IMG/VR virus record: IMGVR_UViG_3300018476_000030
Location: 1 to 32,102 of that record
Strand: one strand, 5' to 3'
DNA length: 32,102 bases
From: a virus
The notes beneath the pieces were generated by a model, which searched no databases, was not told where the DNA came from, and was given only the letters and a program-made list of their open reading frames with translations. How positions within the stretch are numbered: position 1 is the first letter of the stretch; every line of letters starts with the position of its first letter. The translations under genes were made by a program, and so were the position numbers. This document shows positions 1 to 32,102 of the stretch, in pieces.

Positions 1-1
1 A

Positions 2-115
2 GTTGTCGCGATCGAGATCACCCATCTGCGGGGGTTCCTGCACAACGCATACGCCCTGGCGGGGAACGTCAAACACCACGTAACCCCGGGAAGGGATAAA
101 AAAGATGGGCAATGA
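2..115 (+). CDS. 3' end of an unidentified upstream gene (partial)
   Basis: An open frame runs from the window edge and stops at TGA 113-115, overlapping the start of the RecT gene by 11 nt. It encodes about 37 residues with mixed composition (AIEITHLRGFLHNAY near the start, then a basic tail). Of the three frames here this one looks most like protein, and the short overlap matches the packing of this operon. In many phages the gene before recT encodes a partner exonuclease, but the visible tail is too short to support any function. One other frame is also open for a short distance, so confidence is low. Confidence 0.35.
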   Translation, partial: VVAIEITHLRGFLHNAYALAGNVKHHVTPGRDKKDGQ

Positions 116-1064
116 CCTGAAGCTCATCGACCGCGAACTGACCGCCCGCAAGACCATCTTCGCCGAGCTGCTGCCGCCGTCGGTGAGCGCCGACAAATTG
201 ATGCGGACGGTGATGATGTCGGTCGAGCGCAACCCGCGGCTGGCCGAGTGCAGCGTGCAGTCGATCGTCAACGCCGCGACCACTGCGGCGGTGCTGGGCC
301 TGGAGTGCGACGGCGTCACCGGCCAGGGCTATATCGTGCCCTATGGCAACGTCGCCACGTTCCAGATCGGCTATCGCGGCTTTAACACCGTGGCCGCCCG
401 CGCCGGCTACACGATCACCGGCGGCGTGGTGCGCGAAGGCGATGCGTTCGAGTACGAGATGGGCTCGGCGCCGTATGTCCGGCACCGGCCGCTGCACGCC
501 CGCGGCGCCCGCATCGTGTCGGTCTGGGCGTGCGCGACCAGCAACGACCGCCCGCCGATCATCAGGGTGATGGCGATCGAGGAGGTCGAGGAGATCAAGG
601 CGCGCAGCATGGGTGCCCGCAAGAAGGACAGCCCGTGGAACGATCCCGTGATCGGGTATCCGGCGATGGCTGAGAAGTCCGTCAAGCGCAGACTCGCCCG
701 AGACATGCCGATGAGTGTGCTCCAGGCGGCGGCGGCACTGGACAGCGCGCATGACCGGGGATCTCCCGCCCACCTCGACGCAACCGCCCAACTCCACGAA
801 GCCCCCGGCCCCGAATCGAAGGGCACGATCATCGACGTCGAGCCCGCCAACATCCTCGAGCCGGTGAACTGGCCGGTCCACGGTACGCCGAAGCAGTTCT
901 TCGACTACAGCACCGAGTACCTGACCAGCGCCACTATCGAGCAGGCCACTGCCTGGCACGCGCACTACAGCGCCGTCCTGGTCAAGCTCAAGGACCACCC
1001 CAACGAGTACGTCCGCGAGGCGCTGGCCGACCTGCTCGCGCTCTTTGTCGAGAGGTCGACATGA
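105..1064 (+). CDS. recT: RecT-family single-strand DNA annealing protein
   Basis: 319 aa. RecT proteins bind single-stranded DNA and pair complementary strands during phage recombination and replication, usually with a partner exonuclease. The family signature is clear around residues 55-95: ATTAAVLGLECDGVTGQGYI, then VPYGNVATFQIGYRG, the conserved block in which a cellular annealase reads a 'G..Y.vPy....tfqiGYrG' pattern. The ATG at 105 follows AAGGGATAAAAAAG, an acceptable ribosome binding site. The C-terminal third (after about residue 245) has an extra segment rich in aromatic and acidic residues with no motif I recognise. It heads a row of small genes joined by short overlaps (stop TGA 1062-1064 overlaps the next ATG). 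The partner exonuclease would lie left of the window if present. Confidence 0.9.
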   Translation: MGNDLKLIDRELTARKTIFAELLPPSVSADKLMRTVMMSVERNPRLAECSVQSIVNAATTAAVLGLECDGVTGQGYIVPYGNVATFQIGYRGFNTVAARAGYTITGGVVREGDAFEYEMGSAPYVRHRPLHARGARIVSVWACATSNDRPPIIRVMAIEEVEEIKARSMGARKKDSPWNDPVIGYPAMAEKSVKRRLARDMPMSVLQAAAALDSAHDRGSPAHLDATAQLHEAPGPESKGTIIDVEPANILEPVNWPVHGTPKQFFDYSTEYLTSATIEQATAWHAHYSAVLVKLKDHPNEYVREALADLLALFVERST

Positions 1065-1297
1065 CCCTCGCCTTCCAGCCGCTGGTCACCGACCACCTCG
1101 TGCTGCTGTGGTTGAGCCGCGAGGAATGGACGCCGCGCCGCGAGCTCGGCGATCCCAAGGCCGTCGACGTGCTGATCGAGAAGGGCTTCGCCAAGGTGCT
1201 GTTTCACGGCCGGCACTGCGACAGCGGCGGCGACGGCATCACGCTGACGGAGATGGGTTGGCAGGAAGTAGCGCGCATACAGGAGAGGCTGCGATGA
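1061..1297 (+). CDS. small hypothetical protein in recT operon
   Basis: 78 aa, starting at an ATG that overlaps the recT stop in an ATGA junction, so translation is probably coupled to recT. The sequence is mixed alpha/beta in character (HLVLLWLSREEWTPRRELG, then VDVLIEKGFAKVLF and a C-terminal amphipathic helix ending in ERLR). The order of a hydrophobic helix, a charged helix and a beta hairpin could suit a small winged-helix fold, but no catalytic or metal-binding residues stand out and I do not recognise the family. Position suggests an accessory early protein. Confidence 0.75.
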   Translation: MTLAFQPLVTDHLVLLWLSREEWTPRRELGDPKAVDVLIEKGFAKVLFHGRHCDSGGDGITLTEMGWQEVARIQERLR

Positions 1298-1464
1298 CCG
1301 ACATCGTTGAGCGGCTGCGCAAGCCCAGCGGCATAGGCGAGCCGATGGATCACATGGCGATGGAGGAAGCCGCCGACGAGATTGAAAGGCTGCGCGCATT
1401 GAACAGCGAGCTTCTGCTCGGCTTGCAGGACATCAAGGAGCGAATCGAAAGGAACGAGCTGTGA
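1294..1464 (+). CDS. small coiled-coil protein, MTDIVERLR type
   Basis: 56 aa. The ATG at 1294 overlaps the previous stop (ATGA). It opens with MTDIVERLR and continues with MEEAADEIERLRALNSELL, a heptad-like helix, so the product is probably an all-helical coiled coil. Small phage proteins with this opening are common, and I know of no established function. The next gene starts with the same nine residues, which points to duplication (see findings). A longer reading of the same frame exists upstream but would overlap the whole preceding gene, so the ATGA-coupled start is preferred. Confidence 0.72.
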   Translation: MTDIVERLRKPSGIGEPMDHMAMEEAADEIERLRALNSELLLGLQDIKERIERNEL

Positions 1465-1676
1465 CAGACATCGTGGAGCGGCTGCGGGCGGGGCGCAATG
1501 CAGTGCTGGAGGAAGCGGCGAAGGTGGCGGATGAGCATGCAAAGTTCTGCCACAAGGAGGCACATAGCGGCGGCGACTTTCAGCACTTAGTTGCCCGACG
1601 AGACGAGGCAAACTATCTCGCGCAACGCATCCGCTCCCTGAAGCAGGAAAGCCCAGCCAGGGAGAGCGAAGGATGA
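1461..1676 (+). CDS. small helical protein, second MTDIVERLR-type gene
   Basis: 71 aa, GTG start at 1461 inside the GTGA junction with the previous gene. It begins MTDIVERLRAGRNAVLEEAA and continues with a predicted helix containing KVADEHAKFCHKEAHSGG and a C-terminal helix (YLAQRIRSLKQE). The first nine residues are identical to the neighbouring 56-aa protein; the remainder differs. Function unknown. The use of GTG rather than ATG is supported by the conserved N-terminus and the overlap. Confidence 0.72.
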   Translation: MTDIVERLRAGRNAVLEEAAKVADEHAKFCHKEAHSGGDFQHLVARRDEANYLAQRIRSLKQESPARESEG

Positions 1677-1873
1677 GTGACAACCCGCCGCTGGAATCCG
1701 AATACGCGGAGATCGCCCGCCGCCTGCGGGGAGCCGAAGCCGAGATCGAGCGGCTGCGTGCGGCGCTGCGGCGGATAGCCAACGCAGGCATCAGCACCAA
1801 CCACAATGACAACGCAAAGCACTTTGAGTCCGCAATCGCGCACGCCCGCGCCGCACTCGGAGGTAATCCATGA
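1673..1873 (+). CDS. small coiled-coil protein
   Basis: 66 aa, ATG at 1673 in an ATGA overlap. Residues about 10-38 (YAEIARRLRGAEAEIERLRA and on) form a long charged helix with heptad spacing of leucine, isoleucine and alanine. It shares the EIERLRA string with the 56-aa protein two genes upstream. The C-terminal half (SAIAHARAALGG) is a second short helix. Function unknown; it is probably an oligomeric accessory protein of the early operon. Confidence 0.7.
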   Translation: MSDNPPLESEYAEIARRLRGAEAEIERLRAALRRIANAGISTNHNDNAKHFESAIAHARAALGGNP

Positions 1874-2271
1874 GCGACGCCACCCCCTACAAGCCGTCCC
1901 AGTGGCGCAAGAACCGCGGCAGCAAGGTCAGCCTCGACGGCCTGCCAACAGCCGAGGAACTGGCCCAGCAGCCCCATACGGCCGACGACGCCGACAGGTT
2001 CACGCTGTACACCCCCGAGCAGATTGAGGCCGAGACGCGGGACGTGAAGCTCACGATCAGCTTTGGCGATGTCATCAAGGTGCGCGACCAGGCCGAGATG
2101 GTGATCGCCGCCATGCAGGAGATTATTCGCCGGACGCGCCAGCATGATCTAGGATCGGTGCGGCAGCGTATCGAGACCCGAGCCGAGGCCGCCTCTTGCG
2201 GTCGCGCCCTCTCCCGTTTCAATGGCCGCACGCCTTACGGCGAGTGGAAGCCGAAGAAGCGCTCTACTTGA
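1870..2271 (+). CDS. hypothetical protein, last gene of recT operon
   Basis: 133 aa, ATG at 1870 overlapping the previous stop (ATGA). The N-terminus is polar (SQWRKNRGSKVSLDGLPTAE), the middle is beta-like then helical (DVKLTISFGDVIKVRDQAE followed by MVIAAMQEIIRRTRQH), and the C-terminus is basic and probably disordered (GEWKPKKRST). No family recognised. It ends the run of overlapping genes; a 175-bp AT-richer gap follows. Confidence 0.72.
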   Translation: MSDATPYKPSQWRKNRGSKVSLDGLPTAEELAQQPHTADDADRFTLYTPEQIEAETRDVKLTISFGDVIKVRDQAEMVIAAMQEIIRRTRQHDLGSVRQRIETRAEAASCGRALSRFNGRTPYGEWKPKKRST

Positions 2272-2308
2272 TTTCATGTACGGCCTAGATGCGGGATACG
2301 ACCCTGCA

Positions 2309-2336
2309 TTGGTCAATCTATATATTCTACGATAAT
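2309..2336 (+). promoter_or_regulatory. candidate promoter in the 2272-2446 gap
   Basis: The 175-bp gap between the recT operon and the next gene is markedly AT-richer than its surroundings. It contains TTGGTC (2309-2314), a 16-nt spacer and GATAAT (2331-2336), five of six matches to the sigma70 -10 hexamer but only three to the -35. It would drive the GIY-YIG-like gene at 2447. No hairpin or RNA gene was seen in the rest of the gap. Evidence is sequence match only. Confidence 0.35.
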
Positions 2337-2446
2337 AAATAAGGCGGGTTTGCGGCAGCCCTTGATTCCATGTTAAGAATCGCCCTGTCCCCATAACCCA
2401 CAGCGATTATTGTTCCCCCTCCGTACCAACCATATCTGGAGCCACC

Positions 2447-2935
2447 TTGGAACCTAAAGTTCGGGCCTCGCGACGCCTCGGCAAGGACATGTACGAGCAT
2501 GTCAGTCGCATTTACTTCATTGAAGCGGTGAGCCTGAACCTCATCAAGATCGGCTACACCGTCGACCCCGTTAAGCGGTTCATGGGCATGCTCACGATGA
2601 GCCCCGTGCCGCTTTCCCTGCTCGGCAGCATATGGGGCGGCCCGCAGCGCGAAGCCGAAATCCACGCGCAACTGGAGCCCTTTCGCCTGCATGGCGAGTG
2701 GTTCAAGAAGGTGCCCGAGGTCATGGCGGTGGTTAATACTTCTGAACTCTCCTACGGGAACGAGATGCTTAATCAGGTTGCCCGCCAACGCGGCGCGGCC
2801 CTGCAGGAGTACCTGGCCAAGATGAAGCGCGGCGAAGTCGTCCGGCCGACAAAGGGCAAGCACAAACGCCCCAGAAGCCTGAACCCGAGGACCGAGCCCT
2901 ACGAGGCGTCGACACCCCGCCCGCGCCGCCCCTAG
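2447..2935 (+). CDS. GIY-YIG-like T5orf172/MUG113 domain protein
   Basis: 162 aa. The N-terminal half matches the T5orf172/MUG113 branch of the GIY-YIG nuclease superfamily: RIYFIEA (residues 21-27, the GIY strand), LIKIGYT (32-38, the YIG strand), an arginine after it (PVKRF, about 44), QREAEIHAQL (68-77, conserved Glu and His) and LHGEWFK (81-87). Members are found in many phages; some may cut DNA, but activity is generally unproven. The C-terminal third is basic and proline-rich, probably disordered and DNA-contacting. Start choice: TTG at 2447 has TGGAG five bases upstream, whereas the first in-frame ATG (2489) has its purine run almost touching it. It lies convergent to the end of the late module with a 27-bp gap in which I see no clear terminator. 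Confidence 0.8.
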   Translation: MEPKVRASRRLGKDMYEHVSRIYFIEAVSLNLIKIGYTVDPVKRFMGMLTMSPVPLSLLGSIWGGPQREAEIHAQLEPFRLHGEWFKKVPEVMAVVNTSELSYGNEMLNQVARQRGAALQEYLAKMKRGEVVRPTKGKHKRPRSLNPRTEPYEASTPRPRRP

Positions 2936-2962
2936 CCCCGCCCCCTGCCCTAGCCGATCGCC

Positions 2963-3106
2963 TCACCAGATCATCACCAGAAGAAGCGCCTGCACAAACA
3001 GGTGCATCACCGCCAGGATCAGAGCCAGACCCCACGCCGTCTGGGGCCTGACCAGCAGGGTCACGATCGCGATCGTGAAGCAGATCAGGACCAGCCAGCG
3101 CAGCAT
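2963..3106 (-). CDS. 47-aa two-helix membrane protein (holin candidate)
   Basis: Starts at ATG 3106-3104, 13 nt after the stop of the preceding small gene. The product is almost entirely hydrophobic: a first segment (LRWLVLICFTIAIVTLLV), a short turn with RPQT, and a second segment (AWGLALILAVMHLFVQALLLVMIW). Two membrane helices and a position at the very end of the late operon, next to the tailspike, fit a small class II holin or another lysis accessory protein. It lacks the charged C-terminal tail usual in holins, and no endolysin gene is adjacent, so the role is only a suggestion. The ribosome binding site is weak (CCGGCAG). Confidence 0.6.
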   Translation of the reverse strand: MLRWLVLICFTIAIVTLLVRPQTAWGLALILAVMHLFVQALLLVMIW

Positions 3107-3119
3107 CTGCCGGCACTGC

Positions 3120-3236
3120 TCAGTCTTCGAGAAGGTGGATCGAGCAGACGAAGTAGGCGTAGTCGGCTTCCCAAAGGCCGAAGTATTTGTTCCTGCACGG
3201 GAAGCCGAGGATCATGGCGTGGTAGCGCGACAGCAT
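3120..3236 (-). CDS. 38-aa hypothetical protein after the tailspike
   Basis: ATG at 3236-3234 is preceded by TAGGAGAACGCC, a strong AGGAG ribosome binding site that overlaps the stop codon of the tailspike gene, so translation is probably coupled. The 38 residues (MLSRYHAMILGFPCRNKYFG, then LWEADYAYFVCSIHLLED) are aromatic-rich with two cysteines. No family recognised. The good ribosome binding site and tight spacing to both neighbours support a real gene despite its size. Confidence 0.55.
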   Translation of the reverse strand: MLSRYHAMILGFPCRNKYFGLWEADYAYFVCSIHLLED

Positions 3237-3245
3237 GGCGTTCTC

Positions 3246-5471
3246 CTACCCGACCTCGATCTCGCCGCTGATGGTGAGGGTAACGCCATCGCCGCCGGGA
3301 TACGTGCCGTCGTACTTGATGACGGAGAAGGCGTTCTGGCTGTAGTCGATGACGCCGTAGCAGGCCACGGCGCTGCCGGAAATCTGTCCGGAGACCGTCT
3401 GGCGGGCGGCAGCACCCCATAAGCCGGGCAGCCTGACGACCAGGGCGCCGGCGGCGGTACCATTCGTGCCGATGTTCACCGTGGCCTGCACCTTCAGGCG
3501 CTTGCCGAACCAGCTGTAGCGCCCGCTCGACGTGTAGGAGGTAAGCCCGCCGCTCTGCGCCGTGACCGCCGGCGTGTAGGTCTGGATATAGCCTGGCGCG
3601 TTGCTCTGGATGGTCGTCGCATTGGACGGGCCGGTGATCTGATAGCCCATGGTGGTGATGTCGGACAGCGACACCCACTCGTCGGCGTCGATCTTGATCA
3701 GGTCGCCGGTGTTGGCGAAGTCGGAGCCCGAGATGTTTGAGAACATCGCCCGCGCCCCGCCAGTGACGTGGATCTTGGGCTTGGTGTAGTTCGGCGGCAC
3801 CGGCGACGCCGCGCAGAGGATGTGCGCGTTGTTGAGCAGCAGCGTGGTATTTCCGCCGGCGCTGGCAGCGAGCTTGATGTGGTTGCGGTCCATGGTGTGG
3901 CTGGTGCTCATCATGTTGGTGATGTTCACGTTGACCACGCCAACCGAGGATGCGCTGGCCGGAGCGCCCAGCCGGATCGCCTCGAGGCCGGCGCCCGGAC
4001 CCATGCTCAGGAAGCGCAGGTAGAGGCCGGTGAAGTTGACGTAGCACCAACTCGTGTTGCTCTCCGACACGATGTCGATGACACGGTCTGTGACGTCGCC
4101 CGGCGTGACGTAGAGGTTGCTGACGTTCCAGGTGCCCTGCGAGATCACGATCCCTGAATCGTCGAGCATGATGTTGGTCAGGTTCCCCATGTAGTAGGCG
4201 ATCGAGGGCGTGACCGAGCCCTGGTGTATCCAGATCGCCCGCGGCATCTGGATGGCGAAGAAGTCGTTCAGCAGCAGGGTGTCGCAGCGCCCGACCTCGA
4301 GGCCGATGGTCTGGCCGTCCTTCATCACGTTGAACAGGTTCTCGTAGGGCGAGTCGATGCAGCCGAAGCCCCACAGGTGGAAGCGGCTGAAGTGCATGAC
4401 GTCGAGGACTTCGTCGATCTTGACCGAGGTGTGGAAGCACGAGGCTTCCAGGCCGTCGATCCAGCAGCCGCCCGTGCTGTAGCCGCCGCCGCACATGCTG
4501 ATGCCCTTCCAGCCGCGCACGATGCGGATGTTCTCGATCACGGTGCGCGGGGCAGCGTCGGCCATGATCGCCCACGGATACTGGATGACGCTGGCGCGCA
4601 CCGAGACGTTGGGCTGGTAGAACTCGATGGTGAAGTCCTTGAGCGTGGCCGGGTTGCCGTCCTGCCAGTTGTCGACCTCGGGACCGACGCGGATAACGCC
4701 TAGCGCCGCCATGTTGAAGTTGCTGTCGACCATGATGCGGCTGCAGAACTTGGTCTCGCCGAAGATGCCCGAGCCGTAGGGCACGGTCAGCATGTCGGTG
4801 ATCAGGTAATGGCCGCACGGCAGGAAGATGGCGTGGCCGGTGCCGAGAGCCGCCTGGATGGCCGCCGTGTCGTCGGTGACGCCGTCGCCCACCGCACCCC
4901 AGTCGAGCACGTTGACCAGGCCGGCGGTCGGCGTGCCGGGCGATGGTGCCCCGGCCTCGATCTCGGACAGCGTCTTGGTCGACTGCGTGAGGTTGCCGGC
5001 GGCATCCCACGCCAGCACCCGGCTGCGCCGCGTGGTGTTGGGGGCCGCCTCGGTGACCAGGCCGATCTCGTTGGCCGGGATGTGCAGCGCCAGCTGGTCG
5101 ATCGCATAGCCCTGCTGGGCGAGCACCGTGAGGTAGTCGAACTCGGTGTTGACGGTCGCCGCCGGGAACTTGGTGTTGTCGATCAGGGTGACGTTCTGGA
5201 TGGCCGGGACATTGCGCGTGATGAACACGGTGTTGCCGGTGGCCGGCGCGGTGTTGAAGGTGACGGTGCCGCCCGAGGCGTACTCGCCGTCGGCGTAGTC
5301 GCCGCTCACCGCGTAGTCGCCGTTCAGGACGACGACGAACGATCCGGTGGTCTCGTTGCTCAACGAGACGACGAGATCGGTCGGGTCGAAGAATATGTAG
5401 GGGAAGGCGAACGCGGTCGTGACGCCGTTGCCGGCGTAGCGGATCGAGTTGGTGGTGGTTGTGACGGTCAT
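3246..5471 (-). CDS. tailspike with pectate-lyase-like beta-helix
   Basis: 741 aa. Residues about 1-130 resemble the T7 gp17-type virion-anchoring domain of podovirus tail fibres (NSIRYAGNGVTTAFAFPYIF, then beta strands and NTEFDYLTVLAQQGYAID). At about 188-210 is VLDWGAVGDGVTDDTAAIQA, the classic entry motif of pectate_lyase_3 right-handed beta-helix proteins, followed by several hundred residues of beta-helix-like sequence and a C-terminal beta-rich domain (from about 650). Such spikes bind and often cut host surface polysaccharide. Catalytic residues cannot be assigned by eye. It starts 7 nt after the largest ejection protein, with GAGGACGAC before the ATG, and is the last large gene of the late module. 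Confidence 0.88.
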   Translation of the reverse strand: MTVTTTTNSIRYAGNGVTTAFAFPYIFFDPTDLVVSLSNETTGSFVVVLNGDYAVSGDYADGEYASGGTVTFNTAPATGNTVFITRNVPAIQNVTLIDNTKFPAATVNTEFDYLTVLAQQGYAIDQLALHIPANEIGLVTEAAPNTTRRSRVLAWDAAGNLTQSTKTLSEIEAGAPSPGTPTAGLVNVLDWGAVGDGVTDDTAAIQAALGTGHAIFLPCGHYLITDMLTVPYGSGIFGETKFCSRIMVDSNFNMAALGVIRVGPEVDNWQDGNPATLKDFTIEFYQPNVSVRASVIQYPWAIMADAAPRTVIENIRIVRGWKGISMCGGGYSTGGCWIDGLEASCFHTSVKIDEVLDVMHFSRFHLWGFGCIDSPYENLFNVMKDGQTIGLEVGRCDTLLLNDFFAIQMPRAIWIHQGSVTPSIAYYMGNLTNIMLDDSGIVISQGTWNVSNLYVTPGDVTDRVIDIVSESNTSWCYVNFTGLYLRFLSMGPGAGLEAIRLGAPASASSVGVVNVNITNMMSTSHTMDRNHIKLAASAGGNTTLLLNNAHILCAASPVPPNYTKPKIHVTGGARAMFSNISGSDFANTGDLIKIDADEWVSLSDITTMGYQITGPSNATTIQSNAPGYIQTYTPAVTAQSGGLTSYTSSGRYSWFGKRLKVQATVNIGTNGTAAGALVVRLPGLWGAAARQTVSGQISGSAVACYGVIDYSQNAFSVIKYDGTYPGGDGVTLTISGEIEVG

Positions 5472-5478
5472 GTCGTCC

Positions 5479-8043
5479 TCACTGGCCTAATTGGCCGGCA
5501 GCGGCCCCCAGGTTGGGCCCTCGATTGGGCAGCTCCATGTTGCCGGTCGGACCCCACCAGAACTGGGTGCCGGTCTCCTTGCGGGCGCGCTGCTCGATGC
5601 GGCTGAAGGCGCCGCCGGCCTCGGGGTCCCACATTTTCTGCAGCGTGTCCCAGGCCAGGCGGTCGACGCCCAGTGACGTGTAGAACGTCCGGGGCAGAGC
5701 GTACTTGCGCAGGAAGTTGGCGCCCTCGCGGCCGATGTTGGTCTTCTCGCCGCTGAACGCCTGGTTGAGGTTGCCACCGACCAGAGCCGCGGTGTCGGCG
5801 ACAAGCCCGGCGGTCGGCGTCAGGGTGCGGGCGAAATCGGCCTTCGACTTGGTCTGCAGGAAGGTCTTGATCTGGTCGCCCAGCATGCCGCCGGCGCCGC
5901 CCATCGCCGCCGCCTTGAGCCAGAACTCCGGGGTATCCATCGCCTCGGGGTCCTTGCCGGATGCGATGTTCTTGAGCTGATAGGACAGCGCGCCGAGCGC
6001 GGTCGCCTCGATGGCGAGCGCCGCGAGGTACTGGCCGCGGGGCATGTAGCCCTGCTTGCCCATGATGTTGTCGATCGCCCGCCAGCCGTTGAACAGGGTG
6101 ACCGAGCCGACGAAGCCCTTGTACTGGAACGAGCGCAGCACCTCACCGACCAGGGAGCCAGCCTTGGTCTCGCCGAGCAGCATGGCGCGGGTGGTGACGC
6201 CGCCTTCCGGCACCGCGTACTTGGTCTCGGCGTCGATGGCGCCCAGCAGGCGGAGCGCCGGTTCGCGCTGGGCCGCCGTGCCGCTGTGCGCCAGGAAGGC
6301 GGGGTCCATGAACAGCTTCTCGCCGTGCATGGCGTGGACCCGCAGGACATCCCAGTCGGCGGCATCGATGCCGTAGCGCTGCAGCATGGCGCCGAGCCGA
6401 TCGGGCAGAGCATCGAAGTTCTTGCCGGCATGCTCGGCGAAGGTGGCTAAAAACTCGTTGCCGAGCGCGATGCGGCCGGCGTTGGAGTGATGCTCCAGGC
6501 CGGTAGCGCGCATGACGAACTCGGCCGCCTGGCCGCCGATGCGGGACATGCCGGCAGATGCCGCCTCCATGCCTTCGCCCGAGAACATGCTGCCGGGCTT
6601 GCCGATGTTGGCGTTCAGTGTCTCGTCGAAGGCGTCGCGCAGACCGCGCAGGCCGGTCTCGACCATTAGGCCCTGGCGCGTCGCCGTGCGCCGGCCTTCC
6701 GCCCCGCTCAACGAGCCCAGCGCCTCGAGGTAGCGGCCCATCACACGGGTTGAACTGAGACCATTGAACGCCGCCGTCGAACGCAGGAAGGCGAAGTCGG
6801 AGAAGCTCGACAGCACGGCGCCGCCCAACTGGACGGACGACAGCCACGAGCGCACCGCCTGGCCGGTGTTGGCCCAGGTGACGTTGGCCGCGGCGTGGGC
6901 CTGGCCTGACGAGTGGTAGTAGAGCTTCTCCAGCGCGTGCGTCTGGCCCTGGCTGATGCCGCCCTTCTGGCCGAACTGGACGAGGGTGTTGGCCATCTTG
7001 TCGGGATCGCCGCCGAGGATGCGGGCGGTGCCGAGGTCGAGCGACATCTGGTGGAGGTGGCGGCTGAACGCCTCGCCGAGATTGTCGGCGCCGTTGCCGA
7101 AGTCATCGGCGAACTTGAAGTAGGCGGTGTCGGAGGTCCACTCGAACACGCGGCGCTTGTTGTAGCGGTCGGCCATCGTGTCCCTGGTCGTCACGCCGGG
7201 CTCGATTGAGATATTGCCCTTGGTGGCGATGTTGTCGTAGGCGGTGCCGAGGATCTCCTTCACCAGGTCCTCGTCCTTCATCACACCTTCCTTGCGCCAG
7301 GTCTCGCCGCCCGGCTTGAACAGCGCGTCGTCGGCCGAGGAGTGGAAGTCGCGCAGGCGAAGGTCGCCCGATTCCCAGCGCTTGGTCATCTCGGCGACGA
7401 AGCCGTCGCGGCCCATCCCTTTGACCTTCAGCGTGTTGAACTGCTGCGGCAGGAAGTAGTCGGCGAGCTCGCGGATTTTTACGCCTTCCGCTTCCATGGC
7501 GCCGCGCCACCACTCGAGCGTCTTCTTCCACGCCGTGGCGTTCTCCTTGGCGCCGGGTGCTCCGCTCGACTTGCCCAGGATCTCCGACACGGTATGGCGC
7601 GGGGCGACGCGGTCGCGGCTCAGACCGAAATTGCTCGAGCGCAGATCCTCGAGGAAGTCGGTCAGCATGCCGCCCATGGTGCGGAAGACCGCCCGCTGCG
7701 AGGCGACCACCGAGTACTTGCCGCCCTCGCCGCGCACGCGCTCGCCAAGGATCGCCTGCAGGCCGCGGAACAGGCCGGCGCTGTTCTTGGGCGCGTCCTC
7801 CATCAGGCGCTGGGCGTGGAGGATATTGTGGGCGGCGGCCATCCTGTTGGCGCCGACCTCCTCAATCATGCGGCCCGCCGCCTTCGACACCGCGAAGGTG
7901 TAGGCGTCGGTGCCGCCCTTGCCGAGGGCCGCCGCTTCCTTCTCGGCGTCGGCAATGTGCTTCAACAGCTTGTCGGCCGTCGAGCGGGTGATCTTCTTGG
8001 CCGCCACGGCCTCGTTCAGGCAGTCGTCGTACATTCTGGCCAT
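5479..8043 (-). CDS. large internal virion (ejection) protein, gp16-like position
   Basis: 854 aa starting MARMYDDCLNEAVAAKKITR. The ATG at 8043 overlaps the TAA of the preceding gene (TAATG), so I prefer it to a start 8 codons upstream. The protein is mostly helical with amphipathic and glycine/alanine-rich hydrophobic stretches (for example LSSVQLGGAVLSSFSDFAFL and MGGAGGMLGDQIKTFLQ), as expected for proteins carried in the capsid and pushed through the cell envelope to form a channel. The C-terminal region (LPRTFYTSLGVDRLAWDTLQ, then FWWGPTG) resembles the tail of large core proteins in other podoviruses. Function rests on gene order (adaptor, nozzle, three internal proteins, tail fibre) and composition; no enzyme motif is visible. 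Confidence 0.7.
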   Translation of the reverse strand: MARMYDDCLNEAVAAKKITRSTADKLLKHIADAEKEAAALGKGGTDAYTFAVSKAAGRMIEEVGANRMAAAHNILHAQRLMEDAPKNSAGLFRGLQAILGERVRGEGGKYSVVASQRAVFRTMGGMLTDFLEDLRSSNFGLSRDRVAPRHTVSEILGKSSGAPGAKENATAWKKTLEWWRGAMEAEGVKIRELADYFLPQQFNTLKVKGMGRDGFVAEMTKRWESGDLRLRDFHSSADDALFKPGGETWRKEGVMKDEDLVKEILGTAYDNIATKGNISIEPGVTTRDTMADRYNKRRVFEWTSDTAYFKFADDFGNGADNLGEAFSRHLHQMSLDLGTARILGGDPDKMANTLVQFGQKGGISQGQTHALEKLYYHSSGQAHAAANVTWANTGQAVRSWLSSVQLGGAVLSSFSDFAFLRSTAAFNGLSSTRVMGRYLEALGSLSGAEGRRTATRQGLMVETGLRGLRDAFDETLNANIGKPGSMFSGEGMEAASAGMSRIGGQAAEFVMRATGLEHHSNAGRIALGNEFLATFAEHAGKNFDALPDRLGAMLQRYGIDAADWDVLRVHAMHGEKLFMDPAFLAHSGTAAQREPALRLLGAIDAETKYAVPEGGVTTRAMLLGETKAGSLVGEVLRSFQYKGFVGSVTLFNGWRAIDNIMGKQGYMPRGQYLAALAIEATALGALSYQLKNIASGKDPEAMDTPEFWLKAAAMGGAGGMLGDQIKTFLQTKSKADFARTLTPTAGLVADTAALVGGNLNQAFSGEKTNIGREGANFLRKYALPRTFYTSLGVDRLAWDTLQKMWDPEAGGAFSRIEQRARKETGTQFWWGPTGNMELPNRGPNLGAAAGQLGQ

Positions 8044-9967
8044 TACATCACCGCTCCCACGACGCACGAGACCGCCGTCTGGTATTCGCGTTCCTTGATG
8101 TCGAGGTCTTCCATCTTGGCCCGCGCCTCGGGGTCGACCTTGGCGATGGTTTCGCTGTCGAGCAGCGCCTTGGCCTGCTGCAGGACGGCCTTGTCTTCAG
8201 GCGATTCGCCCGGCGCCTTGGCCGCGGCAGGGCGGGCTTCCGGTTCCGGCGGTGCCGGCCGTGGCGCCTGCATGGGGTTGTAGGCACCGCCTCGAGCTTC
8301 GCCATCGCCGCCTTGACCGGCGCCTGGTCGGCGACGTCGAGGTCCATGATCTTGGCGAGCTCGCCGTTGAAGTCGTCGATCGCCTGCTGCCACGCCGCCC
8401 TGTCTTCCGGCGCCGCCTCGTCGCGCATGCGCTCGTACTCGGGGATCTGCTCCTGCAGTTCACGCACCCGTGAGACGTCCTCGGGCGAGAGCTTGCTCTC
8501 GACGCGGGCGAAGGTGTCGGCGGCAGCCGCCTCCGAGAGGAAGGTATCGGCCTGGGCGCGGGCGGCCTCGGCGGCGCGGGTGGCGGCAGTCACCTCCTCG
8601 CCGGCCCGCATCATCACCTTGTTGATCTCGGGAATCAGTTCGCGCAGTTCGAGGTCGGCCTGGGCCGCCTGCTGGCGCATGCTCTGGGAGACGGTGGTCT
8701 CTTCCAGCGGTTGCCCCGCCTCCATCGCTGCCTTGCGGGCGACCGCGTCGTCATGGATCAGGTGCGCCATGCGGGCAGAGGCGCCCAGCCTCTCGGCAAC
8801 CTCCTGGGTGGCGCCGCCGGCGTTGGCGATGGCTGCGTCGGCGGCGTCCGCCCGCTCCTTCAGCCTGGCGATGGTGGCGTCGTCGGGCGCCAGGGTGGCC
8901 CGCGCCTCGTCGCGCCACGCCACCGCCTGATCATAGCGCTGCATCAGCTCGGGCTCGAGCCGACGGGCCGCGTCGTGCAGGGTGGGGATGCCGGCATCGA
9001 CGTCGACGTTGGGCGAGGCCGCCCGGCCCAATGCTGCGGCCGACGTCGCCTGGTCGGTCGCCACCTCCATCTGGGCCGGGCTGATGCGCAGCGGGTTCTT
9101 GTTGCCGTAGAGGTTGGCCTCCTCCATGACGCGGGCCGAATCGAGCGCGGCCGGCGGGATCTCGACGCCCCGGCTGGCGAGCTTGAGGATGCCGAGGTGG
9201 GCCGCCCGAAAGACACCGCCCAGGAGGGCACCACCGGCGCCGGCCGAGATGATCTCCTCGAGGATCTGCGCGTTGGTCTGCTCGGTGCCGAACTGCTTGC
9301 GCGTGTTGAAGTCGACGATGGTCGCGAGCGACTGCGCCGCGGCCTGCGTTCCGCCCTGGAACAGCGCCTCCCTGGCAACGTTCTTGGCGAAGGCGGCGAC
9401 GCTTGCCTCGGCCACCGCCGTGCCCATGCGGGTCACCGGGATGAACGACGACATGATGCCGTGCGGGCTCACCGTCTCGCCGGCCATCGAGCCGAGGAAG
9501 CCGCCGAGGCCACCGCCGGTCCCGCTCATGCGCTCGTCGCGGGCGCGGGCTTCCCCGCTTTGAGAGGCGATCGAGGCGTCAATGCTGTCGACGTCGAGGT
9601 AGTCCTGCGGCAGGCCGCCCAGTTGCTCCATGCCGGCCTTGGCGTTGCGGGTTGCCGTGCGCAGCTTCTCGAGCCGCTTGGCGTAGATGACCGTGGTCGG
9701 CTGGCCGAGGTTCTCGCGGATCTCGTCGGAGGTCGGCGCATTGTCGTAGGGATTCTTGAGCCGCTCGCCGGTCATGGCGTGGAGGTCGTCGATGATCTTG
9801 TCGGCCCTGGTCCTGCGCGCCGTCTGGACGTTCCAGTAGCGGTCGTCGGTCTGGGCGGCCCCCCACGCCGCGCTGAAGCGCTCGCTGTTGGTCGACGGCA
9901 GGGCGCTGAGATCGGGCGTCGTCTGCGCGGTGTCGGCGGTGCTCTCCATCAGGCCGAGGACGCTCAT
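8043..9967 (-). CDS. internal virion protein, apparently frameshifted near its 3' end
   Basis: ATG at 9967 overlaps the previous stop (ATGA). The first 565 codons encode a helical, alanine-rich protein with a glycine-rich hydrophobic stretch (GGLGGFLGSMAGETV, SSFIPVTRMG) typical of ejection proteins. After codon 562-565 (VPTTP, about 8284-8273) the same frame becomes an arginine-rich nonsense tail ending at 8048. The -1 frame instead gives an ordinary sequence (MQAPRPAPPEPEARP, then EDKAVLQQAKALLDSETIAK and a VVGAVM end) whose TAA at 8043-8045 makes a TAATG junction with the next gene. A one-base correction at the C4 run (G4 at 8274-8277 on the plus strand) gives a 641-aa product. Whether this is an assembly error, a mutation or programmed slippage is undecided. 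Confidence 0.72.
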
Positions 9968-12900
9968 GGCGAGGCCCCGCCCGGCTCAGTCGGAACGATG
10001 ACGGGAATCCCTCGCGTCGTTCTCGGCATGGCCGGCGCGTTAGGCCGTGTCGGCACGTTCGACGTGTCGCCCCTGGCAATCAGCGGCTTGATGTCGACGA
10101 TCCACGGCTGGCCGGTGTTATCGTCGATCAGCTCGGCGCCGCGGCCCGACTTCAGGGGATCGGGAATGCGGACCTTGTACTTGCCGTCGCCGGCCGGCAC
10201 GAACTCGCCCTTCTGGCGCACGACCTCGGCGGTGATCGGCTGGCCCTGTGCCGTCGGCCGCAGGTTGGCGACGTCGGCCGCCGTGATCGCCGCGACGCCG
10301 TTCCTGAACTGGTAGGGCTCGATCTCCCGCGGGATGATCGTGGCCGCCCCGTTGTGGTCCATCGTCTTGCCAACGATCTCCTCGATCGCCTGGTTCAGTT
10401 TAGCCGTGACGATGCTCGTGCGATCGGGATTGCCCGCCGTCAGCGCCACGTAGTTGGCCATGATGGCGTTGTTCTGCAGGGCCACGGTCTCGGGCCTCAT
10501 GCCAGCCCGCGCCTGAACCAGCCTGGTGTCGATGGTCGACTGCAGAAGCTTGTCGTCGCCGATCCGGGTCTTGCCGTCCTGGCCGCCCTGGGTCAGCCAG
10601 GTCATGCCGGTGATGACGCGGTCGGCGATCTCTTTGTCGTTCGGCTGGCCACGGCCATAGAGGCCGAGCGCCGCCGCCATGGAGTCCGACACCACGTCCT
10701 TCTTCGACATCTGGTTGCCGATCAGGGCGATCGCCTCGGTCGGCACGGAGACGGCGAGCCTGGCCAGGAACTGCTGTTTCTCCTGGGGCTTCATGCCCTC
10801 GAGCCTCTGGGTGATCGAGCTCATCTCGTCGGGCGTGAAGAAGTTGTTCGGCAGGTTGGTGGTGCCGTCGCGGGTCACCGCCGCCACCCGGAGGTCGGCC
10901 AGGCGCTTGGTCGCCCACATCTGCAGGTTTTGGCCGTTCATGTTGATGTCGAACGACTGAAGCTGGATGCGGCCGATGCCCTCGGTCGCCCCCAGCGGGT
11001 TCTTGTCCCAGTTTTGCCGGTTCGCCTCCTCGTTCTTGTTGAGGAACCGCAGGGCCTCGGACTGGGTGCGGGTGATCGGTAGCCCCAGTTCCTGCTGGTT
11101 CTTGATCTTCTCCTCGAGTTCGCGAGTCTTCCTCTCGCGGTCGAGCGGCGGCAGCTTGGAGTCCCTGAACCCCTCGACTGCTCCCACGAACTGCTCGTGG
11201 AGTGCCCTCGCCTTCCGGCGATCGCCGGCCGCAAGGGCATGGTCGATGGCGTCGTCCATGTTGCGCTCGAAGGACCTCGGATCGCCACCGGCGGCGATGC
11301 CGTCGTTGTAGGTCTTCTCCGCATCGGCCGACGCCTTCAGGTTATCGATGCGGTTCTGTGCCGCCAGGCGCCGCGCCTCGGTGAGATCGGCTGTATGCTG
11401 GGCATGTTGCTGGGCCGCTATCTTCCCGCCGGCACCGGGCAGCAGCATGCTGGCAGCAGATCGCTGTTCCGGCGGGTTCTTGGCGTCCTCGATCAGCTGG
11501 CTCTCCTTGTCGGCCAGGACCTGGAAGGTCGCCGCACTCGAGCCATCGCCGGTCGCCGTGAACTGGTCGGCAATCGTCTGGAACGTGCCCGGCTTGTACT
11601 TGCCGGTACTGAGGTCGATGCCGGCCTTCTCCGCCGCGTCGGCCGCCGACTTGCGCTGCTCGCGGACGATGGCGTCCTGGTTGCCCATGCGCTGGTCGAT
11701 GATCGACAACTGTCGCGCCTTGATCTCGGGATCGATCTTCAGGTTGTTGACGATCGACTCCCGGTACCTGAACTGGGCGATGCGCGTCTCGGCGTGCTGG
11801 TCGCCGCTTGGCTGCTGGGGGGTCGAGGCTGTCGATTGCCAGATCCCCACCGTCTCGGCGATGGAAGCCGGCGGCTTGCCCCACGTCGCCCGCGGGCCGC
11901 CGCGTGTATCGACGTGCAGATGGCCGGCATAGAAGCCGATACCGCCGACCCGCGGATCGGACAGGAATTGATTGTAGACCTTGAGCTTCTGTTCCTCGGT
12001 CAGGCCGGCGAGCGAGATGTCGATCGCCTTGCCCGGCGACAGGTGCTGGCTGCCGGTGGCGCCGCCCACTGCCTTGTTATGGTCCGGGTCACGGTCGGCG
12101 CTGGTGATCGTCAACGGGAAGCCGAGTGACTTCTCGGCATCGGCACGCACGCCGCCGACATCACCGCCCGTGCCGCCGCCCATCGTCGGCATGTTGATGG
12201 AGACGTCTCTCTCGGCCGTGACCTGCTTGGTGCGGTCGGCCGCCATGACGCTCATCGCCCTGGTGTCCTGGGCGTTGAGGCGGCCCTTGGTCGCCTCGAA
12301 CAGGGCGAGACCCGACTGCATGTCCTTCTGCATCGCGATTTCGATCTTGGTGCGATAGACGTTCGAGCCGAAGTCGACCTTCATCTTCGCGGCGACGTCG
12401 GCGCCGAGCCAGCCGCCGGCGACGCGGCCGTCGATTGCGTCGTTGGCTTGCTGGATGATCATCTCGGTCAGGCGCGGGTCGGCGGCATCGACCGCCTGCT
12501 TGTTGTACTGGTCGATGTTGCCGATCAGCTTGCCGACCTGGTCCTTCGACTCCAGGCCGAAGGCGGCGTTCTGGGTCGCCGCCCGGCGCATCGCGATCTG
12601 GTTGGGCAGCGCGGCGTCGACCGCGGCGCGCACCGTCGGGTTGACGTCCATCGCCGCGAACTCGTCGCGTATCCTGGCGGCGCGGGCGTCGTAGTCCTCG
12701 GTCGCCTTCTGCCGGTCGGCGATCTTGGAGGACTCGAACTCGGCCTCGTGCAGCTTCTTGGACAGCTCGGCCTGGTGGTCGGCCGCGTTGACGTTGAGCT
12801 TGGCCTTGACGTACTGCTCGGCGAACTGCTCGCCGTAGGCCGCCAGCTTCTCGCCCGAGCGCTGCGCCGACTGGTAGGCCCCGGCCTCGATCGACGCTGC

Positions 12901-13026
12901 CGATCCCAGCGCCTGCGAGGGGTCGGCGGGAGCGCGGATGTCGACCTGCGGCGAGACACGCGGCTGCGACCCGCCGGTCGAGGGAACGGCGCCGGGGCTC
13001 GTGACGATCTGCGGGATGACGGCCAT
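9964..13026 (-). CDS. internal virion protein with M15 peptidase domain
   Basis: 1020 aa, ATG at 13026 in a TGATG overlap with the previous stop. Residues about 290-385 match a zinc-dependent M15 (VanY/D-Ala-D-Ala carboxypeptidase-like) domain: TSADRDPDHN, then GSQHLSPGKAIDIS with the His (about 328) and Asp (about 336) ligands, and GHLHVDTR with the final His (about 371). This is probably a virion-associated peptidoglycan-cutting activity that locally opens the wall during DNA entry. The rest is long, charged and helical (for example QYVKAKLNVNAADHQAELSK), fitting a core protein. The position corresponds to T7 gp15/gp16, where a different muralytic domain is used. The role in entry is inferred from family and position. 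Confidence 0.82.
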   Translation of the reverse strand: MAVIPQIVTSPGAVPSTGGSQPRVSPQVDIRAPADPSQALGSAASIEAGAYQSAQRSGEKLAAYGEQFAEQYVKAKLNVNAADHQAELSKKLHEAEFESSKIADRQKATEDYDARAARIRDEFAAMDVNPTVRAAVDAALPNQIAMRRAATQNAAFGLESKDQVGKLIGNIDQYNKQAVDAADPRLTEMIIQQANDAIDGRVAGGWLGADVAAKMKVDFGSNVYRTKIEIAMQKDMQSGLALFEATKGRLNAQDTRAMSVMAADRTKQVTAERDVSINMPTMGGGTGGDVGGVRADAEKSLGFPLTITSADRDPDHNKAVGGATGSQHLSPGKAIDISLAGLTEEQKLKVYNQFLSDPRVGGIGFYAGHLHVDTRGGPRATWGKPPASIAETVGIWQSTASTPQQPSGDQHAETRIAQFRYRESIVNNLKIDPEIKARQLSIIDQRMGNQDAIVREQRKSAADAAEKAGIDLSTGKYKPGTFQTIADQFTATGDGSSAATFQVLADKESQLIEDAKNPPEQRSAASMLLPGAGGKIAAQQHAQHTADLTEARRLAAQNRIDNLKASADAEKTYNDGIAAGGDPRSFERNMDDAIDHALAAGDRRKARALHEQFVGAVEGFRDSKLPPLDRERKTRELEEKIKNQQELGLPITRTQSEALRFLNKNEEANRQNWDKNPLGATEGIGRIQLQSFDINMNGQNLQMWATKRLADLRVAAVTRDGTTNLPNNFFTPDEMSSITQRLEGMKPQEKQQFLARLAVSVPTEAIALIGNQMSKKDVVSDSMAAALGLYGRGQPNDKEIADRVITGMTWLTQGGQDGKTRIGDDKLLQSTIDTRLVQARAGMRPETVALQNNAIMANYVALTAGNPDRTSIVTAKLNQAIEEIVGKTMDHNGAATIIPREIEPYQFRNGVAAITAADVANLRPTAQGQPITAEVVRQKGEFVPAGDGKYKVRIPDPLKSGRGAELIDDNTGQPWIVDIKPLIARGDTSNVPTRPNAPAMPRTTRGIPVIVPTEPGGASP

Positions 13027-13787
13027 CAGAAGCTCGATCCAACGCCACTGGTCTGGCCGACGCCGGTCGGCAGACGCGCAGTGGCCTGAGAGTTGGTGGC
13101 TGCGGTGTCGCCGGTGGGCGTCGCCGTCTGCGGTCCAGGCGGGAAGGCCTTGACGGCCATTTCGCCGACCTTGGCGAGCCCGGTCAGCAGGGTCGTGCCG
13201 GCGCCCATGGTGGCCGCCTCGGACGCCGCCGTGCCGCCGGCATAGAGCGCCGCCGCGCCGATCTGGGCGGACTGCCGCTCGGCCACCGCCATCGCCCGGT
13301 AGATGGTCGCCTGGCTGTGCGCCGCCTGGGTCTCGAACTTCGCCTGCTGGCGGATGTCGCCGGCCTGCACCCTGGCGCCGTAGACTGCGAGGTTGGCCTG
13401 CAACTGGCCCTCGGTGGCGATGTCGTTCAGGACCCACAGCGAGGAGCCGCCCGACACCCCCGACGCCCCGTAGGCCGCCGTTGCCCGGCCCATCACCCGC
13501 GAGGTCGAGCGCGAGATGATCTCGGCCTGCGCCGCCGCCTCGGCCTCGACGCGGTTGGCCCGCGCCATGGCGAAGCCTTCGTTGGTCGTTGCCGCCCACT
13601 CGGTCAGGCCCGCCTTGTACTCGGCGATGGTGGCGTTGGTCTCGCCCCGGTAGGTGACGCCCGCCGCCTGGATGCCGGCCGCCCGGTTGGCCGCCACCCC
13701 CTGCTGCTGCTGGGCCATGGCCGACCCCGCCGAGCCGGCCAGCGAGGTGACCATGCCGGCGATGGCAGAGATGCTTGCAGCGTCCAT
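13026..13787 (-). CDS. internal virion protein, gp14-like
   Basis: 253 aa. The N-terminus (ISAIAGMVTSLAGSAGSAMA) is small-residue-rich and weakly hydrophobic, followed by a long alanine-rich helical region (about 60-180) and a hydrophobic patch (AALYAGGTAASEAATMGAG). The C-terminal 40 residues are Thr/Pro/Gly-rich and probably disordered. Size, composition and place directly after the nozzle gene match the first ejection protein of T7-like virions (gp14 role: forms the outer-membrane part of the entry channel). The assignment is positional; there is no diagnostic motif. Confidence 0.68.
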   Translation of the reverse strand: MDAASISAIAGMVTSLAGSAGSAMAQQQQGVAANRAAGIQAAGVTYRGETNATIAEYKAGLTEWAATTNEGFAMARANRVEAEAAAQAEIISRSTSRVMGRATAAYGASGVSGGSSLWVLNDIATEGQLQANLAVYGARVQAGDIRQQAKFETQAAHSQATIYRAMAVAERQSAQIGAAALYAGGTAASEAATMGAGTTLLTGLAKVGEMAVKAFPPGPQTATPTGDTAATNSQATARLPTGVGQTSGVGSSF

Positions 13788-13788
13788 G

Positions 13789-16167
13789 TCAGCCGCCTCC
13801 CGGCAGTTCGCCGACGTCGGCGGAGGCCAGGATCGCCAGCACCGTGGTCGGGTACGGCCCCTCGCCCTTGATGACGATCTGGCCTTCCTGGTCGTGGCCG
13901 CCCGGCATCGGCAGGCGGTAGATGCCCGATTCGAGCGGCGGCGCCTCGCCCATCACGTCGAGCGTGTTGCGCGTCGGCAGGCTGTCGGTCTCGTCGACGA
14001 CGCGGCCGGTGTATTCGTCGGTGATCTGGCGGCCATACTCACAGCCCAGCGACTGGTAGAGCCGCAGCCACAGGGTCGCGACGGTCTTGGCGTGGCCCTG
14101 GCTGTCGGCCGCCTGGCGGGGCGCCCACGGCATCGAGACCAGGCGATAGCGGATCGGCAGGCCGATGATCGCGGCCGAGGCCTGGCCGCGCGACGGATCG
14201 ATGGTGACCGCGCCGCCGACCACGGTCTCGACGCCGAAATCGGCCCCGTCGCCCAGGATCTGGACCTGCTCGCCCTCGAGATGGTCGAGGCCCGAGAAGG
14301 TGTCGTTCTGCGGCGCCATCGACCAGCTGTCGGGAGGGGCCGGCTTGAGGTTGGTCGGGCTGTGGTACCACAGGCCCTTAACCACGGTGGACGAGGTGAA
14401 CTCGGTGACGATGGCCGAGCCGTCGTTGTAGCGGATGATCGAGCCGACATCGCCGGCCACGAAGGGTGTCGCCCCCGTGACGGTGAAGGTGACCACGACC
14501 TGGCTCAGACCGTCGCTCTTGGCGACCGTGTCGGCGACCAGGGTGCCCGGCGGGAGGTCGAGTTCGGACTGGAGCGCCAGGTCCATGAAGCAGGCCTGGC
14601 CCTGCGACTGGTCGTCGAAGTACTTGGCCATGACCTCGACCGTGCGGGCGACCTGGCCGTCGATGGTGCGCTTCACCACCAGCCACAGTTCGTCGTAGGT
14701 GTTGTCCTGGGCCGGCATGCAGGCGATCGATTCGACGACCGGGTGGCCGGTGTAGTAGTCGCCGCCCATGCGGTGTCGGTGCCAGCCCTGGACCGCCTGC
14801 TCGGGCAGGTAGGTGAGGCCAATCAGCCCGCCATCCTCCTTGATCGCCCAGATGATGCTGTAGGGCCGTTTCTGGTAGGCGAGGTCGACGATGCCCGAGC
14901 GCGTCAGATGCTCGCTCTCGACGGATTTATCCGCGCCGATGTAGCCGTCCGACTGCCAGTTGAAGGCCCACTCGTAGAGCTTGCGCCCGCCGAACGAGGC
15001 GAAGATCACCGCCTTGTTGACGCGCAGCGCCGTCGAGTAGGCGCGGCTGCCGATGTTGGTCTCGCGGAACGCCTGGACGCTGGTCGGCGTCAGGGCCTGG
15101 GCCGAGCCGCCGGCCTGGACGACCTGCTCGGAGCCGTCGTTGCCGATCGCCAGTTGCGGCGTGCGCGCCGAGCCGGCGGCGACCAGCCAGCGGGCAGCGT
15201 TGACCTGGTCGTCGACGATGATCCACGACACCGCGGCGTTGTCGACCACGGTGCCATCGCTCAACGTCGGCGCGAAGTTGGTGAAGTCATTGGTCTGGCT
15301 GCCGTCGACGCGGGAGGGCTGCAGGTTGGTCGACGAGAAGAACAGGCGCTGCTGCCAGAAGCTCACGAGCCACGGCCAGTTGCCGGGATACCACGCCCCC
15401 ATGCGCCAGTTGCCGGTCGGGCCGACATTGTCGAGCGGATGGGTCGCGCCATTGGAGACCGGCCCCATGACGGTCCCGTTGGCGGTGGCGGCGCCGGTCA
15501 CCGCCGTGATCTGAATCCAGCCCCACGCCGTGGTCCCGGAATACCGCACATAGCGGCCGACGTCGTTGGCGTTGAGGCCAGCACCATTGTTGAGCCCGGC
15601 CACCGAGGACCAGACCATGGTGATGTCGCCGCTCGTGGCGCTGACTGTCAGGGTGCCCTGGTTGGGCTTGGCGTCCTGGTAGGGCCCGTCGAGCGTCACG
15701 AACGGCGCGATCGTCCAGCTTGTGTGCGAGGACCGCGTGATCGTCCTGGGCTGATGGTTGGGATGGGTGATGTAGAGGACGTCGGCCGACTGGGCGTGGC
15801 CAAGCTCGAAGACCTGCGCGCCCGTCCATGGCGTGACGATCTCGATGGGATTGTCGGAGCCGTCGACCACCGGGAAGCGGTCGCGGTAGATCCGCATGTA
15901 GCCGTGGCCGAACTCGAGGATGTAGGCCTGCGTCACCGAGAACTGGAACGGGATCAGCCGGCACCTTCCGTTGGTGTCGTCGGTCTGGAACTTGGTGTAG
16001 GCCGAGAACAGCGTGCCGGGCCGCCGCGTGACGCCGCCCTGCAGCATCACCACCATGTTGATCAGGGTCTCGCAGCCGTTGAAATAGCCCTCGTAGTCGG
16101 TGCGGCCACGCAGCCGCGGCGACAGCTCGCCTTTCGTGAACGACGTAAGCTCGAGGTCCTGACGCAC
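13789..16167 (-). CDS. tail nozzle protein (T7 gp12 / tail tubular B-like)
   Basis: 792 aa, GTG start at 16167 with AGGAACTAGCGC before it and only 3 nt after the adaptor stop. The N-terminus LTSFTKGELSPRLRGRTDYE is the 'F..GElSp.l.gR.D...Y' opening typical of podovirus nozzle proteins, followed by NMVVMLQGGVTRRPGTLF, also characteristic. The remainder is beta-rich with many aromatic residues, consistent with the stacked beta-propeller-like nozzle that closes the tail. It works with the adaptor encoded just upstream. Length fits the family. Confidence 0.88.
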   Translation of the reverse strand: MRQDLELTSFTKGELSPRLRGRTDYEGYFNGCETLINMVVMLQGGVTRRPGTLFSAYTKFQTDDTNGRCRLIPFQFSVTQAYILEFGHGYMRIYRDRFPVVDGSDNPIEIVTPWTGAQVFELGHAQSADVLYITHPNHQPRTITRSSHTSWTIAPFVTLDGPYQDAKPNQGTLTVSATSGDITMVWSSVAGLNNGAGLNANDVGRYVRYSGTTAWGWIQITAVTGAATANGTVMGPVSNGATHPLDNVGPTGNWRMGAWYPGNWPWLVSFWQQRLFFSSTNLQPSRVDGSQTNDFTNFAPTLSDGTVVDNAAVSWIIVDDQVNAARWLVAAGSARTPQLAIGNDGSEQVVQAGGSAQALTPTSVQAFRETNIGSRAYSTALRVNKAVIFASFGGRKLYEWAFNWQSDGYIGADKSVESEHLTRSGIVDLAYQKRPYSIIWAIKEDGGLIGLTYLPEQAVQGWHRHRMGGDYYTGHPVVESIACMPAQDNTYDELWLVVKRTIDGQVARTVEVMAKYFDDQSQGQACFMDLALQSELDLPPGTLVADTVAKSDGLSQVVVTFTVTGATPFVAGDVGSIIRYNDGSAIVTEFTSSTVVKGLWYHSPTNLKPAPPDSWSMAPQNDTFSGLDHLEGEQVQILGDGADFGVETVVGGAVTIDPSRGQASAAIIGLPIRYRLVSMPWAPRQAADSQGHAKTVATLWLRLYQSLGCEYGRQITDEYTGRVVDETDSLPTRNTLDVMGEAPPLESGIYRLPMPGGHDQEGQIVIKGEGPYPTTVLAILASADVGELPGGG

Positions 16168-16170
16168 GCG

Positions 16171-16749
16171 CTAGTTCCTGGACCACAGCAGGACGTCGAC
16201 GTTCCACTCACGCGGGGAGGCCTCCTGGGCGTTGATGGTGCGGGCGAGGTCGAGCTTGCCCGACATCAGGCGCAGGGACAGCTCGACACGCGACGGGTTC
16301 TGGGTGATCGGCAGGCCGATCTCGGCCGCCAGGTGGTAGGCGATGACGTGGATCATCGCCGGGTCCATGCGGGCGTAGTCCTGGAGGTCGTAGATGTACT
16401 CGCAGTCGAGCGCGCCCTGGCGCATCGTGTAGACGTGGCCGTCCATGATCTCCCAGATGCCCATCACCTCGGTCATCTCGTCTTCGTTGTAGAAGCGGAT
16501 GAAGTCGGCCGGCAGCGGGTATTTGCTCGTCCAGTTGAACAGCGGCGCGGTCGCGCTTGCGGCCAGTTGCGCCTGCTTCTTGGCGCTGCGCCACGGGTGG
16601 GAGCGCAGGACGAAGCGGCGGACGTCGTCGAGCCGGGCGTTGACCAGGGTGGCGTTCTTGTTGTTCTCGGTCAGCACCGTGATCGGCTTCTCGCCCAAGG
16701 CGATGAGGGCGATGTTCGCCACCGACGTCGCACTGTCACCCTGTGCCAT
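16171..16749 (-). CDS. tail-tube adaptor protein (T7 gp11 / tail tubular A-like)
   Basis: 192 aa. Recognised by ANIALIALGEKPITVLTENN at residues about 11-30, VRRFVLRSHPWRSAKKQAQL at about 43-62, and KYPLPADFIRFYN. This pattern ('NiaL..lGe.pI', 'vLr.hPW..A', 'y.lPaD.lr') marks the ring protein that joins the portal to the tail nozzle. The ATG at 16749 is preceded by GAGGAGGCTTC, a strong ribosome binding site, directly after the intrinsic terminator at 16761-16795. It is the first gene of the tail and ejection block. Confidence 0.88.
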   Translation of the reverse strand: MAQGDSATSVANIALIALGEKPITVLTENNKNATLVNARLDDVRRFVLRSHPWRSAKKQAQLAASATAPLFNWTSKYPLPADFIRFYNEDEMTEVMGIWEIMDGHVYTMRQGALDCEYIYDLQDYARMDPAMIHVIAYHLAAEIGLPITQNPSRVELSLRLMSGKLDLARTINAQEASPREWNVDVLLWSRN

Positions 16750-16760
16750 GAAGCCTCCTC

Positions 16761-16795
16761 AAAAAAACGGCCGGGGCGCGTATCGACCCCGGCCG
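16761..16795 (-). terminator. intrinsic terminator between capsid and tail genes
   Basis: Read on the minus strand, a perfect 9-bp stem CGGCCGGGG / CCCCGGCCG (plus-strand arms 16768-16776 and 16787-16795) with a 10-nt loop is followed at once by seven T residues (16767-16761). This is a canonical rho-independent terminator. It lies after the capsid accessory gene and before the adaptor gene and would lower expression of tail genes relative to the capsid. Confidence 0.88.
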
Positions 16796-16820
16796 AGACC
16801 CCTCTAACCAAAGGAGACTT

Positions 16821-17297
16821 TTAGACGCCGGGGTCCTGGTAGAGGACGCTCACCACGAGCGTGCCGGACGCCGGCAGAGCCGCCGCGGCAACCGTCATGA
16901 TGACGTCCTCGTAGGCCGTGCTGGCGACCGCCAGGTAGTCGTAGCAGGTCGTCAGCAGCGCCCCGTGCGAGGTCGCGTTGAGCTTCTGGGTTGCCGTGTC
17001 GACGGCGGTGAACACCGCGGCGGCGGTAAAGCGCGCCGTGTTGTTCATGTCACCGAAGGCGACGGTCGCCGAGCCGAGCGAGACCGAGCTGTTGATCACG
17101 ATCCCGAGCAGCGCGCTGCCGTAGGGGATGCGGGCGATCGGGATGTTGACGCCCGATGCCTGCGACGCGAGCGTGATGCGCTCGGTCCAGACGTGCGGCT
17201 TGGCCCCGACCAGCTGGTTGGGAAGGGTCTGCAGGCCGCCACCCGTGTTGGCGAGGATCATCGCCATGTTGGTGCCGGCAACGATTGAAATTGCCAT
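16821..17297 (-). CDS. capsid-associated structural protein
   Basis: 158 aa starting MAISIVAGTNMAMILANTGG. The ATG at 17297 has GGGAGG nine bases upstream, so I prefer it to a start 21 codons earlier inside the capsid gene. The sequence is a run of short beta strands (ARIPYGSALLGIVINSSVSL, then ATVAFGDMNN and VIMTVAAAALPASGTLVVSV), a pattern seen in small proteins that follow the capsid gene in many phages and are suspected to decorate the head. The gene lies between the major capsid gene and the terminator, so it is probably made at capsid-like levels. A decoration role is an inference. Confidence 0.75.
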   Translation of the reverse strand: MAISIVAGTNMAMILANTGGGLQTLPNQLVGAKPHVWTERITLASQASGVNIPIARIPYGSALLGIVINSSVSLGSATVAFGDMNNTARFTAAAVFTAVDTATQKLNATSHGALLTTCYDYLAVASTAYEDVIMTVAAAALPASGTLVVSVLYQDPGV

Positions 17298-17310
17298 GTG
17301 TCTGACCTCC

Positions 17311-18240
17311 CTATGCGCAGACGATTTCGACGAGCTTGGACTCTTCCAGGCGCGTCGCACCGATCGACATGTCGAGGTAGACGTACATCGAGAACCGCTT
17401 GTCGGGTCTCTCCGCCATCCTTGCCGAGATGTCCTTGTTGATGCCGAGCCCCATCGCCGACTTGCGCCACGCCGGCACCCTGGTCTGCGATGACCCGTTG
17501 AGTTGCAGGCGCTCGGAGTGGATCAGCTGGAAGCCCATGATGAAGGCGACCTTGCCGTCGCGCAGCGGGGCGAGGTCGTCCTTGGCCACGCCGAACTCCT
17601 TCAGCGTCGCTTCCGTCGTCGCCAGCAGGTTGCCCTTCTGGACCGCCTTGACCGCCATGTAGCGGTCCTCGCCCTCGTCACCCTCGGCCGCGTCGAGCGC
17701 CACCGATGCGCTGACCAGCTTGGAGATGGTGAGGCCCGCGTTGCCGGTGCCGTTGCCGTAGGCCCAGTCGTTGACCGCGACCACGGTGCCCGGCGGGGCC
17801 GTCGGGGCCGACTCCGAGTTGCCGTTCGGCCAGGTCAGCACGGTGCCGCCCGAGTGCCCGGTGTAGGCGGTGCCGAAGAAGGCGCCGATCACCTCGTCGT
17901 CCTGGCCACGGTTCATCGCCATGGCGCCGGTGCGGGCGTAGGTGCTGGTCGGGTCGATCAGCAGCTTCACCTTGTCGAGGTTGTCCACCAAATCGCCCCA
18001 GCCATAATCGTATGGCGCGAGACGGCGACGCAGGTGCTGGGTGTTCATGATCGGCGAGTCGGAGTGCCGGCTCGTGATCTTCTGTGCAGCCGATGGAGCG
18101 ACCTGCTCCATGTAGGCGGACTCGCCGGTGATCTGGTCCTCGAGGACTTTGCCCCGGAACCGTGATTCCACCTGTTGCGCCAGGTACCAGACGTTCCCCG
18201 TGAACTGCTGGACGAAGGCGTCAGTGACCGTGAAGGACAT
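17311..18240 (-). CDS. major capsid protein
   Basis: 309 aa. It begins with FVQQFTGNVWYLAQQVESRF, then RHSDSPIMNTQHLRRRLAPY and DYGWGDLVDNLDKVKLLIDP, which fit a known group of phage capsid proteins with a 'sRHsdtp.......RR....dy.w.dlid..D' block. It is expected to form the icosahedral shell with an HK97-type fold. It directly follows the scaffold gene, as in most T7-like phages. The 135-bp leader (18241-18375) holds two copies of a short repeat (see findings) but no promoter I could support; a GGGAG lies 11 nt before the ATG. Confidence 0.85.
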   Translation of the reverse strand: MSFTVTDAFVQQFTGNVWYLAQQVESRFRGKVLEDQITGESAYMEQVAPSAAQKITSRHSDSPIMNTQHLRRRLAPYDYGWGDLVDNLDKVKLLIDPTSTYARTGAMAMNRGQDDEVIGAFFGTAYTGHSGGTVLTWPNGNSESAPTAPPGTVVAVNDWAYGNGTGNAGLTISKLVSASVALDAAEGDEGEDRYMAVKAVQKGNLLATTEATLKEFGVAKDDLAPLRDGKVAFIMGFQLIHSERLQLNGSSQTRVPAWRKSAMGLGINKDISARMAERPDKRFSMYVYLDMSIGATRLEESKLVEIVCA

Positions 18241-18280
18241 GACTGGGATGCTCCCGATGTGTTGCGTGACATCGGCGAGA

Positions 18281-18377
18281 GCTGCCCAACCAGAATTGGA
18301 CCCTTGCCTTGGCGCTTTACGCCCGCCCGGCGTCAGGTGTCGTGGACCCCGAGGGGCTGCCCACGTCGACCAGAATT
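18281..18377. repeat. two copies of a split direct repeat flanking the scaffold-capsid gap
   Basis: GCTGCCC plus ACCAGAATT occur together twice on the plus strand: at 18281-18297 with a 1-nt spacer and at 18356-18377 with a 6-nt spacer. The second copy runs into the scaffold stop codon. The pair lies in the untranslated region ahead of the major capsid gene. Function unknown; it may be a regulatory site, a remnant of a duplication, or chance. Confidence 0.45.
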
Positions 18378-19353
18378 ACGCGGCCCGCCCTTCCGGGTAG
18401 GCAAGCTTGTAGAGCGCTTCCATCTTGGCGACGGCATCGATGTGGGCCGGGTCGCGCTTGTTGGCGTTGTGGTACTGCTTCATGAAGTTGGCGTCGCCGC
18501 GCAGCGCATTGATCTGCTGCTGCGCCTCGACCGGCGACTTCAGCGCCGAATCGCCGAACGCCTTGCCGGTGAGCGAGCCGTCCTCGTGCAGGTTGCGGCT
18601 GAGATGGTTGAACAGCTTGATGAACACCGGGTGGTTGCCCGCGCCGGTCTCGTCCATCGCCTTCTTCAACTCGTCGCCCAGCCCCGCCGCTTCCGCGTAA
18701 TGGCCCATCGCGGCGCGCGACTGCGCGACCTTGTTGTCGAACGCCGCGCCCCACTCGGTCTTCAGGCCGCCAATCCAGGTCTCGACCTGGGCGTCCTTGC
18801 CGGCCTGCTGGGCGGCAAGCGACTCCCCGGCACTCTGGTAGAGCCAGCCGGTCATGCTCTCGAACTGCTTCTGCGTCAGGCCAGCCCCATGGGCGGCGGC
18901 CATCACCGACGCGGCATAGGTCTTCTCGGCCGGCGGGAAGCCGTCGGGCACCTTGAGCTTGTAGTCGTCGGCCTTGGCGGGACGGCCCAGCCGGTCATAG
19001 ACCGGCGCCCAGTCTTCCGGCTTGTCCGAGGTCGGCAGCCGCAGGAGCTGGTCCTTGGGCACGCCGATCATCTTCTGGGCGTTGTAGTAGGAGTCGGCCA
19101 GGCCCTCGAGGTTCTTGATGTCCTTGAAGGCGGCCTCGCCCCTGATTTTTTCGGGGAGCTGCTCGGCGAACGGCTTGTTCAGCTTGACGTAGCGGGAGGC
19201 AAGGTCACCGACGTCCTTGACGTCACTCAGCGAGGCGTGACCGCGGACGTCGGCCGGCAGGGAAGACGCCCATTCAGAACCGCCCGGCGGCGGCGCGGGG
19301 GCTGCGGCGCCATTCGGTGCTGGTGTGACTGATTGTGTGCCTTCGTCGGCCAT
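18376..19353 (-). CDS. head scaffolding protein
   Basis: 325 aa. The N-terminal 30 residues are Pro/Ala-rich and disordered. The middle (DVGDLASRYVKLNKPFAEQL, then DSYYNAQKMIGVPKDQLLRL and DDYKLKVPDGFP) matches the pattern of podovirus capsid assembly scaffolds ('l..sy.na.k.ig......lP.....e.w..vy..lG.P..pd.Y.l'). The C-terminal third is helical and basic (QYHNANKRDPAHIDAVAKME), as expected for capsid-binding helix-turn-helix tails. It directs capsid assembly and is then lost. Position between Bbp19-like/portal and capsid agrees. The start has no clear ribosome binding site. Confidence 0.85.
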   Translation of the reverse strand: MADEGTQSVTPAPNGAAAPAPPPGGSEWASSLPADVRGHASLSDVKDVGDLASRYVKLNKPFAEQLPEKIRGEAAFKDIKNLEGLADSYYNAQKMIGVPKDQLLRLPTSDKPEDWAPVYDRLGRPAKADDYKLKVPDGFPPAEKTYAASVMAAAHGAGLTQKQFESMTGWLYQSAGESLAAQQAGKDAQVETWIGGLKTEWGAAFDNKVAQSRAAMGHYAEAAGLGDELKKAMDETGAGNHPVFIKLFNHLSRNLHEDGSLTGKAFGDSALKSPVEAQQQINALRGDANFMKQYHNANKRDPAHIDAVAKMEALYKLAYPEGRAA

Positions 19354-19396
19354 GGAACCGTGGGGTAACTGGATACCGCGTACTACAGGTTGCGGT

Positions 19397-19666
19397 TTAC
19401 CCCTGTTCGCCGCCGTCGTCCAGACGTTCGGCCGCCAGCGCCATCAGGGCGGTCTCGTCGAACCGCATCTGCTGGAGGATTTCCAGCACGATCGAGCGCC
19501 GCCCGGCATCGAATTTACCGGGCTCGGCCTCGAGAAGGCCGGCGCGGGCGACCAGGTCCTTCAGGACAAGCTGGCCGTCGATCGAGCCAAAGACGTCCTT
19601 GTAGGCCTTCACCATCGCGATCCGGCGGCGCAGCGGGCCGGGGATCAGGCTGGTGGGGAGGCTCAT
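19397..19666 (-). CDS. Bbp19-like phage protein
   Basis: 89 aa, ATG at 19666 overlapping the previous stop (ATGA). AYKDVFGSIDGQLVLKDLVA (about 21-40) followed by AGRRSIVLEILQQM resembles the Bbp19 family named after phage BPP-1 ('y..vF.t..G..VL.DL....', then 'GrR.v...I...l'). Members sit between portal and scaffold genes in short-tailed phages; their function is not established. The match is by pattern only and could be confirmed by profile search. Confidence 0.65.
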   Translation of the reverse strand: MSLPTSLIPGPLRRRIAMVKAYKDVFGSIDGQLVLKDLVARAGLLEAEPGKFDAGRRSIVLEILQQMRFDETALMALAAERLDDGGEQG

Positions 19667-20070
19667 GCGTGGCGGCGCCGCACGTCGACCCGCGAGAAGC
19701 CCAGCCCGTCGGCGCCGTAGCCCAGGCGCGCGATGAATCGGGCGAACTCGGGCGAGTGGATGGCGACCTTGTAGATCAGGGCGGCGTCGAAATCGGGGAT
19801 CACGCCGTGCGGCCAGATCTGCTTGCCCCTGGTCTCGATCCTGGCCTTGACCTCGTCACGCAGGATCGAATCGAGGCTGGCGTACATCTGCCAGTGCGGC
19901 TCGCAGAAGTGGATATCGACCAGCATCATGCGGATCGGGACGTGCTGGTGGTTCTCCTCGCCCGACGCCCTGGCGGGGACGAACAGGCGGGGAGTCCACT
20001 CCGGCAGGGCGAGGCAGCCCGCGGCGTTGCACGACAGGACCAGCTCGGGCGCCCGTTGGAACTGGCTCAC
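19663..20070 (-). CDS. hypothetical protein between portal and Bbp19-like gene
   Basis: 135 aa, read from the GTG at 20070 that overlaps the portal TGA (GTGA). The same frame is open much further upstream but only as out-of-frame portal sequence. The protein begins MSQFQRAPELVLSCNAAGCL, with two cysteines, then FCEPHWQMYASLDSILRDEV and IYKVAIHSPEFARFIARLGY. It ends with a basic segment (VDVRRRHA). I do not recognise a family. The overlaps on both sides show it belongs to the head operon. Confidence 0.68.
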   Translation of the reverse strand: MSQFQRAPELVLSCNAAGCLALPEWTPRLFVPARASGEENHQHVPIRMMLVDIHFCEPHWQMYASLDSILRDEVKARIETRGKQIWPHGVIPDFDAALIYKVAIHSPEFARFIARLGYGADGLGFSRVDVRRRHA

Positions 20071-21740
20071 TGCTGGGCCTCGGCGAACGCCGCCGTCCCC
20101 TGCCCGGCGCTCTTGAAGGCGTCGCCGTAGTTGGCGGCGGCCTCCGAGCCCGCCATCAGCTGCTCGGCCTGCGCCTTGGCCTGCTGCTCCTGGGCGAGCT
20201 TGGCCGGGCTCTTGAGCGTCACCGCCGGAGCGTGCAGGTCGATGGCGGCGAGCCGCATGATGGCCTCGTGGTCGATGATGTCCGGGGCGTTCGGATTGAG
20301 CGTCTTCAGCGTCGCCTGCAGCTGGATCATGCGGCTCACCGAATCCATCTCCGACGAGCGCTGGGCAATGGCGATCGGGCTGACATACTCGACGTGCCAC
20401 TCTCTCCCCTTCTGCATCAGGACGTCGGGCGGCGGCGGGAAGGGCGAGCCCTCCTGGAACTTGAGCCGCAGGCTCTTGCGCCACAGGATCATGAAGGTGC
20501 GGTCGATCAGCGGGCCTAAAAACTCGGCCTGCAGGCGGGCGAGCAGCGGCGACAGGAGCCGCATGCGGTCGTCACGCTGCTGCAGCACCCAGGTCGCGGT
20601 CACCCCCTTGCCGGCGCCCGCCAGATCGTTGGGGTTGGCCGTCGGCATGGTCATCCATTCGACAAAAAACGCCCGGTTGATCTGGCCGCGCAGGTCCTGG
20701 AGCATGTCCTTGCCGACTTCCCAGCGGCCCCGCGTCTCGATCGGGGTGATGCGCGCCTGGGCGGGCGAATTGGCCCGGTAGTAGTTCTGGCTGCCCGGCA
20801 CCGTCTTGATCGGCAGCAGGAATCCGTCGTCGGGGATCTGGAGCGGCGGGTCGACCAGCTTCTGGCCGCTCTTGATGGTGAGCTTGAGCAGCTCGTTGAG
20901 CATTTTCATGTCGGGCAGCGCGGTCATCCCGCAGCCCCGGCCATAGATCTCGTTCGATGCCTTACTGAGCCTCGGGCAGTGGTAGGGGAACTCGTCGAAG
21001 CCGCCCTCGCGCACGATGACACTGTCTTCCTCGGCGACGTAGAGCGACTCCCACGCCTTGTGCTTGGCCTCGCCGGCGCGGTCAGGGTTGCGCACCGGAC
21101 GCGGCTTGACCGAGTGCAGGAAATTGAACTTGGGCTCGGTGTCGCCCTTCTCGTAGGCCTTCCACACCTTCTCGGTGACGAAGCCCGCCTCGACCGCCTG
21201 CTTGGCCGTCCACTTCCAGCGCCGGATCAGCGCGTCGACCCGGTCCTCCTCGTTCTCGAACAGCACGCATTCCTTCAGTCCGCGTGTGGAAAACAGGATG
21301 CCGCTACGCTCGCTCTCGAGCTCGGCCATCACAGCGGTGCCGATACTTCCGAGGTCGAGGTAGAGCTCGTGGGACTGTGAGGCGAAGTTGTGCCGCGGCC
21401 CGTTGAAGTACGAGTACATCTCGTTGTCGACGGCGTCCCACCACGCCCGCACGCTCTGCATGTTGTCGATCCGCTCGTCGTCGCAGCGGCTGGCAAACCA
21501 GCGCAGAGTCTGGGACGTCAGCAGCGAGTGCAGGCCGTTGGCGAACTGGATCAGCGCAAAGATCGGCGTCGCGTCGTAGACCTGCTGGTTGCGCTTCATG
21601 CCGGGCGTCAGCTCGACGAAGTAGTCCTTGCGCTCGGGCAGGCACAGTTCGGCGATCTGCTGCCAGTGGGTCTTCCAGGTCCCGCGGTCGGAATCGGCCT
21701 TGTTCCAGCCGTTGATGACATCGCGTGCGCGCTCGTCCAT
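20067..21740 (-). CDS. portal (head-tail connector) protein, T7 gp8-like
   Basis: 557 aa. N-terminal features of the head-tail connector family are clear: GTWKTHWQQIAELCLPERKD at about 20-40, QVYDATPIFALIQFANGLHS and LLTSQTLRWFASRCDDERID at about 53-92. DNA passes through this dodecameric ring during packaging and ejection. The C-terminal 70 residues are Ala/Gln-rich (LAQEQQAKAQAEQLMAGSEA), typical of the crown region. ATG 21740 follows immediately after the TAA of the preceding gene. Confidence 0.92.
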   Translation of the reverse strand: MDERARDVINGWNKADSDRGTWKTHWQQIAELCLPERKDYFVELTPGMKRNQQVYDATPIFALIQFANGLHSLLTSQTLRWFASRCDDERIDNMQSVRAWWDAVDNEMYSYFNGPRHNFASQSHELYLDLGSIGTAVMAELESERSGILFSTRGLKECVLFENEEDRVDALIRRWKWTAKQAVEAGFVTEKVWKAYEKGDTEPKFNFLHSVKPRPVRNPDRAGEAKHKAWESLYVAEEDSVIVREGGFDEFPYHCPRLSKASNEIYGRGCGMTALPDMKMLNELLKLTIKSGQKLVDPPLQIPDDGFLLPIKTVPGSQNYYRANSPAQARITPIETRGRWEVGKDMLQDLRGQINRAFFVEWMTMPTANPNDLAGAGKGVTATWVLQQRDDRMRLLSPLLARLQAEFLGPLIDRTFMILWRKSLRLKFQEGSPFPPPPDVLMQKGREWHVEYVSPIAIAQRSSEMDSVSRMIQLQATLKTLNPNAPDIIDHEAIMRLAAIDLHAPAVTLKSPAKLAQEQQAKAQAEQLMAGSEAAANYGDAFKSAGQGTAAFAEAQQ

Positions 21741-22025
21741 TTAAGCCCCCAGGAGCGTCTTCTTCTTGATCTCGGTGCGATCGAGCGGCGACGACTGGCC
21801 GACCACCGGCGGCTCGGGCACAGGCTCCGCCGTCAGCTTGGTCGGCTTGACCGGAGCAGCGGCCGGTGCCGAGGTCGCTGGCGCTCTGCTGGGCGCGGGC
21901 GTCAAGGAGGCCCTCAGCTCCGCCATCGCCGCGTCGGCGTCCGCTCCCGGCGTCGGCCACCGGAGATTGCCCTGCGCGTCGCGGCCGAACTCCTGGGCGG
22001 CCACCGCCTCGGCGAGAATGCTCAT
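21741..22025 (-). CDS. small Pro/Ala-rich protein ending KKKTLLGA
   Basis: 94 aa, ATG at 22025 with AGGAGG eight bases upstream. A short helical start (MSILAEAVAAQEFGRDAQGN) is followed by a long Pro/Ala/Ser-rich disordered stretch and the C-terminus RTEIKKKTLLGA. The preceding protein ends in nearly the same string (see findings). Its stop codon abuts the portal start. I know of no established function. Disorder plus a conserved C-terminal tag suggests a linker or a peptide docked on the head or portal. Confidence 0.75.
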   Translation of the reverse strand: MSILAEAVAAQEFGRDAQGNLRWPTPGADADAAMAELRASLTPAPSRAPATSAPAAAPVKPTKLTAEPVPEPPVVGQSSPLDRTEIKKKTLLGA

Positions 22026-22037
22026 GATCAGGTCCTC

Positions 22038-22364
22038 CTATGAACCAAGCAGGGTCTTCTTCTTCGTCTTCGTCTCGCTGGTGTCGCCCAGGCCGCTGGT
22101 CATCACCGTGCCCTGCACGCCGCGCGCCGGGTCGGGCGCCTCGGCCTCGAGCTTGGGCGCGGCGGTTTCCTTCCCGGGCACCGGCTCGGGTTCGGGCGCG
22201 GCGACCGGCTGGGGCAGGTTCGGCATCTGCATCTGCTGCGGCATGACCTGGCCGCCGCCGCCGCCCGACTGCTGGCGGCTCGAGGACGAGATCATGGTGT
22301 AGGCCGTCCCGGCCACGGCGACGACCGCGGTGGTCACGGCAGCGATGGTGGCGACTGCTGACAT
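22038..22364 (-). CDS. small membrane-anchored protein ending KKKTLLGS
   Basis: 108 aa, ATG at 22364 behind GGGAGAGTAGG. Residues about 3-24 are hydrophobic (VATIAAVTTAVVAVAGTAYT), a likely membrane anchor or signal-like helix, followed by a Gly/Gln/Pro-rich linker and a charged C-terminus SETKTKKKTLLGS. The last eight residues match the next protein except for one. Function unknown; a virion-associated role is inferred from its place just upstream of portal. Confidence 0.75.
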   Translation of the reverse strand: MSAVATIAAVTTAVVAVAGTAYTMISSSSRQQSGGGGGQVMPQQMQMPNLPQPVAAPEPEPVPGKETAAPKLEAEAPDPARGVQGTVMTSGLGDTSETKTKKKTLLGS

Positions 22365-22365
22365 C

Positions 22366-22824
22366 CTACTCTCCCGTGATGATGACGGTGTTGAGATTGT
22401 CGCGGCGCGAGGCCAGCATCTCGGACTCCCCGGTCAATTCATTCTCGGCCTGCTCGACCGTCTTTGCCTTGGTGGCATAGAACATGGTCAGCGCAAAGTC
22501 GGTCACCGACAGGAAGGCCTGCTTGCGCCCGGCGCTCGCCGGCAGGACGCTGTAGCCCTCGAGCCGCAGCGGTTCGTCCTTGCCGACATAGACGTTGGCC
22601 GAGCCCGCGAGGACCACGATGGTCGGCACCCGCACCAGGCAGCAGGCCAGCAGATGACCGGCCGGGATGTAGCACGTCCTGGCATACATCCCGCCATGCA
22701 GGACGTGGTGCATGCGAACCGCCACCTGGGGGCAGGTCTCGAGCCTGGCCTGGAGCTCGCGCACCATGGCGATGGCATGCGCGCCCATCGCTGGCACCGG
22801 GGGTGCGGCCACGAGGTCATTCAT
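22366..22824 (-). CDS. cupin-like hypothetical phage protein
   Basis: 152 aa, ATG at 22824 overlapping the previous gene by 8 nt. The centre is a run of beta strands with cupin-like spacing: HHVLHGGMYARTCYIPAGHL (about 39-58), VRVPTIVVLAGSANVYVG and GYSVLPASAGRKQAFLSV. A His-x-x-x-His-x-x-x-Tyr-like pattern could bind metal, but the usual cupin HxH motif is not clear. The C-terminal helix is charged. It pairs with a GNAT-like gene just upstream. The cupin fold is inferred from strand pattern only. Confidence 0.65.
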   Translation of the reverse strand: MNDLVAAPPVPAMGAHAIAMVRELQARLETCPQVAVRMHHVLHGGMYARTCYIPAGHLLACCLVRVPTIVVLAGSANVYVGKDEPLRLEGYSVLPASAGRKQAFLSVTDFALTMFYATKAKTVEQAENELTGESEMLASRRDNLNTVIITGE

Positions 22825-23308
22825 GAGCGTCCTCCCGAGGGGCGTAGCTCTTGAAGAAGGTGCGGCCGACCTCGCGGAAGCCGCGCCTCGGCAGGACTTC
22901 CGCCAGCTTGCCGCCGAGCGGTGCCGAGACCGCGAAGCCCGGCGCCTTGAGCGAACGCGCCCACGCCTCGGCGGTGGCCAGCAGCTTCAGGCCGGCGCCG
23001 GTATGGCGATGCGCCTTGGCGACGAAGAACGCCTCGGTGCAGGCGAGCTTCACGCCGTATTCCGGCATCATCGTGATGATGACGACGACGAAGCCGGCCA
23101 GCACGCCAGGGCCTGCGTCAGACGCGGCCTTCTCGCGGGCGGAGAACATCTGCAGCGTGCCGGCCTGTTCCATCATCGTGTAGGTCTGCCAGTCGACCCT
23201 CGGCCACGGCATCTCGGGCATGCCGGCCTCGTGCGCGTACTCGACGACGAGGTCGTCGAAGTTGGGCGCCGTCCTGATCGCCTCGGACGAGCAGGCTTCG
23301 ATGATCAT
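22817..23308 (-). CDS. GNAT-like acetyltransferase domain protein
   Basis: 163 aa, ATG at 23308 in an ATGA overlap. The layout fits the GNAT fold: a strand GPGVLAGFVVVIITMMPEYG (67-85), the strand EAFFVAKAHR, acetyl-CoA-binding loop R-H-T-G-A-G (101-106) leading into helix LKLLATAEAWARSLK, and the C-terminal RRGFREVGRTFFKS (141-154). GNAT enzymes move acetyl groups from acetyl-CoA to amines; the target here is unknown. GNAT-like proteins occur in podovirus structural modules, sometimes in virions. Match by pattern; catalysis is not proven. Confidence 0.68.
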   Translation of the reverse strand: MIIEACSSEAIRTAPNFDDLVVEYAHEAGMPEMPWPRVDWQTYTMMEQAGTLQMFSAREKAASDAGPGVLAGFVVVIITMMPEYGVKLACTEAFFVAKAHRHTGAGLKLLATAEAWARSLKAPGFAVSAPLGGKLAEVLPRRGFREVGRTFFKSYAPREDAHE

Positions 23309-23718
23309 GGCGAGTTTCCAGTCACGACCGTGCCGTCGTCGACGATCGTCCAGCCGCCCGGCGTCGGGTTGGAGTTGGGGATTCGGACCATGCCGGCCGG
23401 GTAGGGCGGCAGGCCGGCGTAGTTGTCCTGGGTGGTCGGCAGATAGGAGGGCGTGTCCTGAACCACGAGCAGCGCGTTGGCGAGAGCCAGGATCGCCGGC
23501 ACGTCGGCCTCGGCCACGACGCCGTCATGCTCGATCAGGAAGAGGGTGATGGCGTCGGTCAGGTTCTTCTGGACGACGATGCCGGGGAAGTAGAGGTCGA
23601 CCACCGCAGCGACGTCGAACTCGGGCACGTCGAGCATGCCGGTGATGCGGACGTCCCCGCTGCTGGTCACGCGCCACGCGCCGTCGGCGGTGATGCGGAT
23701 GATCGGCGTCTGGCTCAT
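23305..23718 (-). CDS. hypothetical protein after the tail fibre
   Basis: 137 aa, ATG at 23718 overlapping the fibre stop (ATGA). The first part is beta-like (TPIIRITADGAWRVTSSGDV), the middle helical (EFDVAAVVDLYFPGIVVQKN, then ADVPAILALANALLVV), and the end Pro/Gly-rich with YPAGMVRIPNSNPTPGGWTI. No family recognised. Close coupling to the fibre gene suggests a fibre assembly, chaperone or attachment role, which is an inference. Confidence 0.68.
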   Translation of the reverse strand: MSQTPIIRITADGAWRVTSSGDVRITGMLDVPEFDVAAVVDLYFPGIVVQKNLTDAITLFLIEHDGVVAEADVPAILALANALLVVQDTPSYLPTTQDNYAGLPPYPAGMVRIPNSNPTPGGWTIVDDGTVVTGNSP

Positions 23719-25928
23719 GGCACCGCGGGGTTCATCAGGTGCATCGAGGTGCCGTCGTAGATCAGCTGGTACATGCCGCCGGTCAGGATGTCGTTGGCGA
23801 CCAGCGCCGTCGAGGCCCGCTTGACGATCGCCTTGGCAGCCATGCCGTTGATGGCGATGGTCGCCGCCCCGGTGTTGGTGCCGCCAGCCTTGAAGTTGTA
23901 CATCGCCCCCGCCGTGTAGGCGGTGTAGGCCGGCGTTGCCGTAACCGTGATCGTGTTGGTCCCCGCCGTGGTCCCGAGATAGAACGTCGCGCCCGCGGTC
24001 TGGCTGACCGACCCGGCGGCTTCCACAGGCTGGTAGAAATTGATGACCGTCGGATCGAGGCGCATCGCGTTGACGCCGTTGACCTGCCAGTCGAGCCCGT
24101 AGGCGCCGGCGGTGTTCATCACCGCCCGGCCGTAGCCCGGCGAGTAGCGGGCAGCGACGAAGGCATAGTTGTTGGCGTCGGCCTGGTTGGAATAGGTCAG
24201 TGCGCCCATCGTTCCGGCAAAGAAGGCATTGCCGTTGTCCTGCAACGAGAACTTCCCGGCAGAGGCGCTGTCGATCGCGTAGATCAGGTAATCGGCCGAC
24301 GTGGTCTGGCCCATGATCATCAGCCGGGTGTTGACCAGCGGCGCTGTTCCCAGGCCATGCCGGGTGCCGGTGACAATGCCGGTCAGCGTGCCGCCGGCGA
24401 GCGGCAAATAGCTGCCGAGCGATGCCGTGACGTTGGCCGGTGTCGTGTAGTCGGTCCCGGCAACCGCGGCGCTCAGCGTCGTGCCGTTGCCCTTGACCAT
24501 GCCGGTCACGGTCGTCGACAGCGTGATCGCAGGCGTCGTCCCGGCAGTGGCCACCGTGCCGGCCAGCCCGTTGGCCGAGACCACCGAGGCACTGGTCACC
24601 GTGCCGGTGATCGAGATCGGCGCGTAGCGCGCATCGGCATTGGCCCGCGTCGGGATGTCGGTCGTGTTGGCAACGCCGATCAGGCGCTTGGTGAAGGCTG
24701 CCGCCGCCGTCTGCTCGACCAGGCCCGCCGTGGCGTTGAGCCCGGCCAGCGCCGTCAGGTCGGCGTCGAGCGGCTGATAGGCCGCCGAGACGTTGCCCGG
24801 TGTCATGTAGTCGGTGCCGGCGGTGGCCGCCGAGATCGCCGTGGCATTGCCCTTGAGCAGGCCATTCACCGTGGTCGACAGGGTGATGCTGGCGGCCGCG
24901 GTCGGCGTCGCCACGGTGCCGGCAAAGCCGTTGGCCGAGGCCACGGCGACGCTGGTCACGGTGCCGGCGCTCGACGTGTAGCCCTTGCCCAGCACCCAGG
25001 CGGCATTGACGATCTCGGTGCCCGTCACCGCACCGGGGGTCGGCGCGGTCGGCGTCCCGGTCAGCCCGACGCTGGCCTTGACGGTCGGCGACGGATAGGT
25101 CCCGGCGAGGTCGCCGCTGGCCGTGCCCGACGGCGGCAGGGCCGTCGGATAGGCCGCCGCCGCGATGGTCAGCGTGCCGGCCGCGTCGTTGTAGGTCGCG
25201 CTGATGTTGGTGCCGCCGACGACCAGGGCGGCGACGCGGTCGTCAACCGCCTCGGCAAAGTCGGTCACCGCCGCCGCCGTGTGGGTGTGCGAGCCGGCGG
25301 CGTAGTCGACCCCGACAGTGGCCGCGCTCAAGGCCACGCCGTTGCCCTTGACCATGCCGGCGACGTTGGTGCCGAGCGTGATCGCCGGCGTGGTCGTGGC
25401 CGTCGCCACCGTGCCGGTGATGCCGTTGGCGTCGACCACCGAGACCGCGGTCACGGTGCCGCTGCCGCCGGCCGCCGTCGAGTTGATGGTCAGCGTATTG
25501 GCGACGTCGTTGTAGTTGAGCGTGACGTTGCTGCCGGCGACCAGCAGCGAGGCCACCCGGTCGTCGGTCGCCTCGGCGAAGTCGGTGACCTGCGAGGCCG
25601 AATGGGTGTGCGAGATCGGCGCGTAGGCGGCACCGCCGCCGGTCACCGTCTGGTAGCCCTTGGCCGTCACCCACGCCGTCGTCGCCACGGTCGTGTCGTT
25701 GTCGGCCGGCGCCGGCGTCGCCGCCGTGACCTCGCCAGAGAAAGCCGCCGTCGTGCCGGCGAGCGGGCCGACCAGGGTGCCGCCGGTCAGCGGCAGGAAC
25801 GTGCCGCCGCCGAGCAGCAGGTCGAAGGAGATCTGCTTGCTGGTGGTGCCCTGGAGGATCTCGAGCCGGTCGGCGCCGTTGGCCTCCGACGCGACCGGCA
25901 GGTCGGCGATGGTCTTGTAGGTGGTCAT
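23715..25928 (-). CDS. repeat-containing tail fibre protein
   Basis: 737 aa. After a short start, GTFLPLTGGTLVGPL is the 'lpLtGGtltG' unit of phage fibres. Two copies of a 43-residue unit with SHTH-x-A-x-x-VTDFAEA follow (about 106-148 and 213-255). Three copies of a 53-residue unit (GTVT-x-V-x-V...KGN...GxDY) lie at about 157-209, 322-374 and 442-494. The C-terminal 90 residues (AGTNTITVTATP, then NTGAATIAINGMAAKAIVKR and ILTGGMYQLIYDGTSMHLMN) form a beta domain found at fibre tips. Expected to bind the host surface. It overlaps the AT-hook gene upstream (ATGA) and lies far from the tailspike, giving the phage two adhesin genes. Confidence 0.85.
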   Translation of the reverse strand: MTTYKTIADLPVASEANGADRLEILQGTTSKQISFDLLLGGGTFLPLTGGTLVGPLAGTTAAFSGEVTAATPAPADNDTTVATTAWVTAKGYQTVTGGGAAYAPISHTHSASQVTDFAEATDDRVASLLVAGSNVTLNYNDVANTLTINSTAAGGSGTVTAVSVVDANGITGTVATATTTPAITLGTNVAGMVKGNGVALSAATVGVDYAAGSHTHTAAAVTDFAEAVDDRVAALVVGGTNISATYNDAAGTLTIAAAAYPTALPPSGTASGDLAGTYPSPTVKASVGLTGTPTAPTPGAVTGTEIVNAAWVLGKGYTSSAGTVTSVAVASANGFAGTVATPTAAASITLSTTVNGLLKGNATAISAATAGTDYMTPGNVSAAYQPLDADLTALAGLNATAGLVEQTAAAAFTKRLIGVANTTDIPTRANADARYAPISITGTVTSASVVSANGLAGTVATAGTTPAITLSTTVTGMVKGNGTTLSAAVAGTDYTTPANVTASLGSYLPLAGGTLTGIVTGTRHGLGTAPLVNTRLMIMGQTTSADYLIYAIDSASAGKFSLQDNGNAFFAGTMGALTYSNQADANNYAFVAARYSPGYGRAVMNTAGAYGLDWQVNGVNAMRLDPTVINFYQPVEAAGSVSQTAGATFYLGTTAGTNTITVTATPAYTAYTAGAMYNFKAGGTNTGAATIAINGMAAKAIVKRASTALVANDILTGGMYQLIYDGTSMHLMNPAVP
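24447..25460 (-). repeat. three in-gene copies of a 53-codon fibre repeat
   Basis: Inside the tail fibre gene the unit GTVT-x-V-x-V-x-x-ANG-x-x-GTVAT ... KGN ... SAA-x-x-G-x-DY occurs three times, at about 25460-25302, 24965-24807 and 24605-24447. The copies are similar but not identical, so they arose by older duplication and could still support unequal recombination that changes fibre length. Confidence 0.75.
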
Positions 25929-26086
25929 GGGTTCTTGCGCGGCCGTCCGCGCGGGCGCTTCACAGGCGGCACGGCGGGAGGCGCCGCCGGCTTTTCAGCA
26001 GCACGCGGCGCCGCAAGCGGCGTGGCAAGAAACGGCGTGCCAATGACCGTGCGGCTGCGGTTGAACGGGCCGCGCACGCGCAGCAC
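25925..26086 (-). CDS. 53-aa protein with C-terminal AT-hook
   Basis: Read from GTG 26086, eleven bases after the stop of the preceding gene, to a TGA at 25925-25927 that overlaps the fibre start (ATGA). The product is Pro/Ala/Arg-rich (VLRVRGPFNRSRTVIGTPFL, then an AAPRAAEKPAAPP linker) and ends VKRPRGRPRKNP. The core KRPRGRPRK is a textbook AT-hook, which binds the minor groove of AT-rich DNA. The start is uncertain (a second GTG lies at 26077), but the ATGA junction and the motif support the frame. Its role is unknown; a DNA-packing or host-DNA-binding role is possible. Confidence 0.6.
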   Translation of the reverse strand: MLRVRGPFNRSRTVIGTPFLATPLAAPRAAEKPAAPPAVPPVKRPRGRPRKNP

Positions 26087-26097
26087 GCCGGGGCCCC

Positions 26098-26436
26098 CTA
26101 GATGCCCTGGCCGAGCGTGGCGTAGAGCGTCGCCGTCCCCGCCGCCGCCACGATGCTGACGATATGGGTCGACCCCGCCGGCACCCAGAACACCTCGGTG
26201 TTGCCGGCCGGCACCGGCACCGACGTGTCGGCGGTCAATGCCGCCGTGTCGGTCGAGATGCCGAACTTGATGAAGGCAAGACCAGTGCCGCCGTTGACCA
26301 CCCGGCAGGTCGCCGGCATCTCGGGATTGCCGGCCCGCACGGTGCCCAGCGAGGTCGCCGCAGAGGAGCCGGTCGCCGCGATGGTCAGCGTGTTGCCGGT
26401 GGCCACGAACGGCCGGACATCGGTCGGGTTTGTCAT
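26098..26436 (-). CDS. beta-rich small structural protein
   Basis: 112 aa, ATG at 26436 overlapping the previous stop (ATGA). A regular run of beta strands (GNTLTIAATGSSAATSLGTV, FIKFGISTDTAALTADTSVP, then VFWVPAGSTHIVSIVAAAGT) suggests a single compact beta-sandwich like small head or fibre accessory proteins. No enzyme residues. Its position just upstream of the fibre supports a virion role, which is an inference. Confidence 0.68.
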   Translation of the reverse strand: MTNPTDVRPFVATGNTLTIAATGSSAATSLGTVRAGNPEMPATCRVVNGGTGLAFIKFGISTDTAALTADTSVPVPAGNTEVFWVPAGSTHIVSIVAAAGTATLYATLGQGI

Positions 26437-26756
26437 TGGGTCCTGATCTCCACGTTGGAGGTCGGGCCCTCGGTGTGGAACGGCCAGTCGCAGGTCAGCG
26501 TGGTCGCCGTCAGCGCCAGGATGGTGCGATCGCCGTTGTTCAGCCCGCCCTCGGTGCCGGCGATCTCGATCAGGTCGCCGACCTTGAAGGCGGAAAAGTT
26601 GGACGCCCCGGCGGTCAGCACCGAGCCGGAAAACGTCGCCACCGCGATCACTTCCTTGGACAGGCCCTTGTCGCGTGTCGTCTCGCTGCTGATCAGGCGG
26701 CTCGACGGCCGCGAGCGGAAGAAGCTCTTAGTTTCCCGCGTTCCCTGGCTCGGCAT
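26433..26756 (-). CDS. small beta-rich phage protein
   Basis: 107 aa, ATG at 26756 with GGGAGG about seven bases upstream, starting inside the last 29 nt of the preceding gene. The N-terminal 30 residues are Ser/Arg-rich; the rest is beta-like with AFKVGDLIEIAGTEGGLNNG and RTILALTATTLTCDWPF, a pattern of small barrel domains found in phage structural proteins. No family recognised with confidence. Confidence 0.68.
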   Translation of the reverse strand: MPSQGTRETKSFFRSRPSSRLISSETTRDKGLSKEVIAVATFSGSVLTAGASNFSAFKVGDLIEIAGTEGGLNNGDRTILALTATTLTCDWPFHTEGPTSNVEIRTQ

Positions 26757-26940
26757 CTGGCGCCTCCCTGTATTCCCCGCACCAGTAGTCGTCGGTGACC
26801 TCGACCGCCGTCGGGAAGCGGTTGCAATGCACCACCGGCACTGACCCCGGCGCCCGCGACGTCCAGGTCACCCGGAACTGACAGCGCCCGCACGCCGGAT
26901 GAGGCGTGACGACCGCGGCCGGCTTGTTCTTGGTGCGCAT
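26728..26940 (-). CDS. small four-cysteine (zinc-binding) protein
   Basis: 70 aa, ATG at 26940. Four cysteines in the order CGRC (17-20), HCNRFPTAVEV (Cys 39) and DYWCGEY (Cys 54) match a common small prokaryotic/phage protein whose 'C..C ... C.r.PP ... DWCGEf' pattern is expected to hold a zinc ion. Its function is not established. No ribosome binding site is visible before the ATG, so the start is less certain than the frame. Confidence 0.65.
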   Translation of the reverse strand: MRTKNKPAAVVTPHPACGRCQFRVTWTSRAPGSVPVVHCNRFPTAVEVTDDYWCGEYREAPDAEPGNAGN

Positions 26941-26987
26941 GAGGTAACATGATACCGCGCCGCTCGCGCCAGTTCAACGCAGCCTGC

Positions 26988-27098
26988 CTAGAGCAGGAAC
27001 AGCCAGACGGCGGCGACGCCGGCGAGCCAGACCACCACGATGGCGGCAAGCTTCAGGGCGCCCAGGAACTCGGGGTCGTCGCGCAACCTATGGGGCAT
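26988..27098 (-). CDS. 36-aa single-helix membrane peptide
   Basis: ATG at 27098-27096 is preceded by GAGAAGGATACGCGGCA. The product has a polar start (MPHRLRDDPEFLGALK) and one membrane helix (LAAIVVVWLAGVAAVWLFLL). It is transcribed away from the plus-strand gene at 27135; the two start codons are 36 bp apart. Function unknown; its topology would be N-terminus in, one span. Confidence 0.55.
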   Translation of the reverse strand: MPHRLRDDPEFLGALKLAAIVVVWLAGVAAVWLFLL

Positions 27099-27134
27099 TG
27101 CCGCGTATCCTTCTCTCCGCAGGAGCATCAGCCC

Positions 27135-27347
27135 ATGGCCGCCACCAAGAAGAAGATCGCCGACACCAGCCAGACGTGGATCGTTGATCTCGACGGAACG
27201 CCGACCGAGGTCATCGCCGAGTCGTTCGAGATGACCGAGCACGGCCTCGTCTTCTGCAACGCCGACGACGACATCGTCCGCGCCGTCGCGATTGGCCACT
27301 GGACCACCGTCGAGCTCAAGGCCCCGCCCGAGACACCAGAAGAGTAA
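27135..27347 (+). CDS. 70-aa hypothetical protein, first gene of inverted island
   Basis: ATG at 27135 with AGGAG about ten bases upstream. The sequence is MAATKKKIADTSQTWIVDLD, then GTPTEVIAESFEMTEHGLVF and an acidic, beta-like remainder ending in a Pro/Glu-rich tail. It looks like a small compact beta protein. It is transcribed opposite to the surrounding late genes and followed by two membrane protein genes. No family recognised. Confidence 0.65.
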   Translation: MAATKKKIADTSQTWIVDLDGTPTEVIAESFEMTEHGLVFCNADDDIVRAVAIGHWTTVELKAPPETPEE

Positions 27348-27365
27348 GAGCGTAGAAAGATCGGG

Positions 27366-27530
27366 ATGACCACCATCCTGATCATCCTCCTGCTCGTCAT
27401 CCTGCTCGGTGGTGGTGGCTGGTGGGCGCACGGCGCCTATGGCAACCAGGGCCTCGGCGGCGTGCTCGGCCTCGTGCTGATCATCGTCCTCGTGCTATGG
27501 CTGACCGGACACCTCGGAGGCCTGCGATGA
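27366..27530 (+). CDS. DUF3309-like small membrane protein
   Basis: 54 aa. MTTILIILLLVILLGGGGWW (helix 1), a glycine-rich loop (AHGAYGNQGLGG) and VLGLVLIIVLVLWLTGHLGG (helix 2) closely follow the pattern of DUF3309, small two-helix membrane proteins found in proteobacterial genomes and some phages. Function unknown. The TGA stop overlaps the next ATG (ATGA). A host origin is possible. Confidence 0.7.
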   Translation: MTTILIILLLVILLGGGGWWAHGAYGNQGLGGVLGLVLIIVLVLWLTGHLGGLR

Positions 27531-27697
27531 ACATCGGCCTGGCGTTCTGGATTCTGATGCTGGTGTGGTTCGTGTTCGCGCTGGCCTGGCACTTTGGCGC
27601 CCTCGGCACCTACGGCCCGTTCGGCAGCAGCCTGCTGCTCTTCATCCTGTTCCTGCTGCTCGGCTGGAAAGTGTTCGGCGCCCCGCTACACGGTTAG
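27527..27697 (+). CDS. 56-aa two-helix membrane protein
   Basis: ATG at 27527, behind CGGAGGCCTGCG and coupled to the DUF3309-like gene by ATGA. Two hydrophobic segments: AFWILMLVWFVFALAWHFGA and SLLLFILFLLLGWKVFG, separated by a Gly/Tyr/Pro loop. The size fits a small holin or stress-type membrane protein, but nothing decides it. Its TAG stop (27695-27697) overlaps the TAA of the convergent minus-strand gene, so the island ends exactly at the packaging genes. Confidence 0.65.
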   Translation: MNIGLAFWILMLVWFVFALAWHFGALGTYGPFGSSLLLFILFLLLGWKVFGAPLHG

Positions 27698-27942
27698 GAC
27701 GAGTAGCCTTCCGCCTTCTTCATCGCCGCCGTCACCCCGGCACTGCACGCCGGGCACAGAACCATGTTCCGCATCATCGGAAAGGCCAGCGGCGCGAGTC
27801 CGCCCTCGAGCGCCGGCGGCGGCTCGGGAACCGTCGTCGTCTGGACCGTCGACCAGCCGACCGGCAGGCCCGCGGACGAGGGCTCCGAAACAGTGCCGTC
27901 GCGATCGCAGGTGTAGACCGTCGTCGATACCGAACCCATCAT
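27694..27942 (-). CDS. small protein with two cysteine pairs, follows terminase
   Basis: 82 aa, ATG at 27942 overlapping the terminase stop (ATGA). It begins MMGSVSTTVYTCDRDGTVSE and later has MVLCPACSAGVTAAMKKA. One Cys at about 12 and a CPAC pair near 63 suggest a partial zinc ribbon, though only three cysteines are present. Pro-rich in the middle. Function unknown. Confidence 0.65.
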   Translation of the reverse strand: MMGSVSTTVYTCDRDGTVSEPSSAGLPVGWSTVQTTTVPEPPPALEGGLAPLAFPMMRNMVLCPACSAGVTAAMKKAEGYSS

Positions 27943-29462
27943 CTGCCTCCAGGATTAAAGACGTCATAATCCCACGAACGCTCGCCGACCGCGCGCGCCG
28001 CCGCGACCTTCTGGTCGATCCAGTTCTTGCGCTCGACGATCTCGTGCTCGGCGCCATCGAGCAGGCAGGCATACTCGGCCGCCTCGCAGATATCGGCGTA
28101 CTCGTTCTTCTCGACCTCGTCGGCAAAGCGCTCGGCACCGGCGACATTCATTTTCCGATATCGGAATCCGGTGTTGAGCCCGGTCCGCAGCAGCCGGCAG
28201 CGCGGCGAGATCAGGATCGCCGGCTCGCCATCGATCAACTCGCCGAACGGCTTCTTGAGCGCCTCTCTTCTCATGTCGATCTTGTTGGTCGGCGCCGGGT
28301 CGAGCCTGATCCCGCTCACCGCCGCGACGATCTCGAGCCACGACTTCTCGTCGTCCTCGCGATCCGCCCCGTACTGCGACGACGGATCGACTACTCCGCG
28401 GACGTGCTCGGGTCGCACGAACGGGAATCGGTCATGCAGCAGTTGGGCGAGCAGCGCACCAAAGCGTCGCGGCCCCATGTTCTGATCGCCCTGCAACTCG
28501 TCAATAAATCGACGCTGAGAGCCCGGCAGACGCTGCATAAACACCGCAGACGGCCGCGTTCTTGGATCAATCCCGACGACAAGCGGGAGACCGGGTATCG
28601 GTTCCAGCTCCCGCGCCGCGACATGGATCGCATCCTTGAATTCAGGATGAACCGGCTTGCCGGCCCGCGAATAGCCCGGCCGGTTCTCAATCATGCGAAA
28701 CTTGTACCAGTCAGGCTGACCCTTGGCCTGGTCGACATAGTAACCGGGCGGCAGGTTCACCAGATTCTCCGCCCCCGCCGCCGTCCCGCCAGGCTGGACG
28801 AACAACTCGACACCGTCATCGGCAAGCTCACCCGCACTGCGGGTAAAGATATCCCTATACAACCACGACTCGAACTCGGGCGCGTTGGCGTCGGCAATGA
28901 TGCCCCACCACGACGGACCACCCTCGGCCATGTCGGGAAACCGCCCCCACCGACCCTTGGCGAAGTTGTAGACCTCGTACTGCAGCAGATCCAACTCGTT
29001 CAGATAGAACGCCGTCGGTTCATACCCTCGCATGAAGTCTTCCGCAGAATTCTCCCCGATCGCCCCGAACTCCGCCGTGAAGTCGACCACCGTCCCATCA
29101 GCGATGATGAACTGCAGGCGATGCTTGGCAGGAGCGTCAACAGCGCCGTTCCATTCACCCGCGTCCTGCGGGAACCGTTTGAACCAGCTCGGAATCGTCG
29201 TCTTCCAAAGCGCCCGGTACGTGTCGCGAATAACCGCCAGCTTGAACTTCCGTACCGGCCGCTGGACGCCGTCGCCAATGTTGACCGTCCGACCCTTCGA
29301 CACCGCCTGCTGACTGGCAAGCCGAACAGCCTTCATGAAAGCGGCAGTCGTCTTCCCACTCCCAACCGGGCCATTGATGATCTGGATGCGGGCGCTCGAC
29401 GCCATGAACCGCGAAGCCACCGTCCCAGGTGACTTCCACAAGATGTCGAGCCGGTCAGACAT
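27939..29462 (-). CDS. terL: terminase large subunit (DNA-packaging ATPase/nuclease)
   Basis: 507 aa. The motor that pumps DNA into the head and cuts it. Walker A GPVGSGKT at 31-38, Walker B AFYLNELDLL at 151-160 (Asn-Glu catalytic pair at 155-156), and IIADANAP at 188-195 as the coupling motif. The nuclease domain has VVGIDP with Asp about 299, RGVVDP with Asp about 359, and EYADICEAAEYACL with Asp about 457. All key residues appear intact. ATG 29462 overlaps the HNH gene stop by 8 nt; this start is preferred to one 8 codons upstream because of the overlap. Confidence 0.93.
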   Translation of the reverse strand: MSDRLDILWKSPGTVASRFMASSARIQIINGPVGSGKTTAAFMKAVRLASQQAVSKGRTVNIGDGVQRPVRKFKLAVIRDTYRALWKTTIPSWFKRFPQDAGEWNGAVDAPAKHRLQFIIADGTVVDFTAEFGAIGENSAEDFMRGYEPTAFYLNELDLLQYEVYNFAKGRWGRFPDMAEGGPSWWGIIADANAPEFESWLYRDIFTRSAGELADDGVELFVQPGGTAAGAENLVNLPPGYYVDQAKGQPDWYKFRMIENRPGYSRAGKPVHPEFKDAIHVAARELEPIPGLPLVVGIDPRTRPSAVFMQRLPGSQRRFIDELQGDQNMGPRRFGALLAQLLHDRFPFVRPEHVRGVVDPSSQYGADREDDEKSWLEIVAAVSGIRLDPAPTNKIDMRREALKKPFGELIDGEPAILISPRCRLLRTGLNTGFRYRKMNVAGAERFADEVEKNEYADICEAAEYACLLDGAEHEIVERKNWIDQKVAAARAVGERSWDYDVFNPGGR

Positions 29463-29928
29463 TCTTCCAGATCCGCCCGAGCGCAATCAGGTTGATCGTC
29501 GACTTCGACACGCCAAACCGAACCGCCACATGCTTCTGCAATTCCCCCAGCGAGAGCGCCGCCCTGATCGACCGAACCTCGGCCGCCGTCAGCTTCGCCA
29601 TCCGATGGTCTTCCCCCTTGGGATTGTTCCGCACAGCCCACGCCCGCCGGCCAGGCCACTGCCGACCACGATCAACCATGTCCTGCGCATTGTCAGCCGT
29701 CGTGCCGCCAAGAACATGATCCGGGTTCACGCAGCAGCGAACATCGCACTTGTGCCGGACAACCACCCCAGGCCCAGGCGCAGATCCCGTCTTCACCTCA
29801 TACGCCAGATGATGCCCATAGCCCCGCCCGCTGTTCGCGTAGCCGGCCTTCGTGCAAGCCCCCAGCCACAGCCGGCACCCCGTGTTCGGTTCGGGAATCG
29901 AGCGCTCCTCGAGATAGCGCGCCAACAT
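29455..29928 (-). CDS. HNH endonuclease with C-terminal helix-turn-helix
   Basis: 157 aa from ATG 29928 (TGATG overlap; an adjacent GTG at 29931 is an alternative). The zinc/HNH core is HHLAYEVKTG, then VVRHKCDVRCCVNPDHVLGG and TADNAQDMVDRGRQ, matching HNH_3-type homing endonucleases, with the catalytic His in RHKC and the NPDH and ADN positions. The C-terminal 45 residues (KLTAAEVRSIRAALSLGELQ, then VAVRFGVSKSTINLIALGR) form a typical DNA-binding helix-turn-helix. HNH proteins beside terminases can stimulate packaging cleavage in cos phages, but the homing-type sequence also fits a mobile intruder. Confidence 0.88.
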   Translation of the reverse strand: MLARYLEERSIPEPNTGCRLWLGACTKAGYANSGRGYGHHLAYEVKTGSAPGPGVVVRHKCDVRCCVNPDHVLGGTTADNAQDMVDRGRQWPGRRAWAVRNNPKGEDHRMAKLTAAEVRSIRAALSLGELQKHVAVRFGVSKSTINLIALGRIWKNV

Positions 29929-30158
29929 CACGGCGGACCCGGAGGACCAGGCATCTTCGCCAGGATCGCCTGCTGTACCGCAATCAACGCCGCCAGCCGA
30001 ACACTCACCACATCCAACGACGCCCTCAACAACCCCAACTTCGCATCCGCCTCCGCCAAGCCAACCAACAACAAATCCAGCCGATCGCCAAAGTCAGGAC
30101 CATCCCGACCCGCCAGCCGCTCCGCCGCCCGAACTATCCGCAACTGGAAGTCGTCCAT
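29928..30158 (-). CDS. 76-aa coiled-coil protein upstream of HNH/terminase
   Basis: ATG at 30158 with GGGAG seven bases upstream. MDDFQLRIVRAAERLAGRDG, then GDRLDLLLVGLAEADAKLGL and SLDVVSVRLAALIAVQQAIL form almost continuous amphipathic helix with leucine heptads. It is probably an oligomeric coiled coil. It ends with a short Pro/Gly tail. Small terminases are often helical oligomers, so this is one candidate, but no DNA-binding domain is visible. Confidence 0.6.
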   Translation of the reverse strand: MDDFQLRIVRAAERLAGRDGPDFGDRLDLLLVGLAEADAKLGLLRASLDVVSVRLAALIAVQQAILAKMPGPPGPP

Positions 30159-30415
30159 CAGCCGTCTCCCACCAAAATCCCGGCAACCAGGACATTGACC
30201 AAGTTGCCAAGATTGACAGCAACTTTCCCCCGATACCCGTAAAAAAAATAGCGCCACACAGCCCCGTTGCCCATCCAGCAATAACTGCCCGACGCAGATA
30301 AAAACACGGGAGGATACCCGTGAGGACACGGCGCCAGCGCGATCCCGGGGTACCCCCTCGCGATGGGCTCTCGTGGCGTGAGGCGTTTTCCATAATGTGG
30401 CTTATACGATCGCAC
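30158..30415 (-). CDS. possible 85-aa protein, TGATG-coupled
   Basis: Frame from GTG 30415 to TGA 30158-30160, overlapping the next ATG (TGATG). The sequence is varied and protein-like (PREPIARGYPGIALAPCPHG, then WRYFFYGYRGKVAVNLGN and LVNVLVAGILVGDG). Against it: no ribosome binding site before the GTG, lower GC than its neighbours, two other open frames over the same bases, and a terminator-like hairpin inside it. Hypothetical; may instead be an untranslated leader of the packaging operon. Confidence 0.4.
   Translation of the reverse strand: MRSYKPHYGKRLTPREPIARGYPGIALAPCPHGYPPVFLSASGSYCWMGNGAVWRYFFYGYRGKVAVNLGNLVNVLVAGILVGDG
30300..30322 (-). terminator. terminator-like hairpin upstream of packaging genes
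   Basis: On the minus strand CACGGG-TATCCT-CCCGTG (plus-strand arms 30305-30310 and 30317-30322) makes a 6-bp stem with a 6-nt loop, followed directly by five T residues (30304-30300). The stem is short, so termination may be partial. It lies between the small-terminase candidate and the terminase genes. Confidence 0.5.
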
Positions 30416-30540
30416 GCCGTATATGTGTGCGTTATCAATGGCTTAGGTTAGTTGCACCATCACACATCGCCACCATTCATCCTATCAAACACCGCATCTA
30501 GTGGTATGCGTGGGTGATGTGAGCCCATGCCATGCGATGG

Positions 30541-31095
30541 CTAGCGCTCCTCCTCCCCCGTGGGGCTCGCTGCCATGGGAGGAGTGACAGGCCTATCACT
30601 CCCTGCCTCTGTGTCTGTATCGGGCATAGCAGGCCTATCGCTCCCTGCTACGTCATCACTACGGGCGCTAGGCAGTAGCGTCATATTGAAGGAGTCCGCG
30701 TCGTCTTCCGCGGCTGCTACTTCCACTAGCTCTGCGTATTGCCTGTCGTCGACGATGTTTAGATGAATCGCTTTTGTATGGCGCATATCGACCTGGACCG
30801 GAAGCTTTTGCGCGACATATGGCAAGACCGCTTGTGCGCAGAGGCGACGTTCTGCGAGTGCATCCGCAAGGGACGCGTTCATTTGTTCGGCTAATTGTGC
30901 AGTCGGCGTGCTGGCGATTTCTAAGAGTATGGCGCGTGGGTCTTGGTAGCGTTCTAGGAGCGCTGAAACCGTCCATACCTTGAACGATTTGCGGCTTGAT
31001 GGTTTGCCGCGGTGCTGTTTTGAGATTGTGCCGGGCGCTTTGTTTGCCGCAAGGCGCATTGTTTTATCGGCGCGCGTCGGATGTGCCGATGTCAT
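30541..31095 (-). CDS. candidate small terminase / DNA-binding phage protein
   Basis: 184 aa, ATG at 31095 with a weak ribosome binding site. The core residues about 40-115 (FKVWTVSALLERYQDPRAIL, LAEIASTP-like helix, QAVLPYVAQKLPVQVDMRHT, then KAIHLNIVDD) resembles small terminase-like proteins with a 'LLPY...KlP..vd' segment. The N-terminus is basic (SKQHRGKPSSRKSFK) and the C-terminal 60 residues are acidic, Pro/Ser-rich and disordered, with a duplicated AGSDRP unit. It is the first minus-strand gene before the terminase group. Small terminases recognise phage DNA for packaging; the assignment is by composition and position only. Confidence 0.55.
   Translation of the reverse strand: MTSAHPTRADKTMRLAANKAPGTISKQHRGKPSSRKSFKVWTVSALLERYQDPRAILLEIASTPTAQLAEQMNASLADALAERRLCAQAVLPYVAQKLPVQVDMRHTKAIHLNIVDDRQYAELVEVAAAEDDADSFNMTLLPSARSDDVAGSDRPAMPDTDTEAGSDRPVTPPMAASPTGEEER
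30588..30649. repeat. 20-bp imperfect direct repeat in the C-terminal coding part
   Basis: CAGGCCTATCACTCCCTGCC (30588-30607) recurs as CAGGCCTATCGCTCCCTGCT (30630-30649), 18 of 20 identical, 42 bp apart start to start. It encodes the duplicated AGSDRP segment in the disordered tail of the gene at 30541-31095, so it is a small in-frame duplication. Confidence 0.7.
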
Positions 31096-31396
31096 ACACT
31101 AACCCGTTGGTTTGAAAGAGAGTGCGCGCGATGGCGCAAGGCATATGTAGCGTATGTCAATGTGAATGGTTCTAATGCTTGTGGCTATTGGCTTTTTGCG
31201 TGCGTGCATATGCACTCTTTATTGTTGATGGTACGCACGGGTTAACTATATCGGGCAACGCGGCATTGCCATACGGGCAAACAACGCAATATTGTTTCAC
31301 TGATAATCGCTTTGCCCTAGTTGACGGGCCGGGCTGTCGGCCCTAAATAGGTGACATCGGACGGGCAATCGGGCCCGCCGGAATGGGAGAGACCCA
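31096..31396. other. 301-bp divergent control region
   Basis: Separates the leftward packaging genes from the rightward early genes and is lower in GC than the coding DNA. It holds a perfect 12-bp palindrome GTGCATATGCAC (31204-31215), a promoter-like match (separate entry), a GC hairpin GGGCCG/CGGCCC (31326-31343) and the first copy of a conserved leader (separate entry). A minus-strand TTGACA lies near 31155 but has no matching -10. No further gene is supported; a 14-codon ORF at 31131-31175 was rejected. Confidence 0.6.
31225..31252 (+). promoter_or_regulatory. candidate early promoter
   Basis: TTGATG (31225-31230), 16-nt spacer, TATATC (31247-31252): four of six matches to each sigma70 hexamer, in an AT-richer stretch just downstream of the 12-bp palindrome. 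It would drive the tiny membrane protein operon, leaving a transcribed leader of roughly 135 nt. Confidence 0.35.
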
Positions 31397-31399
31397 ATG
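31326..31399 (+). promoter_or_regulatory. conserved leader RNA element, copy 1
   Basis: Contains hairpin GGGCCG (31326-31331)/CGGCCC (31338-31343), then CCCTAAATAG, the core GGGCAATCGGGCCCGCC (31363-31379), and just before the start codon a small hairpin TGGG-AGAGA-CCCA (31384-31396) with the purine-rich ribosome binding site in its loop. The same order of parts recurs before the gene at 31820 (copy 2). Confidence 0.55.
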
Positions 31400-31543
31400 A
31401 TCATTTCAGCCATCGCCATCATCGTTTTCGTAGCGCTGCCGACTTACGAGATTGTGCGGCAGGTCCGCATTTCTCGCCATATCGAGCGCTGCCGCAAGAG
31501 TGGGCTTTCCCATCGCCAGCTGGTTGCGCGGGGGATGATCTAA
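31397..31543 (+). CDS. 48-aa membrane peptide
   Basis: ATG at 31397 behind the conserved leader; GGGAGAG serves as ribosome binding site. MIISAIAIIVFVALPTYEIV forms one membrane helix, followed by a basic, His/Arg-rich tail (RQVRISRHIERCRKSGLSHR) likely in the cytoplasm. TAA overlaps the next ATG (TAATG). Function unknown; it may act on the host membrane early in infection. Confidence 0.6.
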   Translation: MIISAIAIIVFVALPTYEIVRQVRISRHIERCRKSGLSHRQLVARGMI

Positions 31544-31641
31544 TGAACCGCGCAGTCATCATTTGCTCGTTTCTGGCGATTAAAGCCGCCGTCACTGTGG
31601 CGTGCGGCTTGGCGCTGCTGGCCGATATGGGGATGCTCTAA
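31543..31641 (+). CDS. 32-aa membrane peptide
   Basis: ATG at 31543 within TAATG. MNRAVIICSFLAIKAAVTVA then CGLALLADMGML: one hydrophobic helix with two cysteines and few charges. Coupled on both sides by TAATG. The very small size lowers certainty, but the perfect chaining of three frames makes chance less likely. Confidence 0.55.
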   Translation: MNRAVIICSFLAIKAAVTVACGLALLADMGML

Positions 31642-31718
31642 TGCTCGCCCCTATCCTGCTATTCGTGGTTATGCCGGCCGCTCTGTTTGCCATCCTGTCA
31701 TGGGTCGCAATCGACTAG
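31641..31718 (+). CDS. 25-aa membrane peptide
   Basis: ATG at 31641 within TAATG. MLAPILLFVVMPAALFAILS plus WVAID is a single membrane-spanning helix and little else. Last of three chained tiny membrane peptides. The stop TAG (31716-31718) is followed by the second leader element. Confidence 0.5.
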   Translation: MLAPILLFVVMPAALFAILSWVAID

Positions 31719-31737
31719 GTAGCCACCATTCCCCACC

Positions 31738-31822
31738 GGCCCGCATGCCCTAAAAAGCATCGCGGGCCTTAGGGCATTAGAGGCGAGGCAATGGGCCCGC
31801 CATAGTTGGAGATAGACCAATG
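31738..31822 (+). promoter_or_regulatory. conserved leader RNA element, copy 2, with alternative stems
   Basis: Stem A pairs GGCCCGCATGC (31738-31748) with GCATCGCGGGCC (31757-31768, one bulged C). Stem B pairs ATGCCCTAA (31745-31753) with TTAGGGCAT (31769-31777), a perfect 9-bp match. They share bases 31745-31748, so their full forms exclude each other. Then comes the core GGCAATGGGCCCGCC (31787-31801), whose GGCCCGC could also pair with the 3' arm of stem A, and the hairpin TTGG-AGATAGA-CCAA (31806-31820) holding the ribosome binding site. No T-run follows, so this is not a standard terminator. Confidence 0.6.
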
Positions 31823-32068
31823 CAAGCCATTCACGTCCGGTTCATAGGGCCGACAGACACTAGGGGCAGTCGCTACAAGGCGACGGCTCAGGCCGGCTCC
31901 GTCACTATCCATTCGGACCATGCGCTGAATCCGTCCGACAACGCGGCAAAGGCAGCGCTCTCTCTGGCTGTCAAGCTTGGGTGGTCGGGGGAAATGGTGG
32001 CCGGCGGATTGCCCGATGGTTCCTATGCTTTCGTTTTCGTGGCCGGTGGCGAACGGGTGACGGCGTGA
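31820..32068 (+). CDS. 82-aa conserved phage hypothetical protein
   Basis: ATG at 31820 with GGAGA in the leader hairpin loop. The protein (MQAIHVRFIGPTDTRGSRYK, ATAQAGSVTIHSDHALNPSD, then AALSLAVKLGWSGEMVAGGL and GSYAFVFVAG) is compact alpha/beta and belongs to a small hypothetical family I recall from phage and proteobacterial genomes; no function is established. Its TGA overlaps the next GTG (GTGA). Confidence 0.75.
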   Translation: MQAIHVRFIGPTDTRGSRYKATAQAGSVTIHSDHALNPSDNAAKAALSLAVKLGWSGEMVAGGLPDGSYAFVFVAGGERVTA

Positions 32069-32102
32069 GTGCCGCAAAGCCTACGGGCTATGTGATTTAC
32101 CG
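32065..32102 (+). CDS. start of a further early gene (partial)
   Basis: GTG at 32065 overlaps the previous stop (GTGA) and reads MSAAKPTGYVIYR up to the window edge. The PTGYVIYR opening recalls small phage proteins that continue 'GPS.iDG.PIV', but too little is visible to identify it. Confidence 0.5.
   Translation, partial: MSAAKPTGYVIY

Follow-up and report, generated by a model that had tools for sequence, protein, structure and literature searches.

Where the protein encoded by gene A ends, and whether its recorded C-terminus belongs to it, is the question raised by this locus. The window (the whole stretch of DNA analysed, an IMG/VR virus record of 32,102 nt) carries gene A as an open reading frame whose residues 1 to ~562 are correctly framed and whose last ~75 residues are out of frame and Arg-rich. 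The coding frame switches near 8280, and the -1 frame continues to a TAATG junction (8045-8041) with the next gene, gene B. The following features are concerned:

8048-9967, minus strand: gene A as recorded, a 639-aa reading frame for an ejection-type protein in the slot of epsilon15 gp16
8043-8280, minus strand: -1-frame segment that very probably encodes the genuine C-terminal end of protein A, sharing 62% identity with the tail of the close relative (dN 0.28, dS 0.71)
8048-8050, minus strand: TGA ending the out-of-frame product, 4 nt ahead of the gene B start codon
8041-8045, minus strand: TAATG junction, in which the -1-frame stop (8045-8043) overlaps the gene B start (8043-8041)

Past ...LEAVPTTP, the recorded frame reads PCRRHGRHRRNRK... 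and contains 33% Arg, whereas the median for in-frame stretches of 74 codons from the genes of the window is 5% and no stretch exceeds 14%. The -1 frame reads MQAPRPAPPEPEARPAAAKAPGESPEDKAVLQQAK...SCVVGAVM and a stop, leading into TAATG, and is of ordinary acidic/Pro-Ala composition. The codon-position pattern of G+C content changes frame in the interval from about 8290 to 8230, and a codon-usage scan placed a phase change there too. Since 14.5% of the +1-frame stretches of 74 codons in the genes of the window are also open, it is unremarkable that the recorded frame stays open over this length. That the Arg-rich sequence represents a genuine, new C-terminus with selection of its own is extremely improbable: the 74 open codons and a stop 4 nt before gene B, with translational coupling that could survive, agree with such a role, but open frames of this length are not unusual here, the Arg content is far beyond that of genuine genes in the window, the codon usage is that of the -1 frame and the conserved cysteine of the family (see below) would be removed.

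The sole close relative found, IMGVR_UViG_3300011445_000068, resembles the window in having homologues of gene A (body 68% identical) and gene B (76%) joined by the same type of junction, but differs in that its gene A is a single uninterrupted frame of 631 aa, which reads LEAAPSNPMQAPRPAPPEP...GCVVGVL and is followed by a TGATG junction at the place occupied by TAATG in the window. When the intact A protein of the relative was used as a query, the window was matched in two frames, with residues 1-560 at 8264-9967 and residues 554-630 at 8052-8285. Because the relative reads without a break into a tail of the -1 type, the Arg-rich tail was taken as an out-of-frame read-through, and it very probably has no function of its own. 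In the tail, the -1 frame showed a dN of 0.28 and a dS of 0.71 relative to this virus, while dN exceeded dS in the other two frames; the -1 tail was thus a selected protein end until recently. The upstream body of gene A is under similar constraint (dN 0.25, dS 0.50). Searches with the A proteins of the window and the relative against 50,697 phage records (tblastn) gave no match. Viral and genome contigs scanned with gene A or its tail yielded only this relative; two pattern hits (L008 and L010) were rejected as chance matches.

Together, the relative, the codon-position G+C and the codon usage bear out the original prediction that the frame is broken in an ejection gene. Its product lengths (639 and 641 aa) are both correct, the TAATG end of the -1 frame is confirmed, and its view of the -1 frame as normal sequence and the real C-terminus agrees with the 62% identical tail of the relative. 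As to homologues carrying the Arg-rich tail, the one close relative examined has the -1-frame tail instead. It is therefore highly probable that the record lacks one nucleotide in gene A near 8280 and that the -1 frame encodes the ancestral, selected C-terminus. An automatic annotation of gene A gives a credible-looking protein of 639 aa whose C-terminus is wrong.

The position of the lesion was estimated by sliding a single gap along the alignment with the relative:

8271-8287, minus strand: frame-break region from the gap scan, with the best single gap between 8281 and 8280
8274-8277, minus strand: C4 run on the coding strand, at least two mismatches worse than the best gap site

A gap between 8281 and 8280, 3 nt ahead of the C4 run, left 6 mismatches, compared with 8 or more for gaps in or at the run. 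There is thus moderate evidence, drawn from one relative, that the missing base would fit best between 8281 and 8280, with 8271-8287 as the possible range. The C4 run, which had been proposed as the site of the slip, does lie at 8274-8277 but is probably not the exact place; C/G runs of four or more occur 173 times in the window. No other frame break was found in a codon scan from ~3.2 to 26.8 kb (about 23 kb of coding sequence), and a comparison at the protein level from 5.5 to 18.3 kb likewise detected only the break in gene A, which was therefore regarded as an isolated indel. The codon scan also suggested a second change of frame near 13080, but this was rejected as an ordinary TGATG gene junction.

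Among the causes listed in the original prediction, a sequencing slip and a mutation were both retained, whereas programmed slippage was disfavoured. A slip in sequencing or assembly has about an even chance of being the source of the indel. A recent mutation in the sampled phage is quite possible, if short of an even chance, and since the false stop (8050-8048) lies only 4 nt ahead of the gene B ATG (8043), coupling to gene B would survive such a mutation. Programmed -1 ribosomal slippage at AACCCCAT, giving rise to a -1-tailed product, whether minor or major, would be in keeping with two open frames whose ends lie within 5 nt of each other and with selection on the -1 tail. It is nevertheless very unlikely, because no X_XXY_YYZ heptamer is present (the zero-frame codons are CCT ACA ACC CCA TGC), the pseudoknot-free fold of the RNA downstream is ordinary (z-scores of -0.59 and -0.03 compared to shuffled sequences) and the one close relative reads through in a single open frame without a shift; moreover, the best gap precedes the C run, and the intact slot-equivalents examined elsewhere encode the cysteine tail in a single frame. 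It is also barely conceivable that the gene is split, so that translation of A stops in the wrong frame and the -1 tail is started independently at 8273-8271, where an ATG opens the tail exactly past the break: this ATG is preceded only by a weak GAGG about 16 nt upstream, and its counterpart in the relative lies inside a single reading frame.

The genes around the break are arranged, in the order leading to the tail fibre, as a tail protein gene (phrog_376), a 253-aa gene, an M15-peptidase gene, A, B (phrog_684) and the fibre gene:

13026-13787, minus strand: 253-aa gene in the slot of a small internal protein, whose end, an ordinary gene junction, looks in the codon scan like another frame shift
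9964-13026, minus strand: upstream gene with an M15 peptidase domain and no cysteine, probably starting at a TGATG junction
5479-8043, minus strand: gene B, a phrog_684 virion structural protein of 854 aa in the slot of epsilon15 gp17, with exactly one cysteine

Gene B matched the phrog_684 profile over positions 11-829 of 840 (E = 6.3e-103). The succession of hydrolase, A, phrog_684 B and tail fibre is that of gp15-gp16-gp17 in epsilon15 (Salmonella phage, Uetakevirus) and recurs in phiV10, BcepC6B, DVV SI2, VP2 and others. The window shares with epsilon15 gp16/gp17 and the other phages with phrog_684 a peptidoglycan-hydrolase protein, A and B before the tail fibre, but differs from epsilon15 in that the gene upstream of A encodes an M15 peptidase domain rather than a lytic transglycosylase, that A has no detectable similarity to gp16 and that the frame of A is broken in the record. 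No detectable sequence similarity was found between the A protein of the window and epsilon15 gp16 or other proteins of that slot, and phmmer and hhalign comparisons of A with six slot-equivalents gave nothing significant; the A proteins of the window and the relative also failed to match phrog_1145 or phrog_3003. Gene A was therefore placed by position and not by sequence family: it occupies the epsilon15 gp16 slot, and membership in phrog_1145 or phrog_3003 is not claimed. The gene order supports its earlier assignment to an ejection-protein cluster, and we infer that A is a putative ejection protein of a short-tailed phage. The longest reading frame of the peptidase gene starts at 13599 (GTG), and an automatic call may make the gene too long; translation probably begins at the ATG at 13026, within TGATG (13024-13028).

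While the frame break by itself is ordinary, the comparison of tails exposed a pair of lone cysteines that matters more:

8064-8066, minus strand: codon of the only cysteine in protein A (seventh residue counted from the C-terminus), present only in the -1 frame
8020-8022, minus strand: lone-cysteine codon of protein B, residue 8 (MARMYDDC)

In the A proteins of 18/18 named phages and the close relative (390-956 aa), exactly one cysteine is present, located 3 to 8 residues from the C-terminus. The window obeys this rule only in the -1 frame, as the recorded, out-of-frame product contains three cysteines, none of them near the end. The B proteins have exactly one cysteine, at residue 4-12, in 20/21 cases (counting the B protein of ZCVPP1 from an internal ATG), the exception being TPWB-05 with a second one. 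The single cysteine near the A C-terminus and the single one near the B N-terminus are also features of epsilon15 gp16/gp17 and the phrog_684 phages. Phages added later, including two uncultivated ones, fit as well, with the A cysteine 2 to 10 residues from the end. In all, the pair was noted in the window and at loci L015-L032 and L034-L138.

The pattern was then evaluated on an independent sample of viral contigs. For these, the search patterns excluded the B N-terminus, so that the B cysteines found there are independent evidence; for the genomes, the pattern included the B cysteine, which makes the B cysteines of that scan non-independent. Among the 66 loci of the viral scan with A adjoining B, the rule was kept by 65/66 A and 66/66 B proteins, and the A rule was obeyed by 0/136 control reading frames of at least 300 aa. 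At the exception (L101), the frame picked before B encodes a cysteine-rich product of 376 aa unlike A, and no A was identified. Both proteins also obey at nine further loci in which A lies 326-1654 nt from B, and the cysteines are kept in ZCVPP1, where the distance is 2889 nt. Among 26 non-redundant A clusters, from which L045, L046, L086 and L101 (broken or odd reading) and L050 (B start trimmed by BLAST; the protein has Cys5) were left out, both rules held in 26/26, and the upstream hydrolase-type gene lacked cysteine in 21/26. Either TGT or TGC is used as the cysteine codon in both genes, and the constraint therefore acts on the protein. As a pattern in these sequences, the lone-cysteine pair is well supported. 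This two-residue signature spans phages whose A protein shows no detectable similarity to that of the window, and it can be used to identify A and to check the integrity of A-B loci.

Because the partner proteins each keep exactly one cysteine, at the ends that face each other, a bond between A and B was considered the best explanation. The lone C-terminal cysteine of A and the lone N-terminal cysteine of B may form an interchain disulfide, either within the virion or on reaching the oxidising periplasm, which would join the end of A to the start of B in a trans-envelope channel. The chances that such a bond exists are evenly balanced, and the same holds for its extension to a broad group of short-tailed phages (epsilon15-like, Vibrio VP2-like, Pseudomonas, Burkholderia and others), in which the ejection proteins A and B would be joined end to end and the covalent hinge would fix their order through the tail or lock a trans-periplasmic channel in the oxidising periplasm. 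There is a less than even but substantial chance that the cysteines serve another role, such as homodimer (A-A or B-B) bonds, metal binding, lipidation/acylation or a packaging signal; the sequence data speak for conservation and not for chemistry, and cysteine is scarce in A and the upstream gene product in any case. Against such roles, a bond between two chains would best account for ejection proteins that are otherwise nearly cysteine-free, each with a single cysteine, one at its C-terminus and the other at its N-terminus. No relative of A or B was found among solved structures (PDB), and AlphaFold models of single chains were of low confidence, both for the A protein of the relative (pLDDT 48) and for a family A protein with 15 sequences (pLDDT 61, pTM 0.43). 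A search of the open literature returned no mention of an A-B disulfide.

In T7 (gp15/gp16) and P22 (gp20/gp16), two large internal proteins encoded by neighbouring genes are ejected to form a trans-envelope conduit (PMC8954989, PMC8402733), and A and B would resemble them as a pair of large internal proteins encoded side by side. The cysteine count is zero in T7 gp15 and gp16, in P22 gp7, gp20 and gp16 and in SU10 gp20-gp24; T7 gp14 has one cysteine, at residue 2. As the T7 and P22 pairs are devoid of cysteine, a covalent disulfide of the A-B type is not possible there. In crAss001, disulfides stabilise the tail assembly of a short-tailed phage (PMC10172136), but, unlike the proposed A-B bond, they connect tail hub and ring proteins and not ejected ones. 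For DNA delivery by podophages, the covalent joining of ejected proteins and a dependence on the disulfide machinery of the host become directly testable.

Several loci deviate from the usual layout. Gene A is split into several frames in Pseudoxanthomonas sp. NC8 (L046, 2952-5498) and truncated in one viral contig (L086, upstream of 5034). The Bordetella phage BPP-1 protein bbp10 (L134, 6187-12345, 2052 aa) sits where A and B would be; it was rejected as an A-B fusion, having no match to the B profile and no cysteine pair. A and B are non-adjacent in some Pseudomonas-type prophages (L034, L038, L063, L065, L069, L074, L080, L082 and L114) and in the Vibrio phage ZCVPP1 (L014, 3101-5903). Small extra genes lie between the separated A and B genes (326-2889 nt), and both lone cysteines are retained.
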